DNA of 64,000 nt from Blastococcus litoris (lineage in GTDB: Bacteria; Actinomycetota; Actinomycetes; Mycobacteriales; Geodermatophilaceae). A model generated the notes under the pieces. The model was not told where the DNA came from. It did no database searches and saw only the letters and a program-made list of their open reading frames with translations. The position numbers and the translations under genes were made by a program. Positions within the stretch are counted from its first letter, which is position 1. Each line of letters starts with the position of its first letter. This document shows, piece after piece, positions 1 to 64,000 of the stretch. The stretch covers positions 62,001 to 126,000 of the forward strand of contig NZ_QCZF01000011.1 in assembly GCF_003075095.1 (NCBI RefSeq), written 5' to 3'.

Positions 1-1451
1 ATGCGGAACCCGACGCGGATCGGGTGCGGCGCCTGGTTGTGCAGCGGCGAGACCGTCAGCTGGTGCACGCGCGAGGTCAGGTCGTCCGGCCGGACCAGCT
101 CCGCGGCGTAGGCGTGGTGGACGTCGCCGGAGAGGACCAGCGCGGTGGCCGGAGCCCGCCCGTGGTCGCCGCGCGCCACCGACGCGAGGGCCCGCCCGAG
201 CCGCTCGAAGGAGTTCCCGAACGCCGCCCAGTGCTCGAGGTCGGCAGCCTGGCGCAGCTTCTCCGCGAGGCGCCCCCGCCAGCGGCCCTCGTGCCGCACG
301 TTGAGCGTCTCGTTCCAGCGCTCCAGGGAGTGGATCGCGTGGGGGAGCAGCCATGGCAGCGACGTGCCGATGATCAGGTGCTCGACACCCTCGTCGACCG
401 CGCGGCGCATCGCCGCCTCGATCCAGTCGAACTCGTCGTCGTCGACCATCTTGCGGTCCTGCTCGTCGAGCACCCGGCCGGCCCGGCTGTCGATCATGAC
501 CAGCCGCGCGTCGCCCCAGTGGCGGACGTAGCTCCACCGGATGGACGCCGGCTCGGCGTCGGCCCGCTCGGCCATCTCGCGGAGCATCGGTTCGGCGTCA
601 TCGGTGCCTTCGGCCATCCCCTGGATCGCCTGCCAGGTCTTGTTGTCGGCCAGCTCCTGCGGGCTCAGGTTGCCCAGGTGCTGGTAGACCCAGTAGCTGA
701 CCAGCCCGCCGCTGATCCGGCCGGCCCACCACGCCTGGCCGGTCACCTCGCGCCGCCAGGCGGCCGAGGTGTTCCAGTCGTCGATCATCTCGTGGTCGTC
801 GAAGATCATCGACGACGGCACGGTGGACAGCAGCCACCGCACCTGCGGGTCGCTCCAGGACTCGGCGTAGAGCCGCGTGTACTCCTCGAAGTCGGCCACC
901 TGCTCGTCGGGGGCCGACGGCGGGGGCGTCCCGTCGCGGCCGCGGCGCAGGTCCAGCCACGACTTCGTGTGCGTGGTCAGCTCGTCGGCGTACACCTGGT
1001 CGCCGAGCAGCACCAGCGCGTCGGGCCACTCCTCCTCCGGCTGCGCCGCGATCCGCGCCGCGTACGAGTCGAGGGCGTCCGGGGGGATCTGCTCGTCCAT
1101 GCCCACGGTGCTCGGGGTGGCGTACCGGCACGAGCCGAAGGCGATCCGGAAGGCGCCGTCGCGGCCGGGCGTCCGGATCCGGCTGGCCGGGAACGTCGAG
1201 CTCGCCGATGGCCAGACCAGGACGCCGTCCAGGCGCACCTCGTACGGGGTCGTGCTGCCCGGCTGCAGGTCCTCCACGACCACGAGCGCGTAGTGGTGGC
1301 CACCGACGCAGAACGTCCGCGCGGTGCGCCCCAGCACGTCCACCGTGCACGGCCGGTCGGTCTCCACCCAGACGGTGGCCGAGACCGGGTCGACGTGCCG
1401 CAGCAGCGGGCCCAGCAGGAGGACCGGGTCCGGGGAGTGGGGGAGGGGCAT
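1..1451 (-). CDS. PhoD-like alkaline phosphatase/phosphodiesterase (partial, C terminus off the left edge)
   Basis: Metal-dependent phosphoester hydrolase of the PhoD family. 483 codons are visible and the 3' end lies outside the window. The N-terminal ~90 residues look like the family's beta-sandwich domain (SATVWVETDRPCTVDV). FGSCRY is near residue 105, GDQVYADE near 150, then DDHEMIDDWNTS and, close to the edge, GDVHHAYAAE; these Asp/His/Asn motifs bind the metals. ATG at 1451 is chosen because the domain starts directly after it; a GTG lies 6 bases upstream. At this start there is no Tat or Sec signal, so the protein may be cytoplasmic, unlike classic secreted PhoD. It is transcribed divergently from ftsY, 67 bp away. 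Substrate unknown. Confidence 0.88.
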   Translation of the reverse strand, partial: MPLPHSPDPVLLLGPLLRHVDPVSATVWVETDRPCTVDVLGRTARTFCVGGHHYALVVVEDLQPGSTTPYEVRLDGVLVWPSASSTFPASRIRTPGRDGAFRIAFGSCRYATPSTVGMDEQIPPDALDSYAARIAAQPEEEWPDALVLLGDQVYADELTTHTKSWLDLRRGRDGTPPPSAPDEQVADFEEYTRLYAESWSDPQVRWLLSTVPSSMIFDDHEMIDDWNTSAAWRREVTGQAWWAGRISGGLVSYWVYQHLGNLSPQELADNKTWQAIQGMAEGTDDAEPMLREMAERADAEPASIRWSYVRHWGDARLVMIDSRAGRVLDEQDRKMVDDDEFDWIEAAMRRAVDEGVEHLIIGTSLPWLLPHAIHSLERWNETLNVRHEGRWRGRLAEKLRQAADLEHWAAFGNSFERLGRALASVARGDHGRAPATALVLSGDVHHAYAAELVRPDDLTSRVHQLTVSPLHNQAPHPIRVGFR

Positions 1452-1518
1452 CGGCACAGCCTCCACCACGAACCTGTGTCCCGCCTGCATCCCTGCTGCG
1501 AGCTGGGAGACTCGGGCC

Positions 1519-2706
1519 ATGGAATTCGTCCTGATCGCCATCGCGATCCTCGTGGTCGCGCTCATCGCCGGGGTCGGCCTGCTGGTCGGCCGGGGTCGGC
1601 GCACCACGCGCCTGGACGACGACGCGGCGGCCGGGACGACGCTCACCCGGCCGCGGCCGCCGCAGCCCTCGCCCGCGGCGCCGCCGGTCGACCAGCCCGA
1701 CGCCGTGCAGCCGGAGGCGCCGCCGGTCGAGCTGCCGCCCGCCGAGCCGGAGCCGGGCCTGGTCTTCGAGACGCCGCCGCCGTCGGCCGGCCGCCTGGTG
1801 CGGCTGAGGTCCCGGCTGGCCCGCTCGCAGTCGTCCCTCGGCCGCGGCCTGCTCACCGTCCTCGCCCGCGAGAAGCTGACCGAGGACGACTGGGAGGAGG
1901 TCGAGGAGACCCTCCTGGCCGCGGACGTGGGCATCGCCGCCACCACGCAGATCGTCGAGCGGCTGCGCACCCAGTCGATGGTGCTGGCCACCGCCTCGCC
2001 CGCGGAGCTGCGCGAGCTGCTGGTGCGCGAGCTGACCGGCGTCCTCGGGCCCGAGATGGACCGGACGCTCGGCACCAGCCGCCACGAGGGCCGGCCGGGC
2101 GTCGTCCTCGTCGTGGGAGTCAACGGGGCGGGCAAGACGACGACGGTCGGCAAGATCGCCCGCGTGCTGGTCGGCGACGGCAAGAGCGTCGTCCTCGGCG
2201 CGGCCGACACCTTCCGCGCGGCCGCCGCGGACCAGCTGGAGACCTGGGGCGAGCGCGTCGGCGTGCTGACCGTCCGCGGTCGCGAGGGCGGGGACCCGGC
2301 GTCGGTGGCGTTCGAGGCCGTCCGCACCGGCGTGGAGGGCGAGGTGGACGCCGTCCTGGTCGACACCGCCGGGCGGCTGCACACGAAGTCCGGCCTCATG
2401 GACGAGCTCGGCAAGGTCAAGCGCGTGGTCGAGAAGCAGTCACCGGTCACCGAGGTGCTGCTGGTGCTCGACGCCACGACGGGTCAGAACGGCGTCGTCC
2501 AGGCGCGCGTGTTCACCGAGGCGGTCACCGTCACCGGCATCGTCCTCACCAAGCTCGACGGAACGGCCAAGGGCGGCATCGTCGTCCGGGTGCAGCAGGA
2601 GCTGGGCATCCCGGTGAAGCTGATCGGCCTGGGGGAGGGGCCCGACGACCTGGCGCCCTTCGAGCCGCGCGCGTTCGCGGAGGGTCTGGTGGGTGGGGCC
2701 GACTGA
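1519..2706 (+). CDS. ftsY: Signal recognition particle receptor FtsY
   Basis: SRP receptor GTPase that docks ribosome-nascent chain-SRP complexes at the membrane; partner of Ffh encoded at 8637. 395 aa. A single membrane helix occupies residues ~3-23 (typical of actinobacterial FtsY). A Pro/Glu-rich acidic linker follows, then the NG domain: GVNGAGKTTTVGKIA (P-loop), DTFRAAAADQL, DTAGRLHTK and TKLDGTAKGG. The open frame reaches further upstream, but ATG 1519 directly precedes the membrane helix and upstream codons give no family-like sequence. The upstream neighbour is divergent PhoD; the usual actinobacterial partner smc is not next door. Confidence 0.97.
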   Translation: MEFVLIAIAILVVALIAGVGLLVGRGRRTTRLDDDAAAGTTLTRPRPPQPSPAAPPVDQPDAVQPEAPPVELPPAEPEPGLVFETPPPSAGRLVRLRSRLARSQSSLGRGLLTVLAREKLTEDDWEEVEETLLAADVGIAATTQIVERLRTQSMVLATASPAELRELLVRELTGVLGPEMDRTLGTSRHEGRPGVVLVVGVNGAGKTTTVGKIARVLVGDGKSVVLGAADTFRAAAADQLETWGERVGVLTVRGREGGDPASVAFEAVRTGVEGEVDAVLVDTAGRLHTKSGLMDELGKVKRVVEKQSPVTEVLLVLDATTGQNGVVQARVFTEAVTVTGIVLTKLDGTAKGGIVVRVQQELGIPVKLIGLGEGPDDLAPFEPRAFAEGLVGGAD

Positions 2707-2779
2707 CCGGTCGTGGGGCCGCGGGGCACCGCCGCCCTCCTGCCGGCATCGTCACCAGGCGCGGTAGCGAGCCGGGGGC

Positions 2780-3895
2780 TCAGCTCTCGGCCGGCGCCGT
2801 CCAGCGCTCCTCGATGCGGCCGAAGCGCCACACCGCCAGCGCGAGGGCCCAGGCCAGCACGAACAGCCCGACGATGGCGAAGCCGACGTAGCCGAGATCC
2901 AGCGATGCCACCCACGCCAGCGGGCCTGAGTCGATGCCCAGCCGCTCGACGAGCAGGCCGGCGAGCACCAGCACCCCGATGACCAGCGCGACGGTCACCG
3001 ACAGGAGGGTGACGGCGAGGTTGTAGAACACCTTGCGGATCGGCTTGAGGAACGCCCAGCCGTACGCCCGGGTCATCAGCACGCCGTCCGCGGTGTCGAA
3101 CAGGCTCATCCCGGCGGCGAAGAGCACCGGGAGCACGAGGATGGCGTACCAGGGCAGGACGAAGGCAGCCGATCCCGCGGCGAGCACGAGCAGGGCCACC
3201 TGGGTCGCCGTGTCGAAGCCGAGCCCCATCAGCAGGCCGACCGGGTAGAGGTGCCACGGCTTGTCCACGCGCCGGACCACCCGCCCGAGCAGCCGGGTGA
3301 GGAAGCCGCGGTTGTGCAGGTGCCGCTCGAGTTCGGCCTCGTCGAAGGCGCCGCTGCGCATCCGGCGGAAGACCTTGACGATCCCGACGGCGGCCCCGAG
3401 GTTCATCAGGCCGATGACGAGCAGGAACGTGCCGGCGACCAGGGTCCCGACCAGCCCCAGCGTCTGGCCCACCTCGTTGTCCTCGTTCTGGACGACACCC
3501 GCCACGCCGCGGACGCCGGCCACCAGGAGCAGGCTCGCGGCGAAGACGACCGACGAGTGGCCGAGCGAGAACCAGAAGCCGGTGCTCACCGACGACCGCC
3601 CCTCGCCCACGAGCTTGCGCGTCGTGTTGTCGATCGACGCGATGTGGTCGGCGTCGAACGCGTGCCTGACGCCGAGCATGTACGCCGTCAGCCCCACGCC
3701 CACGCCGAGCACGCCGGTGCTGCCGAGCTGGTAGTCCTGCGGGGCGACGGCGAAGACCAGCACGCCCCACCCCACGACGTGCAGCAGGAGGACGAAGCCG
3801 GCCATCCCCGCGATCGACCGGCGCTCCTCCCGGCTGAAGCACGTGGACGAGGCCGACGGGCGCTCGAGCGGGGCCACCGCGCTGCGTGAGGTCAC
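2780..3895 (-). CDS. Nickel/cobalt transporter, NiCoT (HoxN/NixA) family
   Basis: High-affinity Ni2+/Co2+ permease in the cytoplasmic membrane, 371 aa with about eight hydrophobic segments. It carries the family signature RHAFDADHIASIDN near residue 78 (the HxxxxDH metal motif of helix II), the second conserved LGHSSVVF segment and GLGFDTATQVALL. Ni versus Co preference cannot be read from sequence. It stands alone between ftsY and amtB, read in the opposite direction to both. A 15-bp palindrome 13 bp upstream of the start (separate entry) is a candidate metal-responsive operator. Confidence 0.93.
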   Translation of the reverse strand: MTSRSAVAPLERPSASSTCFSREERRSIAGMAGFVLLLHVVGWGVLVFAVAPQDYQLGSTGVLGVGVGLTAYMLGVRHAFDADHIASIDNTTRKLVGEGRSSVSTGFWFSLGHSSVVFAASLLLVAGVRGVAGVVQNEDNEVGQTLGLVGTLVAGTFLLVIGLMNLGAAVGIVKVFRRMRSGAFDEAELERHLHNRGFLTRLLGRVVRRVDKPWHLYPVGLLMGLGFDTATQVALLVLAAGSAAFVLPWYAILVLPVLFAAGMSLFDTADGVLMTRAYGWAFLKPIRKVFYNLAVTLLSVTVALVIGVLVLAGLLVERLGIDSGPLAWVASLDLGYVGFAIVGLFVLAWALALAVWRFGRIEERWTAPAES

Positions 3896-3908
3896 CGGAC
3901 GACCCTAC

Positions 3909-3923
3909 TGCGAACAGTTCGCA
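3909..3923. promoter_or_regulatory. Palindrome upstream of the NiCoT gene (candidate metal-regulator operator)
   Basis: TGCGAA-CAG-TTCGCA is a perfect 6+3+6 inverted repeat, 13 bp before the NiCoT start. Fur-family nickel regulators (Nur) and other metal repressors bind short palindromes at such positions. The regulator itself is not in the window, so identity is inference. Confidence 0.5.
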
Positions 3924-4019
3924 ACAAGCGCGCCGGGCGGTGGGCCCGACGTGGCCGCCACCACCGGCTGGGACGCGCGCAACGTGGACGCAACGCGAGC
4001 CGGGGACACGCGCGCCGGA

Positions 4020-4059
4020 GTTCACCGTCCCGAAACAAGGCGACGTCGGCCCCGGAAAC
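4020..4059 (+). promoter_or_regulatory. Candidate GlnR binding site upstream of amtB
   Basis: TTCAC (4021-4025), six bases, then GAAAC (4032-4036) fits the actinobacterial GlnR a-site/b-site layout gTnAC-n6-GaAAC. A second GAAAC occurs at 4055-4059, 23 bp further (consensus period 22). Its position ~80-120 bp upstream of an amtB-glnK operon, the classic GlnR target, supports the call. The second a-site is poor. Confidence 0.45.
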
Positions 4060-4137
4060 ACGGCGACGGCACGGTGAACGCGACCAGTTCCCCGCTCGTT
4101 ACGGCCGCCCGGCCGACGACCCACTCAGGAGGTTGCC

Positions 4138-5822
<1,685 letters not shown>

Positions 5823-5837
5823 GCAGCTGAGCACTCC

Positions 5838-5877
5838 GTCGGCCGGGGTGGTGGGTCACCCCACCGCCCCGGCCGAC
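5838..5877 (+). terminator. 18-bp stem-loop between glnK and glnD
   Basis: Arms 5838-5855 and 5860-5877 pair over 18 bp with one T:G wobble around a TCAC loop. There is no T-tract, as common in GC-rich actinobacteria. It may terminate or attenuate between amtB-glnK and glnD. It also shows that the GTG at 5848 inside the stem is not the glnD start. Confidence 0.75.
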
Positions 5878-5916
5878 GCTCTTCCCACGACGGCGCAGTT
5901 CTGCGAGGAGGACGAC

Positions 5917-8295
5917 GTGCTGGACCCGTCGGCACTGCCCGGGCTGAGCCGGCCCGAGCGCGTCCGGACCGTCGACGCGTGGCTCGGTGACCTGCTCGCC
6001 GACGCGGTCGGGGGCACGCCCCCGCCGAGGCAGCGCCGGGGCGGCCCGCCCCCGCTGACCGGCACCGACGGCGTGGCCCTCGTCGCCGTCGGCAGTCTCG
6101 GCCGGCGCGAGCTGCCACCGCACGGCGACCTCGACCTGGTCCTCGTCCACGACGGCCGGCCGGAGATCGCCGCCGTCGCCGACGCCCTGTGGTACCCGGT
6201 CTGGGACGCCGGCCTGCGCCTGGACCACTCGGTGCGCTCGGTGCCCGAGGCCGTGTCGGTCGCCTCCACCGACGTCAAGGCGGGGCTGGGGCTGCTCGAC
6301 GCCCGGCTGGTCGCCGGCGACGCCGAACTCGCCGCCCGGCTGCGCACCGCCACCCTGGCCAGCTGGCGCCAGGCGGCGTCCAGGCTGCTGCCGCAGCTGC
6401 GCGACCTGCGGCGCGACCGGGCCCGCCAGCTCGGTGAGCTCGCCTTCCTCCTCGAGCCCGACCTCAAGGAGGCCTACGGCGGTCTGCGGGAGGGGCAGGT
6501 GCTGCGCGCCGTCGCCGCGGCGCAGCTCGGGGACGAGCCGGGGGAGGAGCTGGAGCAGGCGTACGGCTTCCTCCTCGACGTCCGTGACGAGCTGCGCCGT
6601 CGCACCGGGCGGCCGAGCGACGTCCTCGTGCGCCAGGAGCAGCGGCCGGTGGCGGCCGCTCTCGGTCTGGCCGACGAGGACGCGCTGCTGCGCGAGGTGA
6701 GCCTGGCCGGTCGTCGGCTGGCGTTCGTCGTGGACGAGACCTGGCGGCGCGTCGAGGCCGCGCTGGTCCGCCGCCCCCGGGGGCGCTACCGCCGCGTGCG
6801 CCGGGAACCGCTCGCCGAGGGCGTCGTCCGCCAGGGCGACGAGGTGGTCCTCGCGCAGGGCGCCAGGCCCGCCGCCGACCCCGGCCTCCTGCTGCGCGCC
6901 GCCGCGGCGGCCGCACGGGCCGACCTCCTGCTGTCGCCCTACACGCTCAAGGTGCTGGCCGTGCACACGCCGCCGGTGCCCGAGCCCTGGCCGGCCGAGG
7001 TCCGCTGGTCCTTCCTCCGCCTGCTGGCCAGCGGGCGGTCCGCCGTCCCGGTGCTGGAGCAGCTCGACCAGGAGGGACTCCTCACCCGGCTGATCCCCGA
7101 GTGGGACCGGGTCCGCTCCTTGCCGCAGCGCCACCCGTGGCACCGGTTCACCGTGGACCGGCACCTGATCGAGGCCGCGGCGGCCGCGTCCGAGCTCACC
7201 CGGGACGTCGACCGTCCCGACCTGCTGCTCGTCGCCGCACTGCTCCACGACATCGGCAAGGGGTGGCCCGGCGACCACAGCGAGGTCGGGGAACCCATCG
7301 CCGCGGGGATCGCCGCCCGGATGGGCTTCGGCGAGGCGGACGCCGGCACCGTGGCCACCCTGGTCCGGCACCACCTGCTGCTGCCGGCCACGGCGACCCG
7401 CCGCGACATCGACGACCCCGCCACCATCGACCGGGTCGCCGCGACGATCGGCTCCGATCCCGCCGTCCTCCAGCTCCTGCACGCGCTGGCCCAGGCCGAC
7501 GGCGCGGCGACCAGTGCCTCGGCGTGGTCGCCGTGGAAGGCGCACCTCGTCGCTGCCCTGGTCGCGCGCGTCCAGGCCAAGCTCGGGGGCGCCCCCGCGG
7601 CCCCGCAGCCGGTGCTGACCCCGACGGAGCCGCAGGTCACCGCCCCCGCCCTCGACGGAGCGGTGGGCGCGGTGACGGTGGGGATCGAGGACGTCGCCGA
7701 CGGCCAGCAGGTGACCATCGGCGCTCCCGACCGTCCCGGGCTGCTCAGCACGTGCGCGGGCGTGCTCGCGCTCAACCAGCTCGACGTCCGCGCCGCGAAG
7801 ATGACCGTCGAGGACGGCTACGGGACGGGCGTGTTCGCCGTCCGCCCGCGGTTCGGCCGCGCGCCGGTGCCGGAGATCCTGGCCGACGCCGTGCGGGCCG
7901 CCCTGGAGGGGACGCTGCCGCTGGCCGACCGGCTGCGGCAGCGGGAGGCCGACTACCGCCAGGACGGGGGCCGGACCGCGCCGCCTCGCATCTCCTGGCA
8001 CAACGGCGAGGCGAGCGGGGCCGCGACCGGCATCGTGGAGGTGCGGGCGGCCGACCGCGCGGGCCTGCTGTACCGGCTGACCGCAGCCATCACGGGGGAG
8101 GGGCTGGACGTGACGTCGGCGCTCATCGAGACCCTCGGCGCGGACGCGGTCGACTGCTTCTACGTCTGCAACCCGTCGGGTTCCCCGGTCGAGCCGGAGC
8201 AGCGCCGAAGGGTGGACGACGCCCTCGAGGCGGCGACGCTCGGTGCCGCGGCGGACCCCGTCGGCACAGCCGACACGCCGGGTCGCCTGCGCTGA
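5917..8295 (+). CDS. glnD: PII uridylyl/adenylyltransferase GlnD
   Basis: Bifunctional enzyme that adds and removes a nucleotide on the PII T-loop according to glutamine level. 792 aa. Nucleotidyltransferase domain near residues 58-75 (VGSLGRRELPP then GDLDLV; the usual Ser before Asp is Gly here). HD hydrolase domain near 440 (LLHDIGKG, DHSEVGEPIA). Two C-terminal ACT domains near 598 (DRPGLLSTCAGVL) and 708 (DRAGLLYRLTAAI). Start GTG 5917 is chosen because AGGAGG sits at 5906-5911; an earlier in-frame GTG at 5848 lies inside a strong hairpin. Confidence 0.94.
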   Translation: MLDPSALPGLSRPERVRTVDAWLGDLLADAVGGTPPPRQRRGGPPPLTGTDGVALVAVGSLGRRELPPHGDLDLVLVHDGRPEIAAVADALWYPVWDAGLRLDHSVRSVPEAVSVASTDVKAGLGLLDARLVAGDAELAARLRTATLASWRQAASRLLPQLRDLRRDRARQLGELAFLLEPDLKEAYGGLREGQVLRAVAAAQLGDEPGEELEQAYGFLLDVRDELRRRTGRPSDVLVRQEQRPVAAALGLADEDALLREVSLAGRRLAFVVDETWRRVEAALVRRPRGRYRRVRREPLAEGVVRQGDEVVLAQGARPAADPGLLLRAAAAAARADLLLSPYTLKVLAVHTPPVPEPWPAEVRWSFLRLLASGRSAVPVLEQLDQEGLLTRLIPEWDRVRSLPQRHPWHRFTVDRHLIEAAAAASELTRDVDRPDLLLVAALLHDIGKGWPGDHSEVGEPIAAGIAARMGFGEADAGTVATLVRHHLLLPATATRRDIDDPATIDRVAATIGSDPAVLQLLHALAQADGAATSASAWSPWKAHLVAALVARVQAKLGGAPAAPQPVLTPTEPQVTAPALDGAVGAVTVGIEDVADGQQVTIGAPDRPGLLSTCAGVLALNQLDVRAAKMTVEDGYGTGVFAVRPRFGRAPVPEILADAVRAALEGTLPLADRLRQREADYRQDGGRTAPPRISWHNGEASGAATGIVEVRAADRAGLLYRLTAAITGEGLDVTSALIETLGADAVDCFYVCNPSGSPVEPEQRRRVDDALEAATLGAAADPVGTADTPGRLR

Positions 8296-8375
8296 ACCGT
8301 CGGTAGGGCGTGCGAACGTCGGGGAACCGGGACGGAACGGTCCCGCGCCCGAGTGCCGTAGCCGAGAGGAGCCCC

Positions 8376-8567
8376 GTGGACACCCGACTCTGGCCCTGCA
8401 CCCCGTGCGGGGAGATCACCGTGTTCGTCCAGCCGCCCTGCGCCGACGGTCACACCGACGACGGCGGCGAGTGCCCCGAGTGGGCCTGCGCCGACTGCGG
8501 CGCGGCCGTGGTCATGGGCGAGCCGGCCGTGGCGGCCGACGTCGTGCGCGCCCGCATCGCCGCGTAG
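8376..8567 (+). CDS. Small zinc-ribbon-like protein
   Basis: 63-aa protein with six cysteines: a CxxC at C8/C11, single C22 and C33, and a CxxC at C38/C41, a spacing that suggests one zinc site. GTG 8376 is preceded by GAGAGGAG at 8365-8372. It sits between glnD and ffh and is read the same way. No catalytic motif is visible, and I do not recognise a named family. High GC3 and a good ribosome-binding site support a real gene. Confidence 0.72.
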   Translation: MDTRLWPCTPCGEITVFVQPPCADGHTDDGGECPEWACADCGAAVVMGEPAVAADVVRARIAA

Positions 8568-8636
8568 CACCACTCGATACCCTGGGGTCAGGTGGTGCGG
8601 GTCTCCCGCGCCCGTGACTTCTCCTGAGGACGTGCT

Positions 8637-10214
8637 GTGTTCGAGACCCTCTCCGACCGCCTGGACAAGGTCTTCACCGGCCTGCGTGGCAAGGGCCGGC
8701 TCACCGACGCCGACATCGACGCCACCGCGCGCGAGATCCGCATCGCGCTGCTGGAGGCCGACGTCGCGCTGCCCGCCGTCCGGGCGTTCATCGACGCGGT
8801 CAAGGAGCGGGCGCGCGGCGCCGACGTCTCGCAGGCGCTGAACCCTGCGCAGCAGTTCATCAAGATCGTCAACGAGGAGCTCATCGGCATCCTCGGTGGT
8901 GAGACCCGGCGCATCCGGCTGGCCAAGCAGTCGCCGACGGTGATCATGCTCGCCGGTCTGCAGGGTGCCGGTAAGACGACCCTCGCCGGGAAGCTGGGCC
9001 GCTGGCTCAAGGAGCAGGGGCACACCCCGCTGCTGGTCGCCGCCGACCTCCAGCGCCCCAACGCGGTCAACCAGCTGTCGATCGTGGCCGGGCAGGCGGG
9101 CGTCGACGTCTACGCGCCCGAGCCGGGCAACGGCGTCGGCGACCCGATCCGCGTGGCTGCGGACTCCATCGAGCACGCCCGCCGGACCATGCACGACGTC
9201 GTGGTGGTCGACACCGCCGGCCGCCTCGGCATCGACGAGGAGCTGATGCGGCAGGCCGCCGGTATCCGCGACGTCGTCCAGCCCGACGAGACGCTGTTCG
9301 TCGTCGACGCCATGATCGGTCAGGACGCCGTCACCACGGCCGAGGCCTTCCGCGACGGCGTGGGCTTCACCGGCGTCGTCCTCACCAAGCTCGACGGCGA
9401 CGCCCGCGGTGGTGCCGCCCTGTCGGTGCGGTACGTGACCGGGCAGCCGATCATGTTCGCCTCCACCGGCGAGAAGCTCACCGACTTCGACGTCTTCCAC
9501 CCCGAGCGGATGGCCTCGCGCATCCTCGGGATGGGCGACGTGCTCACCCTCATCGAGCAGGCCGAGAAGACCTTCGACGCCGAGCAGGCCGAGCGCATGG
9601 CCGGCAAGCTCGCCTCCCGCGAGGGCTTCACGCTCGAGGACTTCCTCGAGCAGATGATGGCCATCCGCAAGATGGGCCCCATCGCCAACCTGCTCGGCAT
9701 GCTGCCCGGAGCGGGCGCGATGAAGGAGCAGATCAAGAACATCGACGACCGCGACCTCGACCGGACGGCGGCGATCATCCGCTCGATGACGCCGGAGGAG
9801 CGGGTCAACTCCAAGATCATCAATGCGTCGCGCCGGGTGCGGATCGCCAACGGCTCCGGTGTCAGCGTCACCGACGTGAACCAGCTGCTGGAGCGGTTCG
9901 CCCAGGCCCAGAAGATGATGGGCCAGATGGCCGGCAGCATGGGCCTGCCGGGCATGGGCCCGATGTCGAAGAAGCAGCGCGGGCGCCAGATGCAGGCGCA
10001 GTCGAAGAAGGGCAAGAAGGGCAAGGGCGGCAAGGCCCGGGGCGGTCCCGCCCGCCGGCCCGCGGGTGCCCCCGGACTCCCGCCCGGTGCCGGCTTCCCG
10101 GGCGGCGGCCTGCCCGGCGGGATGCCGCAGCTCCCGCCCGGTATGGGGCAGGGTCTGCCGGACCTCACCAAGCTGAACTTCGACCAGTTCAAGGACGGCC
10201 GGCCCGGGCAGTGA
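8637..10214 (+). CDS. ffh: Signal recognition particle protein Ffh
   Basis: GTPase subunit of SRP that binds 4.5S RNA and signal sequences; partner of FtsY at 1519. 525 aa. N domain, then G domain with GLQGAGKTTLAGKLG (~residue 106), DLQRPNAVNQL, DTAGRLGIDEELM and TKLDGDARGG. Met-rich M domain with EDFLEQMMAIRKMGP and the RNA-binding MTPEERVNSKIINASRRVRIANGSG. A Lys/Gly/Pro-rich tail of about 75 residues follows (KKGKKGKGGKARGG, then GMPQLPPGMGQG). GTG start with GAGGA at 8626-8630. Its stop overlaps the next GTG, coupling it to an amidohydrolase. Confidence 0.97.
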   Translation: MFETLSDRLDKVFTGLRGKGRLTDADIDATAREIRIALLEADVALPAVRAFIDAVKERARGADVSQALNPAQQFIKIVNEELIGILGGETRRIRLAKQSPTVIMLAGLQGAGKTTLAGKLGRWLKEQGHTPLLVAADLQRPNAVNQLSIVAGQAGVDVYAPEPGNGVGDPIRVAADSIEHARRTMHDVVVVDTAGRLGIDEELMRQAAGIRDVVQPDETLFVVDAMIGQDAVTTAEAFRDGVGFTGVVLTKLDGDARGGAALSVRYVTGQPIMFASTGEKLTDFDVFHPERMASRILGMGDVLTLIEQAEKTFDAEQAERMAGKLASREGFTLEDFLEQMMAIRKMGPIANLLGMLPGAGAMKEQIKNIDDRDLDRTAAIIRSMTPEERVNSKIINASRRVRIANGSGVSVTDVNQLLERFAQAQKMMGQMAGSMGLPGMGPMSKKQRGRQMQAQSKKGKKGKGGKARGGPARRPAGAPGLPPGAGFPGGGLPGGMPQLPPGMGQGLPDLTKLNFDQFKDGRPGQ

Positions 10215-11293
10215 CCTCCTCCTTCCACCTGGCCGGCGTGGTCCTCCCCGAGGGGGAGCACCGCGACGTCTGGGTGCGCGAGGGGCGGTTCACCTTCGAG
10301 CGGGTGCCCGGCGCCGAGACGATCAGCCCCGGGGGCTGGCTGCTGCCGGGTCTGGTGGACGCGCACTGCCACGTCGGGATCGGCATGGGCGGTGCGCACG
10401 TGACCGACCTCGACGGCCTCCGCGAGCAGGCGCTCGCCGAGCGCGCGGCCGGGGTGCTGGCGCTGCGCGACTGCGGCTCGCCGGTCGACACCCGCGCCCT
10501 GGACGACGAGCCCGACCTGCCGCGGATCATCCGCGCCGGCCGGCACATCGCCCGCACGCGCCGCTACATCCCCGAGCTGGGGGTCGAGCTCGAGCCCGAG
10601 GACCTGCCGGCTGAGGTGCGCGTGCAGGCCGGCCGCGGCGACGGCTGGGTGAAGCTGGTCGGCGACTGGATCGACCGCGGCGTCGGCGACCTGGCCCCGG
10701 AGTGGCCCCGCGACGTGCTGGAGGCCGCGATCGCGGCGGCCCACGAGGCGGGCGCCCGGGTCACGGCGCACACCTTCGGCACCGACGCGCTGCCCGACCT
10801 CGTCGGCGCCGGCATCGACTGCATCGAGCACGGGACCGGGCTCACCGAGGACCTGATCGGCGAGATGGCCGCGCGGGGGACCGCCGTCGTCCCGACCCTG
10901 GTCAACGTCGAGAACTTCCCCGGGTTCGCGGCGGCGGGGGAGAAGAAGTTCCCTGCCTACGCCAGCACGATGCGGCGGCTGTACGCGAACTCGGGCGCCG
11001 TCGTCCGGGCGGCGTTCGAGGCGGGTGTGCCGGTGTTCGCCGGCACCGACGCAGGTGGCGGCATCGAGCACGGCCGCATCGCCGACGAGGTCCGGGCGCT
11101 GAACGAGGCGGGCCTGCCCCTGGAGGCGGCCCTGGCCGCGGCGTCGTGGTCCGCGCGGTCGTGGCTGGGCCTGCCGTGCATCGAGGAGGGGGCGCCGGCC
11201 GACCTGGTGGTGTTCGACGCCGACCCGCGGGCCGACCTCGACGCGCTCGCCCGCCCCGGCCTCACCCTGCTGCGGGGGCGCGTCGTCGGCTGA
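10211..11293 (+). CDS. Amidohydrolase family protein
   Basis: Metal-dependent hydrolase of the amidohydrolase superfamily, 360 aa. Motifs: LLPGLVDAHCHVG (HxH metal site, ~residue 52), a long TIM-barrel region with VTAHTFGTDALPDL and CIEHGTGL, and GTDAGGGIEHGRIADE (the Asp metal ligand) near 275. The C terminus matches the composite beta domain (GAPADLVVFDADP). The GTG start overlaps the ffh stop, so it is expressed with SRP, a recurring arrangement whose logic is unclear. Substrate cannot be assigned; imidazolonepropionase-like members are closest in motif style. Confidence 0.88.
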   Translation: MTSSFHLAGVVLPEGEHRDVWVREGRFTFERVPGAETISPGGWLLPGLVDAHCHVGIGMGGAHVTDLDGLREQALAERAAGVLALRDCGSPVDTRALDDEPDLPRIIRAGRHIARTRRYIPELGVELEPEDLPAEVRVQAGRGDGWVKLVGDWIDRGVGDLAPEWPRDVLEAAIAAAHEAGARVTAHTFGTDALPDLVGAGIDCIEHGTGLTEDLIGEMAARGTAVVPTLVNVENFPGFAAAGEKKFPAYASTMRRLYANSGAVVRAAFEAGVPVFAGTDAGGGIEHGRIADEVRALNEAGLPLEAALAAASWSARSWLGLPCIEEGAPADLVVFDADPRADLDALARPGLTLLRGRVVG

Positions 11294-11312
11294 TCACTGG
11301 TTGGCTGGGGTC

Positions 11313-11483
11313 ATGGTCGCGCCGATACCGGAGCCGGATCCGTTGATCGACCCGGACGAGCCGGTGCCCGACGACCCGGGTGAGCTCATGCCCGACACCC
11401 CGGACACGCTGCCGCCCCCGCCGATCGAGCCGACGCCCGACGATCCCGGTGGCGACCCGGGCGGGGTGCCCGAGCCGGCCTGA
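11313..11483 (+). CDS. Short Pro/Asp-rich hypothetical protein
   Basis: 56 residues, almost all Pro, Asp, Glu, Gly and small residues (PIPEPDPLIDPDEP, PDDPGE, PTPDDPGGDPGG). No domain or signal. ATG 11313; an in-frame TTG at 11301 is an alternative. Third positions are strongly GC, as in real genes here, and it falls in the gap after the amidohydrolase, ending 15 bp before the converging kinase gene. It could be chance, since Pro/Asp-rich frames are easily open in such DNA. Confidence 0.45.
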   Translation: MVAPIPEPDPLIDPDEPVPDDPGELMPDTPDTLPPPPIEPTPDDPGGDPGGVPEPA

Positions 11484-11498
11484 GCCGGTCCGCGGCAG

Positions 11499-12746
11499 CT
11501 AGGCGGGCGGCCCGAGCACCATCGTGACGGAAGTCCCGGCGTCCGAGGCGTCGACCACGAGCCGGCCGCCGGAGCCCTCGGCGGTCCGCCGGGCGATGTC
11601 GAGGCCGAGTCCGGTGGAACCGGCGTCGCTGCGCCCGCGCTCGACGGCGTCGGTGCGCATCCCGGGCCCCGTGTCCGCGATGACGACGCGCGCCCCGCCG
11701 TCGGCATCCGGGCGGACCGCCACCGACAGCGCGGTGCCGTCGGGGGTGTGGGCGAAGACGTTGCCGAGCAGGGCGTCCACCGCGGCGGCCAGGTCGGCCG
11801 CCGGGACACGGACCGCCGCCGGGGCGACGGGGAGGTCGACGTCGAGCGGGCGCCCTTCCTCCTCGGCGAGCACGGACCAGAACCGCACCCGCTCGCCGAC
11901 GACGGCGGTGGCGTCGCAGCCGGCCCCCAGCCCCTCGCGGACGCTGCGCCGCGCCTCGGAGATGACCTCGTCGATGCCGCGGCTGACGGCGTCCACGTCG
12001 TCGAGCAGCCGCTCGCGCTCCGCCGCGGGCAAGGCCTCCACGTCGAGCCGGAGCGCGGTCAGCGGCGTCCGCAGCCGGTGGGCCAGGTCGGCCGCCCCTT
12101 CGCGCTCGGCGTCCAGCAGCTCGCCGATCCGCTCCGCGAGCCGGTTGACCGCCACCGCCACGGAGCGCACCTCACCGGGGCCGGACGGGACGGCGCGGGC
12201 GGAGAGGTCGCCGGCACCGAGCCGGTCCGCGGTCTCCGCGAGGTCGGTGACCGGGCGGGTCATCGTCCGGGCCAGCCGGTCCGCGACGACGAGCGCGAGG
12301 CCCAGCAGGACCAGGCCCAACGCCGCCAGAACCAGCCAGGTGCCCGACACCCCGGCGCGCAGCATCCCGGCGGGCACGAACACCTCGACCAGGGTGGCGC
12401 CGTCGGGCCGGGTCACCGGCTGGAGCAGCAGGACGCCGTCGTCGGACTCGATCTCCGAGGCGCCGGAGGACGCCGGCACGTCCCGTCGCGCAGGATCACC
12501 GAGCCACGTCCCGTCCGTCCACCGCACGGCGGCCCGGAGACCGTCCGCCGTGCCGATGAGGTTGGCCGCCACCTGCTCGCGGGAGTCGAGGCCGACGGAC
12601 GGCGTCAGGAACTGCACCTGCGCCTGGCCGGCGTCCAGCGCCCGGGCCTCCGCGACCCGGGCGACGAGCGAGGCGGCCGGCAGGAGGAAGGCGAGCAGGA
12701 CGATCGACGTGGTCGCCGCCACCAGCAGCGTGATCTGCCGTCTCAC
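11499..12746 (-). CDS. Sensor histidine kinase
   Basis: Membrane two-component kinase, 415 aa. First membrane helix near residues 6-30, an extracytoplasmic sensor of about 105 residues with no recognisable fold, second helix near 135-157, then HAMP. HisKA H-box with His223 (DLAHRLRTPLTAL); ATPase domain with N-box ALLGNVFAHTP, G1 IADTGPGM and G2 GLGLDIARR. GTG 12746 overlaps the stop of the response regulator (GTGA), so the pair is coupled; upstream extension of the frame would run inside the regulator. The likely stimulus is envelope-related, but nothing in the sequence names it. Confidence 0.92.
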   Translation of the reverse strand: MRRQITLLVAATTSIVLLAFLLPAASLVARVAEARALDAGQAQVQFLTPSVGLDSREQVAANLIGTADGLRAAVRWTDGTWLGDPARRDVPASSGASEIESDDGVLLLQPVTRPDGATLVEVFVPAGMLRAGVSGTWLVLAALGLVLLGLALVVADRLARTMTRPVTDLAETADRLGAGDLSARAVPSGPGEVRSVAVAVNRLAERIGELLDAEREGAADLAHRLRTPLTALRLDVEALPAAERERLLDDVDAVSRGIDEVISEARRSVREGLGAGCDATAVVGERVRFWSVLAEEEGRPLDVDLPVAPAAVRVPAADLAAAVDALLGNVFAHTPDGTALSVAVRPDADGGARVVIADTGPGMRTDAVERGRSDAGSTGLGLDIARRTAEGSGGRLVVDASDAGTSVTMVLGPPA

Positions 12747-13432
12747 GGCTCGGGCTCGGCCAGGCGGACGCCCACGCCACGCACGGTGTGCAGCAGCCGG
12801 GGCGCCGTCGCGGACTCGCCCAGCTTGCGGCGCAGCCACGAGAGGTGGACGTCGACGGTCTTGTCCGAGCCCCCGTAGGGCAGCTGCCAGACCTCGGTGA
12901 GCAACTCGCGCTTGGAGACCACCGTGCCGACGCGGGCGGCGAGGTGGGCGAGCAGGTCGAACTCCTTGGGGGACAGCTCGACCGTCGCCCCGGCGAGGGT
13001 CACCCGCCGGGTGCGGGGGTCGATCGTCAGGTCCGCCACGGTCACCGGTGAGGAGGCGGCGTCAGCGCCGGCCGAGGCCCGCCGCAGCACCGCCCGGATG
13101 CGGGCCTCGAGCTGGCCGGCCGCGAACGGCTTCACGACGTAGTCGTCGGCGCCCGCGTCGAGAGCCTGCACGACGCTCTCGTCGTCGTCCCGGGCGGTGG
13201 CGACGATGACCGGCACGGCGGAGACGGCCCGGAGCATCCGGAGCAGCTCGCGGCCGTCCAGGTCGGGCAGGCCCAGGTCGAGGACGACGAGATCGGGGCG
13301 CTCGTCGACGGCCTGGCGCAGACCGGCCAGGGCGGTCGCCGCCGAGCTCACGGCGTGCCCGCGATCACGGAGCGCGCGGATCAGCGCCGAACGGATCCGT
13401 TCGTCGTCCTCGACCACGAGCAGCTGGGCCAC
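12743..13432 (-). CDS. OmpR-family response regulator
   Basis: 229-aa DNA-binding regulator paired with the kinase at 11499. Receiver: acidic pair DD at 9-10, phosphorylated Asp52 (LVVLDLGLPDLDG), Thr in IVATARDDD, and Lys in DDYVVKPF. The C-terminal winged helix has LSPKEFDLLAHLA and VDVHLSWLRRKLG. ATG start at 13432. It is divergent, across 123 bp, from the Asp/His-rich membrane protein; that gap carries three CCTT repeats spaced 11 bp, the footprint style of OmpR/PhoB proteins, suggesting direct control of the divergent gene. Confidence 0.95.
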   Translation of the reverse strand: MAQLLVVEDDERIRSALIRALRDRGHAVSSAATALAGLRQAVDERPDLVVLDLGLPDLDGRELLRMLRAVSAVPVIVATARDDDESVVQALDAGADDYVVKPFAAGQLEARIRAVLRRASAGADAASSPVTVADLTIDPRTRRVTLAGATVELSPKEFDLLAHLAARVGTVVSKRELLTEVWQLPYGGSDKTVDVHLSWLRRKLGESATAPRLLHTVRGVGVRLAEPEP

Positions 13433-13502
13433 GGCGCGACGCTAACGCCGCCGCAGCCCGGTTCCGAGCGCGGCGACCCGATCGGGCGGCATCCAGGCAC
13501 CG

Positions 13503-13535
13503 CCTTGACCTGGCCTTGGGGCGGCCTTAACCCTG
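13503..13535 (+). promoter_or_regulatory. Three 11-bp direct repeats, candidate response-regulator operator
   Basis: CCTTGACCTGG (13503), CCTTGGGGCGG (13514) and CCTTAACCCTG (13525) follow each other with an exact 11-bp period. OmpR/PhoB/PhoP-type regulators bind tandem ~11-bp repeats. The array ends 5 bp before the Shine-Dalgarno AGGAGG (13541) of the divergent gene. Confidence 0.6.
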
Positions 13536-13555
13536 CTCGCAGGAGGGTCTGCCGC

Positions 13556-14149
13556 ATGAAGCGAACCATCGTGCTCGGAGCCGCGTGGACCGCGTCCGCG
13601 GCGGCAGCTGTCGGCCTGGGTTTCCTGGCCGTGTCCCTGGTCGACGCCTCGGCGTCCCCGGGAACCATCCCCGCGGCGGCGACGACCTCGCCCACGGTGT
13701 CCACCGCCGGTCCGTCGGCCGGGGACGTCCCGTTCTCCGCCCCGGCCGCCACCGGCCAGTTCGACACCGCCGGAGGCACGGTGTTCGCCGACTGCACGAC
13801 GGGCGTGCCGGTCCTGGCCGGCGTGCCTGCCGCCGGCTGGCTCGTCGACGACTCGAACGACCCGGGTGAGCTGGAGTTCGATGCCGGCGACCAGCGGGTG
13901 GAGGTGCACGTGACCTGCGTCGGCGGCGCCCCGGTGTTCGCCCTCGACGACTCCTCGCACTCCGGGTCGCACCCGTCGTCGCCGTCCTCGACGTCCGGCC
14001 GCGACGACTCGGGCCACCACGGCTCGGGTGACGACTCCTCCGGCCGGGACGACTCCTCCGGCCGGGACGGCGGCGGGCACGGCTCCGACGACGGCCCCGG
14101 CGACGACTCCTCGGGCCGTGGTGGCGGCGGGCACGGCTCCGACGACTGA
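13556..14149 (+). CDS. Membrane-anchored protein with an Asp/Ser/Gly/His-rich tail
   Basis: 197 aa. N-terminal signal anchor or signal peptide (residues ~4-32), a Ser/Thr/Ala linker, a small central region with two cysteines (FADCTTG and HVTCVGG, possibly a disulfide), then ~70 residues made only of Asp, Ser, Gly, His and Arg (DDSSGRD, GGGHGSDD). The tail is encoded by tandem repeats and could bind divalent metal. ATG 13556 with AGGAGG at 13541. It lies opposite the response regulator, with OmpR-type repeats in the promoter, so it is probably the target or accessory sensor of that system. No named family recognised. Confidence 0.82.
   Translation: MKRTIVLGAAWTASAAAAVGLGFLAVSLVDASASPGTIPAAATTSPTVSTAGPSAGDVPFSAPAATGQFDTAGGTVFADCTTGVPVLAGVPAAGWLVDDSNDPGELEFDAGDQRVEVHVTCVGGAPVFALDDSSHSGSHPSSPSSTSGRDDSGHHGSGDDSSGRDDSSGRDGGGHGSDDGPGDDSSGRGGGGHGSDD
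14030..14148 (+). repeat. In-frame tandem repeats in the Asp/Ser/Gly/His-rich tail
   Basis: An 18-bp unit (GACGACTCCTCCGGCCGG) occurs twice in a row at 14030-14065. A 27-bp unit encoding DGGGHGSDD/GGGGHGSDD occurs at 14066-14092 and again at 14122-14148 with two base changes. Recent slippage is likely; length may vary between strains. Confidence 0.7.
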
Positions 14150-14155
14150 GACGGG

Positions 14156-14197
14156 CTCCCGGGCCCGGCGGGAGAAACGGCTCGCCGGGCCTGGGAG
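14156..14197 (+). terminator. 15-bp stem-loop abutting the proS ribosome-binding site
   Basis: Arms 14156-14170 and 14183-14197 pair over 15 bp with one mismatch around a 12-nt loop. It follows the 13556 gene by 6 bp, so it can terminate that transcript. The right arm contains GGGAG (14193-14197), the only Shine-Dalgarno-like sequence for proS (GTG 14207), so it may also regulate proS translation. Confidence 0.65.
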
Positions 14198-14206
14198 ACT
14201 TCTCCC

Positions 14207-15955
14207 GTGCTGTTGCGGATGTCGACCCTGTTCCTGCGGACCCTGCGCGACGACCCGGCCGACGCCGAGGTCCCCAGCCACCGCCTGCTGGCCCGCGGTG
14301 GGTACATCCGCCGGGCCGCCCCCGGTGGGTTCACCTGGCTGCCGCTGGGCTTCCGCGTCTTCCGCAACGTCGAGCGGATCGTCCGCGAGGAGATGGACGC
14401 GATGGGCGCGCAGGAGGTGCACTTCCCCGCGCTGCTGCCGCGCGAGCCCTACGAGGCGACCAACCGCTGGACCGAGTACGGCCCCAACCTCTTCCGGCTC
14501 CAGGACCGGCGCGGGAACGACTTCCTGCTCGGCCCCACGCACGAGGAGATGTTCACGCTCCTGGTCAAGGACCTCTACGGCTCCTACAAGGACCTGCCGG
14601 TCTCGCTGTACCAGATCCAGACCAAGTACCGGGACGAGGCGCGGCCCCGCGCCGGCCTGTTCCGCGGCCGCGAGTTCACGATGAAGGACAGCTACTCCTT
14701 CGACGTCGACGACGCCGGCCTGGACCGCTCCTACGCCGCGCACCGCGCCGCCTACATCAAGATCTTCGACCGGCTCGGGCTCGACTACGTGATCGTGTCG
14801 GCGATGTCGGGGGCGATGGGCGGCTCGAAGAGCGAGGAGTTCCTGCACCCGACGTCGATCGGCGAGGACACCTTCGTCCGCTCGCCCGGTGGCTACGCGG
14901 CGAACGTCGAGGCCGTGTCCACCGTCGTCCCCGAGCCGGTCCCGTTCGACGGGTTGCCCGAGGCGCACGTCGAGGACACGCCCGACACCCCCACCATCGA
15001 GACGCTGGTCGCCGTCGCGCAGGAGATGTTCCCCGACGCGGGCTACACCGCGGCCGCCACGCTGAAGAACGTCGTCGTCACGCTGGTGCACCCCGACGGC
15101 TCGCGGGAGCCCCTGGTCATCGGCCTGCCCGGGGACCGCGAGGTCGACGCCAAGCGGCTGGAGGCGCAGGTCGCCCCGGCCGAGGTGGAGGCGTTCACCG
15201 ACTTCGCCGGCAACCCGGCGCTGGTGAAGGGCTACATCGGCCCCCAGGTGCTCGGTGCCGAGAGCGAGTCGAAGATCCGCTACCTGGTCGACCCCCGCGT
15301 CGTGCCCGGCACCCGCTGGATCACCGGGGCCAACGAGCCCGGCAAGCACGTCTTCGACCTCGTTGCCGGCCGCGACTTCACCTGGGACGGCGTCATCGAG
15401 GCCGCCGAGGTGCTGGCCGGGGACCCCGCTCCCGACGGCTCCGGCCCCCTCGAGCTGGCCCGCGGCGTGGAGATGGGCCACATCTTCCAGCTGGGTCGCA
15501 AGTACGCCGAGGCGCTCGACCTCAAGGTCCTCGACGAGAACGGCAAGCTGGTCACGGTCACCATGGGGTCGTACGGCATCGGCGTCTCGCGCGCCGTGGC
15601 GGCGATCGCCGAGTCGACGCACGACGAGCTGGGCCTGGTCTGGCCCCGCTCCGTGGCTCCCGCGGACGTGCACCTCGTCGCCACGGGCAAGGACGCCGCC
15701 GTGTTCGAGGCCGCGGAGGCGCTGGCCGCCGAGCTGGTCGGCGCCGGCCTCACCGTCCTGTTCGACGACCGGCCCAAGGTCTCGCCCGGCGTGAAGTTCA
15801 AGGACGCCGAGCTGCTCGGGATGCCGACGATCGTCACGGTGGGGCGCGGCCTCGCCGAGGGGGTCATCGAGATCCGCGACCGGAGGTCCGGGGAGCGCGA
15901 GGAGGTGCCGGTCGCCGAGGCCGGCGCCCGCGTGCTGGCCGCCGTCCGCGGCTGA
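14207..15955 (+). CDS. proS: Prolyl-tRNA synthetase
   Basis: Class II aminoacyl-tRNA synthetase charging tRNA-Pro, 582 aa. Bacterial type with an inserted editing domain: motif 1 region [29 protein letters not shown], motif 2 [21 protein letters not shown], editing insert roughly residues 225-390, motif 3 [13 protein letters not shown], and the anticodon-binding domain ([19 protein letters not shown]). GTG 14207 gives the usual actinobacterial N terminus (four residues, then [21 protein letters not shown]); ATG 14219 is the alternative. A strong hairpin overlaps the region that should hold its ribosome-binding site. Confidence 0.97.
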
Positions 15956-16004
15956 CCGGTCCGGCCTCCCCGGAGACGGGCAGGTCGCGTGGTCCACTGC
16001 CGCC

Positions 16005-16346
16005 GTGCCGAACGACATCGATTCCCAGCTGCAGTCGACCGCCCAGCTGGTCGAGGTGAACCTCGGCTACGGCGACCAGGTGCACCGGCCCCGCCGGCTC
16101 GACCACCTGGCCGGCTTCCGGTCGCGGTCGGCCGCGCTCGCCGCCGCCGGTGAGCTCCAGGCGCTGGGCTACGAGATCGACGGCGTGCAGCGCCGCTGGT
16201 TCACCGTCTGGCTGGCGTTCGGCAAGGAGACGCCGGTCGACCACGGGACCGCCGAGGCGTTCACCCGCGAGGTCGTGGGCGTCGTCGACCGCTCCGGCGG
16301 CACCTACGACGGCTGGAGCGGGTTCCTCGTCACCGAGGACGCCTGA
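16005..16346 (+). CDS. RraB-like ribonuclease E inhibitor family protein
   Basis: 113-aa protein with the alpha/beta layout of the RraB domain: HLAGFRSRSAALAAAGELQALGYEID, then RRWFTVWLAFGKET and VVDRSGGTYDGWSGFLV. In E. coli RraB binds RNase E and modulates mRNA decay; whether this actinobacterial member does so is unknown. GTG 16005 is a weak but reasonable start, with family-like sequence beginning soon after. It follows proS and converges with the VOC gene. Confidence 0.72.
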   Translation: MPNDIDSQLQSTAQLVEVNLGYGDQVHRPRRLDHLAGFRSRSAALAAAGELQALGYEIDGVQRRWFTVWLAFGKETPVDHGTAEAFTREVVGVVDRSGGTYDGWSGFLVTEDA

Positions 16347-16357
16347 CCGGCAGCACG

Positions 16358-16765
16358 TCAGGACCGCTCGACCACCAGCTCGACCTCGTAGCCATCGGCG
16401 TCCTCGAAGTAGCCCGCCATGTGGTCCGGCCCGCCCGCGAAGGGGTGCCGGTCGGCGAACATCAGCGCCCAGCCGTGGGCCGGCCCCTCCTCCACGATGA
16501 CGTGGAGGTCGTCGGGGGAGCCGACCCGGAACGCGAGGTGGTTCAGCCCGGGGGAGCGGCGCTCGTGCCCGTCCCCGACGAGGGCGGGCGACTGCTCGAC
16601 GACGACGTAGGTCCCCTCGGCGCCCCAGCGCCAGGAGCGGCCGTGCGCCCACGACTGGTACGGCTCGGCGCCGAGGCGGGTGAGCAGCCACCCCCACGAG
16701 CGCTCGGCGCGGGCGAGATCGGGCACCCACAGCTCGATGTGGTGCAGCGGACTCATCCTGGCCAC
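16358..16765 (-). CDS. VOC (glyoxalase/dioxygenase) superfamily protein
   Basis: 135-aa single-module vicinal-oxygen-chelate protein. Metal ligands fit His in LHHIELWVPDL, Glu in YVVVEQSP, His in GLNHLAFRV and Glu in GYEVELVVE. Substrate unknown. GTG 16765 is chosen because AGGAGG lies 6 bases upstream of it on this strand; ATG 16756 (MSPLHHIE) is the alternative, and the longer frame back to 16792 is less likely. It is transcribed away from rpsP and converges with the RraB-like gene. Confidence 0.85.
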   Translation of the reverse strand: MARMSPLHHIELWVPDLARAERSWGWLLTRLGAEPYQSWAHGRSWRWGAEGTYVVVEQSPALVGDGHERRSPGLNHLAFRVGSPDDLHVIVEEGPAHGWALMFADRHPFAGGPDHMAGYFEDADGYEVELVVERS

Positions 16766-16921
16766 GGTGCTCCTCCTGCGATCTGGCATCATGGTCGGTC
16801 GAACACGGCGGTGGCGGCCCTCTCACCGCTCCCGGTCGTGTCCATCGCTCCGCCCCCGGCGTAACCCCACACGTCGCCCGGGCGAGCAACCACACAGCGT
16901 TCGAGGAGTACACCACCCACC

Positions 16922-17416
16922 GTGGCCACCAAGATCAAGCTCATGCGCCTGGGCAAGATGCGCGCGCCGTACTACCGCATCGTCGTCGCCGACGCCCGGA
17001 CCAAGCGTGACGGCCGCTCGATCGAGACGATCGGCAAGTACCACCCGAAGGAGGACCCCTCCTTCATCGAGGTCGACTCCGAGCGGGCGCAGTACTGGCT
17101 CGGCGTCGGCGCCCAGCCGACCGAGGCCGTCGCCGCCATCCTCCGGGTGACCGGCGACTGGCAGAAGTTCAAGGGCGAGCCGGCCCCCGCGCCGATGAAG
17201 GTCGCCGAGCCCAAGCCGGACAAGAAGGCCCTCTACGAGGCCGCCGTCCGCGCCGGCATGGACGAGCCGACCACCGAGGCGACCACCGCCAAGAAGAAGG
17301 CCGCCCCGAAGAAGGCCGCCGCCACCGAGGAGCCGGCCGAGGCCGTCGCCGAGGCTGCCGGTGCCGCGGGCGAGGGCGCCGCTGCCGGCGGCCCGTCCGA
17401 GACGCCTGCCGAGTAA
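16922..17416 (+). CDS. rpsP: 30S ribosomal protein S16
   Basis: Ribosomal protein S16, 164 aa. The conserved core ([33 protein letters not shown]) fills the first ~85 residues. The remaining half is an Ala/Glu/Lys-rich tail ([19 protein letters not shown]) common in actinobacteria. GTG start after CGAGGAG (16899-16905). First gene of the rpsP-KH-rimM-trmD cluster; the 129-bp gap before it, between divergent genes, must hold the promoter. Confidence 0.97.
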
Positions 17417-17419
17417 GAC

Positions 17420-17656
17420 GTGCTCGAAGACGCGCTCGAGCACCTGGTCAAGGGCATCGTCGACCACCCCGAAGAGGTGACCGTCGACCTGCTCACCAAC
17501 CGCCGTGGCAAGACCCTCGAGATCCGGGTGCACCCCGACGACCTCGGCAAGGTCATCGGCCGCGGCGGGCGCACCGCCAAGGCGCTGCGCCAGGTGATGA
17601 CCGGCGTCGGCGGGCGAGGCCTGCGGGTCGACGTCGTCGACACCGACGGGCGCTGA
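17420..17656 (+). CDS. khpA: KH-domain RNA-binding protein (KhpA/YlqC family)
   Basis: 78-aa single KH-domain protein; [28 protein letters not shown] holds the GxxG loop (GRGG) that grips RNA. Conserved between rpsP and rimM in Gram-positives, where it acts with KhpB-type proteins on small-RNA and cell-length control. GTG 17420, 3 bp after the rpsP stop, is consistent with coupling. The symbol follows the Firmicutes name. Confidence 0.9.
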
Positions 17657-17667
17657 GCACACCTCCC

Positions 17668-18213
17668 TTGCCGGAGACCCCGCACGACACCGACACCGTG
17701 GTGGTCGGCCGCATCGGCCGGCCCCACGGTGTCCGTGGTCTGGCGACCGTCGAGGTGCGCACCGACGACCCCGACCACCGCTTCGCCCCGGGCGCGGTGC
17801 TGCTCACCGACCCCGCGCGCCGCGGTCCGCTGACGGTGGTCGACAAGCGCTGGCACAGCGGCACGCTGCTGCTGCAGGTCGCCGCGCCCTCCGGCGAGGT
17901 CTACGGCACCCGCGAGGACGTCGACGCGCTGCGCAACACCCTCCTGCTCGTCCCGGTCGCGGACCTGCCGGAGATCGAGGAGCCGGACTCCTACTACGAC
18001 CACCAGCTGGTCGGCCTGACCGCGACGCTCCCCGACGGCTCCGTCGTCGGCGAGGTCACCGCCGTGCGCCACGAGGCCCAGGACCTGCTGGTCCTCCGCC
18101 GGCCCGAGGGCGGCGAGGCCCTGATCCCGTTCGTCTCGGCGATCGTGCCCACCGTGGACCTCGCGGGCGGCGTCGTCGTCGTGGACCCGCCCGAGGGGCT
18201 CCTGGAGCTGTGA
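17668..18213 (+). CDS. rimM: Ribosome maturation factor RimM
   Basis: 16S rRNA processing factor that binds S19 during 30S assembly, 181 aa. N-terminal RimM domain ([31 protein letters not shown]) and C-terminal PRC barrel ([38 protein letters not shown]). The start is uncertain: TTG 17668 gives ten extra residues, and GTG 17698 (VVGRIGR) also fits the family; neither has a clear Shine-Dalgarno. The stop overlaps trmD. Confidence 0.94.
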
Positions 18214-18944
18214 CGTTCCGGGTCGACGTCGTCACGATCTTCCCCGAGTACCTGGCCCCGCTGGGCCAGTCCCTGCTCGGCAAGGCCGCCGAGCGCGGCC
18301 TGGTGACCGTCGGCGTGCACGACCTGCGGCAGTGGACCGACGACGTGCACCGCACCGTGGACGACGCCCCGTACGGCGGCGGCCCCGGCATGGTCATGAA
18401 GCCCGAGCCCTGGGCGCTCGCGCTCGAGGCCGTCCGCCCGCCCGGCACCCGCCTGGTCGTCCCCACGCCGGCCGGCCGTCCCTTCACCCAGACCATGGCC
18501 GCCGAGTGGGCGACCGAGCCCGGGCTGGTCTTCGCCTGCGGCCGCTACGAGGGCATCGACCAGCGGGTCGCCGACTGGGCCGCCGAGGCCGGGCCGGTCT
18601 CCGAGGTCTCCATCGGCGACTACGTGCTGGCCGGTGGCGAGTCCGCCGTCCTCGTGATGGTCGAGGCCGTCACCCGCCTGATCCCGGGCGTGGTCGGCAA
18701 CCGGGAGTCGGTCGAGTTCGACTCGCACGCCGACGGCCTGCTCGAGGGGCCGTCCTACACCCGCCCGGCGGACTGGCGCGGCCACGAGGTGCCGCCGGTG
18801 CTGCTGAGCGGCGACCACGCGGCGATCGCCCGCTGGCGGCGTGCGCAGTCGCTGCGCCGCACCGCGGCCCGCCGTCCCGACCTGCTGGCCGCGCTGCCGG
18901 AGGACGCCCTCGGCGACGCCGACCGGGCGGCCCTGGAGTCGTGA
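18210..18944 (+). CDS. trmD: tRNA (guanine-N1)-methyltransferase TrmD
   Basis: SPOUT methyltransferase making m1G37 in tRNA and preventing +1 frameshifts. 244 aa. [13 protein letters not shown] at the N terminus; the knot with [25 protein letters not shown] and [27 protein letters not shown] forms the S-adenosylmethionine pocket. GTG 18210 overlaps the rimM stop (GTGA), and its own stop overlaps the NUDIX gene's GTG: a tightly coupled run. Confidence 0.97.
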
Positions 18945-19438
18945 CCCGGCCGTGGGTCCGGCCGACGGCGCGCGTCGTCGTCCTGGACCCGTCCGGCCGC
19001 GTGCTGCTGCTCGGCGCCCGGCTCACCGACCCGGCCGTGCCGCCCGGCGACGTCCTGTTCTGGTACACGCCCGGCGGAGGAGTGGAGGACGGCGAGGGCC
19101 TCCGGCAGGCCGCCGTCCGCGAGCTGGCCGAGGAGATCGGGCTGGACGTCGCACCGGGTGCGCTCGAAGGGCCGGTGTGGCTGCGCCGGCACGTCGGTCC
19201 CTTCGCCGGGGCCGAGATCGACTCGCGGGAGACGTTCTTCGTGCTGCGGGACGTCGTCCACGAGGTGGCGCCCCGCGGCCTGACGGAACTGGAGCTGCTC
19301 GGTGACGAGCCGCACCGCTGGTGGACCGTCCACGAGATCGCGGCGAGCGGCGAGAGCTTCGCCCCGAGCGACCTCGCCGACGCGCTGCGGACGGTGCTCG
19401 AGGGACCCTGGACAGGGCCGCCGCGCATCGTCGCGTGA
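18941..19438 (+). CDS. NUDIX hydrolase
   Basis: 165-aa NUDIX pyrophosphohydrolase. The box [23 protein letters not shown] fits GX5EX7REUXEEXGU exactly, with the Mg-binding REXXEE. Substrate (nucleoside diphosphate-X) unknown. GTG 18941 overlaps the trmD stop, which sets the start although the frame is open much further upstream. It ends 144 bp before rplS. Confidence 0.9.
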
Positions 19439-19582
19439 AGATGTGGCACAGTAGAGAGCTGCTGCAGGCCGTCGGCGAGCGCTGACGGTGGCTCCTCACG
19501 GGAGCGCAGCCACCCCGGAACGGACGGCCGGCGCACGCTGCTGTCCGACCGCATCGAGCCGCTAGAACTGAGGACTGCCGAG
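19439..19582 (+). promoter_or_regulatory. Structured leader upstream of rplS
   Basis: A 144-bp gap before rplS. GGTGGCT (19487-19493) pairs exactly with AGCCACC (19508-19514); within the loop, GCTCC can alternatively pair with GGAGC. L19 mRNA leaders that bind the protein are known in Firmicutes; whether this is one is inference. I see no confident -35/-10 pair. Confidence 0.3.
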
Positions 19583-19939
19583 ATGAACACCCTGGACGCA
19601 CTCGACGCCGATTCGTTGCGCGCCGACATCCCCGACTTCCGCCCCGGGGACACCGTGAAGGTGCACGTGCGGGTCGTCGAGGGCAACCGCTCGCGCATCC
19701 AGGTCTTCCAGGGCGTCATCATCCGCCGCCAGGGCGGTGGCATCCGCGAGACCTTCACCGTGCGCAAGGTGAGCTTCGGCGTGGGCGTCGAGCGCACCTT
19801 CCCGGTGCACACCCCGGTCGTCGAGAAGATCGAGGTCGTCACCCGCGGTGACGTGCGTCGCGCCAAGCTGTACTACCTCCGCGAGCTGCGCGGCAAGGCC
19901 GCCAAGATCAAGGAGAAGCGCGAGACCGTCGCTCGCTGA
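19583..19939 (+). CDS. rplS: 50S ribosomal protein L19
   Basis: 118-aa ribosomal protein at the 30S-50S interface. It carries [55 protein letters not shown] and the basic end [20 protein letters not shown], full family length. ATG 19583 follows AACTGAGGA (19566-19574). It is followed by a palindromic hairpin and lepB, the usual actinobacterial order. Confidence 0.97.
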
Positions 19940-19962
19940 GCGTCGATGCGCTGACACGCCTG

Positions 19963-19984
19963 ACGGCCGGTCATGACCGGCTGT
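19963..19984 (+). terminator. Palindromic stem-loop after rplS
   Basis: GCCGGTCATGACCGGC (19966-19981) is a perfect 16-bp palindrome, and pairing continues outwards three bases with one wobble. It sits 24 bp past the rplS stop and 38 bp before lepB. A terminator is the simplest reading; a protein-binding palindrome is also possible. Confidence 0.5.
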
Positions 19985-20021
19985 GGTCGCGGCGGGTCTC
20001 CTGGGCCGTAGGCTGCTCCCG

Positions 20022-20948
20022 ATGAGCAGCGACCGGCCCGGGGGGCCCGCCGACGTCGTTCCGGGCGATGACGGTGAGGACGTCCCCACCGCCACCAGGT
20101 CCGGCGGCGGCTTCCTGCGACGGGGCCGCCGCGACAAGACCGCGAAGAAGGGCTCGCTGCTGCGCGAGCTGCCGGTCCTGCTGCTGATCGCCTTCGTGCT
20201 CGCCGTCGTCGTCAAGACGTTCTTCGTGCAGGCGTTCTTCATCCCCTCGGGGTCGATGGAGCAGACCCTGCACGGCTGCACCGGGTGCACCGGTGACCGC
20301 GTGCTGGTCAACAAGATCCCGTACTGGTTCGGCGAACCCGAGCCCGGCGACATCGTCGTCTTCAAGGGCCCCGACACCTGGACGCCCGAGGTGGACGTCG
20401 CCGAGCCGACCAACTGGTTCTCCGGCGCCATGCTGTGGCTGGGGCGCACGGTCGGCGTCGCGCCGCCCAGCGAGGACGACTTCGTCAAGCGGGTGATCGC
20501 CACCGAGGGCCAGACGGTCCAGTGCTGCGACGCCGAGGGCCGGATCACGGTCGACGGCGAACCCCTCGACGAGCCCTACATCTTCGAGAACACCCCCGTC
20601 CAGGACCGCGCGTTCGGCCCGGTGACCGTGCCCGAAGGCCGGCTCTGGGTGATGGGCGACCACCGCTCGGCCTCGGCCGACTCGCGGTCGCACGTCAGCG
20701 ACCGTTACGGCGGCACGATCGGGGTCGACGACGTCATCGGCAAGGCCTCGGTCATCGTCTGGCCGATCAGCCGCTTCGGCCTGCTCGACGACCCGGACAT
20801 CCAGGAGCAGCAGGCAGCCGCCGCGGACCCCTCGGGCGTGACGGAGTCCCGGGTGACGTCGTCGGCGGTGGCCCCGTGGGCGATCGGGCTGACCGGCGCC
20901 CTGCCGATCACGGCCTGGCTGCGGCAGCGGCGTTCCTCCGCCGACTGA
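20022..20948 (+). CDS. lepB: Signal peptidase I
   Basis: Membrane serine protease removing Sec/Tat signal peptides, 308 aa. A charged cytoplasmic N terminus (~50 residues), one membrane helix at ~51-68, then catalytic Ser78 in IPSGSMEQTL and catalytic Lys156 in DDFVKRVIATEG. GDHRSASADSR is box E. A CxxC loop (C86/C89) precedes GDRVLVNK. A hydrophobic segment near the C terminus (APWAIGLTGALPITAWL) suggests a second helix. ATG 20022 is chosen over an upstream in-frame GTG because it gives the usual short acidic N terminus. Confidence 0.95.
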   Translation: MSSDRPGGPADVVPGDDGEDVPTATRSGGGFLRRGRRDKTAKKGSLLRELPVLLLIAFVLAVVVKTFFVQAFFIPSGSMEQTLHGCTGCTGDRVLVNKIPYWFGEPEPGDIVVFKGPDTWTPEVDVAEPTNWFSGAMLWLGRTVGVAPPSEDDFVKRVIATEGQTVQCCDAEGRITVDGEPLDEPYIFENTPVQDRAFGPVTVPEGRLWVMGDHRSASADSRSHVSDRYGGTIGVDDVIGKASVIVWPISRFGLLDDPDIQEQQAAAADPSGVTESRVTSSAVAPWAIGLTGALPITAWLRQRRSSAD

Positions 20949-20961
20949 TCCCGTCCCACCC

Positions 20962-20988
20962 CGACCGTGCCGCTGACCAGCACGGTCG
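20962..20988 (+). terminator. Stem-loop after lepB
   Basis: CGACCGTGC (20962-20970) and GCACGGTCG (20980-20988) form a perfect 9-bp stem with a 9-nt loop, 13 bp after the lepB stop. No T-tract. Confidence 0.6.
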
Positions 20989-21045
20989 CCCTCGCACGCC
21001 GCCGTCCGGGCTATTCCGCTGTTACGCGTGGGACGACGGAGCCGC

Positions 21046-21061
21046 GCATTCGAGCATTCGA
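21046..21061 (+). promoter_or_regulatory. Tandem 8-bp repeat in the AT-richer promoter pocket of the LuxR-type gene
   Basis: GCATTCGA occurs twice in direct succession, followed by an A/T-rich run (AAAAATTG). The region 21000-21146 is visibly poorer in GC than anything else in the window. The repeats lie ~86 bp before the chosen start and are a candidate activator or repressor site. I cannot assign a -35/-10 pair with confidence. Confidence 0.4.
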
Positions 21062-21146
21062 AAAATTGTCGAGAAAGTATTCAAGTAACCGTTTCACCCT
21101 TCCGATGGAGACATTGCAAGTTCCCGGAGTCGAAACGGAGTCAGTT

Positions 21147-21875
21147 GTGTCTGCACCTATGGCGAGCAATGCCCGCGGGGTCACCCGCGTGCTCCTCCTC
21201 GCCGACGCGCCCGTCCTGCGTCGCGGTCTGGTCAGCATGATCAACGAGACGGCCGGCATGCAGTCGGTGGGTACGCCCGGCGAACTGCGTCGCGCCCTCA
21301 CGCTGGTCGAGTCGGCCCGCCCGGACGCCGTCGTCGTCGAGCTCGGCTCCGGCCGCGCCGCGACCCTCAACGCCTGCCGCGACCTGCGGCGCCGCTTCCC
21401 CCGCGTGGCGATCGTCGCCCTCGCCACCTCCGAGGACCCCTCGGTCGTGAACGAGGCGCTCGCCGCCGGTGTCCGCGGCTACCTCATGATCAACACCTCG
21501 CCGACCCTGCTCGGCTGGGCGATCCTGGCCGCTCGCGCCGGCCGGACCGTGGTCGACCCGCAGATCCGCCGGGTCGAGCCGTCGGCCGTGCCCGCCGCCA
21601 AGCCCTTCACGCCGGAGGTGCCGCTCACCCGGCGCGAGTCCGACGTGCTGGACGAGCTGCTGCTGGGCCAGTCCAACCGGCAGATCGGCCGCAACCTGTT
21701 CATCAGCGAGGACACCGTCAAGTCCCACGTCAAGGCCATCCTGCGCAAGCTGGGTGCCCGCGACCGGGCCCACGCGGTCTCCCTCGTGCTGTCCAACCGC
21801 CAGCCCGGCTGCACCTGCGGCGCCCACGGCCACGCGGCTGCCGCGGCGTCGGACGCCGAGCTCGCCGAGATCTGA
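21147..21875 (+). CDS. Atypical LuxR/NarL-type response regulator lacking the phospho-acceptor Asp
   Basis: 242 aa. C-terminal LuxR helix-turn-helix is intact (LTRRESDVLDELLLGQSNRQIG, SEDTVKSHVKAILRKLG). The receiver is degenerate: LLLADAPVLRRGL keeps one acidic residue, PDAVVVELGSG has Glu where the phosphorylated Asp should be, and the conserved Lys is replaced (YLMINTS). It is therefore probably phosphorylation-independent, like known atypical actinobacterial regulators (BldM and WhiI groups show the principle). No kinase is adjacent. GTG 21147 has GGAG at 21137-21140; ATG 21105 and 21159 are alternatives, but codons before 21165 are AT-rich. The C terminus has a CTCGAHGH segment. Confidence 0.88.
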   Translation: MSAPMASNARGVTRVLLLADAPVLRRGLVSMINETAGMQSVGTPGELRRALTLVESARPDAVVVELGSGRAATLNACRDLRRRFPRVAIVALATSEDPSVVNEALAAGVRGYLMINTSPTLLGWAILAARAGRTVVDPQIRRVEPSAVPAAKPFTPEVPLTRRESDVLDELLLGQSNRQIGRNLFISEDTVKSHVKAILRKLGARDRAHAVSLVLSNRQPGCTCGAHGHAAAAASDAELAEI

Positions 21876-21897
21876 TCTCGGGCACTTCTCCGGCTGG

Positions 21898-21927
21898 ACG
21901 GGCCGGCCCCCTCGGGGGTCGGCCCGT
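21898..21927 (+). terminator. Strong stem-loop after the LuxR-type gene
   Basis: 13-bp stem (21898-21910 with 21915-21927, one G:T wobble) closed by a CTCG tetraloop, 22 bp past the stop and followed by TCTG. A clear intrinsic-type terminator that isolates the regulator from rnhB. Confidence 0.75.
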
Positions 21928-21976
21928 TCTGCCGTTCCGGGCCGGTGTCGGTCGCGTCGTCGTCGCCGGGCCGTCG

Positions 21977-21982
21977 TAGTGT
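21977..21982 (+). promoter_or_regulatory. Possible -10 element of rnhB (leaderless)
   Basis: TAGTGT fits TANNNT and lies 9 bases before ATG 21992, the spacing seen in leaderless actinobacterial transcripts. No convincing -35. It is the first usable sequence after the terminator at 21898. Confidence 0.35.
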
Positions 21983-21991
21983 CGGACGGCG

Positions 21992-22768
21992 ATGGCGCTG
22001 CGAACCACCCACCCGAGGTCGAGCCCGGCCGTGCGGTCGAGGCGGACGATCGCCGACGAGGACCGACCCGACTCGCTCTGGGACATGGAGCGCTCCCTGC
22101 GCCGGCGTGGCTTCGAGGTCGTCGCCGGTGCGGACGAGGCCGGTCGGGGCGCCTGCGCGGGTCCGCTGGTGGCCGCCGCGTGCGTCCTGCCGTCGGGACG
22201 CCGCGGCCGCGTGCCCGGGCTGGCGGACTCGAAGCTGCTCACCGCGGCCGCGCGCGAGCGGGTGTACGACGAGGTCGTCGCCCGGGCCCTGACCTGGTCG
22301 GTGGTCGTCATCCCGGTCGGGGAGCTGGACGAGCGGGGCATGCACGTCACCAACATCGAGGCGCTGCGCCGCGCGGTCAGCACGCTGGACCCCTCGCCGG
22401 ACTACGTGCTCACCGACGGTTTCCCGGTGCCGGGGCTGACCCGTCCGGGCCTCGCCGTGTGGAAGGGGGACCGGGTCGCAGCGTGCGTCGCGGCGGCGTC
22501 GGTCCTGGCCAAGGTCACCCGCGACCGGATGATGCTCGAGCTGCACGAGAAGTGGCCGGAGTACGACTTCGCGGGCCACAAGGGCTACATCACCGACGTG
22601 CACAGCGCCGCCCTGGAGCGGCACGGGCCGTGTCCCGAGCACCGCATGCGCTTCGTGAACGTGCGCTCGGCACGCGACGCGTACGCCGCGCGGAGCCTCC
22701 AGGTAACCGCCGAGGTCGCCATGGTCGATGATGGCGTCATGAGCCCAGTGCCCGGAGACGTTCGATGA
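21992..22768 (+). CDS. rnhB: Ribonuclease HII
   Basis: Cleaves RNA in RNA-DNA hybrids and at misincorporated ribonucleotides, 258 aa. Catalytic DEAGRGACAGPL (Asp48, Glu49), DSKLLTAAARERVYDEV, VLTDGFPV (third acidic residue) and VAACVAAASVLAKVTRDRMM. The C-terminal ~35 residues extend beyond the core. The first 40 residues are not conserved; ATG 22084 would give a compact enzyme, but ATG 21992 has a TANNNT box at leaderless distance. The stop overlaps the DUF2469 start (ATGA). Confidence 0.94.
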   Translation: MALRTTHPRSSPAVRSRRTIADEDRPDSLWDMERSLRRRGFEVVAGADEAGRGACAGPLVAAACVLPSGRRGRVPGLADSKLLTAAARERVYDEVVARALTWSVVVIPVGELDERGMHVTNIEALRRAVSTLDPSPDYVLTDGFPVPGLTRPGLAVWKGDRVAACVAAASVLAKVTRDRMMLELHEKWPEYDFAGHKGYITDVHSAALERHGPCPEHRMRFVNVRSARDAYAARSLQVTAEVAMVDDGVMSPVPGDVR

Positions 22769-23085
22769 GCACAGAGGACCTCGAGAAGTACGAGACCGAG
22801 ATGGAGCTGCAGCTCTATCGCGAGTACCGGGACATCGTCCGGCAGTTCACCTACGTGGTGGAGACCGAGCGCCGCTTCTACCTGGCCAACTCCGTCGACC
22901 TCCAGGTTCGCGAGGCCGGGGGGGAGGTCTACTTCGAGCTGAAGCTCTCCGACGCCTGGGTCTGGGACATGTACCGGCCGGCGCGCTTCGTCCGGAACGT
23001 GCGGGTGCTGACGTTCAAGGACGTGAACGTCGAGGAGCTCGACAAGCCCGACCTCGAGCTGCCCGACAACCCGCGGATGCCGTAG
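22765..23085 (+). CDS. DUF2469 family protein
   Basis: 106-aa acidic protein of unknown function, nearly invariant in actinobacteria (EDLEKYETEMELQLYREYRDIVRQFTY, ETERRFYLANSVDL, YFELKLSDAWVWDMYRPARFV). No membrane segment or catalytic motif. The ATG overlaps the rnhB stop, so it is coupled to RNase HII, as in other genera; a role in RNA or ribosome metabolism is only guilt by association. Confidence 0.93.
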   Translation: MSTEDLEKYETEMELQLYREYRDIVRQFTYVVETERRFYLANSVDLQVREAGGEVYFELKLSDAWVWDMYRPARFVRNVRVLTFKDVNVEELDKPDLELPDNPRMP

Positions 23086-23165
23086 CCGCGTCCACAGGAC
23101 CGAGGGCTCTCCACAGATCTCCCCGGGAACCCCCCGGACCGGCGTCCCCGGGTGACCGTTCTCCG

Positions 23166-23525
23166 GTGCCCACACGCAACGAGCTCGGATCCCACGGCGA
23201 GTCCCTCGCCGCCGCCTACCTGACGTCCGCCGGCCTGCGGGTGCTGGACCGCAACTGGCGCTGCCGCGAGGGCGAGCTCGACATCGTCGCGCGGGACGGC
23301 GACGCGCTCGTCTTCTGCGAGGTGAAGACCCGTCGCGGGCTGGGCTTCGGCGATCCGGTCGAGGCCGTGACGCCGGTGAAGCAGCGCCGGCTGCGCACCC
23401 TGGCGCAGCGCTGGCTGGCCGCGCACGACGAGCACGCGCCGGAGCTGCGGTTCGACGTGGTCGGCGTCCTGGTCCGCCCCTCCCGGCCGGCACTGGTCAC
23501 GCACCTGCGGGCGGCGTTCCTGTGA
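23166..23525 (+). CDS. YraN family (UPF0102) endonuclease-like protein
   Basis: 119 aa with the restriction-endonuclease-like fold of UPF0102: GESLAAAYLTSAGLRVLDRNWRC, then GELDIVARDGDALVFCEVKTRRG, where E, D and ExK form the predicted nuclease site. GTG 23166; the stop overlaps the YifB GTG. The YraN-YifB-DprA trio suggests a DNA uptake or processing unit. Confidence 0.92.
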   Translation: MPTRNELGSHGESLAAAYLTSAGLRVLDRNWRCREGELDIVARDGDALVFCEVKTRRGLGFGDPVEAVTPVKQRRLRTLAQRWLAAHDEHAPELRFDVVGVLVRPSRPALVTHLRAAFL

Positions 23526-25042
23526 CGCTCGCCCGCACGTGGTCGGTGGGCCTGGCCGGCGTGCACGGCGCGATGGTCGAGGTCGAGGTGGACATGGCCA
23601 ACGGGGTGCCGCACGTGGCCCTCGTCGGTCTCCCGGACGCGGTGGTGCGGCAGTCGGTGGACCGGGTGCGCGCCGCCGTCGCCAACGCCGGGGCGAGCTT
23701 CCCGCAGCGGCGGATCACGATCGGCCTGTCGCCCGCGTCCATGCCGAAGCAGGGGAGCGGCTTCGACCTGGCGCTGGCCGCGGCGGTCCTCGCGGCCTCG
23801 GGAACGGTCCCCACGGAATCGGTCGACCGGCTGGTGCTGCTGGGCGAGCTCGGGCTCGACGGGTCGGTCCGGGCCATCCGCGGTGTGCTCCCCGCCGTCC
23901 TGGCCGCGGCCCGTGCCGGTCACCCGCAGGTGGTCGTGCCGAAGGCGAACGCCGACGAGGCCGCGCTGGTGGAGGGGGTCGAGGTGCTCGCCGCCGCGTC
24001 GCTGACCCAGGTCCTCGCCCACCTGGCCGGACGGACGCGGCTGGCCGCCCACGCACGGGGGCCGGTGCCGGACCCGCCGCTCCCACCCGACCTGGGGGAC
24101 GTCGTGGGCCAGGCGACGGGGCGCCGCGCCGTCGAGGTCGCCGCGGCCGGTGGTCACCACCTGTTCCTTGCCGGACCGCCGGGCGCGGGGAAGACGATGC
24201 TCGCGGAGCGGCTGCCGGGGCTGCTGCCGCCGCTGGACGAGCAGGCGGCACTCGAGGTCACGGCGATCCACTCGGTCGCGGGCACGTTGCCCGCCGGGGC
24301 GCCGCTGGTCACCCGGCCGACGTTCGAGGCGCCCCACCACTCCGCGTCGATGGCCTCGCTGATCGGTGGTGGTTCCGGGCAGATCCGCCCGGGGGCGGTG
24401 TGCCGGGCGCACCGCGGCGTCCTGTTCCTCGACGAGGCGCCGGAGTTCCCCCGGGCGGTGCTCGACACCCTGCGCCAGCCCCTGGAGCGCGGGCAGATCA
24501 CCATCCACCGGGCAGCCGGGTCCGCGACCTTCCCCTGCCGCGCCCAGCTCGTTCTGGCCGCCAACCCGTGCCCGTGCGCCAGCGCGGCGGGCGACACGGC
24601 GTGCACCTGCAGCCCGCTGGAGCGCCGCCGCTACGGTTCCCGGCTCTCCGGGCCGCTGCTGGACCGCATCGACCTGCGGGTCGATCTCCCGCCGGTCACC
24701 CGGGCGGCGTGGCTGGACGCGGTGGCGGAGCCGGAGACGACGGCGCAGGTGGCCCGCCGGGTGGCAGTCGCGAGGGAGGCCGCGGCGGAGCGGCTGGCCG
24801 GGGCGGGGATCGCGGTGAACAGCCAGATCCCGGGCCGGCTGCTGCGGGAGCGCTGGACCGTGCCGCGCCCCTCCCTGCGGCTGGCCGAGCGGGCCCTGGA
24901 ACGAGGGGCGCTGTCGGTGCGCGGCTTCGACCGGGTGCTCCGCGTCGCATGGACGCTGGCCGACCTCGCCGGCCGCACGATCCCCGGACCTGACGAGGTC
25001 GCCGAGGCCCTCGGCATGCGCCTGCAGCGGGCAGCGGCGTGA
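23522..25042 (+). CDS. YifB/ComM family Mg-chelatase-like AAA+ ATPase
   Basis: 506 aa. N-terminal Lon-protease-like domain (TWSVGLAGVHGAMVEVEVDMANGVPHVALVGLPD), Walker A GPPGAGKTMLAERLPGLLP near residue 220, Walker B GVLFLDEAPEF, sensor AANPCPCASA with a Cys cluster (C.C.....C.C), and the C-terminal Mg_chelatase_C domain (RGFDRVLRVAWTLADLAG). ComM promotes branch migration during natural transformation. The GTG overlaps the YraN stop, and its own stop overlaps dprA: one coupled transcript. Confidence 0.95.
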   Translation: MTLARTWSVGLAGVHGAMVEVEVDMANGVPHVALVGLPDAVVRQSVDRVRAAVANAGASFPQRRITIGLSPASMPKQGSGFDLALAAAVLAASGTVPTESVDRLVLLGELGLDGSVRAIRGVLPAVLAAARAGHPQVVVPKANADEAALVEGVEVLAAASLTQVLAHLAGRTRLAAHARGPVPDPPLPPDLGDVVGQATGRRAVEVAAAGGHHLFLAGPPGAGKTMLAERLPGLLPPLDEQAALEVTAIHSVAGTLPAGAPLVTRPTFEAPHHSASMASLIGGGSGQIRPGAVCRAHRGVLFLDEAPEFPRAVLDTLRQPLERGQITIHRAAGSATFPCRAQLVLAANPCPCASAAGDTACTCSPLERRRYGSRLSGPLLDRIDLRVDLPPVTRAAWLDAVAEPETTAQVARRVAVAREAAAERLAGAGIAVNSQIPGRLLRERWTVPRPSLRLAERALERGALSVRGFDRVLRVAWTLADLAGRTIPGPDEVAEALGMRLQRAAA

Positions 25043-26259
25043 ACCTCGACGAGGATCTCGAGGAGGCGGCTCCGGATCCTGGAGGACCACCCCTGCGCAG
25101 GGCCCGGGCCTGGCTCAGCCGGGCGGTCGAGCCCGGGACCATCGACTTCTGGCGGTACGTCGAGGACGTCGGGCCGGTCGAGGCGGTCCGGCGCCTGCGC
25201 TCGGGCCGGGCGCCGGAGCGCATCCGCGCCCTGGTGGGCGCTCGCGCCGACGAGGACGCAACTCTCGCCGACTTCGCACGCGCCGAGCGGTGCGGCGCAC
25301 GGCTGGTCATCCCCGAGGACGACGAATGGCCGGCGCTACCGCTGCACGCGCTGACCGTCGCGGTCAGCGAGGAGCCGGAGAAGCCGGAGCACCAGTCCGA
25401 CCGCACGAAGGCGCTGGTGCCGCCGCTGGGGCTCTGGGTGCGCGGGACCCATCGGCTCGACGAGCTGGTCGACCGCTCGGTGGCCGTCGTCGGTGCCCGG
25501 GCGGCCACCGCGTACGGCGAGCACGTCGCCGCCGAGCTGGGCCACCAGCTGGGCGAACGGGGGTGGACCGTCGTGTCCGGCGGCGCCCTCGGGATCGACG
25601 GAGCGGCCCACCGGGGTGCGCTCGCCGCCGAGGCGCCGACGCTCGCCGTTCTCTCCTGCGGCGTCGACCGGCCCTACCCTGCCGCCCACGGTGCGCTGTT
25701 CCACCGCATCGTCGACAACGGGCTGCTGGTGAGCGAGTGGGCGCCGGGCTGCGCGCCCCTCCGGCACCGCTTCCTGGTCCGCAATCGGCTGATCGCCGCC
25801 CTGACGCGGGGGACCGTCGTGGTGGAGGCCGCCGCCCGTTCCGGTGCGCAGGCGACGGCGCGCCGGGCGCAGGAGCTGGGGCGGCAGGTCATGGTGGTGC
25901 CCGGACCGGTGACCAGCGCGATGTCGGTCGGCTGCCACGAACTCCTGCGCGACGCGGAGCTGCAGGCGGTGCTGGTGACCTCGGCCGCCCACGTGATCGA
26001 GGCGGTGGGACGCCTCGGTGACGACCTGGCGCCGCAGGTGCAGGGCCCTTCCTCGCCGCGGGACGGGCTCTCGGACGTCGCCGTACGGGTGCTGGACGCG
26101 TGCCCCGTGCGCACGGGCGTGAGCCCCGAGCGGCTGGCGGCCGTCGCCGGCTGCGACGTCGTCGCCGTGCTGCGGGTGCTGCCCGCGCTCGAGCTCGCCG
26201 ACCTCGTGGAGTGGACGGGCACCGGGTGGCGGATGGCCCCGCGACCGGCGCCGGGGTGA
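25039..26259 (+). CDS. dprA: DNA-processing protein DprA
   Basis: Single-stranded-DNA-binding, RecA-loading protein, 406 aa. Rossmann-like core: [90 protein letters not shown]. An N-terminal helical region (~100 residues) precedes it and a C-terminal winged helix ([31 protein letters not shown]) follows. GTG 25039 overlaps the yifB stop. No other competence gene is in the window. Confidence 0.95.
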
Positions 26260-26271
26260 CAGGCTCCCGAC

Positions 26272-26637
26272 GTGCCCACACCCCGGGAGACGGCGGAGGC
26301 ATTCTCCCGCCACCGGTTCCGCGACGCCTATGCCGCGCTGGCACCCGATGTCCGCTGGACACGGGTCGGCGAGGGGGTGGTCATCGGCCGGCAGGAGGTC
26401 GTGGACGCGTGCGAGTCCACGTTGGGGGCGTTGACCTCCACGACCACCCGATTCACCCGCTTCGTCCTCGTCGCGGACGCCGGAGGTGCAGCCGCCGCCG
26501 TCGACGTCGTCGCCCGCTACGTGGACGCCGACGGTGCCACGAGCGAGGTGTCCTCCTGCGACATCTACGAGTTCAGCGACGGGCTCCTCACGACGATCAC
26601 CTCCTACGCCGTCGAACTGGACCAGACCGGGCCCTGA
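26272..26637 (+). CDS. NTF2-like (SnoaL-like) protein
   Basis: 121-aa cone-fold protein: [29 protein letters not shown] at the start and [24 protein letters not shown] at the end match the nuclear-transport-factor-2-like pattern. Ligand or enzymatic role cannot be named. GTG 26272, 12 bp after dprA. It may ride on the same transcript. Confidence 0.78.
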
Positions 26638-26723
26638 CTCCCCGTTGCGCGGGCCCGGCGCGGCGCCTTGACGGGCAGGGAGCGCCGTCGGACCGTCGGC
26701 GGGTGGGATCGGGGACTGCGGAC

Positions 26724-27638
26724 GTGCGAGCGGCCCTGCCGGCACCTCTCGCCGCGGCGCTGGAGGGCTACGAGGACCACCTGCGCACGCAGCGCGACGT
26801 CTCCGCGCACACCGTCCGCGGCTACGTCGCCGACGCCGTCGCGCTGCTCGACCACCTGGCGCGCCGCGGCGGTGGCCAGGTGCACGACCTGGACCTCTCC
26901 ACCGTGCGCAGCTGGCTGGCGCAGGGCCGCACCCGCGGCCACAGCCGCGCCACCATCGCGCGGCACGCGGCCTCGGCCCGGTCGTTCACCGCCTGGCTCC
27001 GCCGTGCCGGGCTCACCCCGGAGGACGTCGGCCTGCGCCTCGTCAGCCCGAAGGCGCACCGCACGCTGCCCGGCGTCCTGGCGCCCGAGCAGGCGAAGGC
27101 GGTCCTGGAGTCGAAGGCCGGCGCGGACGAACCGGTCGGCCTCCGGGACGCCCTCGTGCTCGAGCTGCTGTACGCCAGCGGCATCCGGGTCAGCGAGCTC
27201 GTCGGCCTCGACGTCGACGACGTGGACCGCGGGCGCCGGCTGCTGCGGGTGCTCGGCAAGGGGAGCAAGGAGCGCAGCGTCCCCTTCGGCGTCCCGGCCG
27301 AGCGGGCGCTGGACGCGTGGCTGACCCGCGGCCGGCCGGCGCTGGCCACCCCGCACTCCGGGCCGGCTCTGCTGCTGGGGGCCCGCGGACGCCGGCTCGA
27401 CCCCCGGGAGGTGCGCCGGACCGTGCACGCCGCGGTCGCGGGCACCGAGGGCGCCCCCGACATCGGCCCCCACGGGTTGCGGCACTCCGCGGCCACGCAC
27501 GTGCTGGAGGGCGGCGCCGACCTGCGGTCGGTACAGGAACTGCTCGGCCACGCTAGCCTCGCGACAACCCAGATCTACACGCACGTGACGGTCGAACGGC
27601 TCCGTGCGGTCCACGCGCAAGCGCATCCCCGGGCTTGA
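26724..27638 (+). CDS. xerC: Tyrosine recombinase XerC
   Basis: Site-specific recombinase resolving chromosome dimers at dif with XerD, 304 aa. N-terminal SAM-like DNA-binding domain, then catalytic Arg155 ([11 protein letters not shown]), Lys182 region ([10 protein letters not shown]), HxxR at 250-253 ([10 protein letters not shown]), His276 (LLGHASL) and nucleophile Tyr285 (TTQIYTHV). GTG 26724 gives the standard length; the frame is open far upstream but without family-like sequence. It is a housekeeping Xer, with no sign of an integrase or att site. Confidence 0.93.
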
Positions 27639-27733
27639 GACGGCGCGCCCGTTGCCGATACGAAACGGCAGGGGCCACCGACGGGGTAGGACCGCAGGGG
27701 GAGGAACGACCATCAGCACCGAGGAGCGCGACC

Positions 27734-28549
27734 GTGCCTGAGGCCACCATCCACCGGCTCGACGAGTACGACGACGAGTCCCAGGAGGACACGGACGCGA
27801 TGCTGGCCCAGCTGTGGGCCGACTACGTCGCCGGCCGCGAGCCCGAGCTGCGCGACCGGCTGATCCTGCACTACGCCCCCCTGGTCAAGTACGTCGCCGG
27901 CCGGGTCGGCAGCGGTCTGCCCGCGCACGTGGAGCAGGCCGACCTCGTCTCCTACGGCACGTTCGGGCTCATCGACGCGATCACCCGCTTCGAGCCCACC
28001 CGCGAGGTCAAGTTCGAGAGCTACGCGATGGCCCGCATCCGCGGCGCGATCATCGACGAGCTGCGCAACACCGACTGGATCCCGCGGTCGGTCCGAATGA
28101 AGGCCCGCCAGTTCGAGCGCACCGTCGCCGAGCTCGAGGCCCGTCTGCACCGGACGCCGACCGACGAAGAGGTCGCCGACGAGATGGACATGGACGTCGA
28201 GGAGATCCGCAAGTTCCTCGGCCAGCTGTCCCTGGTCAACGTGGTCGCGCTCGACGAGCTGCTCACCGACGACGACGGCGGTGGCGCCCCCAGCCTCGGC
28301 GACACGCTGCAGGACTCCAGCGCCCTCGACCCACAGGCGATGGCCGAGCACGGCGAGGCCCGCCAGCTCCTCGCCCGCGCCGTCGAGCAGCTGCCCGATC
28401 GCGAGAAGGTCGTGGTCAGCCTCTACTACTTCGAAGGCCTCACCCTCGCCGACATCGGGCGCGTCCTCGGCGTCACCGAGAGCCGCATCTGCCAGCTGCA
28501 CACCAAGGCCGTGCTGCACCTGCGCACGAAGCTCGCCGACATCGCCTGA
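27734..28549 (+). CDS. whiG: RNA polymerase sigma factor, WhiG/FliA family
   Basis: Alternative sigma-70 factor of group 3, 271 aa. Region 2 ([69 protein letters not shown]), region 3 ([19 protein letters not shown]) and region 4 ([40 protein letters not shown]). In Streptomyces WhiG drives sporulation genes; in motile lineages the same family (FliA) drives flagellar genes. GTG 27734 follows GAGGAG (27721-27726). No anti-sigma or flagellar gene is adjacent. Confidence 0.93.
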
Positions 28550-28554
28550 CCGCC

Positions 28555-29208
28555 GTGTACGTCCCGCGGTCCAACGCCATGGACGACGGCGACGAGATCC
28601 GCCGGCTCGTGAGCGCGGTCGGCTCGGCGCAGCTGGTCACCGTCGCCGACGACGGCTTCCCGGCGGCAACCCTGCTGCCGGTGGTCTGGGACGGCGCCCG
28701 GCTCGTCATGCACATGGCGCGGGCCAACCCGCACTGGCGGTCGATCGGCGACGGGGCGCCGGCCCTTGCCGTGGTGAGCGGGCCGGAGGCCTACGTCTCG
28801 GCCGCCTGGTACCCGTCCAAGACCGAGCACGGGCGGGTCGTGCCCACCTGGAACTACTCGGCGGTGCACCTCACCGGCCGCGCGACGGTCACCCACGACC
28901 CGGACTGGCTGCTCGACGCCGTCACCCGGCTGACGGACGCGCACGAGCAGCGCCGAGACCGGCCCTGGCGGGTGGACGACGCGCCGGCGCGGTACGTCGA
29001 GAAGCAGCTCGCGGCCATCGTCGGCATCGAGGTCGCGATTGAGCGCGTCGAGGGCAAGGCGAAGCTCAGCCAGAACAGGGACGACGCGGACTTCGCCGGT
29101 GTGATCGCGGGCCTCCGGCGGGAGGGCGCCGGCCGGGAGCACCAGGTGGCCGACGCGATGGCCGTCCTGCGGCCTCAGGACGAGGGCACCCGCCGGCCCA
29201 GCTCGTAG
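28555..29208 (+). CDS. PaiB-like FMN-binding split-barrel protein
   Basis: 217 aa, PaiB family (pyridoxamine-5'-phosphate-oxidase-like fold). Hallmarks: N-terminal [73 protein letters not shown] and the C-terminal [22 protein letters not shown]. PaiB of Bacillus affects protease and sporulation genes; binding of FMN or heme is typical of the fold. GTG 28555, 5 bp after whiG. It converges with the next gene and overlaps its 3' end by 34 bp. Confidence 0.9.
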
Positions 29209-30140
29209 GCCGCGGTGCCGTCCGCGAGCAGCTCCACCGTCTGGGCGCCGGGGCGGTCCAGGCTCAGGACGAGGTCGGCCACCGAGCAGTTGAGCACGCG
29301 GGACACCGCACCGTCCGGGCTCGCGTAGTCCCACTCGGCGAAGGCGTCCCGAGGGGCCGAGACCGTTGCGCCGACGACGACCCCGCGCGGCCCGGGGACG
29401 AGCACCGAGCACCGGTCGTCCGAGGCCTCGACACGGACACGGCGCCGGAGCCCGCCGAGCACGTACCGGTGCCCGCCGATGCTCAGGGCGCCGTTGGCCA
29501 CCCAGGGCGACGTCAGCGGACCCAGACGCACCCGGCCGATGGCGACGTCGAGCCAGGTGTCCCGCCACGTGCCCGCGAAGCCGAGGCCCGAGAGCCAGAT
29601 CCACTCCTCGGCGTGCTCCTCGCCCCAGTTGTGACCGACCATGCCGACCCAGCCGGAGACGTCGATGCGCCGCCCGTCCACCGCCACCTCGCCGTCGACC
29701 AGCGCCGAGGGGCTCGGGGACAGCAGCTTCGTCCGCGGGTGGCGCGAGGAGTACATCCAGTCGCGCGGCAGGTGGCGCAGCGGCGCCTCGGCGGAGGAGT
29801 GGCGCAGCGACCACGAGACGCGCCGCCCGTCGGCGGCGGCCGCTCCGACGACGTGCGCGGGCCCGAAGACGCTCTCGCCGAGCCGGATCCACGCGCCCTC
29901 GTCCGTCGCCGGCTCGGGCACGTCGACCCGCACCGCCCAGGGGCGGGGCGCCGTTTTGTCGAACAGCGTGAACCAGAGCTGGCCGCTGGGAGGCCCGTCC
30001 GGCGGCACGAGGACCGTGTACCGGATCCAGAGCCCGCGCGGCTCCTCCCGGTCGACCGCGCGCAGGTAGTAGCTCTCGTAGTGCCCGCGGCCCGCCGGCA
30101 GGAGCGGCCAGCGGGGAGCCGTGTCGTCCGGAACGACCAT
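29175..30140 (-). CDS. Lipocalin-like (AttH/CrtC-type) hypothetical protein
   Basis: 321 aa, no signal peptide and no membrane helix. Rich in beta-strand-like segments with aromatic residues: [20 protein letters not shown] near the N terminus, then [23 protein letters not shown]. This HNWGxEH...W pattern resembles the AttH/tocopherol-cyclase/carotenoid 1,2-hydratase lipocalin-like group, but I cannot prove membership. ATG 30140. Its 3' end overlaps the PaiB-like gene by 34 bp. The M23 peptidase frame runs straight over it in another frame (see findings). Confidence 0.75.
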
Positions 30141-30141
30141 G

Positions 30142-30702
30142 GCGGGAGGGTAGTGGCGGCCGCGGAACGGCGAAGGCGTCGCCGGCGGACCGACCGGGCG
30201 GCAGCAGACGGACGCGCGGTGGGCGCAGCAGCGCCAGGGGGTCCAGGTAGATCTCGCCGCGACGCAGACCCCAGTGCAGGCATGCCGGGACCGGGCACCC
30301 GTCGTGGCCGGTCCGCAGCGTGCCGACGGGGGAGCCGCGGGCCACCTGCTGCCCCGCGGCCACGGACGCGTCCACCGGCTCGTACGTCGTCCGCAGGCCG
30401 CCCGCGTGGTCGATGCTCACCACCGGACGGCCGGCGACCATGCCGGCGAACACGACGACCCCGTCGCCCGCCGCCAGCACCCGGCCGGACGGCGTCCCCT
30501 GCAGGTCGACGCCGCGGTGCCCGGCCGCGTACGGGTGCGGCAGCCGGTCGAACGGGCGCGTCACCGTCACGGGGCCGTCGAGCGGTGGGCCCCAGAGGGT
30601 CCCGGGTCGCGCCGGGGGAGGCGACAGGACGGGCTCGGCCGAGGCGGACGCCGGCAGCAGGACGAGGACGGCCAGCAGCAGCGGCAGGAGGCGGGGGCGC
30701 AC
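30142..30702 (-). CDS. M23 family metallopeptidase (3' end unresolved)
   Basis: Secreted peptidoglycan peptidase of the LytM/M23 type. Signal peptide residues 1-22 ([18 protein letters not shown]); zinc motif HxxxD at H62/D66 ([10 protein letters not shown]); second motif with His143 (CLHWGLRRG), followed by [17 protein letters not shown], where relatives usually end. GTG 30702 precedes the signal. The frame has no stop there: it stays open to 28426, across the 29175-30140 gene and antisense to the PaiB-like and whiG genes. I give the part up to that gene as the supported coding region. A lost stop, an indel or true overlap are the options. The M23-rpsB pairing is usual in actinobacteria. Confidence 0.78.
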
Positions 30703-31001
30703 AGGAGGACCGTCGTCCGCGGAGCAGCCGGACGGGCCGCGCGGGCCGGAGCTGTGGACGGCCGGTCCCGCTGGGGAAAGGGCCCCGGATCCTCGCGTAT
30801 GCTGTCCGGTGCGGCCCGTTCCGACGGGTCGACTTCGCGCGTCCTCTTCCCGCCGTATCAGGCGGGGCAGTCGCCACCTCGGTCCCGACGGGCAACCGCC
30901 GGGGGTGTGGCGCGGCCGGACGCCAGGGCGGTGCACCACCCGGTGCGCAGCGACAACCGAGAAGCGCGGCCACCGGCCGCGTGCGAACGAGAGAGGCTGC
31001 A
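30703..31001 (+). promoter_or_regulatory. Divergent intergenic region and leader of rpsB
   Basis: 299 bp between the M23 gene and rpsB with no convincing gene. TATGCT at 30798-30803 is the best -10 match; 17 bases before it is GGAAAG, not a classic -35. That would give a ~190-nt leader for rpsB, long enough for regulation by S2. GAGAGG at 30991-30996 is the rpsB ribosome-binding site. Confidence 0.35.
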
Positions 31002-31922
31002 ATGGCAGTCGTCAGCATGAAGCAGCTGCTCGACAGCGGCGTGCACTTCGGTCACCAGACCCGCCGCTGGAACCCGAAGATGAAGCGGTTCATCTTCACC
31101 GAGCGCAACGGCATCTACATCATCGACCTGCAGCAGACGCTGGGGTACATCGACAACGCCTACGAGTTCGTCAAGCAGACGGTCGCCCACGGCGGCTCGA
31201 TCCTGTTCGTCGGCACCAAGCGCCAGGCGCAGGAGGTCGTCGCCGAGCAGGCCACGCGCGTGGGCATGCCCTACGTCAACCAGCGCTGGCTGGGCGGCAT
31301 GCTCACCAACTTCCAGACCGTGCACAAGCGCCTCCAGCGCCTCAAGGAGCTCGAGGACCTCGAGCAGACCGGCGCCCTGGTCAGCCTCTCCAAGAAGGAG
31401 CAGCTGGTCCTCAGCCGCGAGAAGGGCAAGCTGGAGCGCAGCCTCGGCGGTATCCGCGACATGCAGAAGGTGCCCAGCGCCATCTGGATCGTGGACACCA
31501 AGAAGGAGCACATCGCCGTCGGTGAGGCCCGCAAGCTGAACATCCCGGTGGTGGCGATCCTCGACACCAACTGCGACCCCGACGAGGTCGACTACAAGAT
31601 CCCGGGCAACGACGACGCGATCCGCAGCATCACGGTGCTGACCCGGGTCATCGCCGACGCCGTCGCCGAGGGCCTCATGGCCCGCTCGGCCTCGCAGGCG
31701 AACGCCGGCCGCGAGGACGGCGCCGAGCCGGCCATCGGTGGCGGCGAGCCGCTGGCCGACTGGGAGCGCGAGCTCCTGACCGGTGGGGACGCCGCCGCGG
31801 CCCCGCTGCCGGAGACGCCGGCCCAGCCGGCCGAGGTCACCGCGAACGAGGTCGCCCCGGTCGAGGGCGTGCCCGCCACCGGCGACACCAGCACCGGCAC
31901 CCAGGGCGCCGAAAACGGCTGA
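31002..31922 (+). CDS. rpsB: 30S ribosomal protein S2
   Basis: 306-aa ribosomal protein S2: [68 protein letters not shown] and [22 protein letters not shown]. The C-terminal ~50 residues are an acidic Ala/Pro/Glu extension common in actinobacteria. ATG 31002 after GAGAGG. Followed by a strong hairpin, then tsf. Confidence 0.98.
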
Positions 31923-31928
31923 TGCTCC

Positions 31929-31959
31929 GGCGCCGTCCTCCTGAGGGGGACGGCGCCGC
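31929..31959 (+). terminator. 14-bp stem-loop between rpsB and tsf
   Basis: Arms 31929-31942 and 31946-31959 pair over 14 bp with one wobble around a TGA loop. It lies 6 bp past the rpsB stop. It is likely an attenuator that sets the S2 to EF-Ts ratio, as known for rpsB-tsf in other bacteria, because tsf has no obvious promoter of its own in the 39 bp after it. Confidence 0.7.
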
Positions 31960-31998
31960 GGCACGCCCGCACACACCCGGACCACAGAGGGAAGAGAC

Positions 31999-32814
31999 AT
32001 GGCTGACTTCACCGCCGCCGACGTCAAGCGTCTCCGCGACGCCACCGGCGCCGGCATGATGGACTGCAAGAAGGCGCTCACCGAGGCCGACGGCGACTTC
32101 GACAAGGCCGTCGAGCTCCTGCGCGTCAAGGGCGCCAAGGACGTCGGCAAGCGCCTCGAGCGCTCCACGACCAACGGCATCGTCGTCAGCAAGGACGGCG
32201 CGCTGCTGGAGCTCGACTGCGAGACCGACTTCGTCGCCAAGAACGCCGACTTCATCGCGCTGGCCGAGCGCCTGCTCGAGATCGGCCTGAAGAACCAGGC
32301 CACCGACGCCGAGTCCCTGCTGGGCAGCGACGTCGACGGTCAGACCGTCGCCGCGCTGGTCGAGGGCGAGTCCGCCCGCATCGGCGAGAAGCTGGTCCTC
32401 AGCCGGTTCGCCGCGTTCGAGGGCAGCACCGCCACCTACCTGCACAAGCGGGCCACCGACCTGCCCCCGGCCATCGGCGTCGCGGTGCAGTACTCCGGCG
32501 GTTCCGAGGACGCCGCGCGCAGCCTGGCGATGCACATCGCCGCCGCCCGCCCGCGCTTCCTCACCCGCGACGAGGTCCCGGCCGAGGCCGTCGAGACCGA
32601 GCGCCGGGTCGCCGAGCAGACCGCGAAGGAGGAGGGCAAGCCGGAGCAGGCGATCAGCAAGATCGTCGAGGGCCGGGTCAACGCCTTCTACAAGGACTTC
32701 GTCCTGCTCGAGCAGCCGTCGATCACCGAGCCCAAGCGCACGGTCAAGCAGATCGTCGACGAGGCCGGCCTGACCGTGGAGCGGTTCGCCCGCTTCGAGG
32801 TCGGCCAGGCCTGA
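31999..32814 (+). CDS. tsf: Elongation factor Ts
   Basis: Nucleotide exchange factor for EF-Tu, 271 aa. N-terminal UBA-like domain with the invariant [31 protein letters not shown]; core with [12 protein letters not shown] and [22 protein letters not shown] 31999 follows GAGGGAAGAG (31986-31995). A terminator-like hairpin follows the stop. Confidence 0.98.
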
Positions 32815-32823
32815 CAGGTCGCT

Positions 32824-32861
32824 GAACGGCCCCGCCCCCTGATCCGGGAGCGGGGCCGTTC
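32824..32861 (+). terminator. Stem-loop after tsf
   Basis: GAACGGCCCCGC (32824-32835) pairs perfectly with GCGGGGCCGTTC (32850-32861), 12 bp; CCC/GGG can extend the stem inside the 14-nt loop. Nine bp past the tsf stop and followed by GCATGTG. It ends the rpsB-tsf transcript. Confidence 0.75.
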
Positions 32862-32910
32862 GCATGTGCGGCAGGATCAACCAACCGACTGTCGAACGAG
32901 GGATGACGCG

Positions 32911-33681
32911 TTGACCGACACCACACCTCCGCTGTCCGCCCCCACCGCCTTCCAGCCCGCCGATGGCAGCGGCTACCAGCGGGTGCTGCTGAAGCTCTCC
33001 GGTGAGACCTTCGGCGGCGGCAAGGTCGGCGTCGACGCCGACATCGTGCGCGGCATCGCCGAGCAGCTGGCGGAGGTCGTCGCCAAGGGCACCCAGGTCG
33101 CGGTGGTCATGGGTGGGGGCAACTTCTTCCGGGGTGCGGAGCTGTCCCAGGCCGGCATGGACCGCACCAAGGCCGACTACATGGGCATGCTCGGCACGGT
33201 CATGAACTGCCTGGCCCTCCAGGACTTCTGCGAGAAGGCAGGTCTGGAGACCCGCGTCCAGTCCGCGATCACCATGGGCCAGGTCGCCGAGCCCTACATC
33301 CCGCGCAAGGCCATCCGGCACCTGGAGAAGGGCCGGCTGGTGATCTTCGGTGCCGGCGCCGGCATGCCGTACTTCTCGACCGACACGGTCGCGGCCCAGC
33401 GGGCGCTGGAGATCGAGTGCCAGGTCCTGCTCATGGGCAAGAACGGGGTCGACGGCGTCTACGACGACGACCCCCGGACCAACCCCGATGCCGTGATGTA
33501 CGACGACCTCGACTACGCCACGGTGCTGGCCAAGCAGCTCAAGGTCGCCGACGCCACCGCGATCAGCCTGTGCATGGACAACCAGATGCCGATCGTCGTG
33601 TTCAACCTGCTGCGTGACGGCAACATCGCGCGGGCGACCGCAGGTGAGAAGATCGGCACGCTGATCAGCCAGCCCGCCTGA
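32911..33681 (+). CDS. pyrH: UMP kinase
   Basis: Converts UMP to UDP, 256 aa, amino-acid-kinase fold: [90 protein letters not shown]. The family core begins after ~22 unconserved residues. Start TTG 32911 is chosen: GAGGGA sits at 32899-32904 and no ATG/GTG is in frame between it and the core. It opens the pyrH-frr-cdsA run. Confidence 0.95.
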
Positions 33682-33744
33682 GCCGACCGGCACGAAGACG
33701 AGAACGACGGCGGACCGACGCCGCCGCCGATGGAGGGAAGACCC

Positions 33745-34302
33745 GTGATCGACGACACCCTGCTCGATGCCGAGGAGCGGATGGACAAGGCCCTGTCGGT
33801 CGCCCGCGAGGACCTCGGCTCGGTGCGCACCGGCCGCGCTGCCCCGTCGATGTTCAACAAGATCGCGGTCGACTACTACGGCGCCTACACCCCGGTGCCG
33901 CAGATGGCGTCCATCACCGTGCCCGAGGCTCGGATGGCCGTCATCAAGCCCTACGACATGAGCCAGCTGCAGGCGATCGAGCGGGCCATCCGGGACAGCG
34001 ACCTCGGCGTCAACCCCACCAACGACGGCCAGATCCTGCGAGTGGTCTTCCCGCAGCTCACCGAGGAGCGCCGCCGCGACCTGGTGAAGCAGGCCCGCGC
34101 CAAGGGCGAGGACGCCAAGATCGCCATCCGGAACATCCGCCGCCGGGCGAAGGACGAGCTCGACCGCATCGCCAAGGACGGCGAGGCCGGTGAGGACGAG
34201 GTGCGCCGCGCGGAGAAGGAGCTCGACCACCTCACCGAGCAGCACGTCGCGCACGTCGACGAGGCGATGAAGAACAAGGAAGCCGAGCTGCTCGAGGTCT
34301 GA
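33745..34302 (+). CDS. frr: Ribosome recycling factor
   Basis: Splits post-termination ribosomes with EF-G, 185 aa, the standard length. [35 protein letters not shown], then [56 protein letters not shown] and the C-terminal helix. GTG 33745 has GGAGGGAAG at 33731-33739; an in-frame ATG at 33730 would sit in that Shine-Dalgarno and is rejected. Confidence 0.97.
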
Positions 34303-34324
34303 TCAGCGCCGGCCCGTCGAGCTC

Positions 34325-35449
34325 ATGACACCGCCCTCCGCCGCCGACCGTCCCGGGACCTCCGGGCCGGGCACCGAGCCGTTCGCGCGACACGGCGCCC
34401 GCGGTCAGCGGACGTCGGACACCCTCGGCCGCACGGGCCCGTCGTGGCCCGCGCGCTCGTCGTGGGGGGATCCCGAAGACGGCGACACGGGCCCGGTGCC
34501 GATCGTCGGCGACCGGCCGGCCCCACCGGCGCGGCCTGCCGACACCGCTCCGGAGACCGACCAGCTGCCCACCGCCGACGGGGCAGCCGTGGACGAGCCG
34601 CCGGACGAGGAGGTGCTCCCGGTGACCGAGCGCCCCGTGGGGGGCCGCGCCGGCCGTGACCTGCGGGCCGCGATCGGCGTCGGTGTCAGCCTGGTCGCGC
34701 TGATCCTGGCGTCGCTGTTCATCTGGCGGCCGGCCTTCCTCGCCGTCCTCGTCGCCGCCATCCTGGTCGCGGTCTGGGAGCTGACCACGGCGCTGGGCGC
34801 CGGCCGGTTCCACCCGCCACGGGTCCCCCTGCTGGTCGGGGCGCTGCTGATGGAGGGGCTCGCCTGGACGAGGGGCCCGACCGGGCTCGTCGTCGGGTTC
34901 CTGCTCACCGCCCTGGCGGTCGTGCTCTGGCGGCTCGGCCACGGCCCGGCCGGCTACCTCGCCGACGCCTCGTCCGGGGTCCTCGTCGCGCTGTACGTGC
35001 CGCTGCTGGCCGGCTTCGCCGTCCTGCTGCTGGTCCCCGATGACGGGGCCTGGCGGGTCATCGCCTTCATCGCCACCGTGATCGCGAGCGACGTCGGCGG
35101 CTACGCGGCCGGCGTCCTCGTCGGCAAGCACCCGATGGCGCCGAGCATCAGCCCGAAGAAGTCGTGGGAGGGCTTCGCCGGCTCCGTCGTCGCCTGCATG
35201 CTCGTCGCCAGCGCGTTCGTCGTCCTCGGCCTGGACGCGCCGTGGTGGGGCGGGCTCGTGTTCGGCGCCGCCCTGGCGGTGTCGGCCACGGTGGGCGACC
35301 TCGGGGAGTCGCTGATCAAGCGCGACCTGGGCATCAAGGACATGGGCAACCTGCTGCCCGGCCACGGCGGGATCATGGACCGCCTCGACTCGCTGCTGCC
35401 CTCGGCGGCGGTGGCCTACCTGCTCCTGTCGGTCCTCGCCCCGGTCTAG
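34325..35449 (+). CDS. cdsA: Phosphatidate cytidylyltransferase
   Basis: Makes CDP-diacylglycerol from phosphatidic acid and CTP, 374 aa, membrane enzyme. An N-terminal ~110-residue hydrophilic Pro/Glu/Asp-rich region (actinobacterial feature), then about eight membrane segments. The signature is near the C terminus: SDVGGYAAGVLVGKHPMAP, SPKKSWEGFAGS, GDLGESLIKRDLGIKDMGNLLPGHGGIMDRLDSLL. ATG 34325, 22 bp after frr. It converges with the DUF952-GNAT gene with 3 bp between stops. Confidence 0.95.
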   Translation: MTPPSAADRPGTSGPGTEPFARHGARGQRTSDTLGRTGPSWPARSSWGDPEDGDTGPVPIVGDRPAPPARPADTAPETDQLPTADGAAVDEPPDEEVLPVTERPVGGRAGRDLRAAIGVGVSLVALILASLFIWRPAFLAVLVAAILVAVWELTTALGAGRFHPPRVPLLVGALLMEGLAWTRGPTGLVVGFLLTALAVVLWRLGHGPAGYLADASSGVLVALYVPLLAGFAVLLLVPDDGAWRVIAFIATVIASDVGGYAAGVLVGKHPMAPSISPKKSWEGFAGSVVACMLVASAFVVLGLDAPWWGGLVFGAALAVSATVGDLGESLIKRDLGIKDMGNLLPGHGGIMDRLDSLLPSAAVAYLLLSVLAPV

Positions 35450-35452
35450 GGC

Positions 35453-36547
35453 TCACGCCGGGCGGTGGAGGCTCCACGTGGTGCCCACCGGTGCGAAGCC
35501 GCGCCGGGCGTACCAGTGCCGCGGCCAGTCCTGCGCGTCGGCCTCCAGCACCACCAGGTCGCAGCCGGCGTCGACGGCGAGCGCGAGGGCCTTCGCCAGG
35601 ACGGCGTCCCCGTGGCCGCGCCCCCGGGCCGCGGGGTCGGTCATCACCGATTCGACCGCCGCGGTCGCCCCGTCGACCCGCAGCTGGGCGGCGGCCACGA
35701 CCCGGCCGTCCTCCCGGACCACCACGTCGCTCACGGCCAGCACCCGGTCGTTGAGCTCCTCGCGTCCGACGAGCTGGGCGACCACCGCGTCCAGCCGCGG
35801 GCCCAGGCCGGCCAGGTCGCGCCGCCACGACCTGTCCCACAGCTCGTGCACCTCGCTCTGCGGGACCACCTCGGCCCGCGCGGCGCCGGGGAGCGATGCG
35901 GGTCGCCGTGCCATCAGCAGCAGCTCCTCGACCTCCCACCCGCGCCGTCCCAGCTCCGCAGCCACGTCGTCCGCGCCCGGCCAGAGCAGGCTCGCCGTGC
36001 GGCTCGGCCAGCCGGCGTTGCCGGCGACCTCGTCGGCGGCGGCCTCGATGGCGTCGGCGTCCACCGGGGAGGTGAGCACCAGCCGATTGTTGTCGCGCGA
36101 GTGGGCGACGTCCGGGTCGAGGACGGCGACCCCGCCGGGGACGTCACCCACGCCGACCGCGCGCCGCACCGGCAGCGACGCGTAGAACGACAGGGTCCGC
36201 CCCGGGACGTCGTCCGGTGCGGGGAGGACGGGCGCGACCGGCGGCCGGTAGGGGACGACGGCGACCACGGAGCTGGTCGGGAGGGGCCCGTAGAGGTGGG
36301 GGAACAGCGCGCCGTCCGGAGCTGCCGGCACACCGGGCTCGATCCGCACCTCGTCGGTCAGCCGGGCGGGGTCGACGACCAGCAGCAGCAGGTCGCGACG
36401 GCCCGGGAAGAGCGCCCGCGCCGGCACGTGCACCTGCTCGGGCGCCGAGAGGTGCACGAAACCGCGGGCGTCGAGGGAGGGCGGGCGCACCGCCCCGGAG
36501 GCCAGCGCGGCGCGCCAGTGCGCCGGCTCGACGAGGTGGACGAACAG
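35453..36547 (-). CDS. DUF952-GNAT fusion protein (probable CTG start)
   Basis: 364 aa. Residues 1-~105 are a DUF952 domain (HLVEPAHWRAALASGAVRP, GFVHLSAPEQV, LYGPLP). The rest is acetyltransferase-like, with a clear GNAT acetyl-CoA segment near the end (ESVMTDPAARGRGHGDAVLAKALALAVDAG, then WYARRGFAPVG). Activity unknown. No ATG, GTG or TTG occurs in frame between the ppk2 stop and the domain. CTG at 36547 has GGAGG 7 bases upstream and yields MFVHLVEP, the normal DUF952 beginning. A GTG inside ppk2 is the only standard alternative. It follows ppk2 by 14 bp. Confidence 0.8.
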   Translation of the reverse strand: MFVHLVEPAHWRAALASGAVRPPSLDARGFVHLSAPEQVHVPARALFPGRRDLLLLVVDPARLTDEVRIEPGVPAAPDGALFPHLYGPLPTSSVVAVVPYRPPVAPVLPAPDDVPGRTLSFYASLPVRRAVGVGDVPGGVAVLDPDVAHSRDNNRLVLTSPVDADAIEAAADEVAGNAGWPSRTASLLWPGADDVAAELGRRGWEVEELLLMARRPASLPGAARAEVVPQSEVHELWDRSWRRDLAGLGPRLDAVVAQLVGREELNDRVLAVSDVVVREDGRVVAAAQLRVDGATAAVESVMTDPAARGRGHGDAVLAKALALAVDAGCDLVVLEADAQDWPRHWYARRGFAPVGTTWSLHRPA

Positions 36548-36561
36548 GGTGCGGCCTCCGG

Positions 36562-37326
36562 TCAGGACAGCGGCGGGTCGGTGTCGATCCCGCGCGCCTC
36601 CAGCGCGGCCTCGATCGCGTGGCACACCGTACGGACCACCGCGACGCGCGCCCACCGCTTGTCGTCGCCGGCGATCACGTGCCACGGGCCGGCGGGGTGG
36701 TCGGTGCGCTCGAGCATGTCCTCGACGGCGGCTTCGTACGCGGGCCGCTTCTCGCGGTTGCGCCAGTCCTCGTCGGTCAGCTTCCAGGCGCGGTACGGAT
36801 CGTCCCGCCGCGACTCGAACCGGCGCAGCTGCTCCTCGGGGGACAGGTGCATCCAGAACTTCACGATGATCGTGCCCTCGGCCGCCAAGGTGGTCTCGAG
36901 GTCCACGATCTCGGCATAGGCCCGCTGCCAGGCATCGTCGGCGGCGAAGCCCTCGACCCGCTCGACGAGGACCCGGCCGTACCAGGTGCGGTCGAGGACG
37001 GCCATGCCTCCCCAGCCGGGCAGCACCGGCCAGAACCGCCACAGGAAGTGGTGCCGCTTCTCGTCGGAGCTGGGCGCGGCGAACTGCGCGACCCGCACGT
37101 GCCGCGAGTCGAGCTCCTCCACGAGCCGCTGGATCGCCCCGCCCTTCCCGGAGGCGTCCCAGCCCTCGAACAGCACCAGCAGGGGCGGGCCGAGCTCGCC
37201 CGGGCCGATCTGGCCGCCGAGCAGCAGCCGCAGGTGGACCAGGCGCTCCTGCGCGGCCTTCAGCTCGGCCTTGCCCTCCTTCTTGGACAGGCTCAGCGAG
37301 AGGTCGACGTCGTCGAGGCGGCTCAT
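36562..37326 (-). CDS. Polyphosphate kinase 2 family protein
   Basis: 254-aa single-domain PPK2, transferring phosphate between polyphosphate and nucleotides. Walker A in VLFEGWDASGKGGAIQRLVEELD; the lid/Walker B region FLWRFWPVLPGWGGMAVLDRTWYGRVLVERVEGF; then FWMHLSPEEQLRRFESR and WHVIAGDDKRWARVAVVRTV. Subclass (AMP or ADP/GDP acceptor) is not certain from sequence. ATG 37326. Likely cotranscribed with the DUF952-GNAT gene. Confidence 0.93.
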   Translation of the reverse strand: MSRLDDVDLSLSLSKKEGKAELKAAQERLVHLRLLLGGQIGPGELGPPLLVLFEGWDASGKGGAIQRLVEELDSRHVRVAQFAAPSSDEKRHHFLWRFWPVLPGWGGMAVLDRTWYGRVLVERVEGFAADDAWQRAYAEIVDLETTLAAEGTIIVKFWMHLSPEEQLRRFESRRDDPYRAWKLTDEDWRNREKRPAYEAAVEDMLERTDHPAGPWHVIAGDDKRWARVAVVRTVCHAIEAALEARGIDTDPPLS

Positions 37327-37327
37327 G

Positions 37328-37344
37328 GCCGCCAGCCTGGCGGC
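37328..37344 (-). terminator. Stem-loop between the NarL-type regulator and ppk2
   Basis: GCCGCCA-GCC-TGGCGGC, a perfect 7-bp stem with a 3-nt loop, sits 31 bp past the regulator stop on the minus strand and directly before ppk2. Modest but well placed. Confidence 0.45.
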
Positions 37345-37375
37345 GGGGCGGCCCGACCGCAGCCCGGAGCGCCGG

Positions 37376-38020
37376 TCACCCGGACCCCACGAGGCCGCAC
37401 TCGTGCGCGAGCACGATCGCCTGCGGCCGGTCGCGCAGGTCCAGCTTCGCCAGGATGTGCCGCACGTGGCTCTTCACCGTCGCCAGGGAGATGAACAGCT
37501 CCGCGGCGATCTCGGGGTTGGAGCGCCCGGCGCCCATCAGCGCCAGGACGTCGCGTTCGCGCTCGCTCAGCGTGCCGAGGCGATCAGCGGTGGGCGCAGG
37601 TGGCCGGCGGACGTAGGCGGCGACCAGCCGCGCGACCACGGTGGGCGCGAGCGGCATCTCGCCGGCGGCCGCCGCCTCGACGGCCGCGACCAGCCGCTCG
37701 CCCCCGGCGTCCTTGAGCAGGTAGCCGGTGGCCCCGGCCTCCAGCGCGCGGTAGGTCAGCTCCTCGCCCTCGAAGGTGGTCAGCACCAGCACCCGGGTCC
37801 GGCTGCCGGACGCGACGATCCGCCGGGTCGCCTCGACGCCGTCCAGCTCCGGCATGCGGATGTCCACCAGCGCGACGTCGGGGGCGGTGTCGAGGACCAG
37901 CCGGACCCCCTCCGCCCCGTCCGCTGCCTCGCCCAGGACCTGGACCCCGGCCAGCTCGAGGATGAGCCGGAGGCCGTCGCGGATCAGCTGCTGGTCGTCG
38001 ACCAGCACCACGGAGGTCAT
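37376..38020 (-). CDS. NarL/LuxR-family response regulator
   Basis: 214-aa two-component regulator. Receiver with DD at 8-9, phospho-acceptor Asp53 (VALVDIRMPELDG), Thr in VLVLTTFE and Lys in GYLLKDAG. LuxR helix-turn-helix: LSERERDVLALMGAGRSNPEIAAELFISLATVKSHVRHILAKL. ATG 38020 overlaps the stop of the kinase gene (ATGA), so the pair is coupled. The likely target is the divergent four-helix membrane protein at 39299 or the system's own promoter. Confidence 0.95.
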   Translation of the reverse strand: MTSVVLVDDQQLIRDGLRLILELAGVQVLGEAADGAEGVRLVLDTAPDVALVDIRMPELDGVEATRRIVASGSRTRVLVLTTFEGEELTYRALEAGATGYLLKDAGGERLVAAVEAAAAGEMPLAPTVVARLVAAYVRRPPAPTADRLGTLSERERDVLALMGAGRSNPEIAAELFISLATVKSHVRHILAKLDLRDRPQAIVLAHECGLVGSG

Positions 38021-39156
38021 CGGGCTGCCGGGACGTCGACCGGGAGCCGGGCGCGCAGCCCGAAGCCGCCGTCGGACCGCGGTCCGGCGTCGAGCTCGCC
38101 GCCGAGGAGCCGCACCCGCTCCCGCATCCCGACCAGTCCGAAGCCCGATCCCGGGGAGCCGGCCGCGGTGCCGGCGTCGTTGACCACCTCGACCACCACG
38201 GCGGGGCCGTCGCCGTCGACGCACACCCGTACCGGCGAGCCCGGCGCGTGGCGCGAGGCGTTGGTGAGCGCCTCCTGCACCAGCCGGTAGCCGGCGAGCC
38301 CGACGCTGGCGTGCAGTGGCCGGGACGGCGGCCGGAAGGTGAGCTCGACCGGTCCGCCGGCGGCGCGGTGCTGCTCGACGAGGGCCGGGACGTCGGCCAG
38401 ACCCGGCTGCGGCCGCAGCGCGCCGTCGCCGTCGTCGCGCAGCAGGCCGACGGCGCGGCGCATCTCGGTCAGCGCCTCGGCGGCCGACCGCCGGATGGCG
38501 GCGATCGGCGCGGCGGCCCGGTCGGGCGCCTTGGTCAGGGCCGCCGCGGCGGCGTCGGCCTGGAGCGCGATGACCGTCACCTCGTGCCCGAGGACGTCGT
38601 GCAGCTCCCGGGCGATGCGGGCCCGCTCCTCGGCGACGGCGGTGCGCTCGGCCAGCGCGCGCTCGCGCAGCAGCTGGCCGGTGAGCTCCCGCAGCCGCCG
38701 GTTCTGCTCGCGCTGGTGGGCGACCAGCCGCCCCGCGGCCGCGGGGCCGACCACCACGAGAGCCGCGCCGATGGCGGCGGTCGGGTGCTCCGGCCCCAGC
38801 AGGGTCAGGGCCACCCCGGCGACGAGTCCGACGGTGCAGACGCCGAGGATCCGCCACGTCCCCGTGGCGTAGGCGCCCACCGAGTAGAAGAGCAGCCCGG
38901 CGATGACGTAGCCGAGGAGCAGGAAGCCGTCCGCCGTCGGGATCGTCCAGACCGCCGTCATCACGAGAGCCGCGGTCGAGGGGAGGACCCGCCGCCACGC
39001 CAGGGGTGCGGTCGAGCCCACGGCGACCAGCGCCGACACCACCGGGGAGGCGATGGGGGCGACCGCGACCTGCACCAGCGAGAGGGCGCAGAGGACGGCG
39101 GCCAGGACGACGTCGGACCGCGGCGGCAGGACCGGACGGGGCTGCGACGGGGCCAC
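38017..39156 (-). CDS. HisKA_3-type sensor histidine kinase
   Basis: 379 aa. Four to five membrane helices in the first ~145 residues with almost no extracytoplasmic loop, so it may sense the membrane itself. Coiled linker, HisKA_3 dimerisation box with His186 (IARELHDVLGHEVTVIALQ) and ATPase domain (LVQEALTNASRHAPGS, GFGLVGMRERVRLLGG). Typical NarL-system partner of the regulator downstream. GTG 39156; 142 bp to the divergent gene. Confidence 0.94.
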   Translation of the reverse strand: MAPSQPRPVLPPRSDVVLAAVLCALSLVQVAVAPIASPVVSALVAVGSTAPLAWRRVLPSTAALVMTAVWTIPTADGFLLLGYVIAGLLFYSVGAYATGTWRILGVCTVGLVAGVALTLLGPEHPTAAIGAALVVVGPAAAGRLVAHQREQNRRLRELTGQLLRERALAERTAVAEERARIARELHDVLGHEVTVIALQADAAAAALTKAPDRAAAPIAAIRRSAAEALTEMRRAVGLLRDDGDGALRPQPGLADVPALVEQHRAAGGPVELTFRPPSRPLHASVGLAGYRLVQEALTNASRHAPGSPVRVCVDGDGPAVVVEVVNDAGTAAGSPGSGFGLVGMRERVRLLGGELDAGPRSDGGFGLRARLPVDVPAAR

Positions 39157-39192
39157 GGAGCCGAAGGGTAGGGCGGCCGGGGCCCGGTGGCA

Positions 39193-39208
39193 TCAGCCCT
39201 GGGGCTGA
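39193..39208. promoter_or_regulatory. Palindrome in the divergent promoter of the NarL-type system
   Basis: TCAGCCC-TG-GGGCTGA, perfect 7-bp arms with a 2-bp centre, a good shape for a LuxR-type dimer. It lies 37 bp upstream of the kinase GTG and 90 bp upstream of the divergent gene's ATG. Confidence 0.5.
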
Positions 39209-39243
39209 GCGGACAAGCCGCCTCCGGATCGATGCGGGCGGGG

Positions 39244-39271
39244 GGCGCCGGTTCCTAGCGTTCCCGGCGCC
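39244..39271 (+). promoter_or_regulatory. Inverted repeat framing a -10-like TAGCGT before the four-helix gene
   Basis: GGCGCCGG (39244-39251) and CCGGCGCC (39264-39271) are perfect arms; the 12-bp loop contains TAGCGT (39256-39261), a TANNNT match. ATG follows at 39299. Either an operator over the promoter or a leader hairpin. Confidence 0.4.
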
Positions 39272-39298
39272 GAACCACCCCTCGTCCAGGAGAACGCC

Positions 39299-39706
39299 AT
39301 GCCCACCACCACCGCACCCGCTCCCGTCGCCACCCCCTCCCGCGCCCGCGGCGCCCTGCTCCAGGGCACGCGGCTCCTGCTCGGAGCCTTCGGCGCCCTC
39401 AAGCTCGGCGGCACCGCCTACTTCCTCTTCTTCGCCACCGCCGAGCAGGGCGGGGACCCCGAGGGGCTGGGCGACTGGTCCGTCGGCGTGTGGTCGACCG
39501 TCCTCGCGGTCGCCTTCCTCGTCGCCGCCGTCCGGCTGGGCCGGGACGAGCGCGTCGTCCCGCTGCTCTGGGGCGTGCTGGCCCTCGACGTGGTGTTCAG
39601 CGCGGTGAAGCTGACCGTCTACGACGAGCCGGAGGCGGTGCTCTTCATGGCCGTCGACGTCGTGGTCATCGGGCTGCTGGCGCTCCTCCGCCGGCGTGCT
39701 GCCTGA
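39299..39706 (+). CDS. Four-helix membrane protein, function unknown
   Basis: 135 aa. After a 22-residue polar N terminus come four hydrophobic helices (roughly 25-47, 61-80, 88-105, 112-130) ending in [10 protein letters not shown]. No conserved polar active site. ATG 39299 with CCAGGAGA (39286-39293). Divergent from the NarL-type two-component pair and separated by palindromes, so it is the best candidate for regulation by it. Its 3' end overlaps the converging methylase gene by 41 bp. Confidence 0.82.
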
Positions 39707-40328
39707 TCCACGCGTGCATGGCGATGCCCGCCGCGACACCGGCGTTGATCGACCGGGTCGAGCCGAACTGGGCGATGGAGAGCACGCCGTCGGCCGCGTC
39801 GCGGGCCTCGTCGGAGAGCCCGGTGCCCTCCTGCCCGAAGAGCAGGACGCACGCCCGAGGGAGCTCGGCCGTCTCCAGCGGCCGGGCTCCCGGCAGGTTG
39901 TCGACCGCCAGCAGCGGCAGGCCGGCCTCCCGTGCCCAGGCGACGAGCGCGCCCACGTCGGGGTGGTGGCGGACGTGCTGGTACCGGTCGGTGACCATCG
40001 CCCCCCGGCGGTTCCAGCGCTTCCTGCCCACGACGTGCACCGCCTCGGCGAGGAATGCGTTGGCGGTCCGGACCACGGTGCCGATGTTCAGGTCGTGCCG
40101 CCAGTTCTCGATGGCGACGTGGAAGGGGTGCCGGCGGCGGTCGAGGTCGGCGACGATCGCCTCGACGGTCCAGTAGCGGTACGCGTCGACCACGTTGCGG
40201 CGGTCGCCGTGCGCCAGGAGCTCGGGGTCGTAGCGCGGGTCGGCCGGCCACGGCCCCTCCCACGGGCCGACGCCGACGACGTCGAGCGGGGCCTCCGGCG
40301 GGGTGAGGTCTGTCTCGCGCTCGGCCAT
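39666..40328 (-). CDS. TrmH/SpoU-family RNA 2'-O-methyltransferase
   Basis: 220-aa SPOUT-class methylase with the three SpoU motifs: [28 protein letters not shown] and [26 protein letters not shown] target not determinable. ATG 40328; GTG 40337 is an alternative. Divergent from rlmN over 33 bp, so two RNA methylases share a promoter region. Confidence 0.9.
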
Positions 40329-40361
40329 CCGGGCCACGCTAGTGGGACGATGGGCGGCGCC

Positions 40362-41537
40362 ATGACTGCCCTTCCGCTCGTCTTCGACGCCCCGCGCCGC
40401 GGGATGCCCCCGCGCCACCTCGCCGACCTGTCGCCCGAGGAGGCCCGCACGGCGGTCACCGAACTCGGCCAGCCGGCGTTCCGGGCCGATCAGCTGGCCC
40501 GCCACTTCTTCCGCGGGGTGACCGACCCGGCGCAGATGACCGACCTGCCCGCCGCCTCCCGCGAGGCGCTGACCGAGGCGCTCCTGCCGGGACTGCTGAC
40601 CGTCGTCCGCCACCAGACGGCCGACAACGGGCGCACCCGCAAGACGCTGTGGCGGCTGCACGACGGTGCCCTCGTCGAGAGCGTCCTCATGCGCTACCCC
40701 GACCGCGCCACCGTCTGCATCTCCAGCCAGGCCGGCTGCGGGATGGCCTGCCCCTTCTGCGCCACCGGCCAGCAGGGCCTGACCCGCAACCTGTCCGCCG
40801 CCGAGATCATCGGCCAGGCGGTGGCCGCGGCGGCCGCGATGGCGAACGGCGAGATCGACGGCGGGCCGGGGCGGCTCTCCAACGTCGTCTTCATGGGCAT
40901 GGGGGAGCCGCTGGCCAACTACGCCCGGGTGCGCAAGACGCTCGACGCGCTGCTCACGCCTGCCCCGCACGGCCTCGGGCTGTCCCAGCGCTCGGTCACC
41001 GTGTCGACCGTGGGACTGGTGCCGGCGATCCGCCGGCTCACCGACGAGGGGCGCAACGTCACCCTCGCGGTGAGCCTGCACGCGCCCGACGACGAGCTGC
41101 GCAACACCCTCGTGCCGATCAACACCCGCTGGAAGGTCGCCGAGGTCATCGACGCCGCGGACGCCTACGCGCGCAAGACCGGCCGCCGGTACTCGATCGA
41201 GTACGCCCTGATCCGCGACGTGAACGACCAGCCGTTCCGGGCCGACCTGCTGGGGGAGCTGCTGGCCGGGAAGCTGGCGCACGTGAACCTGATCCCGCTC
41301 AACCCGACCCCGGGCAGCCCGTGGGACGCCAGCCCCCTGCCCGCGCAGCGCGAGTTCGTCGCCCGGCTGCGCGCCGCCGGTGTGGCGACGACCGTGCGCG
41401 ACACCCGGGGCCAGGACATCGACGGCGCCTGCGGCCAGCTGGCCGCGGCCGACCGGGTCGAGGGCGTGCCGAGCCTGGCAGTGCCGGTGCCGTCGGTCGA
41501 GCCGCCCCTCGAGCTGGGCGCGGAGGGCGACGAGTGA
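40362..41537 (+). CDS. rlmN: Dual-specificity 23S rRNA/tRNA adenine-C2 methyltransferase RlmN
   Basis: Radical-SAM enzyme methylating A2503 of 23S rRNA and A37 of tRNA, 391 aa. The CxxxCxxC cluster is C126/C130/C133 ([16 protein letters not shown]); also [59 protein letters not shown], and the C-terminal Cys in [15 protein letters not shown] 40362; ATG 40350 (four residues longer) is equally possible. The stop overlaps the VIT1 gene. Confidence 0.96.
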
Positions 41538-42250
41538 GCTCGGCGCCGGCCGAGGCCGAGGCGCACGAGCACAGCCACGCCGACGTCTCCGGCGGCTGGC
41601 TGCGCGCCGCCGTCTTCGGGGCGATGGACGGCCTGGTCACGAACACGGCGCTGGTCGCCGGCGTGGGTGGGGGAGGCGCCGCCCCGCGGGCGATCGTCCT
41701 GGCCGGGACGGCGAGCCTGGTGGCCGGCGCGATCTCCATGGCGCTGGGCGAGTACACCTCGGTGAAGACGCAGAACGAGCAGCTCGACCTCGAGGTCGAG
41801 AAGGAGCGCCGGGAGCTCGAGCGCAACCCGGAGGGCGAGCTCGCCGAGCTGATCGAGATGCTGCGCGTCCGCGGCGTCGACGACCGCCTGGCCCGGAAGG
41901 TCGCCGTCCAGCTGTCCCAGGACCCCGAGACCGCCCTGCGGCTGCACGTCGTCGCGGAGATCGGGCTGAGCCCGGAGGACAAGCCCTCGCCGATGACGGC
42001 GGCGGTCTCGTCCTTCTTCACCTTCGGCACCGGTGCGCTGCTGCCCCTGCTGCCCTACCTCTTCGGGGCCTCGCTGCTCTGGGTGGCACTGCTGTGCGGC
42101 GGGCTCGGTCTGCTGGCCGCCGGGGCGCTGTCGTCGCGCTTCACCCCGCGGCCGTGGTGGTTCGCCGGCTTGCGGCAGCTGCTGTTCGGTGCGCTGGCCG
42201 CGGGCGTGACCTACGCGATCGGCTCGGCGATCGGCGTCGCCGTCACCTGA
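41534..42250 (+). CDS. VIT1/CCC1 family iron/manganese transporter
   Basis: 238-aa membrane transporter of the VIT family. A His-rich N terminus ([14 protein letters not shown]), helix 1 with [17 protein letters not shown], helix 2 with [21 protein letters not shown], a cytosolic acidic helical metal-binding domain ([39 protein letters not shown]), then three helices. Exports Fe2+/Mn2+ in known members. GTG 41534 overlaps the rlmN stop. Confidence 0.92.
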
Positions 42251-42259
42251 CGGGGTTGC

Positions 42260-43216
42260 TCAGGGCGCGCAGGACATCCCGGCCGCCGCGACGGCGTCCC
42301 GCGTGGCCGCGGTGGGGAACCGGACCAGGGTCCCGCTCACCGGGTCGCCGACGGGCAGGACGGTCGCACCGTCGAGGCGGGCGTCCGCCAGGGTGAGCAG
42401 GTCGCGGGCGGAGGTGCCGGAGTCGACGGTCAGCGCCCCGGACAGCGCCCAGGCCAGGCCGTGCAGGCGCACGGGTCGGGTGGCCGACACCGTCACCGCC
42501 CGCGCCAGTGCCTCGGCGACCGCCGTCGCGTGCGACGCACGACCGTCCGGGTCGACGTCGGCGGACACCCACCGTCCGTCGACGAGTTCCTGGGGGGAAC
42601 GCGAGCGCACCAGGGCCAGGGCCGTCGCGCCGTCGACGTGCCGGCGGCCCGCCTCGCGCAGCTCCAGGCCCGCCGCGGGGTCACGGACGGGAGCCGGGAC
42701 GTCGACGGTCAGACCACCCGCCGCGTCCACGACGGCGGCGAAGCCCGCCAGGTCGATCGCGAGCAGGTGGTCGGCGGCGATGCCCAGCGCGCAGAGGGCG
42801 TCGACCGTCGACTGCGGGCCCTCCAGCCAGGTCAGCGCGAGCCGAGCGGCCGCCTGCGGGACCACGAGGTCGCGAGGGACGGAGAAGGCGGTGGTGCTCT
42901 CACCGGAACGGTGGACGACGAGGACGACGTCGGCGCGGCTCCCGGGCACCTCGTCGACCGAGCCGAAGTCGGCGACGGACGCGCCCTCGGGCAGCCGGGC
43001 GCGGGAGTCCTCGCCCACCAGCACCCAGGTCTCGCCCGGTCCCCGGGGTAGCTCGACGGCCAGCCGGTCGACGCGCCCGGTCACGACGGTGGCGTCGAGG
43101 GCCAGGACACCCAGCACCAGGAGCAGTACGCCGACGACGGTCGGCACGGTGGTGCGACGCGACGGACGCCGCCCCGGGGAACCCGGGGCGGCGTCCGCCG
43201 TGGAGCTGCTGGGCAC
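42260..43216 (-). CDS. LytR-CpsA-Psr (LCP) domain protein
   Basis: 318 aa. N-terminal cytoplasmic tail, one membrane helix (~residues 24-46), then an extracellular LCP domain: VLVGEDSRARLPEG, ADVVLVVHRSGESTTAFSVPRDLVV, LLAIDLAGFAAVVDAAGGLTVDVPAPVRD, HVDGATALALVRSRS. LCP enzymes attach glycopolymers to peptidoglycan. One conserved Arg region is looser than usual, so activity is inferred. GTG 43216 starts 2 bp after the LAxTG gene, so both surface proteins are cotranscribed. Confidence 0.88.
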   Translation of the reverse strand: MPSSSTADAAPGSPGRRPSRRTTVPTVVGVLLLVLGVLALDATVVTGRVDRLAVELPRGPGETWVLVGEDSRARLPEGASVADFGSVDEVPGSRADVVLVVHRSGESTTAFSVPRDLVVPQAAARLALTWLEGPQSTVDALCALGIAADHLLAIDLAGFAAVVDAAGGLTVDVPAPVRDPAAGLELREAGRRHVDGATALALVRSRSPQELVDGRWVSADVDPDGRASHATAVAEALARAVTVSATRPVRLHGLAWALSGALTVDSGTSARDLLTLADARLDGATVLPVGDPVSGTLVRFPTAATRDAVAAAGMSCAP

Positions 43217-43218
43217 GG

Positions 43219-44049
43219 TCAGGCCTGCGCCGCCCCCTGCGACCGCCGGCGCGCCACGACGAGCGCGCCCGCGCCGGCCAGCACGAGACCCCCACCGAGG
43301 ACGAGCGGGACCGTCACGTCGGCGCCGGTGCTGGCCAGGCGCGGGCCGGCCTTCGCCACTGTGACCGGGTAGGTGACCGTCGTGCCGTCGGCCCGCGTCA
43401 CGACCAGGTTGTGCGCACCGGCCGGCGTGCCCGCCGGGACGGTGAAGGCGACGGTGATGGTGCCGCTGGAGTCGGCGGTGAAGGTGCCGAGGTTCTGCGG
43501 GGTGGAGTGGAGCACCAGGGTGACGACCTCGTTCGGGAGGTAGCCGGACAGCCGCAGCATGCGCTTCTCGCCGGGAGCCACGCCCTTGTCGTCCGGCGTC
43601 AGCGTCGTGCCCGGCGCGACGGTCTGGCAGCCGGAGGCGCACTCGGCCGGGACCGGGACGGTGCCCAGCGTGACGGCGACGAGGGGGTACTTGCTCTGGG
43701 TCACGTAGTCGTCGCAGGTGACCTGGAGCCGGAACGTGCCCTGCGGGTGGCCCGCGGAGAACGTCTCCCGGAAGGACCACGTGCCGTCCGGGAGGACGAG
43801 CATCCCGTCGCCCATCTCCGGGGTGTCGGGCGAGGTGATCGTGACCCACGGCGCCGTCCCGCCGGGGCCGGCCACGCAGCCGCTGCCGGAGACGGTGAAG
43901 TACTCGTTCGCCTGGACGGACGTGTGGGAAACGGTCGGGCGGGGGAGGTCGGCGGCAGCGGCGGCGGGCGCGACGCTCACGGCGCCGGCGACCAGCGCGA
44001 GGCCGGCGAGCAGTCCGGTGGTGATCCGGCGGAGGGCGGGGCGGGACAT
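43219..44049 (-). CDS. Secreted protein with LAxTG sortase motif
   Basis: 276 aa. Signal peptide residues 1-33 (ITTGLLAGLALVAGAVSVAPAAAAA), two immunoglobulin-like/IPT-style beta regions with two cysteine pairs, then LASTG at 238-242, a hydrophobic stretch (VPLVLGGGLVLAGAGALVV) and an ARRRSQ tail: a complete class E-type sorting signal. The protein is expected to be linked to the cell wall. ATG 44049. In operon with the LCP protein. Upstream (44086-44096) is the small palindrome CCGGTCACCGG. No sortase gene is in the window. Confidence 0.88.
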   Translation of the reverse strand: MSRPALRRITTGLLAGLALVAGAVSVAPAAAAADLPRPTVSHTSVQANEYFTVSGSGCVAGPGGTAPWVTITSPDTPEMGDGMLVLPDGTWSFRETFSAGHPQGTFRLQVTCDDYVTQSKYPLVAVTLGTVPVPAECASGCQTVAPGTTLTPDDKGVAPGEKRMLRLSGYLPNEVVTLVLHSTPQNLGTFTADSSGTITVAFTVPAGTPAGAHNLVVTRADGTTVTYPVTVAKAGPRLASTGADVTVPLVLGGGLVLAGAGALVVARRRSQGAAQA

Positions 44050-44189
44050 CTGTACTCCGGGAGGCCAGCGGTCCGCAGCCTCGGACCGGTCACCGGATGT
44101 GTATCGGAACTCCCCCGTCCATCGACCTCGGAGAGTAGCGACACGCCGACGAAGAGTCGGGATCGTTGTGCCGACTGGTCACCGGACGG

Positions 44190-44223
44190 AGAAGGCCCGC
44201 TCCCCGGAGGGAGCGGGCCTTCT
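44190..44223 (-). terminator. 15-bp stem-loop after DUF2631
   Basis: A perfect 15-bp stem (44190-44204 with 44209-44223) with a CGGA loop, 20 bp past the DUF2631 stop on the minus strand. The strongest hairpin in the window. It separates DUF2631 from the LAxTG operon promoter. Confidence 0.8.
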
Positions 44224-44243
44224 CTCGCGAGGTCTGCGCGCGG

Positions 44244-44531
44244 TCAGCGGCTGCGCCAGGCGTTCTTCCGGCGCCGCATGTCCCAGATCAGGATCAGCAC
44301 CATCACCAGCGCGATGCCGACGATCCAGAGGTCCTCCATCCGGCCCTCGTGGTTGCCGAACAGGTAGGTCAGGAGGACGAGGACGGCGATCCAGGCGCCG
44401 ATGCGCCCCTTGCCGCCCGTCTCGCCGTGCCAGCCCCAGTCCTCGGGGCGCTCGTGCTCGACCGGGTGGTCACCGACGCGGACGACGCCCTCTTCACGAC
44501 CGGGCTGGTTGACCCGCTGGGTCTCGCTCAC
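44244..44531 (-). CDS. DUF2631 family membrane protein
   Basis: 95 aa. Hydrophilic N terminus ([10 protein letters not shown]), helix ~45-60 ([15 protein letters not shown]), a short NHEG loop, helix ~68-85, then basic [15 protein letters not shown]2631 proteins are small actinobacterial membrane proteins usually next to dxr, as here. Function unknown. Divergent from dxr. Confidence 0.9.
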
Positions 44532-44670
44532 GCGCTGCTCCTCGATGGCACTCGTCGACCGGCTCGCCCCGCACGTTCGCGGGCACGGTCATTCTGGCAG
44601 GCCCCGGCGCCGGACACCGGGCGAGGTGGCGCGGCGACGGCGCGCCGCGGCCTCGGGAAGGATGCCACCC

Positions 44671-45867
44671 GTGAGTTCACCCCGTCAGGTCACGCTGCTC
44701 GGCTCCACCGGCTCGATCGGCCGGCAGGCCATCGCCGTCGCCGTCCAGAACCCCGACCGGCTGCAGATCACCGGTCTGGCCGCCGGGGGAGGGGACGTCG
44801 CCCGGCTCGCCGAGCAGGCGCTGGCCCTCGGCGTGCGCACCGTCGCCGTCGCCCGCGCGACCGCGGCGCAGGACCTCCAGCTGGCCTTCTACGCCGAGGC
44901 ATCCCGGCGGGGCTGGGCCAAGGGGGAGTACTCGCTGCCCGAGATCCTGGCCGGTCCGCGGGCAGCGGAGGAGCTCGCCGCCCGCCCGGCAGACGTCGTC
45001 CTCAACGGGATCACCGGCTCCATCGGCCTCGGGCCCACCCTCTCGGCCCTGCGCGCCGGCCGCACCGTGGCGCTCGCGAACAAGGAGTCGCTCGTCGCCG
45101 GAGGCGTGCTCGTCACCGAGGCCGCGGCGCCGGGGCAGCTGGTGCCGGTGGACTCCGAGCACTCGGCGCTGGCCCAGTGCCTCCGGGGCGGTGCGCGCGA
45201 CGAGGTCGCCCGCCTCGTCCTGACCGCGAGCGGCGGCCCGTTCCGCGGACGCACCGTCGACCAGCTCGCGGACGTCACCGTCGAGCAGGCCCTGGCCCAC
45301 CCGACGTGGGACATGGGACCCGTCGTCACGATCAACTCCGCGACGCTGGTCAACAAGGGGCTCGAGCTGATCGAGGCGCACCTGCTCTTCGACGTCCCGT
45401 ACGCCGACATCGACGTCGTGGTGCACCCGCAGTCGATCGTCCACTCGATGGTGACGTTCGCCGACGGCGCGACCATCGCGCAGGCGAGCCCGCCGGACAT
45501 GCGGCTGCCGATCGCCCTCGCCCTCGCCTGGCCGGACCGGCTGCCCGTCGTCCAGCCGGCGCTGGACTGGTCCACGGCGAGCTCCTGGGAGTTCTTCCCG
45601 CTCGACGAGGCCGCCTTCCCCGCCGTCCGCCTGGCGCGAGCCGCCGGCGAGGCCGGCGGGGTCGTCCCGGCGCTCTACAACGCCTCGAACGAGGAGGCCG
45701 TGGCCGCCTTCGTGGCGGGTCGCCTGTCGTTCCGGGGCATCGTCGACCTCGTCGCGCGTACCCTCGACGACGCGCCGGACCTCGGCGTCCCCACCTGCGT
45801 CGAGGACGTCCTGGCGGCGGAGAAGTGGGCCCGGGAGCACGCCCGGGCGGTCATCGCCGGAGGCTGA
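44671..45867 (+). CDS. dxr: 1-deoxy-D-xylulose 5-phosphate reductoisomerase
   Basis: Second enzyme of the MEP isoprenoid pathway (DXP to MEP, NADPH), 398 aa. NADPH loop [24 protein letters not shown]; metal and substrate residues [61 protein letters not shown] 44671 has GGAAGGA 8 bases upstream; ATG 44662 overlaps that sequence and is less likely. GGAGG at its 3' end serves rip1. Confidence 0.96.
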
Positions 45868-45868
45868 A

Positions 45869-47236
45869 CTGAGCGGGATCCTGCTGAGCGTCCTGGGGAT
45901 CGTCGCCTTCGCGATCGGGCTGCTCTTCTCGATCGGCTTCCACGAGGCCGGGCACTTCTTCTGGGCGCGCAAGTTCGGCATGCGCGTGCCGCAGTTCATG
46001 GTCGGCTTCGGCCCGACGATCTTCTCGCGCAGGCGCGGCGAGACGGAGTACGGCATCAAGGCCGTCCCGCTGGGCGGTTACATCCGCATCGTCGGGATGA
46101 TCCCGCCCGCCGAGGAGGGCGAGAGCAAGCGCGCCACCCGCATGCGCAGCTTCATCGCCGAGGTGCGCGGTCAGGCGCTCAACGACGTCCTGCCGACGGA
46201 CGGCGACCGGGTCTTCTACAAGAAGCCCTGGTGGCAGCGGGTGGTCGTCATGTTCGCCGGGCCGTTCAACAACCTGGTCCTGGCGGTCCTCTTCTTCACC
46301 ATCGTGCTCACCGCCTTCGGCGTGCCCGAGCCGTCGACGACCATCGAGCGGGTGCCCGGCTGCGTGCTGCCCGCCGGCGCGCAGAGCGCCGGCGCGGACG
46401 ACCCCTGCTCGGTGCCGATCACCGCGGCGGGGCAGACCTGCGAGCTCGGTGACGCCGGGTGCGCGCTGCCCGAGCGGAGCCCCGCGGCCAAGGCCGGGCT
46501 CCTCCCGGGCGACACGATCGTGGCCATCGACGGCGATCCGGTCCCGCAGGAGACGGAGGTCGGCTGGGACCAGGTGCAGCGGACCATCCAGCAGAGCCCC
46601 GGCGAGCCGGTCGTCTTCACCGTCGAGCGCGACGGCGAGGAGCGGGAGCTCACCGTCACCCCGATCGAGAACACCGTGTACGCCTCCGCCGAGGGCACCG
46701 AGACCAGGGTCGTGGGCTACGTCGGCATCGGCCCGACGCAGCCCTACGTCCAGCAGTCGGTCACCGCGGTCCCCGGCTTCCTCGGCGACTACGTGGTCGC
46801 CTCGGTCGACCGGCTCGTCGAGATCCCGCAGAAGATCCCGGCCCTGTTCCGCGCCGCCTTCCTCGGCGAGGAGCGCGACCCGCAGGGCCCGATCGGAGTC
46901 GTCGGGGTGGGCAGGATCTCCGGCGAGATCTTCGCGCTGGAGGACTACACGACCACCGAGAAGATCAGCACGTTCTTCCAGCTGCTGGCCGGCGTGAACC
47001 TGGTGCTGTTCCTGTTCAACCTGCTGCCGATCTACCCGCTCGACGGCGGTCACGTGGCCGGGGCGCTCTACGAGAAGGCCCGCTCGACGGTCGCCCGGCT
47101 GCGCGGGCGGCCCGACCCCGGCCCGTTCGACATCGCCCGGCTGATGCCGGTCGCCTACGCCGTGGCCGGTGTCTTCCTGGCGCTGTCGGCGCTGCTGTTC
47201 GTCGCCGACATCGTCAACCCGATCACCCTGGGCTGA
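45869..47236 (+). CDS. rip1: Site-2 membrane metalloprotease (Rip1/RseP family), probable CTG start
   Basis: 455-aa intramembrane zinc protease that cuts anti-sigma factors and other membrane proteins. Helix 1 holds HEAGH at 25-29; PDZ region roughly 115-215 (SPAAKAGLLPGDTIVAIDGDPV); LLPIYPLDGGHVAGALYE supplies the Asp zinc ligand; last helix at the C terminus. An insert with four Cys precedes the PDZ. No ATG, GTG or TTG is in frame before ATG 45980, which lies after HEAGH. CTG 45869 has GGAGG at 45859-45863 and gives MSGILLSVLGIVAFAIG, exactly where relatives start. One base separates it from the dxr stop. Confidence 0.93.
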   Translation: MSGILLSVLGIVAFAIGLLFSIGFHEAGHFFWARKFGMRVPQFMVGFGPTIFSRRRGETEYGIKAVPLGGYIRIVGMIPPAEEGESKRATRMRSFIAEVRGQALNDVLPTDGDRVFYKKPWWQRVVVMFAGPFNNLVLAVLFFTIVLTAFGVPEPSTTIERVPGCVLPAGAQSAGADDPCSVPITAAGQTCELGDAGCALPERSPAAKAGLLPGDTIVAIDGDPVPQETEVGWDQVQRTIQQSPGEPVVFTVERDGEERELTVTPIENTVYASAEGTETRVVGYVGIGPTQPYVQQSVTAVPGFLGDYVVASVDRLVEIPQKIPALFRAAFLGEERDPQGPIGVVGVGRISGEIFALEDYTTTEKISTFFQLLAGVNLVLFLFNLLPIYPLDGGHVAGALYEKARSTVARLRGRPDPGPFDIARLMPVAYAVAGVFLALSALLFVADIVNPITLG

Positions 47237-48096
47237 ACCGGGCGGGAGGCGACGAGCACCCCGGCGACCACCAGGACGCCGGCGGCCAGCTCGACGGGGT
47301 CGAGCACCTCGCCGAAGGCCACCCACGACGCGAGCACGCCGACCACCGGCACGAGCATCGAGAACGGCGCCACGACGTTCGACGGGTGCCGGGACAGCAG
47401 CACGTTCCAGATGCTGTATCCGATCAGCGTCGCGACCACGACCACGTAGAGCAGGCCGAGCACCGAGGGCAGCGCGTCGACGGTGAGGACGCCGGCCAGC
47501 GACCGGCCGATGCGTCCGGGCCCCTCCACGACCAGCGCGAGGCCCAGCATGGGCAGCGGGGGCACCACGGCGGTCCAGAGCGTGAGGTGCAGCGCGTTAG
47601 GGGCCTCGGCCCGCCGGCTGCAGACGTTGCCGATCGCCCAGCCCAGGGCGCCGCACAGGGTCAGGACGACGGGGAGCCACGCCGCCGACTGCGCGCGGTG
47701 GACGGCGATGACCGCGAGCCCCGCGACGGCCACCGCGACGCCGGCGAACTGGCGCATCGACAGCTTCTCGTGCAGCCAGATGCCGGCGATCACGACGGTG
47801 AACGGGGCCGAGGCCTGGAGGACGAGCGAGGCCAGGCCGCTGGGCATCCCCGCGGCCATGCCGAGGTACAGGAAGGTGAACTGCAGGATCCCGATGCCGA
47901 CCCCCACGCCGAGCAGCCAGCGAAGCGGCACGCGCGGACGCGGCACGAGCAGCAGGGTCGGCACGGCGACCAGCGCGTAGCGCAGCGCCACCATGAACAG
48001 CGGCGGGAAGTGCTCGAGCGCCAGGGCGGTCGCCGGGAAGTTCATTCCCCAGCAGACGGCGACGAGGCAGGCGAGGAGGCGGTCGCGGAGGGGCAC
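47155..48096 (-). CDS. EamA/DMT-family transporter
   Basis: 313 aa, ten membrane helices in two EamA repeats (VAVCWGMNFPATALALEHFPPLFMVALRY; then LCGALGWAIGNVCSRRA). Likely exporter of metabolites or amino acids; substrate unknown. GTG 48096 gives the standard N terminus (PLRDRLLACL); longer starts would run into the divergent LysR gene. The stop TAG lies 82 bp inside the converging rip1 gene, giving a ~32-residue polar tail overlapping antisense. Divergent from the LysR gene, its probable regulator. Confidence 0.9.
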   Translation of the reverse strand: MPLRDRLLACLVAVCWGMNFPATALALEHFPPLFMVALRYALVAVPTLLLVPRPRVPLRWLLGVGVGIGILQFTFLYLGMAAGMPSGLASLVLQASAPFTVVIAGIWLHEKLSMRQFAGVAVAVAGLAVIAVHRAQSAAWLPVVLTLCGALGWAIGNVCSRRAEAPNALHLTLWTAVVPPLPMLGLALVVEGPGRIGRSLAGVLTVDALPSVLGLLYVVVVATLIGYSIWNVLLSRHPSNVVAPFSMLVPVVGVLASWVAFGEVLDPVELAAGVLVVAGVLVASRPVQPRVIGLTMSATNSSADSARKTPATA

Positions 48097-48168
48097 GTGC
48101 TCGAGCCTCGGGGTCCGTGCGATGAAGGACAAGCACGATCTGACGAACCGACCTTGTAGCGTTGCTTC

Positions 48169-49110
48169 ATGGTCGATCGCGCGTCCGGGCTGTGGGACCG
48201 GGTCGACGTCGCGCACCTCGCCGTCCTGCGGGAGGTCGCCGAGCAGGGCTCCGTCAGCGGGGCCGCGCGGGCGGCGGGCATGTCGCCGTCAGCGGTGTCC
48301 CAGCAGCTCAAGGTGCTCCAGCGCCGGCTCGGCCTCGTCCTCGTCGAGCGGGTCGGGCGCGGGGTGCGCCTCACCGATGCCGGGCGGGAGCTGGCCGGCA
48401 TCGCCACGACGGTCTCGACCGCGCTGGCGGCCGCGGCGGCCGAGTGGCAGAGCTACCACGGTGCGGTCCGGGGCACGGTGCGGGTGGCGACGTTCCACTC
48501 CGCCGGAGAGCTGCTGGTGCCGGGCCTGCTGGAGCGGATGGCCGCGCACCCGGACGTGGCCGTGGAGACCGTCGACGAGGACGTCTCCCAGGACGACTTC
48601 GCCGGGCTGACCGCGGCGTACGACATCGTCATCGCGCACCGGTCCGACGACCTGGTACCGCCCGCACGAGGCGCCGTCTCGGTCCACCCGCTGCTCCGCG
48701 AGCCGCTCGACGTCGCGCTGCCGCTGGACCACCCGCTCGCGGGGCGGTCGAGGGTCACGCCGGCCGACGTGATCGACGAGGACTGGATCGCGCCACCGGC
48801 CGGGTTCCCCATCGACCGGGTGCTGACCGCCGTCGCGGCGCAGGCGCGGTCCCCGGTCCGCGTGGTGCGCCGCACGACGCACCTGCCGCTGATGGAGAAG
48901 CTGGTCGCCCGTGGTCACGGGGTCGCGCTGCTGCCGCGGCACACCACCCGCGAGCGAGCGGAGGGGCGGTTCGCGCTGGTGCCACTCGCCGACCTCCGAG
49001 CGGGGCGCGTCATCGAGTCGCTGGCGCGTCCTGACCGGGCCGCGCGCCGGGCCGTCCGGGTGGTGATCGACGCCCTGGTGGCGGAGGCCGCCCCGTACGC
49101 AGCGCCGTGA
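48169..49110 (+). CDS. LysR-family transcriptional regulator
   Basis: 313 aa. N-terminal helix-turn-helix (VAHLAVLREVAEQGSVSGAARAAGMSPSAVSQQLKVLQRRLGLVLVERVGRGVRLTDAG) and a C-terminal effector domain (VRGTVRVATFHSAGELLVPGLL, LVARGHGVALLP). ATG 48169. 72 bp separate it from the divergent EamA transporter; short inverted elements in that gap (ATGAAG 48122, CTTGT 48153, CTTCAT 48165) could be its site. Effector unknown. Confidence 0.94.
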   Translation: MVDRASGLWDRVDVAHLAVLREVAEQGSVSGAARAAGMSPSAVSQQLKVLQRRLGLVLVERVGRGVRLTDAGRELAGIATTVSTALAAAAAEWQSYHGAVRGTVRVATFHSAGELLVPGLLERMAAHPDVAVETVDEDVSQDDFAGLTAAYDIVIAHRSDDLVPPARGAVSVHPLLREPLDVALPLDHPLAGRSRVTPADVIDEDWIAPPAGFPIDRVLTAVAAQARSPVRVVRRTTHLPLMEKLVARGHGVALLPRHTTRERAEGRFALVPLADLRAGRVIESLARPDRAARRAVRVVIDALVAEAAPYAAP

Positions 49111-49172
49111 GTCCTCCGGCGCCCGACAGCGCACGTCACAGCCGCGCCACCGGCGCGGATGCCACGGCGGGG

Positions 49173-49178
49173 GATACT
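49173..49178 (+). promoter_or_regulatory. Possible -10 element of ispG (leaderless)
   Basis: GATACT ends 7 bases before ATG 49186, the spacing expected when transcription starts at the start codon. No Shine-Dalgarno precedes ATG 49186, which fits. No clear -35. Confidence 0.35.
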
Positions 49179-49185
49179 GGGTGTC

Positions 49186-50346
49186 ATGGCGATCCCCGTC
49201 GGTCTCGGCATGCCCGCTGCCCCTCCTCCCGTCCTCGCCCCCCGGCGGAAGACCCGCCAGCTGATGGTGGGCGGTGTCGGGGTCGGCAGTGACTTCCCGG
49301 TGAGCGTCCAGTCGATGTGCACCACCAAGACGGCGGACATCAACGCGACCCTGCAGCAGATCGCGGAGCTCACCGCGTCCGGCTGCCAGATCGTGCGCGT
49401 CGCCGTGCCCGACACCGACGACGCCGAGGCGCTGCCGATCATCGCGAAGAAGTCGCAGATCCCGGTCATCGCCGACATCCACTTCCAGCCGCGGTACGTC
49501 TTCGCGGCCATCGACGCCGGGTGCGCCGCCGTCCGCGTGAACCCGGGCAACATCAAGAAGTTCGACGACAAGGTCGGCGAGATCGCCCGCGCCGCCAAGG
49601 ACGCCGGCATCCCGATCCGGATCGGGGTGAACGCGGGCTCGCTCGACAAGCGGCTGCTCGCCAAGTACGGCAAGGCGACCCCGGAGGCGCTGGTCGAGTC
49701 CGCGCTCTGGGAGTGCTCGCTGTTCGAGGAGCACGACTTCCGCGACATCAAGATCTCGGTCAAGCACAACGACCCGGTCGTCATGGTGCGCGCCTACGAG
49801 CTGCTCGCCGCGCAGTGCGACTACCCGCTGCACCTGGGCGTCACCGAGGCGGGTCCGGCGTTCCAGGGCACGATCAAGTCCGCCGTCGCCTTCGGCGCCC
49901 TCCTGAGCCAGGGCATCGGGGACACGATCCGCGTCTCGCTGTCGGCACCTCCCGCCGAGGAGGTCAAGGTCGGCAACCAGATCCTCGAGTCGCTCAACCT
50001 GCGCCAGCGCGGGCTGGAGATCGTCAGCTGCCCGTCGTGCGGGCGGGCGCAGGTCGACGTCTACAAGCTCGCCGACGAGGTGACCGCCGGGCTCGAGGGC
50101 ATGGAGGTCCCGCTGCGGGTCGCGGTCATGGGCTGCGTCGTGAACGGCCCGGGGGAGGCCCGCGAGGCCGACCTCGGCGTCGCCTCCGGCAACGGCAAGG
50201 GCCAGATCTTCGTCAAGGGCGAGGTCGTGAAGACCGTTCCCGAGTCGCAGATCGTGGAGACCCTCATCGAGGAGGCCATGCGCATCGCGGCGGAGCAGAC
50301 GGCGGACGGGACGCCCTCCGGGCCTCCGGTCGTCAGCGTCAGCTGA
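49186..50346 (+). CDS. ispG: 4-hydroxy-3-methylbut-2-en-1-yl diphosphate synthase (flavodoxin)
   Basis: MEP pathway iron-sulfur enzyme (GcpE), 386 aa. [60 protein letters not shown]; the 4Fe-4S ligands are two Cys in [11 protein letters not shown] and one in [14 protein letters not shown] 49186 gives the usual actinobacterial [13 protein letters not shown]-like start; ATG 49159 would add nine unrelated residues. Cluster with dxr and rip1 as in Mycobacterium. Confidence 0.96.
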
Positions 50347-50354
50347 CCTCCCCG

Positions 50355-51206
50355 ATGCTCCGCACGTCCGCCGCCCGCGTGCTCGACGAGGGCGACGAGC
50401 CGGCCGTCCACCGGCTGCTCGCGACCGACCCGGTGGCCGGGTGCGTCATCGCGGGCCGGGTGGAGTCGGCCGGGACGGCACCGACGTCGCTGGGCGCGCC
50501 CCTGTGGGGCTTCGGCGGAGGCCCGGACCTGGAGGCGATCTGCCTGGCCGGGGCCAACCTCATCCCGTTCGCGCTCCCCGGCGCGGAGATCGCCTCGGCG
50601 GCCGCTTTCGCCGAACGTGCCCGGCGGGCCGGTCGCCGCTGCTCGACGATCGTCGGCCCCGCCTCGTCCGTCGCGCCCCTGTGGGACCTCCTCGGACCGC
50701 ACTGGGGTCCGGCCCGCGACCACCGCCCCCGGCAGCCGCTGCTGGCCATCGCCGGCCCCCCGGCGGTGCCGGCCGAACCCCGCGTCCGGCCGGTCCGGCC
50801 CGCGGAGCTCGACACGCTGCTGCCGGCGGCGATCGCCATGTTCACCGAGGAGGTCGGCGTCAGCCCGCTGCGGGTCGACGGCGGCGCCGGCTACCGCGCG
50901 CGGGTCGCGGAGCTGGTCCGCGCCGGTCAGTCCCTCGCCTGGATCGAGCACGGCGAGGTCGTCTTCAAGGCCGAGATCGGCGCGGTGTCGCGGGCCGCGT
51001 GCCAGGTGCAGGGCGTCTGGGTGGCCCCGGCGCACCGCGGCCGCGGCATCGGCACGGCGGGGACGGCGGCGGTCGTGGAGTACGCCCGCACGACGATCGC
51101 CCCGGTGGTGAGCCTGTACGTCAACGACTTCAACACCGCGGCCCGGGCCGCCTACGCCCGCGTCGGGTTCCACGAGGTCGGGCAGTACGCCAGCGTGCTG
51201 TTCTGA
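50355..51206 (+). CDS. GNAT acetyltransferase with N-terminal DUF4081
   Basis: 283 aa. Residues 1-~130 form the DUF4081 region (LLATDPVAGCVIAGRVE, ICLAGANLIPFAL); the C-terminal GNAT has MFTEEVGVSPL, then QVQGVWVAPAHRGRGIGTAGTAAVVEYAR (acetyl-CoA loop) and YVNDFNTAARAAYARVGF. The ispG-GNAT-PBP order matches the mycobacterial Rv2868c-Rv2867c-Rv2864c block. ATG 50355, 8 bp after ispG. Substrate unknown. Confidence 0.9.
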   Translation: MLRTSAARVLDEGDEPAVHRLLATDPVAGCVIAGRVESAGTAPTSLGAPLWGFGGGPDLEAICLAGANLIPFALPGAEIASAAAFAERARRAGRRCSTIVGPASSVAPLWDLLGPHWGPARDHRPRQPLLAIAGPPAVPAEPRVRPVRPAELDTLLPAAIAMFTEEVGVSPLRVDGGAGYRARVAELVRAGQSLAWIEHGEVVFKAEIGAVSRAACQVQGVWVAPAHRGRGIGTAGTAAVVEYARTTIAPVVSLYVNDFNTAARAAYARVGFHEVGQYASVLF

Positions 51207-51274
51207 AAGGACCCCTCTGCCCCCCACGCCTCGCACGCTCGGCGCGGGACCCTGCAGAGCGGCCACCGTCTGAG

Positions 51275-53176
51275 ATGGTGGGCGCCGTGCCGACACGGGG
51301 ACCCGCTCTCGCCACCACCCTCCTGCTGCTGACCGCACCCGTCCTGGCGGCGTGCTCCGGCAACGCCGAGGACGACGTCCGGGACGCCGCGACGGCGTTC
51401 CTCGACGCCTGGGCCGACGGCGACCTGGCCGAGGCGGCCGGTGCCACGACCGATCCCGACGCCGCCACCGCGCTGCTGGAGCAGACCGCCACCGACCTCC
51501 CCGAGGCCACGCTGGGCGCCGACGTCGGTGCGGTGACCGTCGAGGACGGCACCGCCACCGTGGGCTGGACGGCCACCTGGGACCTGGTCGCCGCCCCGGA
51601 GTGGACCTACGAGTCGACGCTGCGCCTCGAGGAGGGCGACGACGAGTGGCAGGTCGTCGCCGAGCCGACGCTGGTGCACCCCGAGCTGGGGGAGGGCCAG
51701 CACCTGGAGCTCACCCGCTCGCTCCCGGACCGGGCGCCCATCACCGACGGGACCGGCGCGCCGCTGTTCGCGCCCACCGAGGTCGTCAACGTCGGCGTCG
51801 ACACCGGCCAGGTCACCGACCTGGCCGCCCTCGCGGCGGGGCTCTCGGCGGCCACCGGGGTCGACGCGCAGACGATCACCAGCGACGTCCAGGCCGCCCC
51901 GCCGGGGCAGTTCGTCCCCGTCATCACCCTGCGCCGGCCGGACTTCGAGGCCATCCGGGCGCAGGTCTTCGACCTCCCCGGGGCCGTCTTCCCCACCTCC
52001 ACCCGGCTCCTGGCGCCGAGCGCGCGCTTCGCCGAGGCGCTGCTGGGCCGGGTGGGCGACGCCACCGCCGAGGTGATCGAGGAGTCCCAGGACGAGGGGG
52101 AGCCGCGCTACGCGGCCGGCGACCAGCTGGGCCTCTCCGGCCTCCAGCGCGCCTTCCAGGAGCAGCTCGCCGGCACGCCGGGATTCACCGTGTCGGTCGT
52201 CAGCACGGACGAGGGCACCGCGGACGCGGGGGTGGAGGTCGGCGCGGTCGCACCCGAGCCCGGCACGCCGGTGCAGACGCCGCTGGTCCCGGCGATCCAG
52301 AACGCCGCGGACGCCGCCGTGGCCGGCCAGCCGTTGCCCACGCACCTCGTCGTCGTCCGGCCCGGCACGGGGGAGATCCTCGCCGTCAGCTCCAACGAGG
52401 TGGCCGACGCCGGCAACGCGCTCCGCGGACAGTTCCCGCCCGGGTCGAGCATGAAGACGATCACCGCGACGGCCCTGCTGTCGACCGGCGCCGTCACGCC
52501 CGCCACCCCGGTCGCCTGCCCGGGGACCACCGTGGTCGACGGGCGCGAGTTCGAGAACCAGGACCAGTTCGACCTCGGCACCGTGCCCTTCACGGAGGCA
52601 TTCGCCGAGTCCTGCAACACCACCTTCATCCAGCTGGCCCTGGGCCTGCCCGACGGCGCGCTGGCGGAGGCCGCGGCGTCCTACGGCGTCGGCACGGAGT
52701 GGCAGCTGCCGGTCGGCATCTTCGGCGGCAGCGTGCCGTCGGACAGCACCGGCACGACCGAGGCGGCCGACGCCATCGGCCAGGGGCAGGTGCTGATGAG
52801 CCCCGCCCAGCTGGCGCTCGTCGCGGCGGGCGTCGCCAGTGGGACCCCGGCCGCACCCGTCGAGGTGATCGGGGGCGAGGCCGCCGGCCCGGCGCCGGCG
52901 GGCCCCGGCCAGGCGGTGCTGGACGCGCTGCGGCCGCTGATGCGCCAGGTGGTGCTCACCGGGACCGCCACGGCCCTGTCGGACCAGGGCGAGGTCTACG
53001 GCAAGACCGGGACGGCCGAGTTCGGGGACAAGACCCCGCCGGACTCGCACGGCTGGTTCATGGGCTACCAGCTCCAGGGGCCGCAGGGCGACATCGCCTT
53101 CGCCGTCCTGGTGGAGGCCGGCCAGTCCAGCAGCGTCGCGGTCGGCGTCGCCGACGCCTTCCTCGGCGCTCTCTGA
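51275..53176 (+). CDS. Penicillin-binding lipoprotein (class B transpeptidase, NTF2-like N domain)
   Basis: 633 aa. Lipoprotein signal with lipobox LAAC (residues ~24-27), NTF2-like MecA_N domain (VRDAATAFLDAWADGD, ATDLPEATLGADVG), dimerisation domain, then transpeptidase: PPGSSMKTITA (SxxK nucleophile), AESCNTTFIQLA (SxN) and VYGKTGTAEFG (KTG). It crosslinks peptidoglycan outside the membrane. Equivalent of mycobacterial Rv2864c (PBP-lipo), an intrinsically beta-lactam-tolerant type. ATG 51275; GTG 51287 is an alternative start. Confidence 0.93.
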   Translation: MVGAVPTRGPALATTLLLLTAPVLAACSGNAEDDVRDAATAFLDAWADGDLAEAAGATTDPDAATALLEQTATDLPEATLGADVGAVTVEDGTATVGWTATWDLVAAPEWTYESTLRLEEGDDEWQVVAEPTLVHPELGEGQHLELTRSLPDRAPITDGTGAPLFAPTEVVNVGVDTGQVTDLAALAAGLSAATGVDAQTITSDVQAAPPGQFVPVITLRRPDFEAIRAQVFDLPGAVFPTSTRLLAPSARFAEALLGRVGDATAEVIEESQDEGEPRYAAGDQLGLSGLQRAFQEQLAGTPGFTVSVVSTDEGTADAGVEVGAVAPEPGTPVQTPLVPAIQNAADAAVAGQPLPTHLVVVRPGTGEILAVSSNEVADAGNALRGQFPPGSSMKTITATALLSTGAVTPATPVACPGTTVVDGREFENQDQFDLGTVPFTEAFAESCNTTFIQLALGLPDGALAEAAASYGVGTEWQLPVGIFGGSVPSDSTGTTEAADAIGQGQVLMSPAQLALVAAGVASGTPAAPVEVIGGEAAGPAPAGPGQAVLDALRPLMRQVVLTGTATALSDQGEVYGKTGTAEFGDKTPPDSHGWFMGYQLQGPQGDIAFAVLVEAGQSSSVAVGVADAFLGAL

Positions 53177-53189
53177 ACGGCCGGCCGGG

Positions 53190-53663
53190 TCAGCCGGCCG
53201 GGAGGCCGGGGAACGCGTTCGTCGTCGGCGTCCGGCCCGCAGCCGTCCGCCAGGCGACGGCCCGGACCTCGGTGGCCGAGAGGGCGGCGACGGCCAGCTC
53301 GCGGGTGCTGCGCTCGACCGACTGGTCCAGGACGCGCACCCACGCGGCGGCCACGCCGTCCTCCAGGACGACGGCGAGCGCTGCCGCGTCGGTGGCCGAC
53401 AGCACGGGGAAGGGGAGCGCGTAGGCGCCCTCGGCGTCCACCGGGTCGACGTCGCGCCCGGCGAGCAGGACCACGACCCGGTCGCGGACGTCGCGGTGCG
53501 CGACCTCCGAGGTCGCCGCCGCGGCCTGCGCCCCCGCGTCGAGGGCCGCACCCACGACGCCGTAGCCCCACACCGCCGCGTGCTCGGCAGCCAGCGCCTC
53601 CGAGAGCGCGGTGTTCTCCGACGCCTCGTCCAAGGTGCCCTGGTCGGATCCGTCGTCAGCCAT
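53190..53663 (-). CDS. DUF4439 ferritin-like domain protein
   Basis: 157 aa, helical. SEALAAEHAAVWGYGVVGAAL resembles the first ferritin-like helix with Glu/His, and an Ala-rich second half (ALAVVLEDGVAAAWVRVLDQSVE) completes a four-helix pattern. Whether a metal is bound is unknown. ATG 53663. It sits next to a lipoprotein gene and opposite rimP, the same arrangement as in other actinobacteria. Confidence 0.85.
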   Translation of the reverse strand: MADDGSDQGTLDEASENTALSEALAAEHAAVWGYGVVGAALDAGAQAAAATSEVAHRDVRDRVVVLLAGRDVDPVDAEGAYALPFPVLSATDAAALAVVLEDGVAAAWVRVLDQSVERSTRELAVAALSATEVRAVAWRTAAGRTPTTNAFPGLPAG

Positions 53664-53675
53664 GTCGGACCTCCG

Positions 53676-54164
53676 TCACGCCAGTCGTCCGTCCTGCCCG
53701 GCGAGCCCCGCGGCGATCGACCCGAGCAGCGCCGCCCGGGCGCCGGACTGGTCGACGCAGGCCGCGGCGTGCGAGGCGGCGGCGGTGGCCACCTGGCCGC
53801 GGAGCCAGGCGCGGGTGCCGGGCGCCGGCGGGGCCTCCTGCGCAGGGGCGCCGGAGGAGGTCGGGGTGCCCGGGGCCGCCGCCCGCAGGCGCGCCAGCTG
53901 CTCGTCGGCCTGGCCGGCGAGGTCGGCCACCTCCGCAGCGAGGGCGGGGTCGGCCGCACCCGCGGCGGCGAAGGCGGACACGACCGCCTCCTGGACCGCG
54001 ATCTGCGCGCTCAGCCCGTCGGCCTGCTCGCTCGTGACCTGCTCGCGCTCGTCGGCGGACGAGGACGTGCAGCCCGTCGCCAGGACGGCCAGCCCGGCCG
54101 CGGAGGCGGCGAGCAGGGTGCGCCGGGAGAAGCCCCGGGGGCCGGAGCGGAGGGGAGAGGACAT
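53676..54164 (-). CDS. Lipoprotein of unknown function
   Basis: 162 aa. Twin-arginine-like SRRTLLAASAAGLAVLATGC ends in a lipobox (ATGC), so it is an exported lipid-anchored protein, perhaps by Tat. The mature part is Ala-rich helices (AQIAVQEAVVSAFAAAG, QADEQLARLRAAAPG) with one further Cys. Coupled to DUF4439 (12 bp). ATG 54164 chosen; ATG 54173 adds three residues. Upstream 54174-54423 is a divergent promoter region shared with rimP. Confidence 0.8.
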   Translation of the reverse strand: MSSPLRSGPRGFSRRTLLAASAAGLAVLATGCTSSSADEREQVTSEQADGLSAQIAVQEAVVSAFAAAGAADPALAAEVADLAGQADEQLARLRAAAPGTPTSSGAPAQEAPPAPGTRAWLRGQVATAAASHAAACVDQSGARAALLGSIAAGLAGQDGRLA

Positions 54165-54423
54165 CGCCGCCATTCTCGCAGCCGCTCACGCCCCGTGCCG
54201 GTAGTGCGACCAGGCGCGTCCGCCCGTCCGTCACGGCGGGACCGTGCGCCCCTCGGCTCCCACAGCGGGTCCCCGGTGCGCGGTCCGGCCGCCGTTCCCG
54301 GGGCGGTAGCCTGACCACTTCCCCTCCACCCGGGCCCGACCTGCGCCGAAGGCCGGTCGGCGCCGGGTCGGCGGGGTATGGCGTCCCGCACCAGGCGGCC
54401 GCTCGAGCCCGGAGGAGGAGACC
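54165..54423. promoter_or_regulatory. Divergent promoter region upstream of rimP
   Basis: About 250 bp without a gene. TAGCCT at 54307-54312 fits TANNNT for the plus strand; no good -35. GGAGGAGGAG just before GTG 54424 is the rimP ribosome-binding site. I see nothing else in it. Confidence 0.35.
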
Positions 54424-55053
54424 GTGTCCACCTCTCACGGCACCCAGCGCACCGACCCCGCCACGGCCAGGCTGACCGGCTGGATCGAGCCGGTGGTGGG
54501 CGCGGCGGGCTACGACCTGGAGGAGCTCGTCGTGACCCCTGCCGGGCGGCGCAGCGTCGTCCGCGTGGTGGTCGACCGCGACCAGGGGGTGACCCTCGAC
54601 GACATCGCCGAGGTCAGCCGGGCGGTGTCCGAGGTGCTGGACCGGAACGACGACGGCATGGGCCGCGCGCCGTACGTGCTGGAGGTGACCAGCCCCGGCG
54701 TCGACCGTCCCCTGACCGAGGAGCGGCACTGGCGGCGCAACACCGGCCGCCTCGTGACCGTGACCGTCGGACCGGCCGGCCGAACGCAGGAGGTCACCGG
54801 CCGCGTGACGGCGGTCGACGGGACGGGCGTGACCCTCGCCGTCGAGGTGCAGGGCAAGCCCGGCGCCAAGAAGCGGCCGCCGACACCGCGCGAGGTGCCG
54901 TGGGCGGAGCTGGGCGCCGGCCGGGTGCAGGTCGAGTTCGGGCGGGGTGGGTCGGCGGACGAGCCGGCCGACGACACGGACCTCGACGAGACGGACTTGG
55001 ACGACGACATCGAGCCCGGCGACGTGCCGCAGGCGCGAGGAGGAGCACAGTGA
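54424..55053 (+). CDS. rimP: Ribosome maturation factor RimP
   Basis: 30S assembly factor, 209 aa. N domain ([73 protein letters not shown]) and C-terminal SH3-like barrel, followed by a ~30-residue acidic tail ([16 protein letters not shown]). GTG 54424 with a strong GGAGGAGGAG. First gene of rimP-nusA-ylxR-infB. Confidence 0.95.
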
Positions 55054-56168
55054 ACATCGACGTCACCGCGCTCAAGGCGGTCGAGCGGGAGAAGGGCATC
55101 CCCGCCGACACGGTGATCGAGGCCATCGAGACGGCGCTCGTCACGGCGTACCGGCACGCCGACGGCGCCGCCAAGCACGTCCGGGTGCACGTCGACCGCA
55201 AGAGCGGTGAGGTCGCCGTCCTGGCGCAGGAACTCGGTCCGGACGGCGAGGTCGTCCGCGAGTGGGACGACACCCCCACCGACTTCGGCCGGATCGCGGC
55301 GAGCACCGCCAAGCAGGTCATCGTCCAGCGGCTGCGCGACGCCGAGCACGAGCAGACCTTCGGCGAGTACGCCGGCAAGGAGGGCGACATCGTCAGCGGC
55401 ATCGTGCAGGCGCACGACCGCCGCAACGTGCAGGGCACGGTGCTCATCGACATCGGCAAGGTCGAGGCGGTCCTGCCGCAGGCCGAGCAGGTACCCGGCG
55501 AGGAGTACACGCACGGCAGCCGGATCAAGGCCTACGTGGTCTCGGTCGCCCGCACCTTCCGCGGCCCCCAGGTCACCGTCTCCCGCACGCATCCGCACCT
55601 GGTGCGCAAGCTGTTCGCGCTTGAGGTACCCGAGATCGCCGACGGCAGCGTCGAGATCGTCGCGGTCGCCCGCGAGGCGGGGCACCGCTCGAAGATCGCC
55701 GTCCGCACCACGGTTCCGGGGCTGAACGCGAAGGGTGCCTGCATCGGGCCCATGGGGCAGCGCGTGCGCAACGTCATGAGCGAGCTGCACGGCGAGAAGA
55801 TCGACATCGTCGACTGGTCGGACGACCCGGCGACCTTCGTGGCCTCGGCCCTGAGCCCGGCACGGGTCAACAGCGCCCGGGTGGTCGATCCGCAGGCCAA
55901 GGCGGTCCGCGTGATCGTGCCCGACTTCCAGCTGTCGCTGGCGATCGGCAAGGAAGGTCAGAACGCGCGGCTGGCCGCGCGGCTGACCGGCTGCCGGATC
56001 GACATCCGCAGCGACGCCCAGCCCGACGACGACGACGCGACCCCCTCGCCCGGGGTGGGCAGGCCCCCGCTGCGGTCCGGTGCGCCCGCCGGTGCGCAGG
56101 CGGGCCGCCCCCCTGCCCACCGGGGCTCACCCCGACGGGCGGAACATCCCGGCCCCGCCACGCGCTAG
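55050..56168 (+). CDS. nusA: Transcription termination/antitermination protein NusA
   Basis: 372 aa. N-terminal RNA-polymerase-binding domain ([24 protein letters not shown]), S1 domain ([26 protein letters not shown]), KH1 and KH2 ([69 protein letters not shown]). The acidic repeats of E. coli NusA are absent, replaced by a Pro/Arg-rich tail of ~50 residues. GTG 55050 overlaps the rimP stop. Confidence 0.96.
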
Positions 56169-56176
56169 AGTGCAGG

Positions 56177-56455
56177 GTGGTCGAAACGTCCGAGCCGGTC
56201 CGCACCTGCGTGGGGTGCCGGCGACGCGCTCCGGCCAGTGATCTGCTGCGTGTCGTCCTCAGCTCCGGGACCCTGGTCCCGGATCCGCGGCGGCGGCTCC
56301 CCGGAAGGGGGGCGTCGGTGCACCCCACCCCGGAGTGCCTGCACGCGGCGGAGCGACGCCGGGCCTTCGCCCGGGCGCTGCGTCTCCCCGGAGGCAGCAG
56401 CGCGCCGGTGGAGGTCGGTCCGCTCCGGGACCACGTCCTCGGTACCTCGTCCTGA
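56177..56455 (+). CDS. ylxR: YlxR family RNA-binding protein (DUF448)
   Basis: 92 aa. The family's CVGCRRRAPASDLLRVV near the start, GRGASVHPTPECLHAAERRRAFARAL in the middle. Small basic nucleoid/RNA-binding protein always found between nusA and infB. GTG 56177, 8 bp after nusA, with no strong ribosome-binding site, suggesting coupling. Confidence 0.92.
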   Translation: MVETSEPVRTCVGCRRRAPASDLLRVVLSSGTLVPDPRRRLPGRGASVHPTPECLHAAERRRAFARALRLPGGSSAPVEVGPLRDHVLGTSS

Positions 56456-56632
56456 GGTGCCCGGGCGCGGGCGGAGCGGGCGACAGCAGTTCTCAGTCGG
56501 GCCGGCACCAGGCCGGTCCGCACGTCGACAGGACACCGTCGGATGACTCAGCCGTGAAGTTCTCACGATGACCATGCGCCACTAACGACGAGGTCGAGCG
56601 GGCAAGCCGCCGGCCTCACAAAGAGGAGACCC

Positions 56633-59500
<2,868 letters not shown>

Positions 59501-59512
59501 GAGACGCGAGGT

Positions 59513-59552
59513 GGCCCCTGCAGGTGAGTCCGACGGCTCTCCTGCAGGGGCC
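59513..59552 (+). terminator. Stem-loop after infB
   Basis: GGCCCCTGCAGG (59513-59524) pairs perfectly with CCTGCAGGGGCC (59541-59552), 12 bp with a 16-nt loop, 12 bp past the infB stop. It probably terminates or attenuates before DUF503-rbfA. Confidence 0.72.
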
Positions 59553-59571
59553 CGCCGCGAGCGGGCGAGCG

Positions 59572-59889
59572 GTGGCGGGCAGGAGGGTCCTCATCTTCAC
59601 GGGCACGCTCACCGCCGACCTCCTGCTGGGCGACGTCCACTCGCTCAAGGGCAAGCGCGCCGTGGTCCGGCCGATCGTGGCCGAGCTGCGGCGGCGGTTC
59701 GCCGTCGCAGCCGCCGAGGTCGGCGACCAGGACCTGCACCGCCGCGCGCAGGTCGCCGTCGCCACCGTCGCCGGGGACGCCGGTCAGGTGACCGACGTCC
59801 TCGACGCGTGCGAGCGGTTGCTGGCCGAGCGGCCGGAGGTGACGCTGCTGTCGACGCATCGTCAGCTCTTCGCCGACGAGGACTTCTGA
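59572..59889 (+). CDS. DUF503 family protein
   Basis: About 98-105 aa. FTGTLTADLLLGDVHSLKGKRAVVRPIVAELRRRFAVAAAEVGDQDLHRRAQVAVATVAGD is a textbook DUF503 start, a small alpha/beta protein between infB and rbfA. The start is unresolved: GTG 59572 (used here) has no Shine-Dalgarno, whereas AGGAGG at 59581-59586 points to ATC 59593, which gives the family-type N terminus (MFTGTLTADLL). See findings. Confidence 0.88.
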   Translation: MAGRRVLIFTGTLTADLLLGDVHSLKGKRAVVRPIVAELRRRFAVAAAEVGDQDLHRRAQVAVATVAGDAGQVTDVLDACERLLAERPEVTLLSTHRQLFADEDF

Positions 59890-59950
59890 GCCCGCGCCCG
59901 CCCGCACCACCCACCGGCGTCCCCCTGGACGCCCCGTCTGAGGAGGTCCG

Positions 59951-60463
59951 ATGGCCGACCCGGCCCGCGCCCGCAAGCTGGCGGTGCGCATCCGTCAGAT
60001 CGTCTCCGCCGCGATCGAGACGCAGATCAAGGACCCCCGCCTGGGCATGGTGACCGTCACCGACGCCCGCGTCACCGGCGACCTCCGCGAGGCCACGGTC
60101 TTCTACACCGTCTACGGCGACGAGACCCAGGTCGCGGACTCCGCCGCGGCGCTCACCAGCGCGACCGGCGTGCTCCGCTCCACGGTCGGGAAGCAGACCG
60201 GCATCAAGTTCGTGCCGACGCTGACCTTCGTCGCGGACATCGTCCCGGACACCGCGCGGGACCTCGAGGAGGCGCTCGAGCGTGCCCGGCACGCCGACGA
60301 GGAGCTGGCCCGGGCCCGGGAGGGTGCGCAGTACGCGGGCGAGCCCGATCCCTACCGGCGTCCGGCCGAGGACCACGAGGACGACGACGAGGACACGGTC
60401 GCGTCCGGATCTGCCGATGACAGTGCCGAGGACATCTCCGTGCAGAGCAGGAGCGCGTCGTGA
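59951..60463 (+). CDS. rbfA: Ribosome-binding factor A
   Basis: Cold-shock and 30S maturation factor, 170 aa. Core: [50 protein letters not shown], then [26 protein letters not shown]. The last ~45 residues are an acidic Asp/Glu/Ser tail ([22 protein letters not shown]). ATG 59951 after TGAGGAGG (59939-59946). The stop overlaps the next small gene. Confidence 0.96.
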
Positions 60464-60702
60464 CCGAGAACGACCCGGATCCCCACGAGCCCGACGAGGG
60501 CCAGGGCACGTCCGTGCTGGGTGGGCAGGAGGTCCCCGGCACCGGTGACCCGACCGACGGCGGCAAGCGCGGCGAGCTGGGGGAGGCCCCGAGCATCGCG
60601 GCCGACGAGCCCGAGGACGGCTCGCGCTACCCGGTCGGTGGCGGGTCCGTGCAGGAGGAGCAGAACGCCCCTCCGGTCGCCGACCCCGGACCGGACAGCT
60701 GA
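60460..60702 (+). CDS. Small acidic hypothetical protein
   Basis: 80 aa, acidic, Gly/Pro-rich and probably disordered ([25 protein letters not shown]). GTG 60460 overlaps the rbfA stop (GTGA), and the nrnA start follows 5 bp after its stop, which argues for a real coupled gene. No domain recognised. Confidence 0.65.
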
Positions 60703-60707
60703 TCCGC

Positions 60708-61715
60708 GTGTCCCTCTCCTCGTCGCGTGCGGCGGCGTCCCCCCTCCGCACCGCGGCCTCGGTGCTGGCCGAGGCCGCCGACAACCGCGGCACCGTCGTG
60801 CTGTCCGGGCACGTGCAGCCCGACGCCGACGCGCTGGGCAGCACCCTCGCTCTCGGCGAGGGGCTGCGTCGTCGCGGGGCACGTGTCCTCGTCACCTTCC
60901 CGGACCCGTTCGCGCTCCCGGCCTCGCTCGGCTGGCTGCCGGGCGCCGAGGGCCTGGTGCCCTCGGCGACCGTGCCGTCCTCGCCGGACGTGTTCGTGAG
61001 CCTGGACGCCGCGTCGCCGGCACGCCTGGGCGAGCTGGCGCCGCTGCTGGACTCGGCGGGCACGTCGGTCGTCGTCGACCACCACGCCAGCAACCCCGGC
61101 TTCGGGGACGTGCGGCTGGTCGACGGCGGCGCGCCCGCCACCGTCACCCTGGTCGCGGGCCTGCTCGACGAGCTCGGGGTCACCGTGGACCCGCAGCTGG
61201 CCACCCTGCTCTACGCCGGGCTGGCCGCGGACACCGGTTCCTTCCGCTTCGGCAACACGCGCCCGGACACCCACGAGCTCGCGGCCCGTCTGCTGGCGAC
61301 GGGCATCGACCACTCCGACATCAGCCGCCGGCTGTTCGACACCGCCCCGTTCGGCTGGCTGGGGCTGCTGTCGGTCGTCACCGGCCGGGCCGTCCTGGAG
61401 CCGGAGGTCGGTGCCGGTCTGGTCTGGACCTGGTCGAGCACCGCCGAGGCCGGCGAGCACGGGCTGCCCGGTGAGCAGCTCGAGGCCCTCGTCGACGTCG
61501 TCCGCTCCACCGAGGAGGCGGACGTGGCGTGCGTCCTCAAGGGGCAGGACGACGGTTCGTGGTCGGTGTCCCTGCGGTCCCGGGGCGCGACCGACGTCGC
61601 CCGCGTGGCCATGGCCCTCGGCGGCGGCGGGCACCGGCTGGCCGCCGGGTACAGCTCCTACCTCGACCGCGAGAAGACCGTCGAGGCGCTGCGCCGGGAG
61701 CTCGCCGCGGAGTGA
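60708..61715 (+). CDS. nrnA: DHH-family bifunctional oligoribonuclease/PAP phosphatase (NrnA)
   Basis: 335 aa. DHH domain: LSGHVQPDADALGSTLALGEGLRRRG, DVFVSLDAASPARLGEL, VVVDHHASNPGFG (DHH metal motif), AADTGSFRFGNT; C-terminal DHHA1 domain with GGGGHRLAAGYS. Degrades nanoRNA and removes 3' phosphate from pAp; in mycobacteria the same locus (Rv2837c) also acts on cyclic dinucleotides. GTG 60708. The stop overlaps the MATE gene. Confidence 0.93.
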   Translation: MSLSSSRAAASPLRTAASVLAEAADNRGTVVLSGHVQPDADALGSTLALGEGLRRRGARVLVTFPDPFALPASLGWLPGAEGLVPSATVPSSPDVFVSLDAASPARLGELAPLLDSAGTSVVVDHHASNPGFGDVRLVDGGAPATVTLVAGLLDELGVTVDPQLATLLYAGLAADTGSFRFGNTRPDTHELAARLLATGIDHSDISRRLFDTAPFGWLGLLSVVTGRAVLEPEVGAGLVWTWSSTAEAGEHGLPGEQLEALVDVVRSTEEADVACVLKGQDDGSWSVSLRSRGATDVARVAMALGGGGHRLAAGYSSYLDREKTVEALRRELAAE

Positions 61716-63013
61716 CGCGCGGTCCCTCCGTCCTCAGGCTCGCCGTCCCGGCGCTCGTCGTGCTGGCGGCCGAGCCGCTGTACCTGCTCGTCGACACGGC
61801 CGTGGTCGGCAACCTGGGCACCGTCCCCCTGGGTGGCCTCGCCGTGGGCGGCGGGCTGCTCGCCTGGGCCGCGGCCCTGCTCAACTTCCTGGCCTACGGC
61901 ACGACCGCCCGGGCGGCCCGCCGGGCGGGCGCGGGTGACCGGGACGGCGCGGTGGCCGAGGGTGTCCAGGCCACCTGGCTCGCGCTCGCGCTGGGGTTCG
62001 GCGTGCTGGTCCTGTTCCAGCTGCTGGCCGGCCCGCTCACCCGGCTGCTGGCGGGCGGGGGCGGGGCCGTCGCGGAGGCGGGGGAGCAGTGGCTGCGGGT
62101 CGCCAGCCTCGGGGCGCCGTTGCTGCTCGTGTCGCTGGCGGGCAACGGCTGGCTGCGGGGTGTCCAGGAGCTGCAGCGCCCCGTCCGGTACGTGCTCGCC
62201 GGCAGCCTGCTCAGCCTGGTCCTCTGCCCGCTGCTGGTGCACCCGGCCGGGCTCGGCCTGGTCGGCTCCGCCGTCGCGAACGTCGCGGGTCAGACCCTGA
62301 CCGCCGGGCTGTTCGTCCGGGCACTGGCGCGCGAGGGCGCCGGCTGGCGTCCCCGGCCGGCCGCCCTGCGCAACCAGCTCGTCATCGGCCGCGACCTGCT
62401 CGTCCGTGCCGCCGTCCTGCAGATCTCGTTCCTGGTCGCCGCCGGCGTGGCCGCCCGGGCGGGGACGGCGTCCCTCGCTGCGCACCAGATCGCCCTGCAG
62501 CTGTTCTTCTTCCTCGCCCTGGTGCTCGACGCCTACGCCATCGCGGCGCAGACCCTGGTCGGGCACGCGCTCGGGGCGCAGCGGCCGGCCGAGGCCCGCG
62601 CCACGGCGTCGCGGGTGGCCCTCTGGGGCCTGGGCACCGGCGTGCTGGTGGGCGCGGTGCTGCTGGCCGCCCGCGACGTCCTCCTCCCGCTCTTCACCGA
62701 CGACCCCGCCGTGCTGGCGCAGGCCGAGGTGGTCTGGTGGTTCCTCGCGGGCATGCAGCCGCTGGCCGGGGTGGTGTTCGCCCTGGACGGCGTCCTCATG
62801 GGGGCCGGGGACGTCGGCTACCTGCGCACCGTGACGATCGGCTCGGCCGTCGTCGGCTTCCTCCCCCTCTCGCTGCTGTCCGGCCCGCTCGGCTGGGGCC
62901 TGGCCGGGGTGTGGACCGGGCTCTGCCTGTTCATCGGCCTGCGCCTGGTCGGCGTCCTCGTGCGGGTGGCGGGTGACCGCTGGCTGAGCGCGCCTGCAAC
63001 GGTGGGGACGTGA
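61712..63013 (+). CDS. MATE-family efflux transporter (DinF-like)
   Basis: 433 aa, twelve membrane helices in two MatE halves (LRLAVPALVVLAAEPLYLLVDTAVVGNLG; RDLLVRAAVLQISFLVAAGVAARAGTASLAAHQIALQLFFF). Cation/drug antiporter of the DinF branch, as at the equivalent mycobacterial locus (Rv2836c). GTG 61712 overlaps the nrnA stop, and its stop overlaps truB. Substrate unknown. Confidence 0.94.
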   Translation: MTRGPSVLRLAVPALVVLAAEPLYLLVDTAVVGNLGTVPLGGLAVGGGLLAWAAALLNFLAYGTTARAARRAGAGDRDGAVAEGVQATWLALALGFGVLVLFQLLAGPLTRLLAGGGGAVAEAGEQWLRVASLGAPLLLVSLAGNGWLRGVQELQRPVRYVLAGSLLSLVLCPLLVHPAGLGLVGSAVANVAGQTLTAGLFVRALAREGAGWRPRPAALRNQLVIGRDLLVRAAVLQISFLVAAGVAARAGTASLAAHQIALQLFFFLALVLDAYAIAAQTLVGHALGAQRPAEARATASRVALWGLGTGVLVGAVLLAARDVLLPLFTDDPAVLAQAEVVWWFLAGMQPLAGVVFALDGVLMGAGDVGYLRTVTIGSAVVGFLPLSLLSGPLGWGLAGVWTGLCLFIGLRLVGVLVRVAGDRWLSAPATVGT

Positions 63014-63927
63014 GCCCCCGCAGACCCGACGCCGACGTACCACCCGGATTGCTGCTGGTCGACAAGCCCGGGGGGATGACCTCCCACGACGTCGTCGCCC
63101 GCGCCCGTCGCGTGCTGTCGGTGCGCAAGGTCGGCCATGCCGGCACCCTCGACCCCATGGCCACCGGCCTGCTCGTGCTCGGCGTGGGCGCCGCGACCCG
63201 CCTCCTCGGGTACGTCGGCGGGCACGACAAGACCTACGAGGCCACCATCCGGTTCGGGCAGTCGACGGTCACCGACGACCGCGAGGGCGACGTCGTGACG
63301 ACCGCGTCGACGGCGCACCTGGACGACGCCGCGGTGCGGGACGCGCTCGCCGCGCAGACCGGGCCGCTGCAGCAGGTGCCGTCGGCGGTCAGCGCGGTCA
63401 AGGTCGAGGGCCGGCGCTCCTACGACCGGGTGCGCGCCGGCGAGGCGGTCGAGCTGGCCCCGCGTCCGGTGACCGTCCACCGGCTCGACGTCCACGGGAT
63501 CCGGCGCCCGGAGCCGGACCTGCTCGACGTCGACGTCACCGTCTCCTGCACGGCCGGTACCTACATCCGGGCCATCGCCCGGGACGCCGGTGCGGCCCTC
63601 GGCGTGGGCGGCCACCTGACGGCGCTGCGCCGCACGGCCTCCGGGCCCTTCTCCGTCGAGCTGGCGGCGCCGGTCGAGGAGGCGGGCGCCGCGCTGGTCG
63701 CCGGGGGAGGGGACGGGTTCCTGCCCCTCGCGCAGGCGGCCACCCTGGTCTTCCCCACCCGGGCGGTCACCGACGAGGAGTCGCGGGCGCTGGGCTACGG
63801 GCAGCGGATCCCGGCCACCGGCGCGCCCGGCCCGCACGCCGCCGTCGACCCGGAGGGCCGGCTGGTCGCCCTGCTCGAGGACTCCGGGAGCACCGCCCGG
63901 GTGGCCGTCGGCTTCCCCGCGACGTGA
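63010..63927 (+). CDS. truB: tRNA pseudouridine(55) synthase TruB
   Basis: 305 aa. LLLVDKPGGMTSHDVVARARRVL, catalytic Asp48 in GHAGTLDPMATGLLVLGVG, KTYEATIRFGQSTVTDD, VPSAVSAVKVEGRRSYDRVRAGE, CTAGTYIRAIARDAG, and the C-terminal TruB domain. GTG 63010 overlaps the MATE stop. End of the rimP-truB run within the window. Confidence 0.96.
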   Translation: MSPRRPDADVPPGLLLVDKPGGMTSHDVVARARRVLSVRKVGHAGTLDPMATGLLVLGVGAATRLLGYVGGHDKTYEATIRFGQSTVTDDREGDVVTTASTAHLDDAAVRDALAAQTGPLQQVPSAVSAVKVEGRRSYDRVRAGEAVELAPRPVTVHRLDVHGIRRPEPDLLDVDVTVSCTAGTYIRAIARDAGAALGVGGHLTALRRTASGPFSVELAAPVEEAGAALVAGGGDGFLPLAQAATLVFPTRAVTDEESRALGYGQRIPATGAPGPHAAVDPEGRLVALLEDSGSTARVAVGFPAT

Positions 63928-63940
63928 GAACCTGCCTCCC

Positions 63941-64000
63941 GTGAGCTCCCTCGACGCCCGGATCGCGGCACTGGAGGCCGAGCTGCGCCCGCTGCCCGGC
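63941..64000 (+). CDS. Start of a further gene (partial, 20 codons)
   Basis: GTG 63941 opens a frame of 20 codons (SSLDARIAALEAELRPLPG) running off the right edge, with normal codon bias, 13 bp after truB. Too short to identify. Confidence 0.45.
   Translation, partial: MSSLDARIAALEAELRPLPG

Follow-up and report, generated by a model that had tools for sequence, protein, structure and literature searches.

CUG is usually regarded as nearly dead in bacterial initiation. According to the accessible excerpts of the studies concerned, leadered CTG codons placed after a Shine-Dalgarno sequence were not enriched in M. smegmatis and made up 0.03% of reads (PMC4633059), no expression was obtained from CUG reporters in either E. 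coli or chloroplasts (PMC9845219), and CUG initiation complexes were less stable than those on AUG, GUG or UUG (PMC11497404); a survey of 69 genomes, cited in PMC9845219, counted 20 annotated CUG starts, or 0.024% of ORFs. Examples of bacterial CUG initiation do exist, such as plasmid repA, ano (proposed) in E. coli and rpsL in Deinococcus deserti, but in the excerpts of PMC5960689 these are single cases, whereas the putative CUG start of the protease gene rip1 that we describe here is kept through nine genera. Conservation of a non-canonical start is familiar from infC, the gene for initiation factor IF3, whose AUU codon in E. coli underlies IF3 self-regulation (PMC9410913, as excerpted). Like infC, rip1 keeps such a start; it differs in using another codon and in having an unrelated product, and the IF3 feedback is a feature of infC. 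Among the open-access matches listed in our literature search, which covered the field in part, none gives CTG as the start of rip1 or of any gene in Geodermatophilaceae. In other words, single bacterial CUG starts and conserved non-canonical starts are known, and within the literature searched we did not meet the CTG codon or rip1 in such a role.

The window that we analyzed is a stretch of 64,000 nucleotides from Blastococcus litoris (NCBI RefSeq assembly GCF_003075095.1, contig NZ_QCZF01000011.1, positions 62,001 to 126,000), and its relevant features are collected in Table 1. At the junction of dxr and rip1, the sequence runs through GGAGG, the dxr stop codon, a single A and then CTG, with 5 bases between GGAGG and CTG. 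Between the nearest upstream stop in the rip1 frame, which lies further upstream than the dxr stop, and ATG 45980, this frame holds no ATG, GTG or TTG at all; it is open for 162 codons before HEAGH, and none of these is a canonical start. An ORF list restricted to ATG, GTG and TTG has rip1 begin at 45980, leaving HEAGH out, and a start there would cost the protease both HEAGH and the first helix. Since a by-eye reading of the window finds no Shine-Dalgarno sequence ahead of ATG 45980, and since HEAGH would be lost, this codon is very probably not a start. The preliminary description of this DNA, which proposed the CTG start, had placed GGAGG, CTG, HEAGH and ATG 45980 correctly; the lack of canonical codons that it reported extends further upstream than it had claimed, and the truncation that it expected of automated annotation, with loss of the active site, is what the restricted list for the window gives. 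RNA folding at the junction, examined in the window only, is nothing unusual (z 0.64 and -1.43). For dxr, an in-frame ATG is also present at 44662, and the TIGR00243 profile matches 44662-45864 with 376.1 bits, above its cut-off.

Table 1. Features of the dxr-rip1-ispG region, in window coordinates
Feature	Position	Strand	Remarks
dxr, 1-deoxy-D-xylulose-5-phosphate reductoisomerase	44671..45867	+	presumed GTG start; TGA stop 45865-45867
Shine-Dalgarno GGAGG of rip1	45859..45863	+	within final dxr codons
CTG, putative rip1 initiation codon	45869..45871	+	one base past dxr stop; CTG in 98/99 clade rows
rip1, M50 site-2 protease with PDZ	45869..47236	+	455 aa counted from CTG; stop 47234-47236
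HEAGH zinc-binding motif codons	45941..45955	+	5' of first ATG
ATG, first in-frame in rip1	45980..45982	+	conserved internal Met codon; ATG in 96/96 rows
ispG/gcpE	49159..50346	+	PF04551, 480.6 bits; third gene of dxr-rip1-ispG order

The protein itself resembles the RseP/Rip1 M50 site-2 proteases, with which it shares the M50 domain, HExxH, a PDZ domain and a first helix directly before HExxH. It matches PF02163 (M50) with 167.6 bits against a cut-off of 27.2, it is the sole match in its genome at E <= 0.001, and its PDZ domain (PF17820, at 202-254) lies between the membrane parts. When translated from CTG, the protein is aligned by the Pfam M50 profile from position 1; when translated from ATG 45980, from position 26 of the profile. 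Within the extent of the alignments shown, about 16-21 residues precede HExxH in solved homologues, compared with 24 in the window protein. With 131.6 bits, the protein does not pass the cut-off of 147.55 of TIGR00054, the NCBI equivalog for RseP, and we therefore file it as an M50/Rip1-type protease, 'Rip1-type' being the safe name; that it is Rip1 we take from its M50 domain and gene order. Between rip1 and ispG the window has genes for an EamA transporter and a LysR-type regulator (47155-49110), unlike several relatives (e.g. L002-L004 and G001), in which ispG follows close behind rip1.

Is CTG at this position a peculiarity of one genome? We searched 112 Geodermatophilaceae genomes, found rip1 in 109 (no match in G010, G095 and G097), and read the start regions of all 109 genes. 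Nine genera (g1-g4, g8-g12) gave 99 readable rows, of which 98 have CTG and one (L182) has TTG, and the CTG stands at codon -24 relative to HExxH in 86 rows and at -23 in 12. This is conservation of the infC type, i.e. one and the same codon other than ATG, GTG or TTG at the homologous start. The remaining exceptions are nine rows with ATG: genus g5 has it at -24, the very codon occupied by CTG, in 4/4 rows, and genera g6 and g7 have it at -20 and/or -19, four to five codons downstream, in 5/5 rows. One broken copy (L089 in G011) was left out of the counts; CTG was read there by eye. This copy, also listed as L018, lies near the end of a MAG contig of 3606 bases, has a stop within helix 1, reads HEFAH instead of HEAGH, and is a case of either decay or assembly error. 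In a named public collection, 72 of 80 rip1 loci carry CTG (-24 in 63, -23 in 9), the others having ATG (four), GTG (two) or no motif (two, L018 and L075). A misread base at 45869, a possibility that the preliminary description had raised, is contradicted by these counts, and the ATG or GTG at the homologous position in close relatives by which it would have recognized such an error does not occur in the nine genera. CTG is thus kept in nearly all family members that we examined, although one base change would yield a normal start. A public record labelled 'UNVERIFIED_ORG: Bacillus sp. AZ43' (L004) has a rip1 88% identical to that of the window, and its contig appears to come from Blastococcus or a close relative rather than from Bacillus.

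Outside the family, the start region is conventional. A canonical start lies between codons -32 and -15 in 29/29 loci at the class level (the best-scoring 29 of 241 other genomes with a match), and at the order level a canonical codon stands at -24 to -20 in 18/20 loci, the two without a placed start being L210 and L218; the RseP/Rip1 relatives beyond the CTG clade whose starts could be placed thus have ATG, GTG or TTG in this region, whereas the clade has CTG. In the protein tree, from which L184 was excluded as too short, a single branch (SH-aLRT 100) separates the 98 CTG-clade rows from all others. Counting the fewest changes, which gives minimum numbers, the start codon changes twice in 112 rows (including 5 outgroup rows), which fits one origin; within the CTG clade it changes once in 98 rows, to TTG, itself a canonical start. 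The direction of change does not follow from the count alone but from the ATG of the outgroup rows, and CTG was probably derived once, replacing ATG, at the base of the main Geodermatophilaceae clade.

The manner in which this codon varies also speaks to what it is. In 21 internal columns with at least 90% Leu, we count 3-25 changes per column among Leu codons, mostly between CTG and CTC, against the one change at the start, and CTC at the rip1 start is found in 0/99 rows; near-invariance so unlike the behaviour of Leu columns leads us to reject an ordinary Leu codon at 45869. The CTG also matches where relatives begin, and, as the preliminary description had suggested, it is very probably the rip1 start. 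Because a change of the first base from C to A, G or T would each give a better start, a single change in 98 rows argues for selection against stronger initiation. For comparison, the dxr start, itself presumed, changes at least 8 times in the 57 rows whose homologous codon is ATG or GTG (of 63 rows, the 6 that lack NTG there were dropped), compared with 0 changes of the rip1 start in the same rows. The ispG start is also invariant, being ATG in all 34 NTG rows (35 located, 70 rows in all), and invariance alone therefore does not say what is selected. Taken together, we are confident, from these comparisons of sequences, that CTG 45869 is the rip1 start codon and is under selection.

The surroundings of the codon are conserved as well. 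Ahead of the start, at a distance of 5-7 bases, 98/99 clade rows have a Shine-Dalgarno sequence (GGAGG in 88, GGAG in 10), the exception being L195. L182 (from G093), the sole row with a change from CTG to TTG, has the weaker GGAG, as if the weaker Shine-Dalgarno compensated for TTG; this is one case only, and GGAG is found in nine CTG rows too. The dxr stop could be placed in 96 of the 99 rows (all except L112, L114 and L170): stop and start overlap as CTGA in 23, and elsewhere the first base of the stop lies 4 bases ahead of the start in 53 rows, 5 in 9 and 13-19 in 11. Taken as start position minus stop position, the spacing is -1, 4 or 5 in 85/96 rows, the closeness expected of a coupled gene pair. 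Translationally coupled ATGA/GTGA pairs have in common with dxr-rip1 a stop-start overlap or a gap of a few bases, but they overlap with an ATG or GTG start, whereas dxr-rip1 overlaps with CTG. In many relatives the junction reads CTGAGCTGAGC, a 5-base direct repeat; window positions 45864-45874 read CTGAACTGAGC. The second codon of rip1, AGC, is nearly as invariant as CTG, and together with the direct repeat it suggests nucleotide-level constraint around the start.

How might so poor a codon be used? CUG is near-inactive in reporters elsewhere, and initiation at rip1 would therefore call for coupling or other help; given a weak CUG, either coupling rescues the start or Rip1 production is very low. 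In the explanation that we prefer, initiator fMet-tRNA would start on the rip1 CUG despite a C:U mismatch, the strong GGAGG at the end of dxr would hold it on the codon, and initiation would be supplied mostly by ribosomes that have just terminated at the dxr TGA, as a ribosome leaving dxr would already be beside the Shine-Dalgarno sequence and may use a poor codon. Sequence comparison gives the position of the CTG, its conservation, the Shine-Dalgarno sequence, the spacing to dxr and the fit to one origin; from these we infer CUG use in the cell, and we lean toward reinitiation coupling to dxr as the manner of that use. Selection against a one-step change to ATG, GTG or TTG would keep the CTG, the likely reason being that Rip1 is needed at a low, fixed fraction of Dxr. 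Whether low Rip1 dosage is the selected trait is, in our estimate, an even bet: the earlier suggestion that weak initiation could keep Rip1 scarce finds support, for its direction only, in the absence of shifts toward stronger NTG codons.

Other starts of the family offer a comparison. In infC, ATC stands at the apparent start in 30/30 family loci read (L261-L290, L281 being from the window's genome), at one codon position in 25 loci and one codon further upstream in 5; it is preceded by GGAG in 29/29 loci with upstream sequence, and in one of the 30 loci there is, in addition, a GTG nine codons ahead of the motif. Geodermatophilaceae therefore seem already to use another non-canonical start, one whose type is known. 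We screened 244 gene-like pairs, drawn from 400 kb each of two family genomes, and obtained four in which CTG or ATC is shared and accompanied by a Shine-Dalgarno sequence near the onset of conservation. Only rip1 had the shared codon exactly at the onset; one pair has CTG 5 codons before it with canonical codons nearby, and two have ATC 6-7 codons after it in genes with a shared GTG. This screen, which showed no second clear case besides rip1, is coarse, as 92 of the 244 pairs (including rip1) have no placed shared canonical start; a cruder first flagging of pairs omitted rip1, probably due to an upstream GTG in one genome. With regard to decoding, mutant initiator tRNAs have been used to obtain non-AUG reinitiation in E. 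coli (PMC2268962, as excerpted). In the window's genome, one stem-loop pattern found two near-identical initiator tRNA genes (L219 and L220; G000:C8, ~9.7 kb apart), both with a CAT anticodon and GGG/CCC stem, and with these normal features we see no special decoder.

Might the trait under selection be sensitivity to IF3 rather than dosage? In this alternative, which overlaps with our preferred explanation and differs in the selected trait, abundant IF3 would lower rip1 translation, as with infC, and proteolytic signalling would follow the state of the ribosome pool. The conserved ATC of infC, seen in all 30 family loci read (37 genomes had a match), is in keeping with it, as are the E. coli data excerpted from PMC2268962, in which IF3 excess inhibits non-canonical starts and lowers reinitiation; however, any weak start would be IF3-sensitive, so that this property need not be the selected trait, and the same excerpts indicate that a Shine-Dalgarno sequence lessens the IF3 effect on reinitiation. 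We regard IF3 gating as unlikely.

Another possibility is that the CTG is the start but is merely tolerated, a strong Shine-Dalgarno sequence and tight coupling to dxr making it of no importance which base comes first in the codon and shared descent, without selection, accounting for its persistence. The near-universal Shine-Dalgarno sequence (98/99 rows), the dxr stop overlapping or at most 5 bases away in 85/96 rows and the single clade formed by the CTG rows are all compatible with tolerance. Under it, however, A, G, T and C should replace one another freely at the first position, and the one change in 98 rows, set beside the at least 8 changes of the presumed dxr start in 57 rows and the 3-25 of internal Leu columns, makes tolerance improbable.

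Could another codon serve as the start? Candidates are GTG at -39 (14/96 rows), ATC at -14 (93/96), ATG at -6 (18/96) and ATG at +13 (96/96). The upstream and -6 codons are absent from most rows, however, and 52/96 rows have no ATG, GTG or TTG from -60 (or the stop) to -10; the two widespread codons, ATC -14 and ATG +13, lie 30 and 111 bases past the CTG, beyond the reach of the Shine-Dalgarno sequence, and ATG +13 would lose HExxH. Use of any of them is very improbable. Least credible of all is a Dxr-Rip1 fusion by frameshifting or readthrough, with the CTG a plain Leu codon: in many rows the reading frame of rip1 does continue well upstream without a stop, for 162 codons in the window, but the start codon is invariant in a way that Leu codons are not, the most frequent residue at each of codons -30 to -25 occurs in just 24-60 of 96 rows, and rip1 takes every one of the three possible frames relative to dxr (63, 32 and 1 of 96 rows), an arrangement that a programmed frameshift could not serve. 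We reject a frameshift fusion.

Gene callers limited to ATG, GTG and TTG would remove the active site of Rip1 wherever the upstream sequence lacks such a codon, as it does in the window, and would miss or shift the start of infC. The rip1 CTG, kept through nine genera, lets one ask, as a natural experiment, why a weak start persists, and it offers a one-base genetic handle on coupling, IF3 and dosage. That CUG is a fixed regulatory device in Geodermatophilaceae, with rip1 translated only by reinitiating, IF3-checked ribosomes, seems doubtful to us; if true, intramembrane stress signalling in the family would be linked to both dxr translation and the fidelity of initiation, and a change from CUG to AUG would misregulate it.
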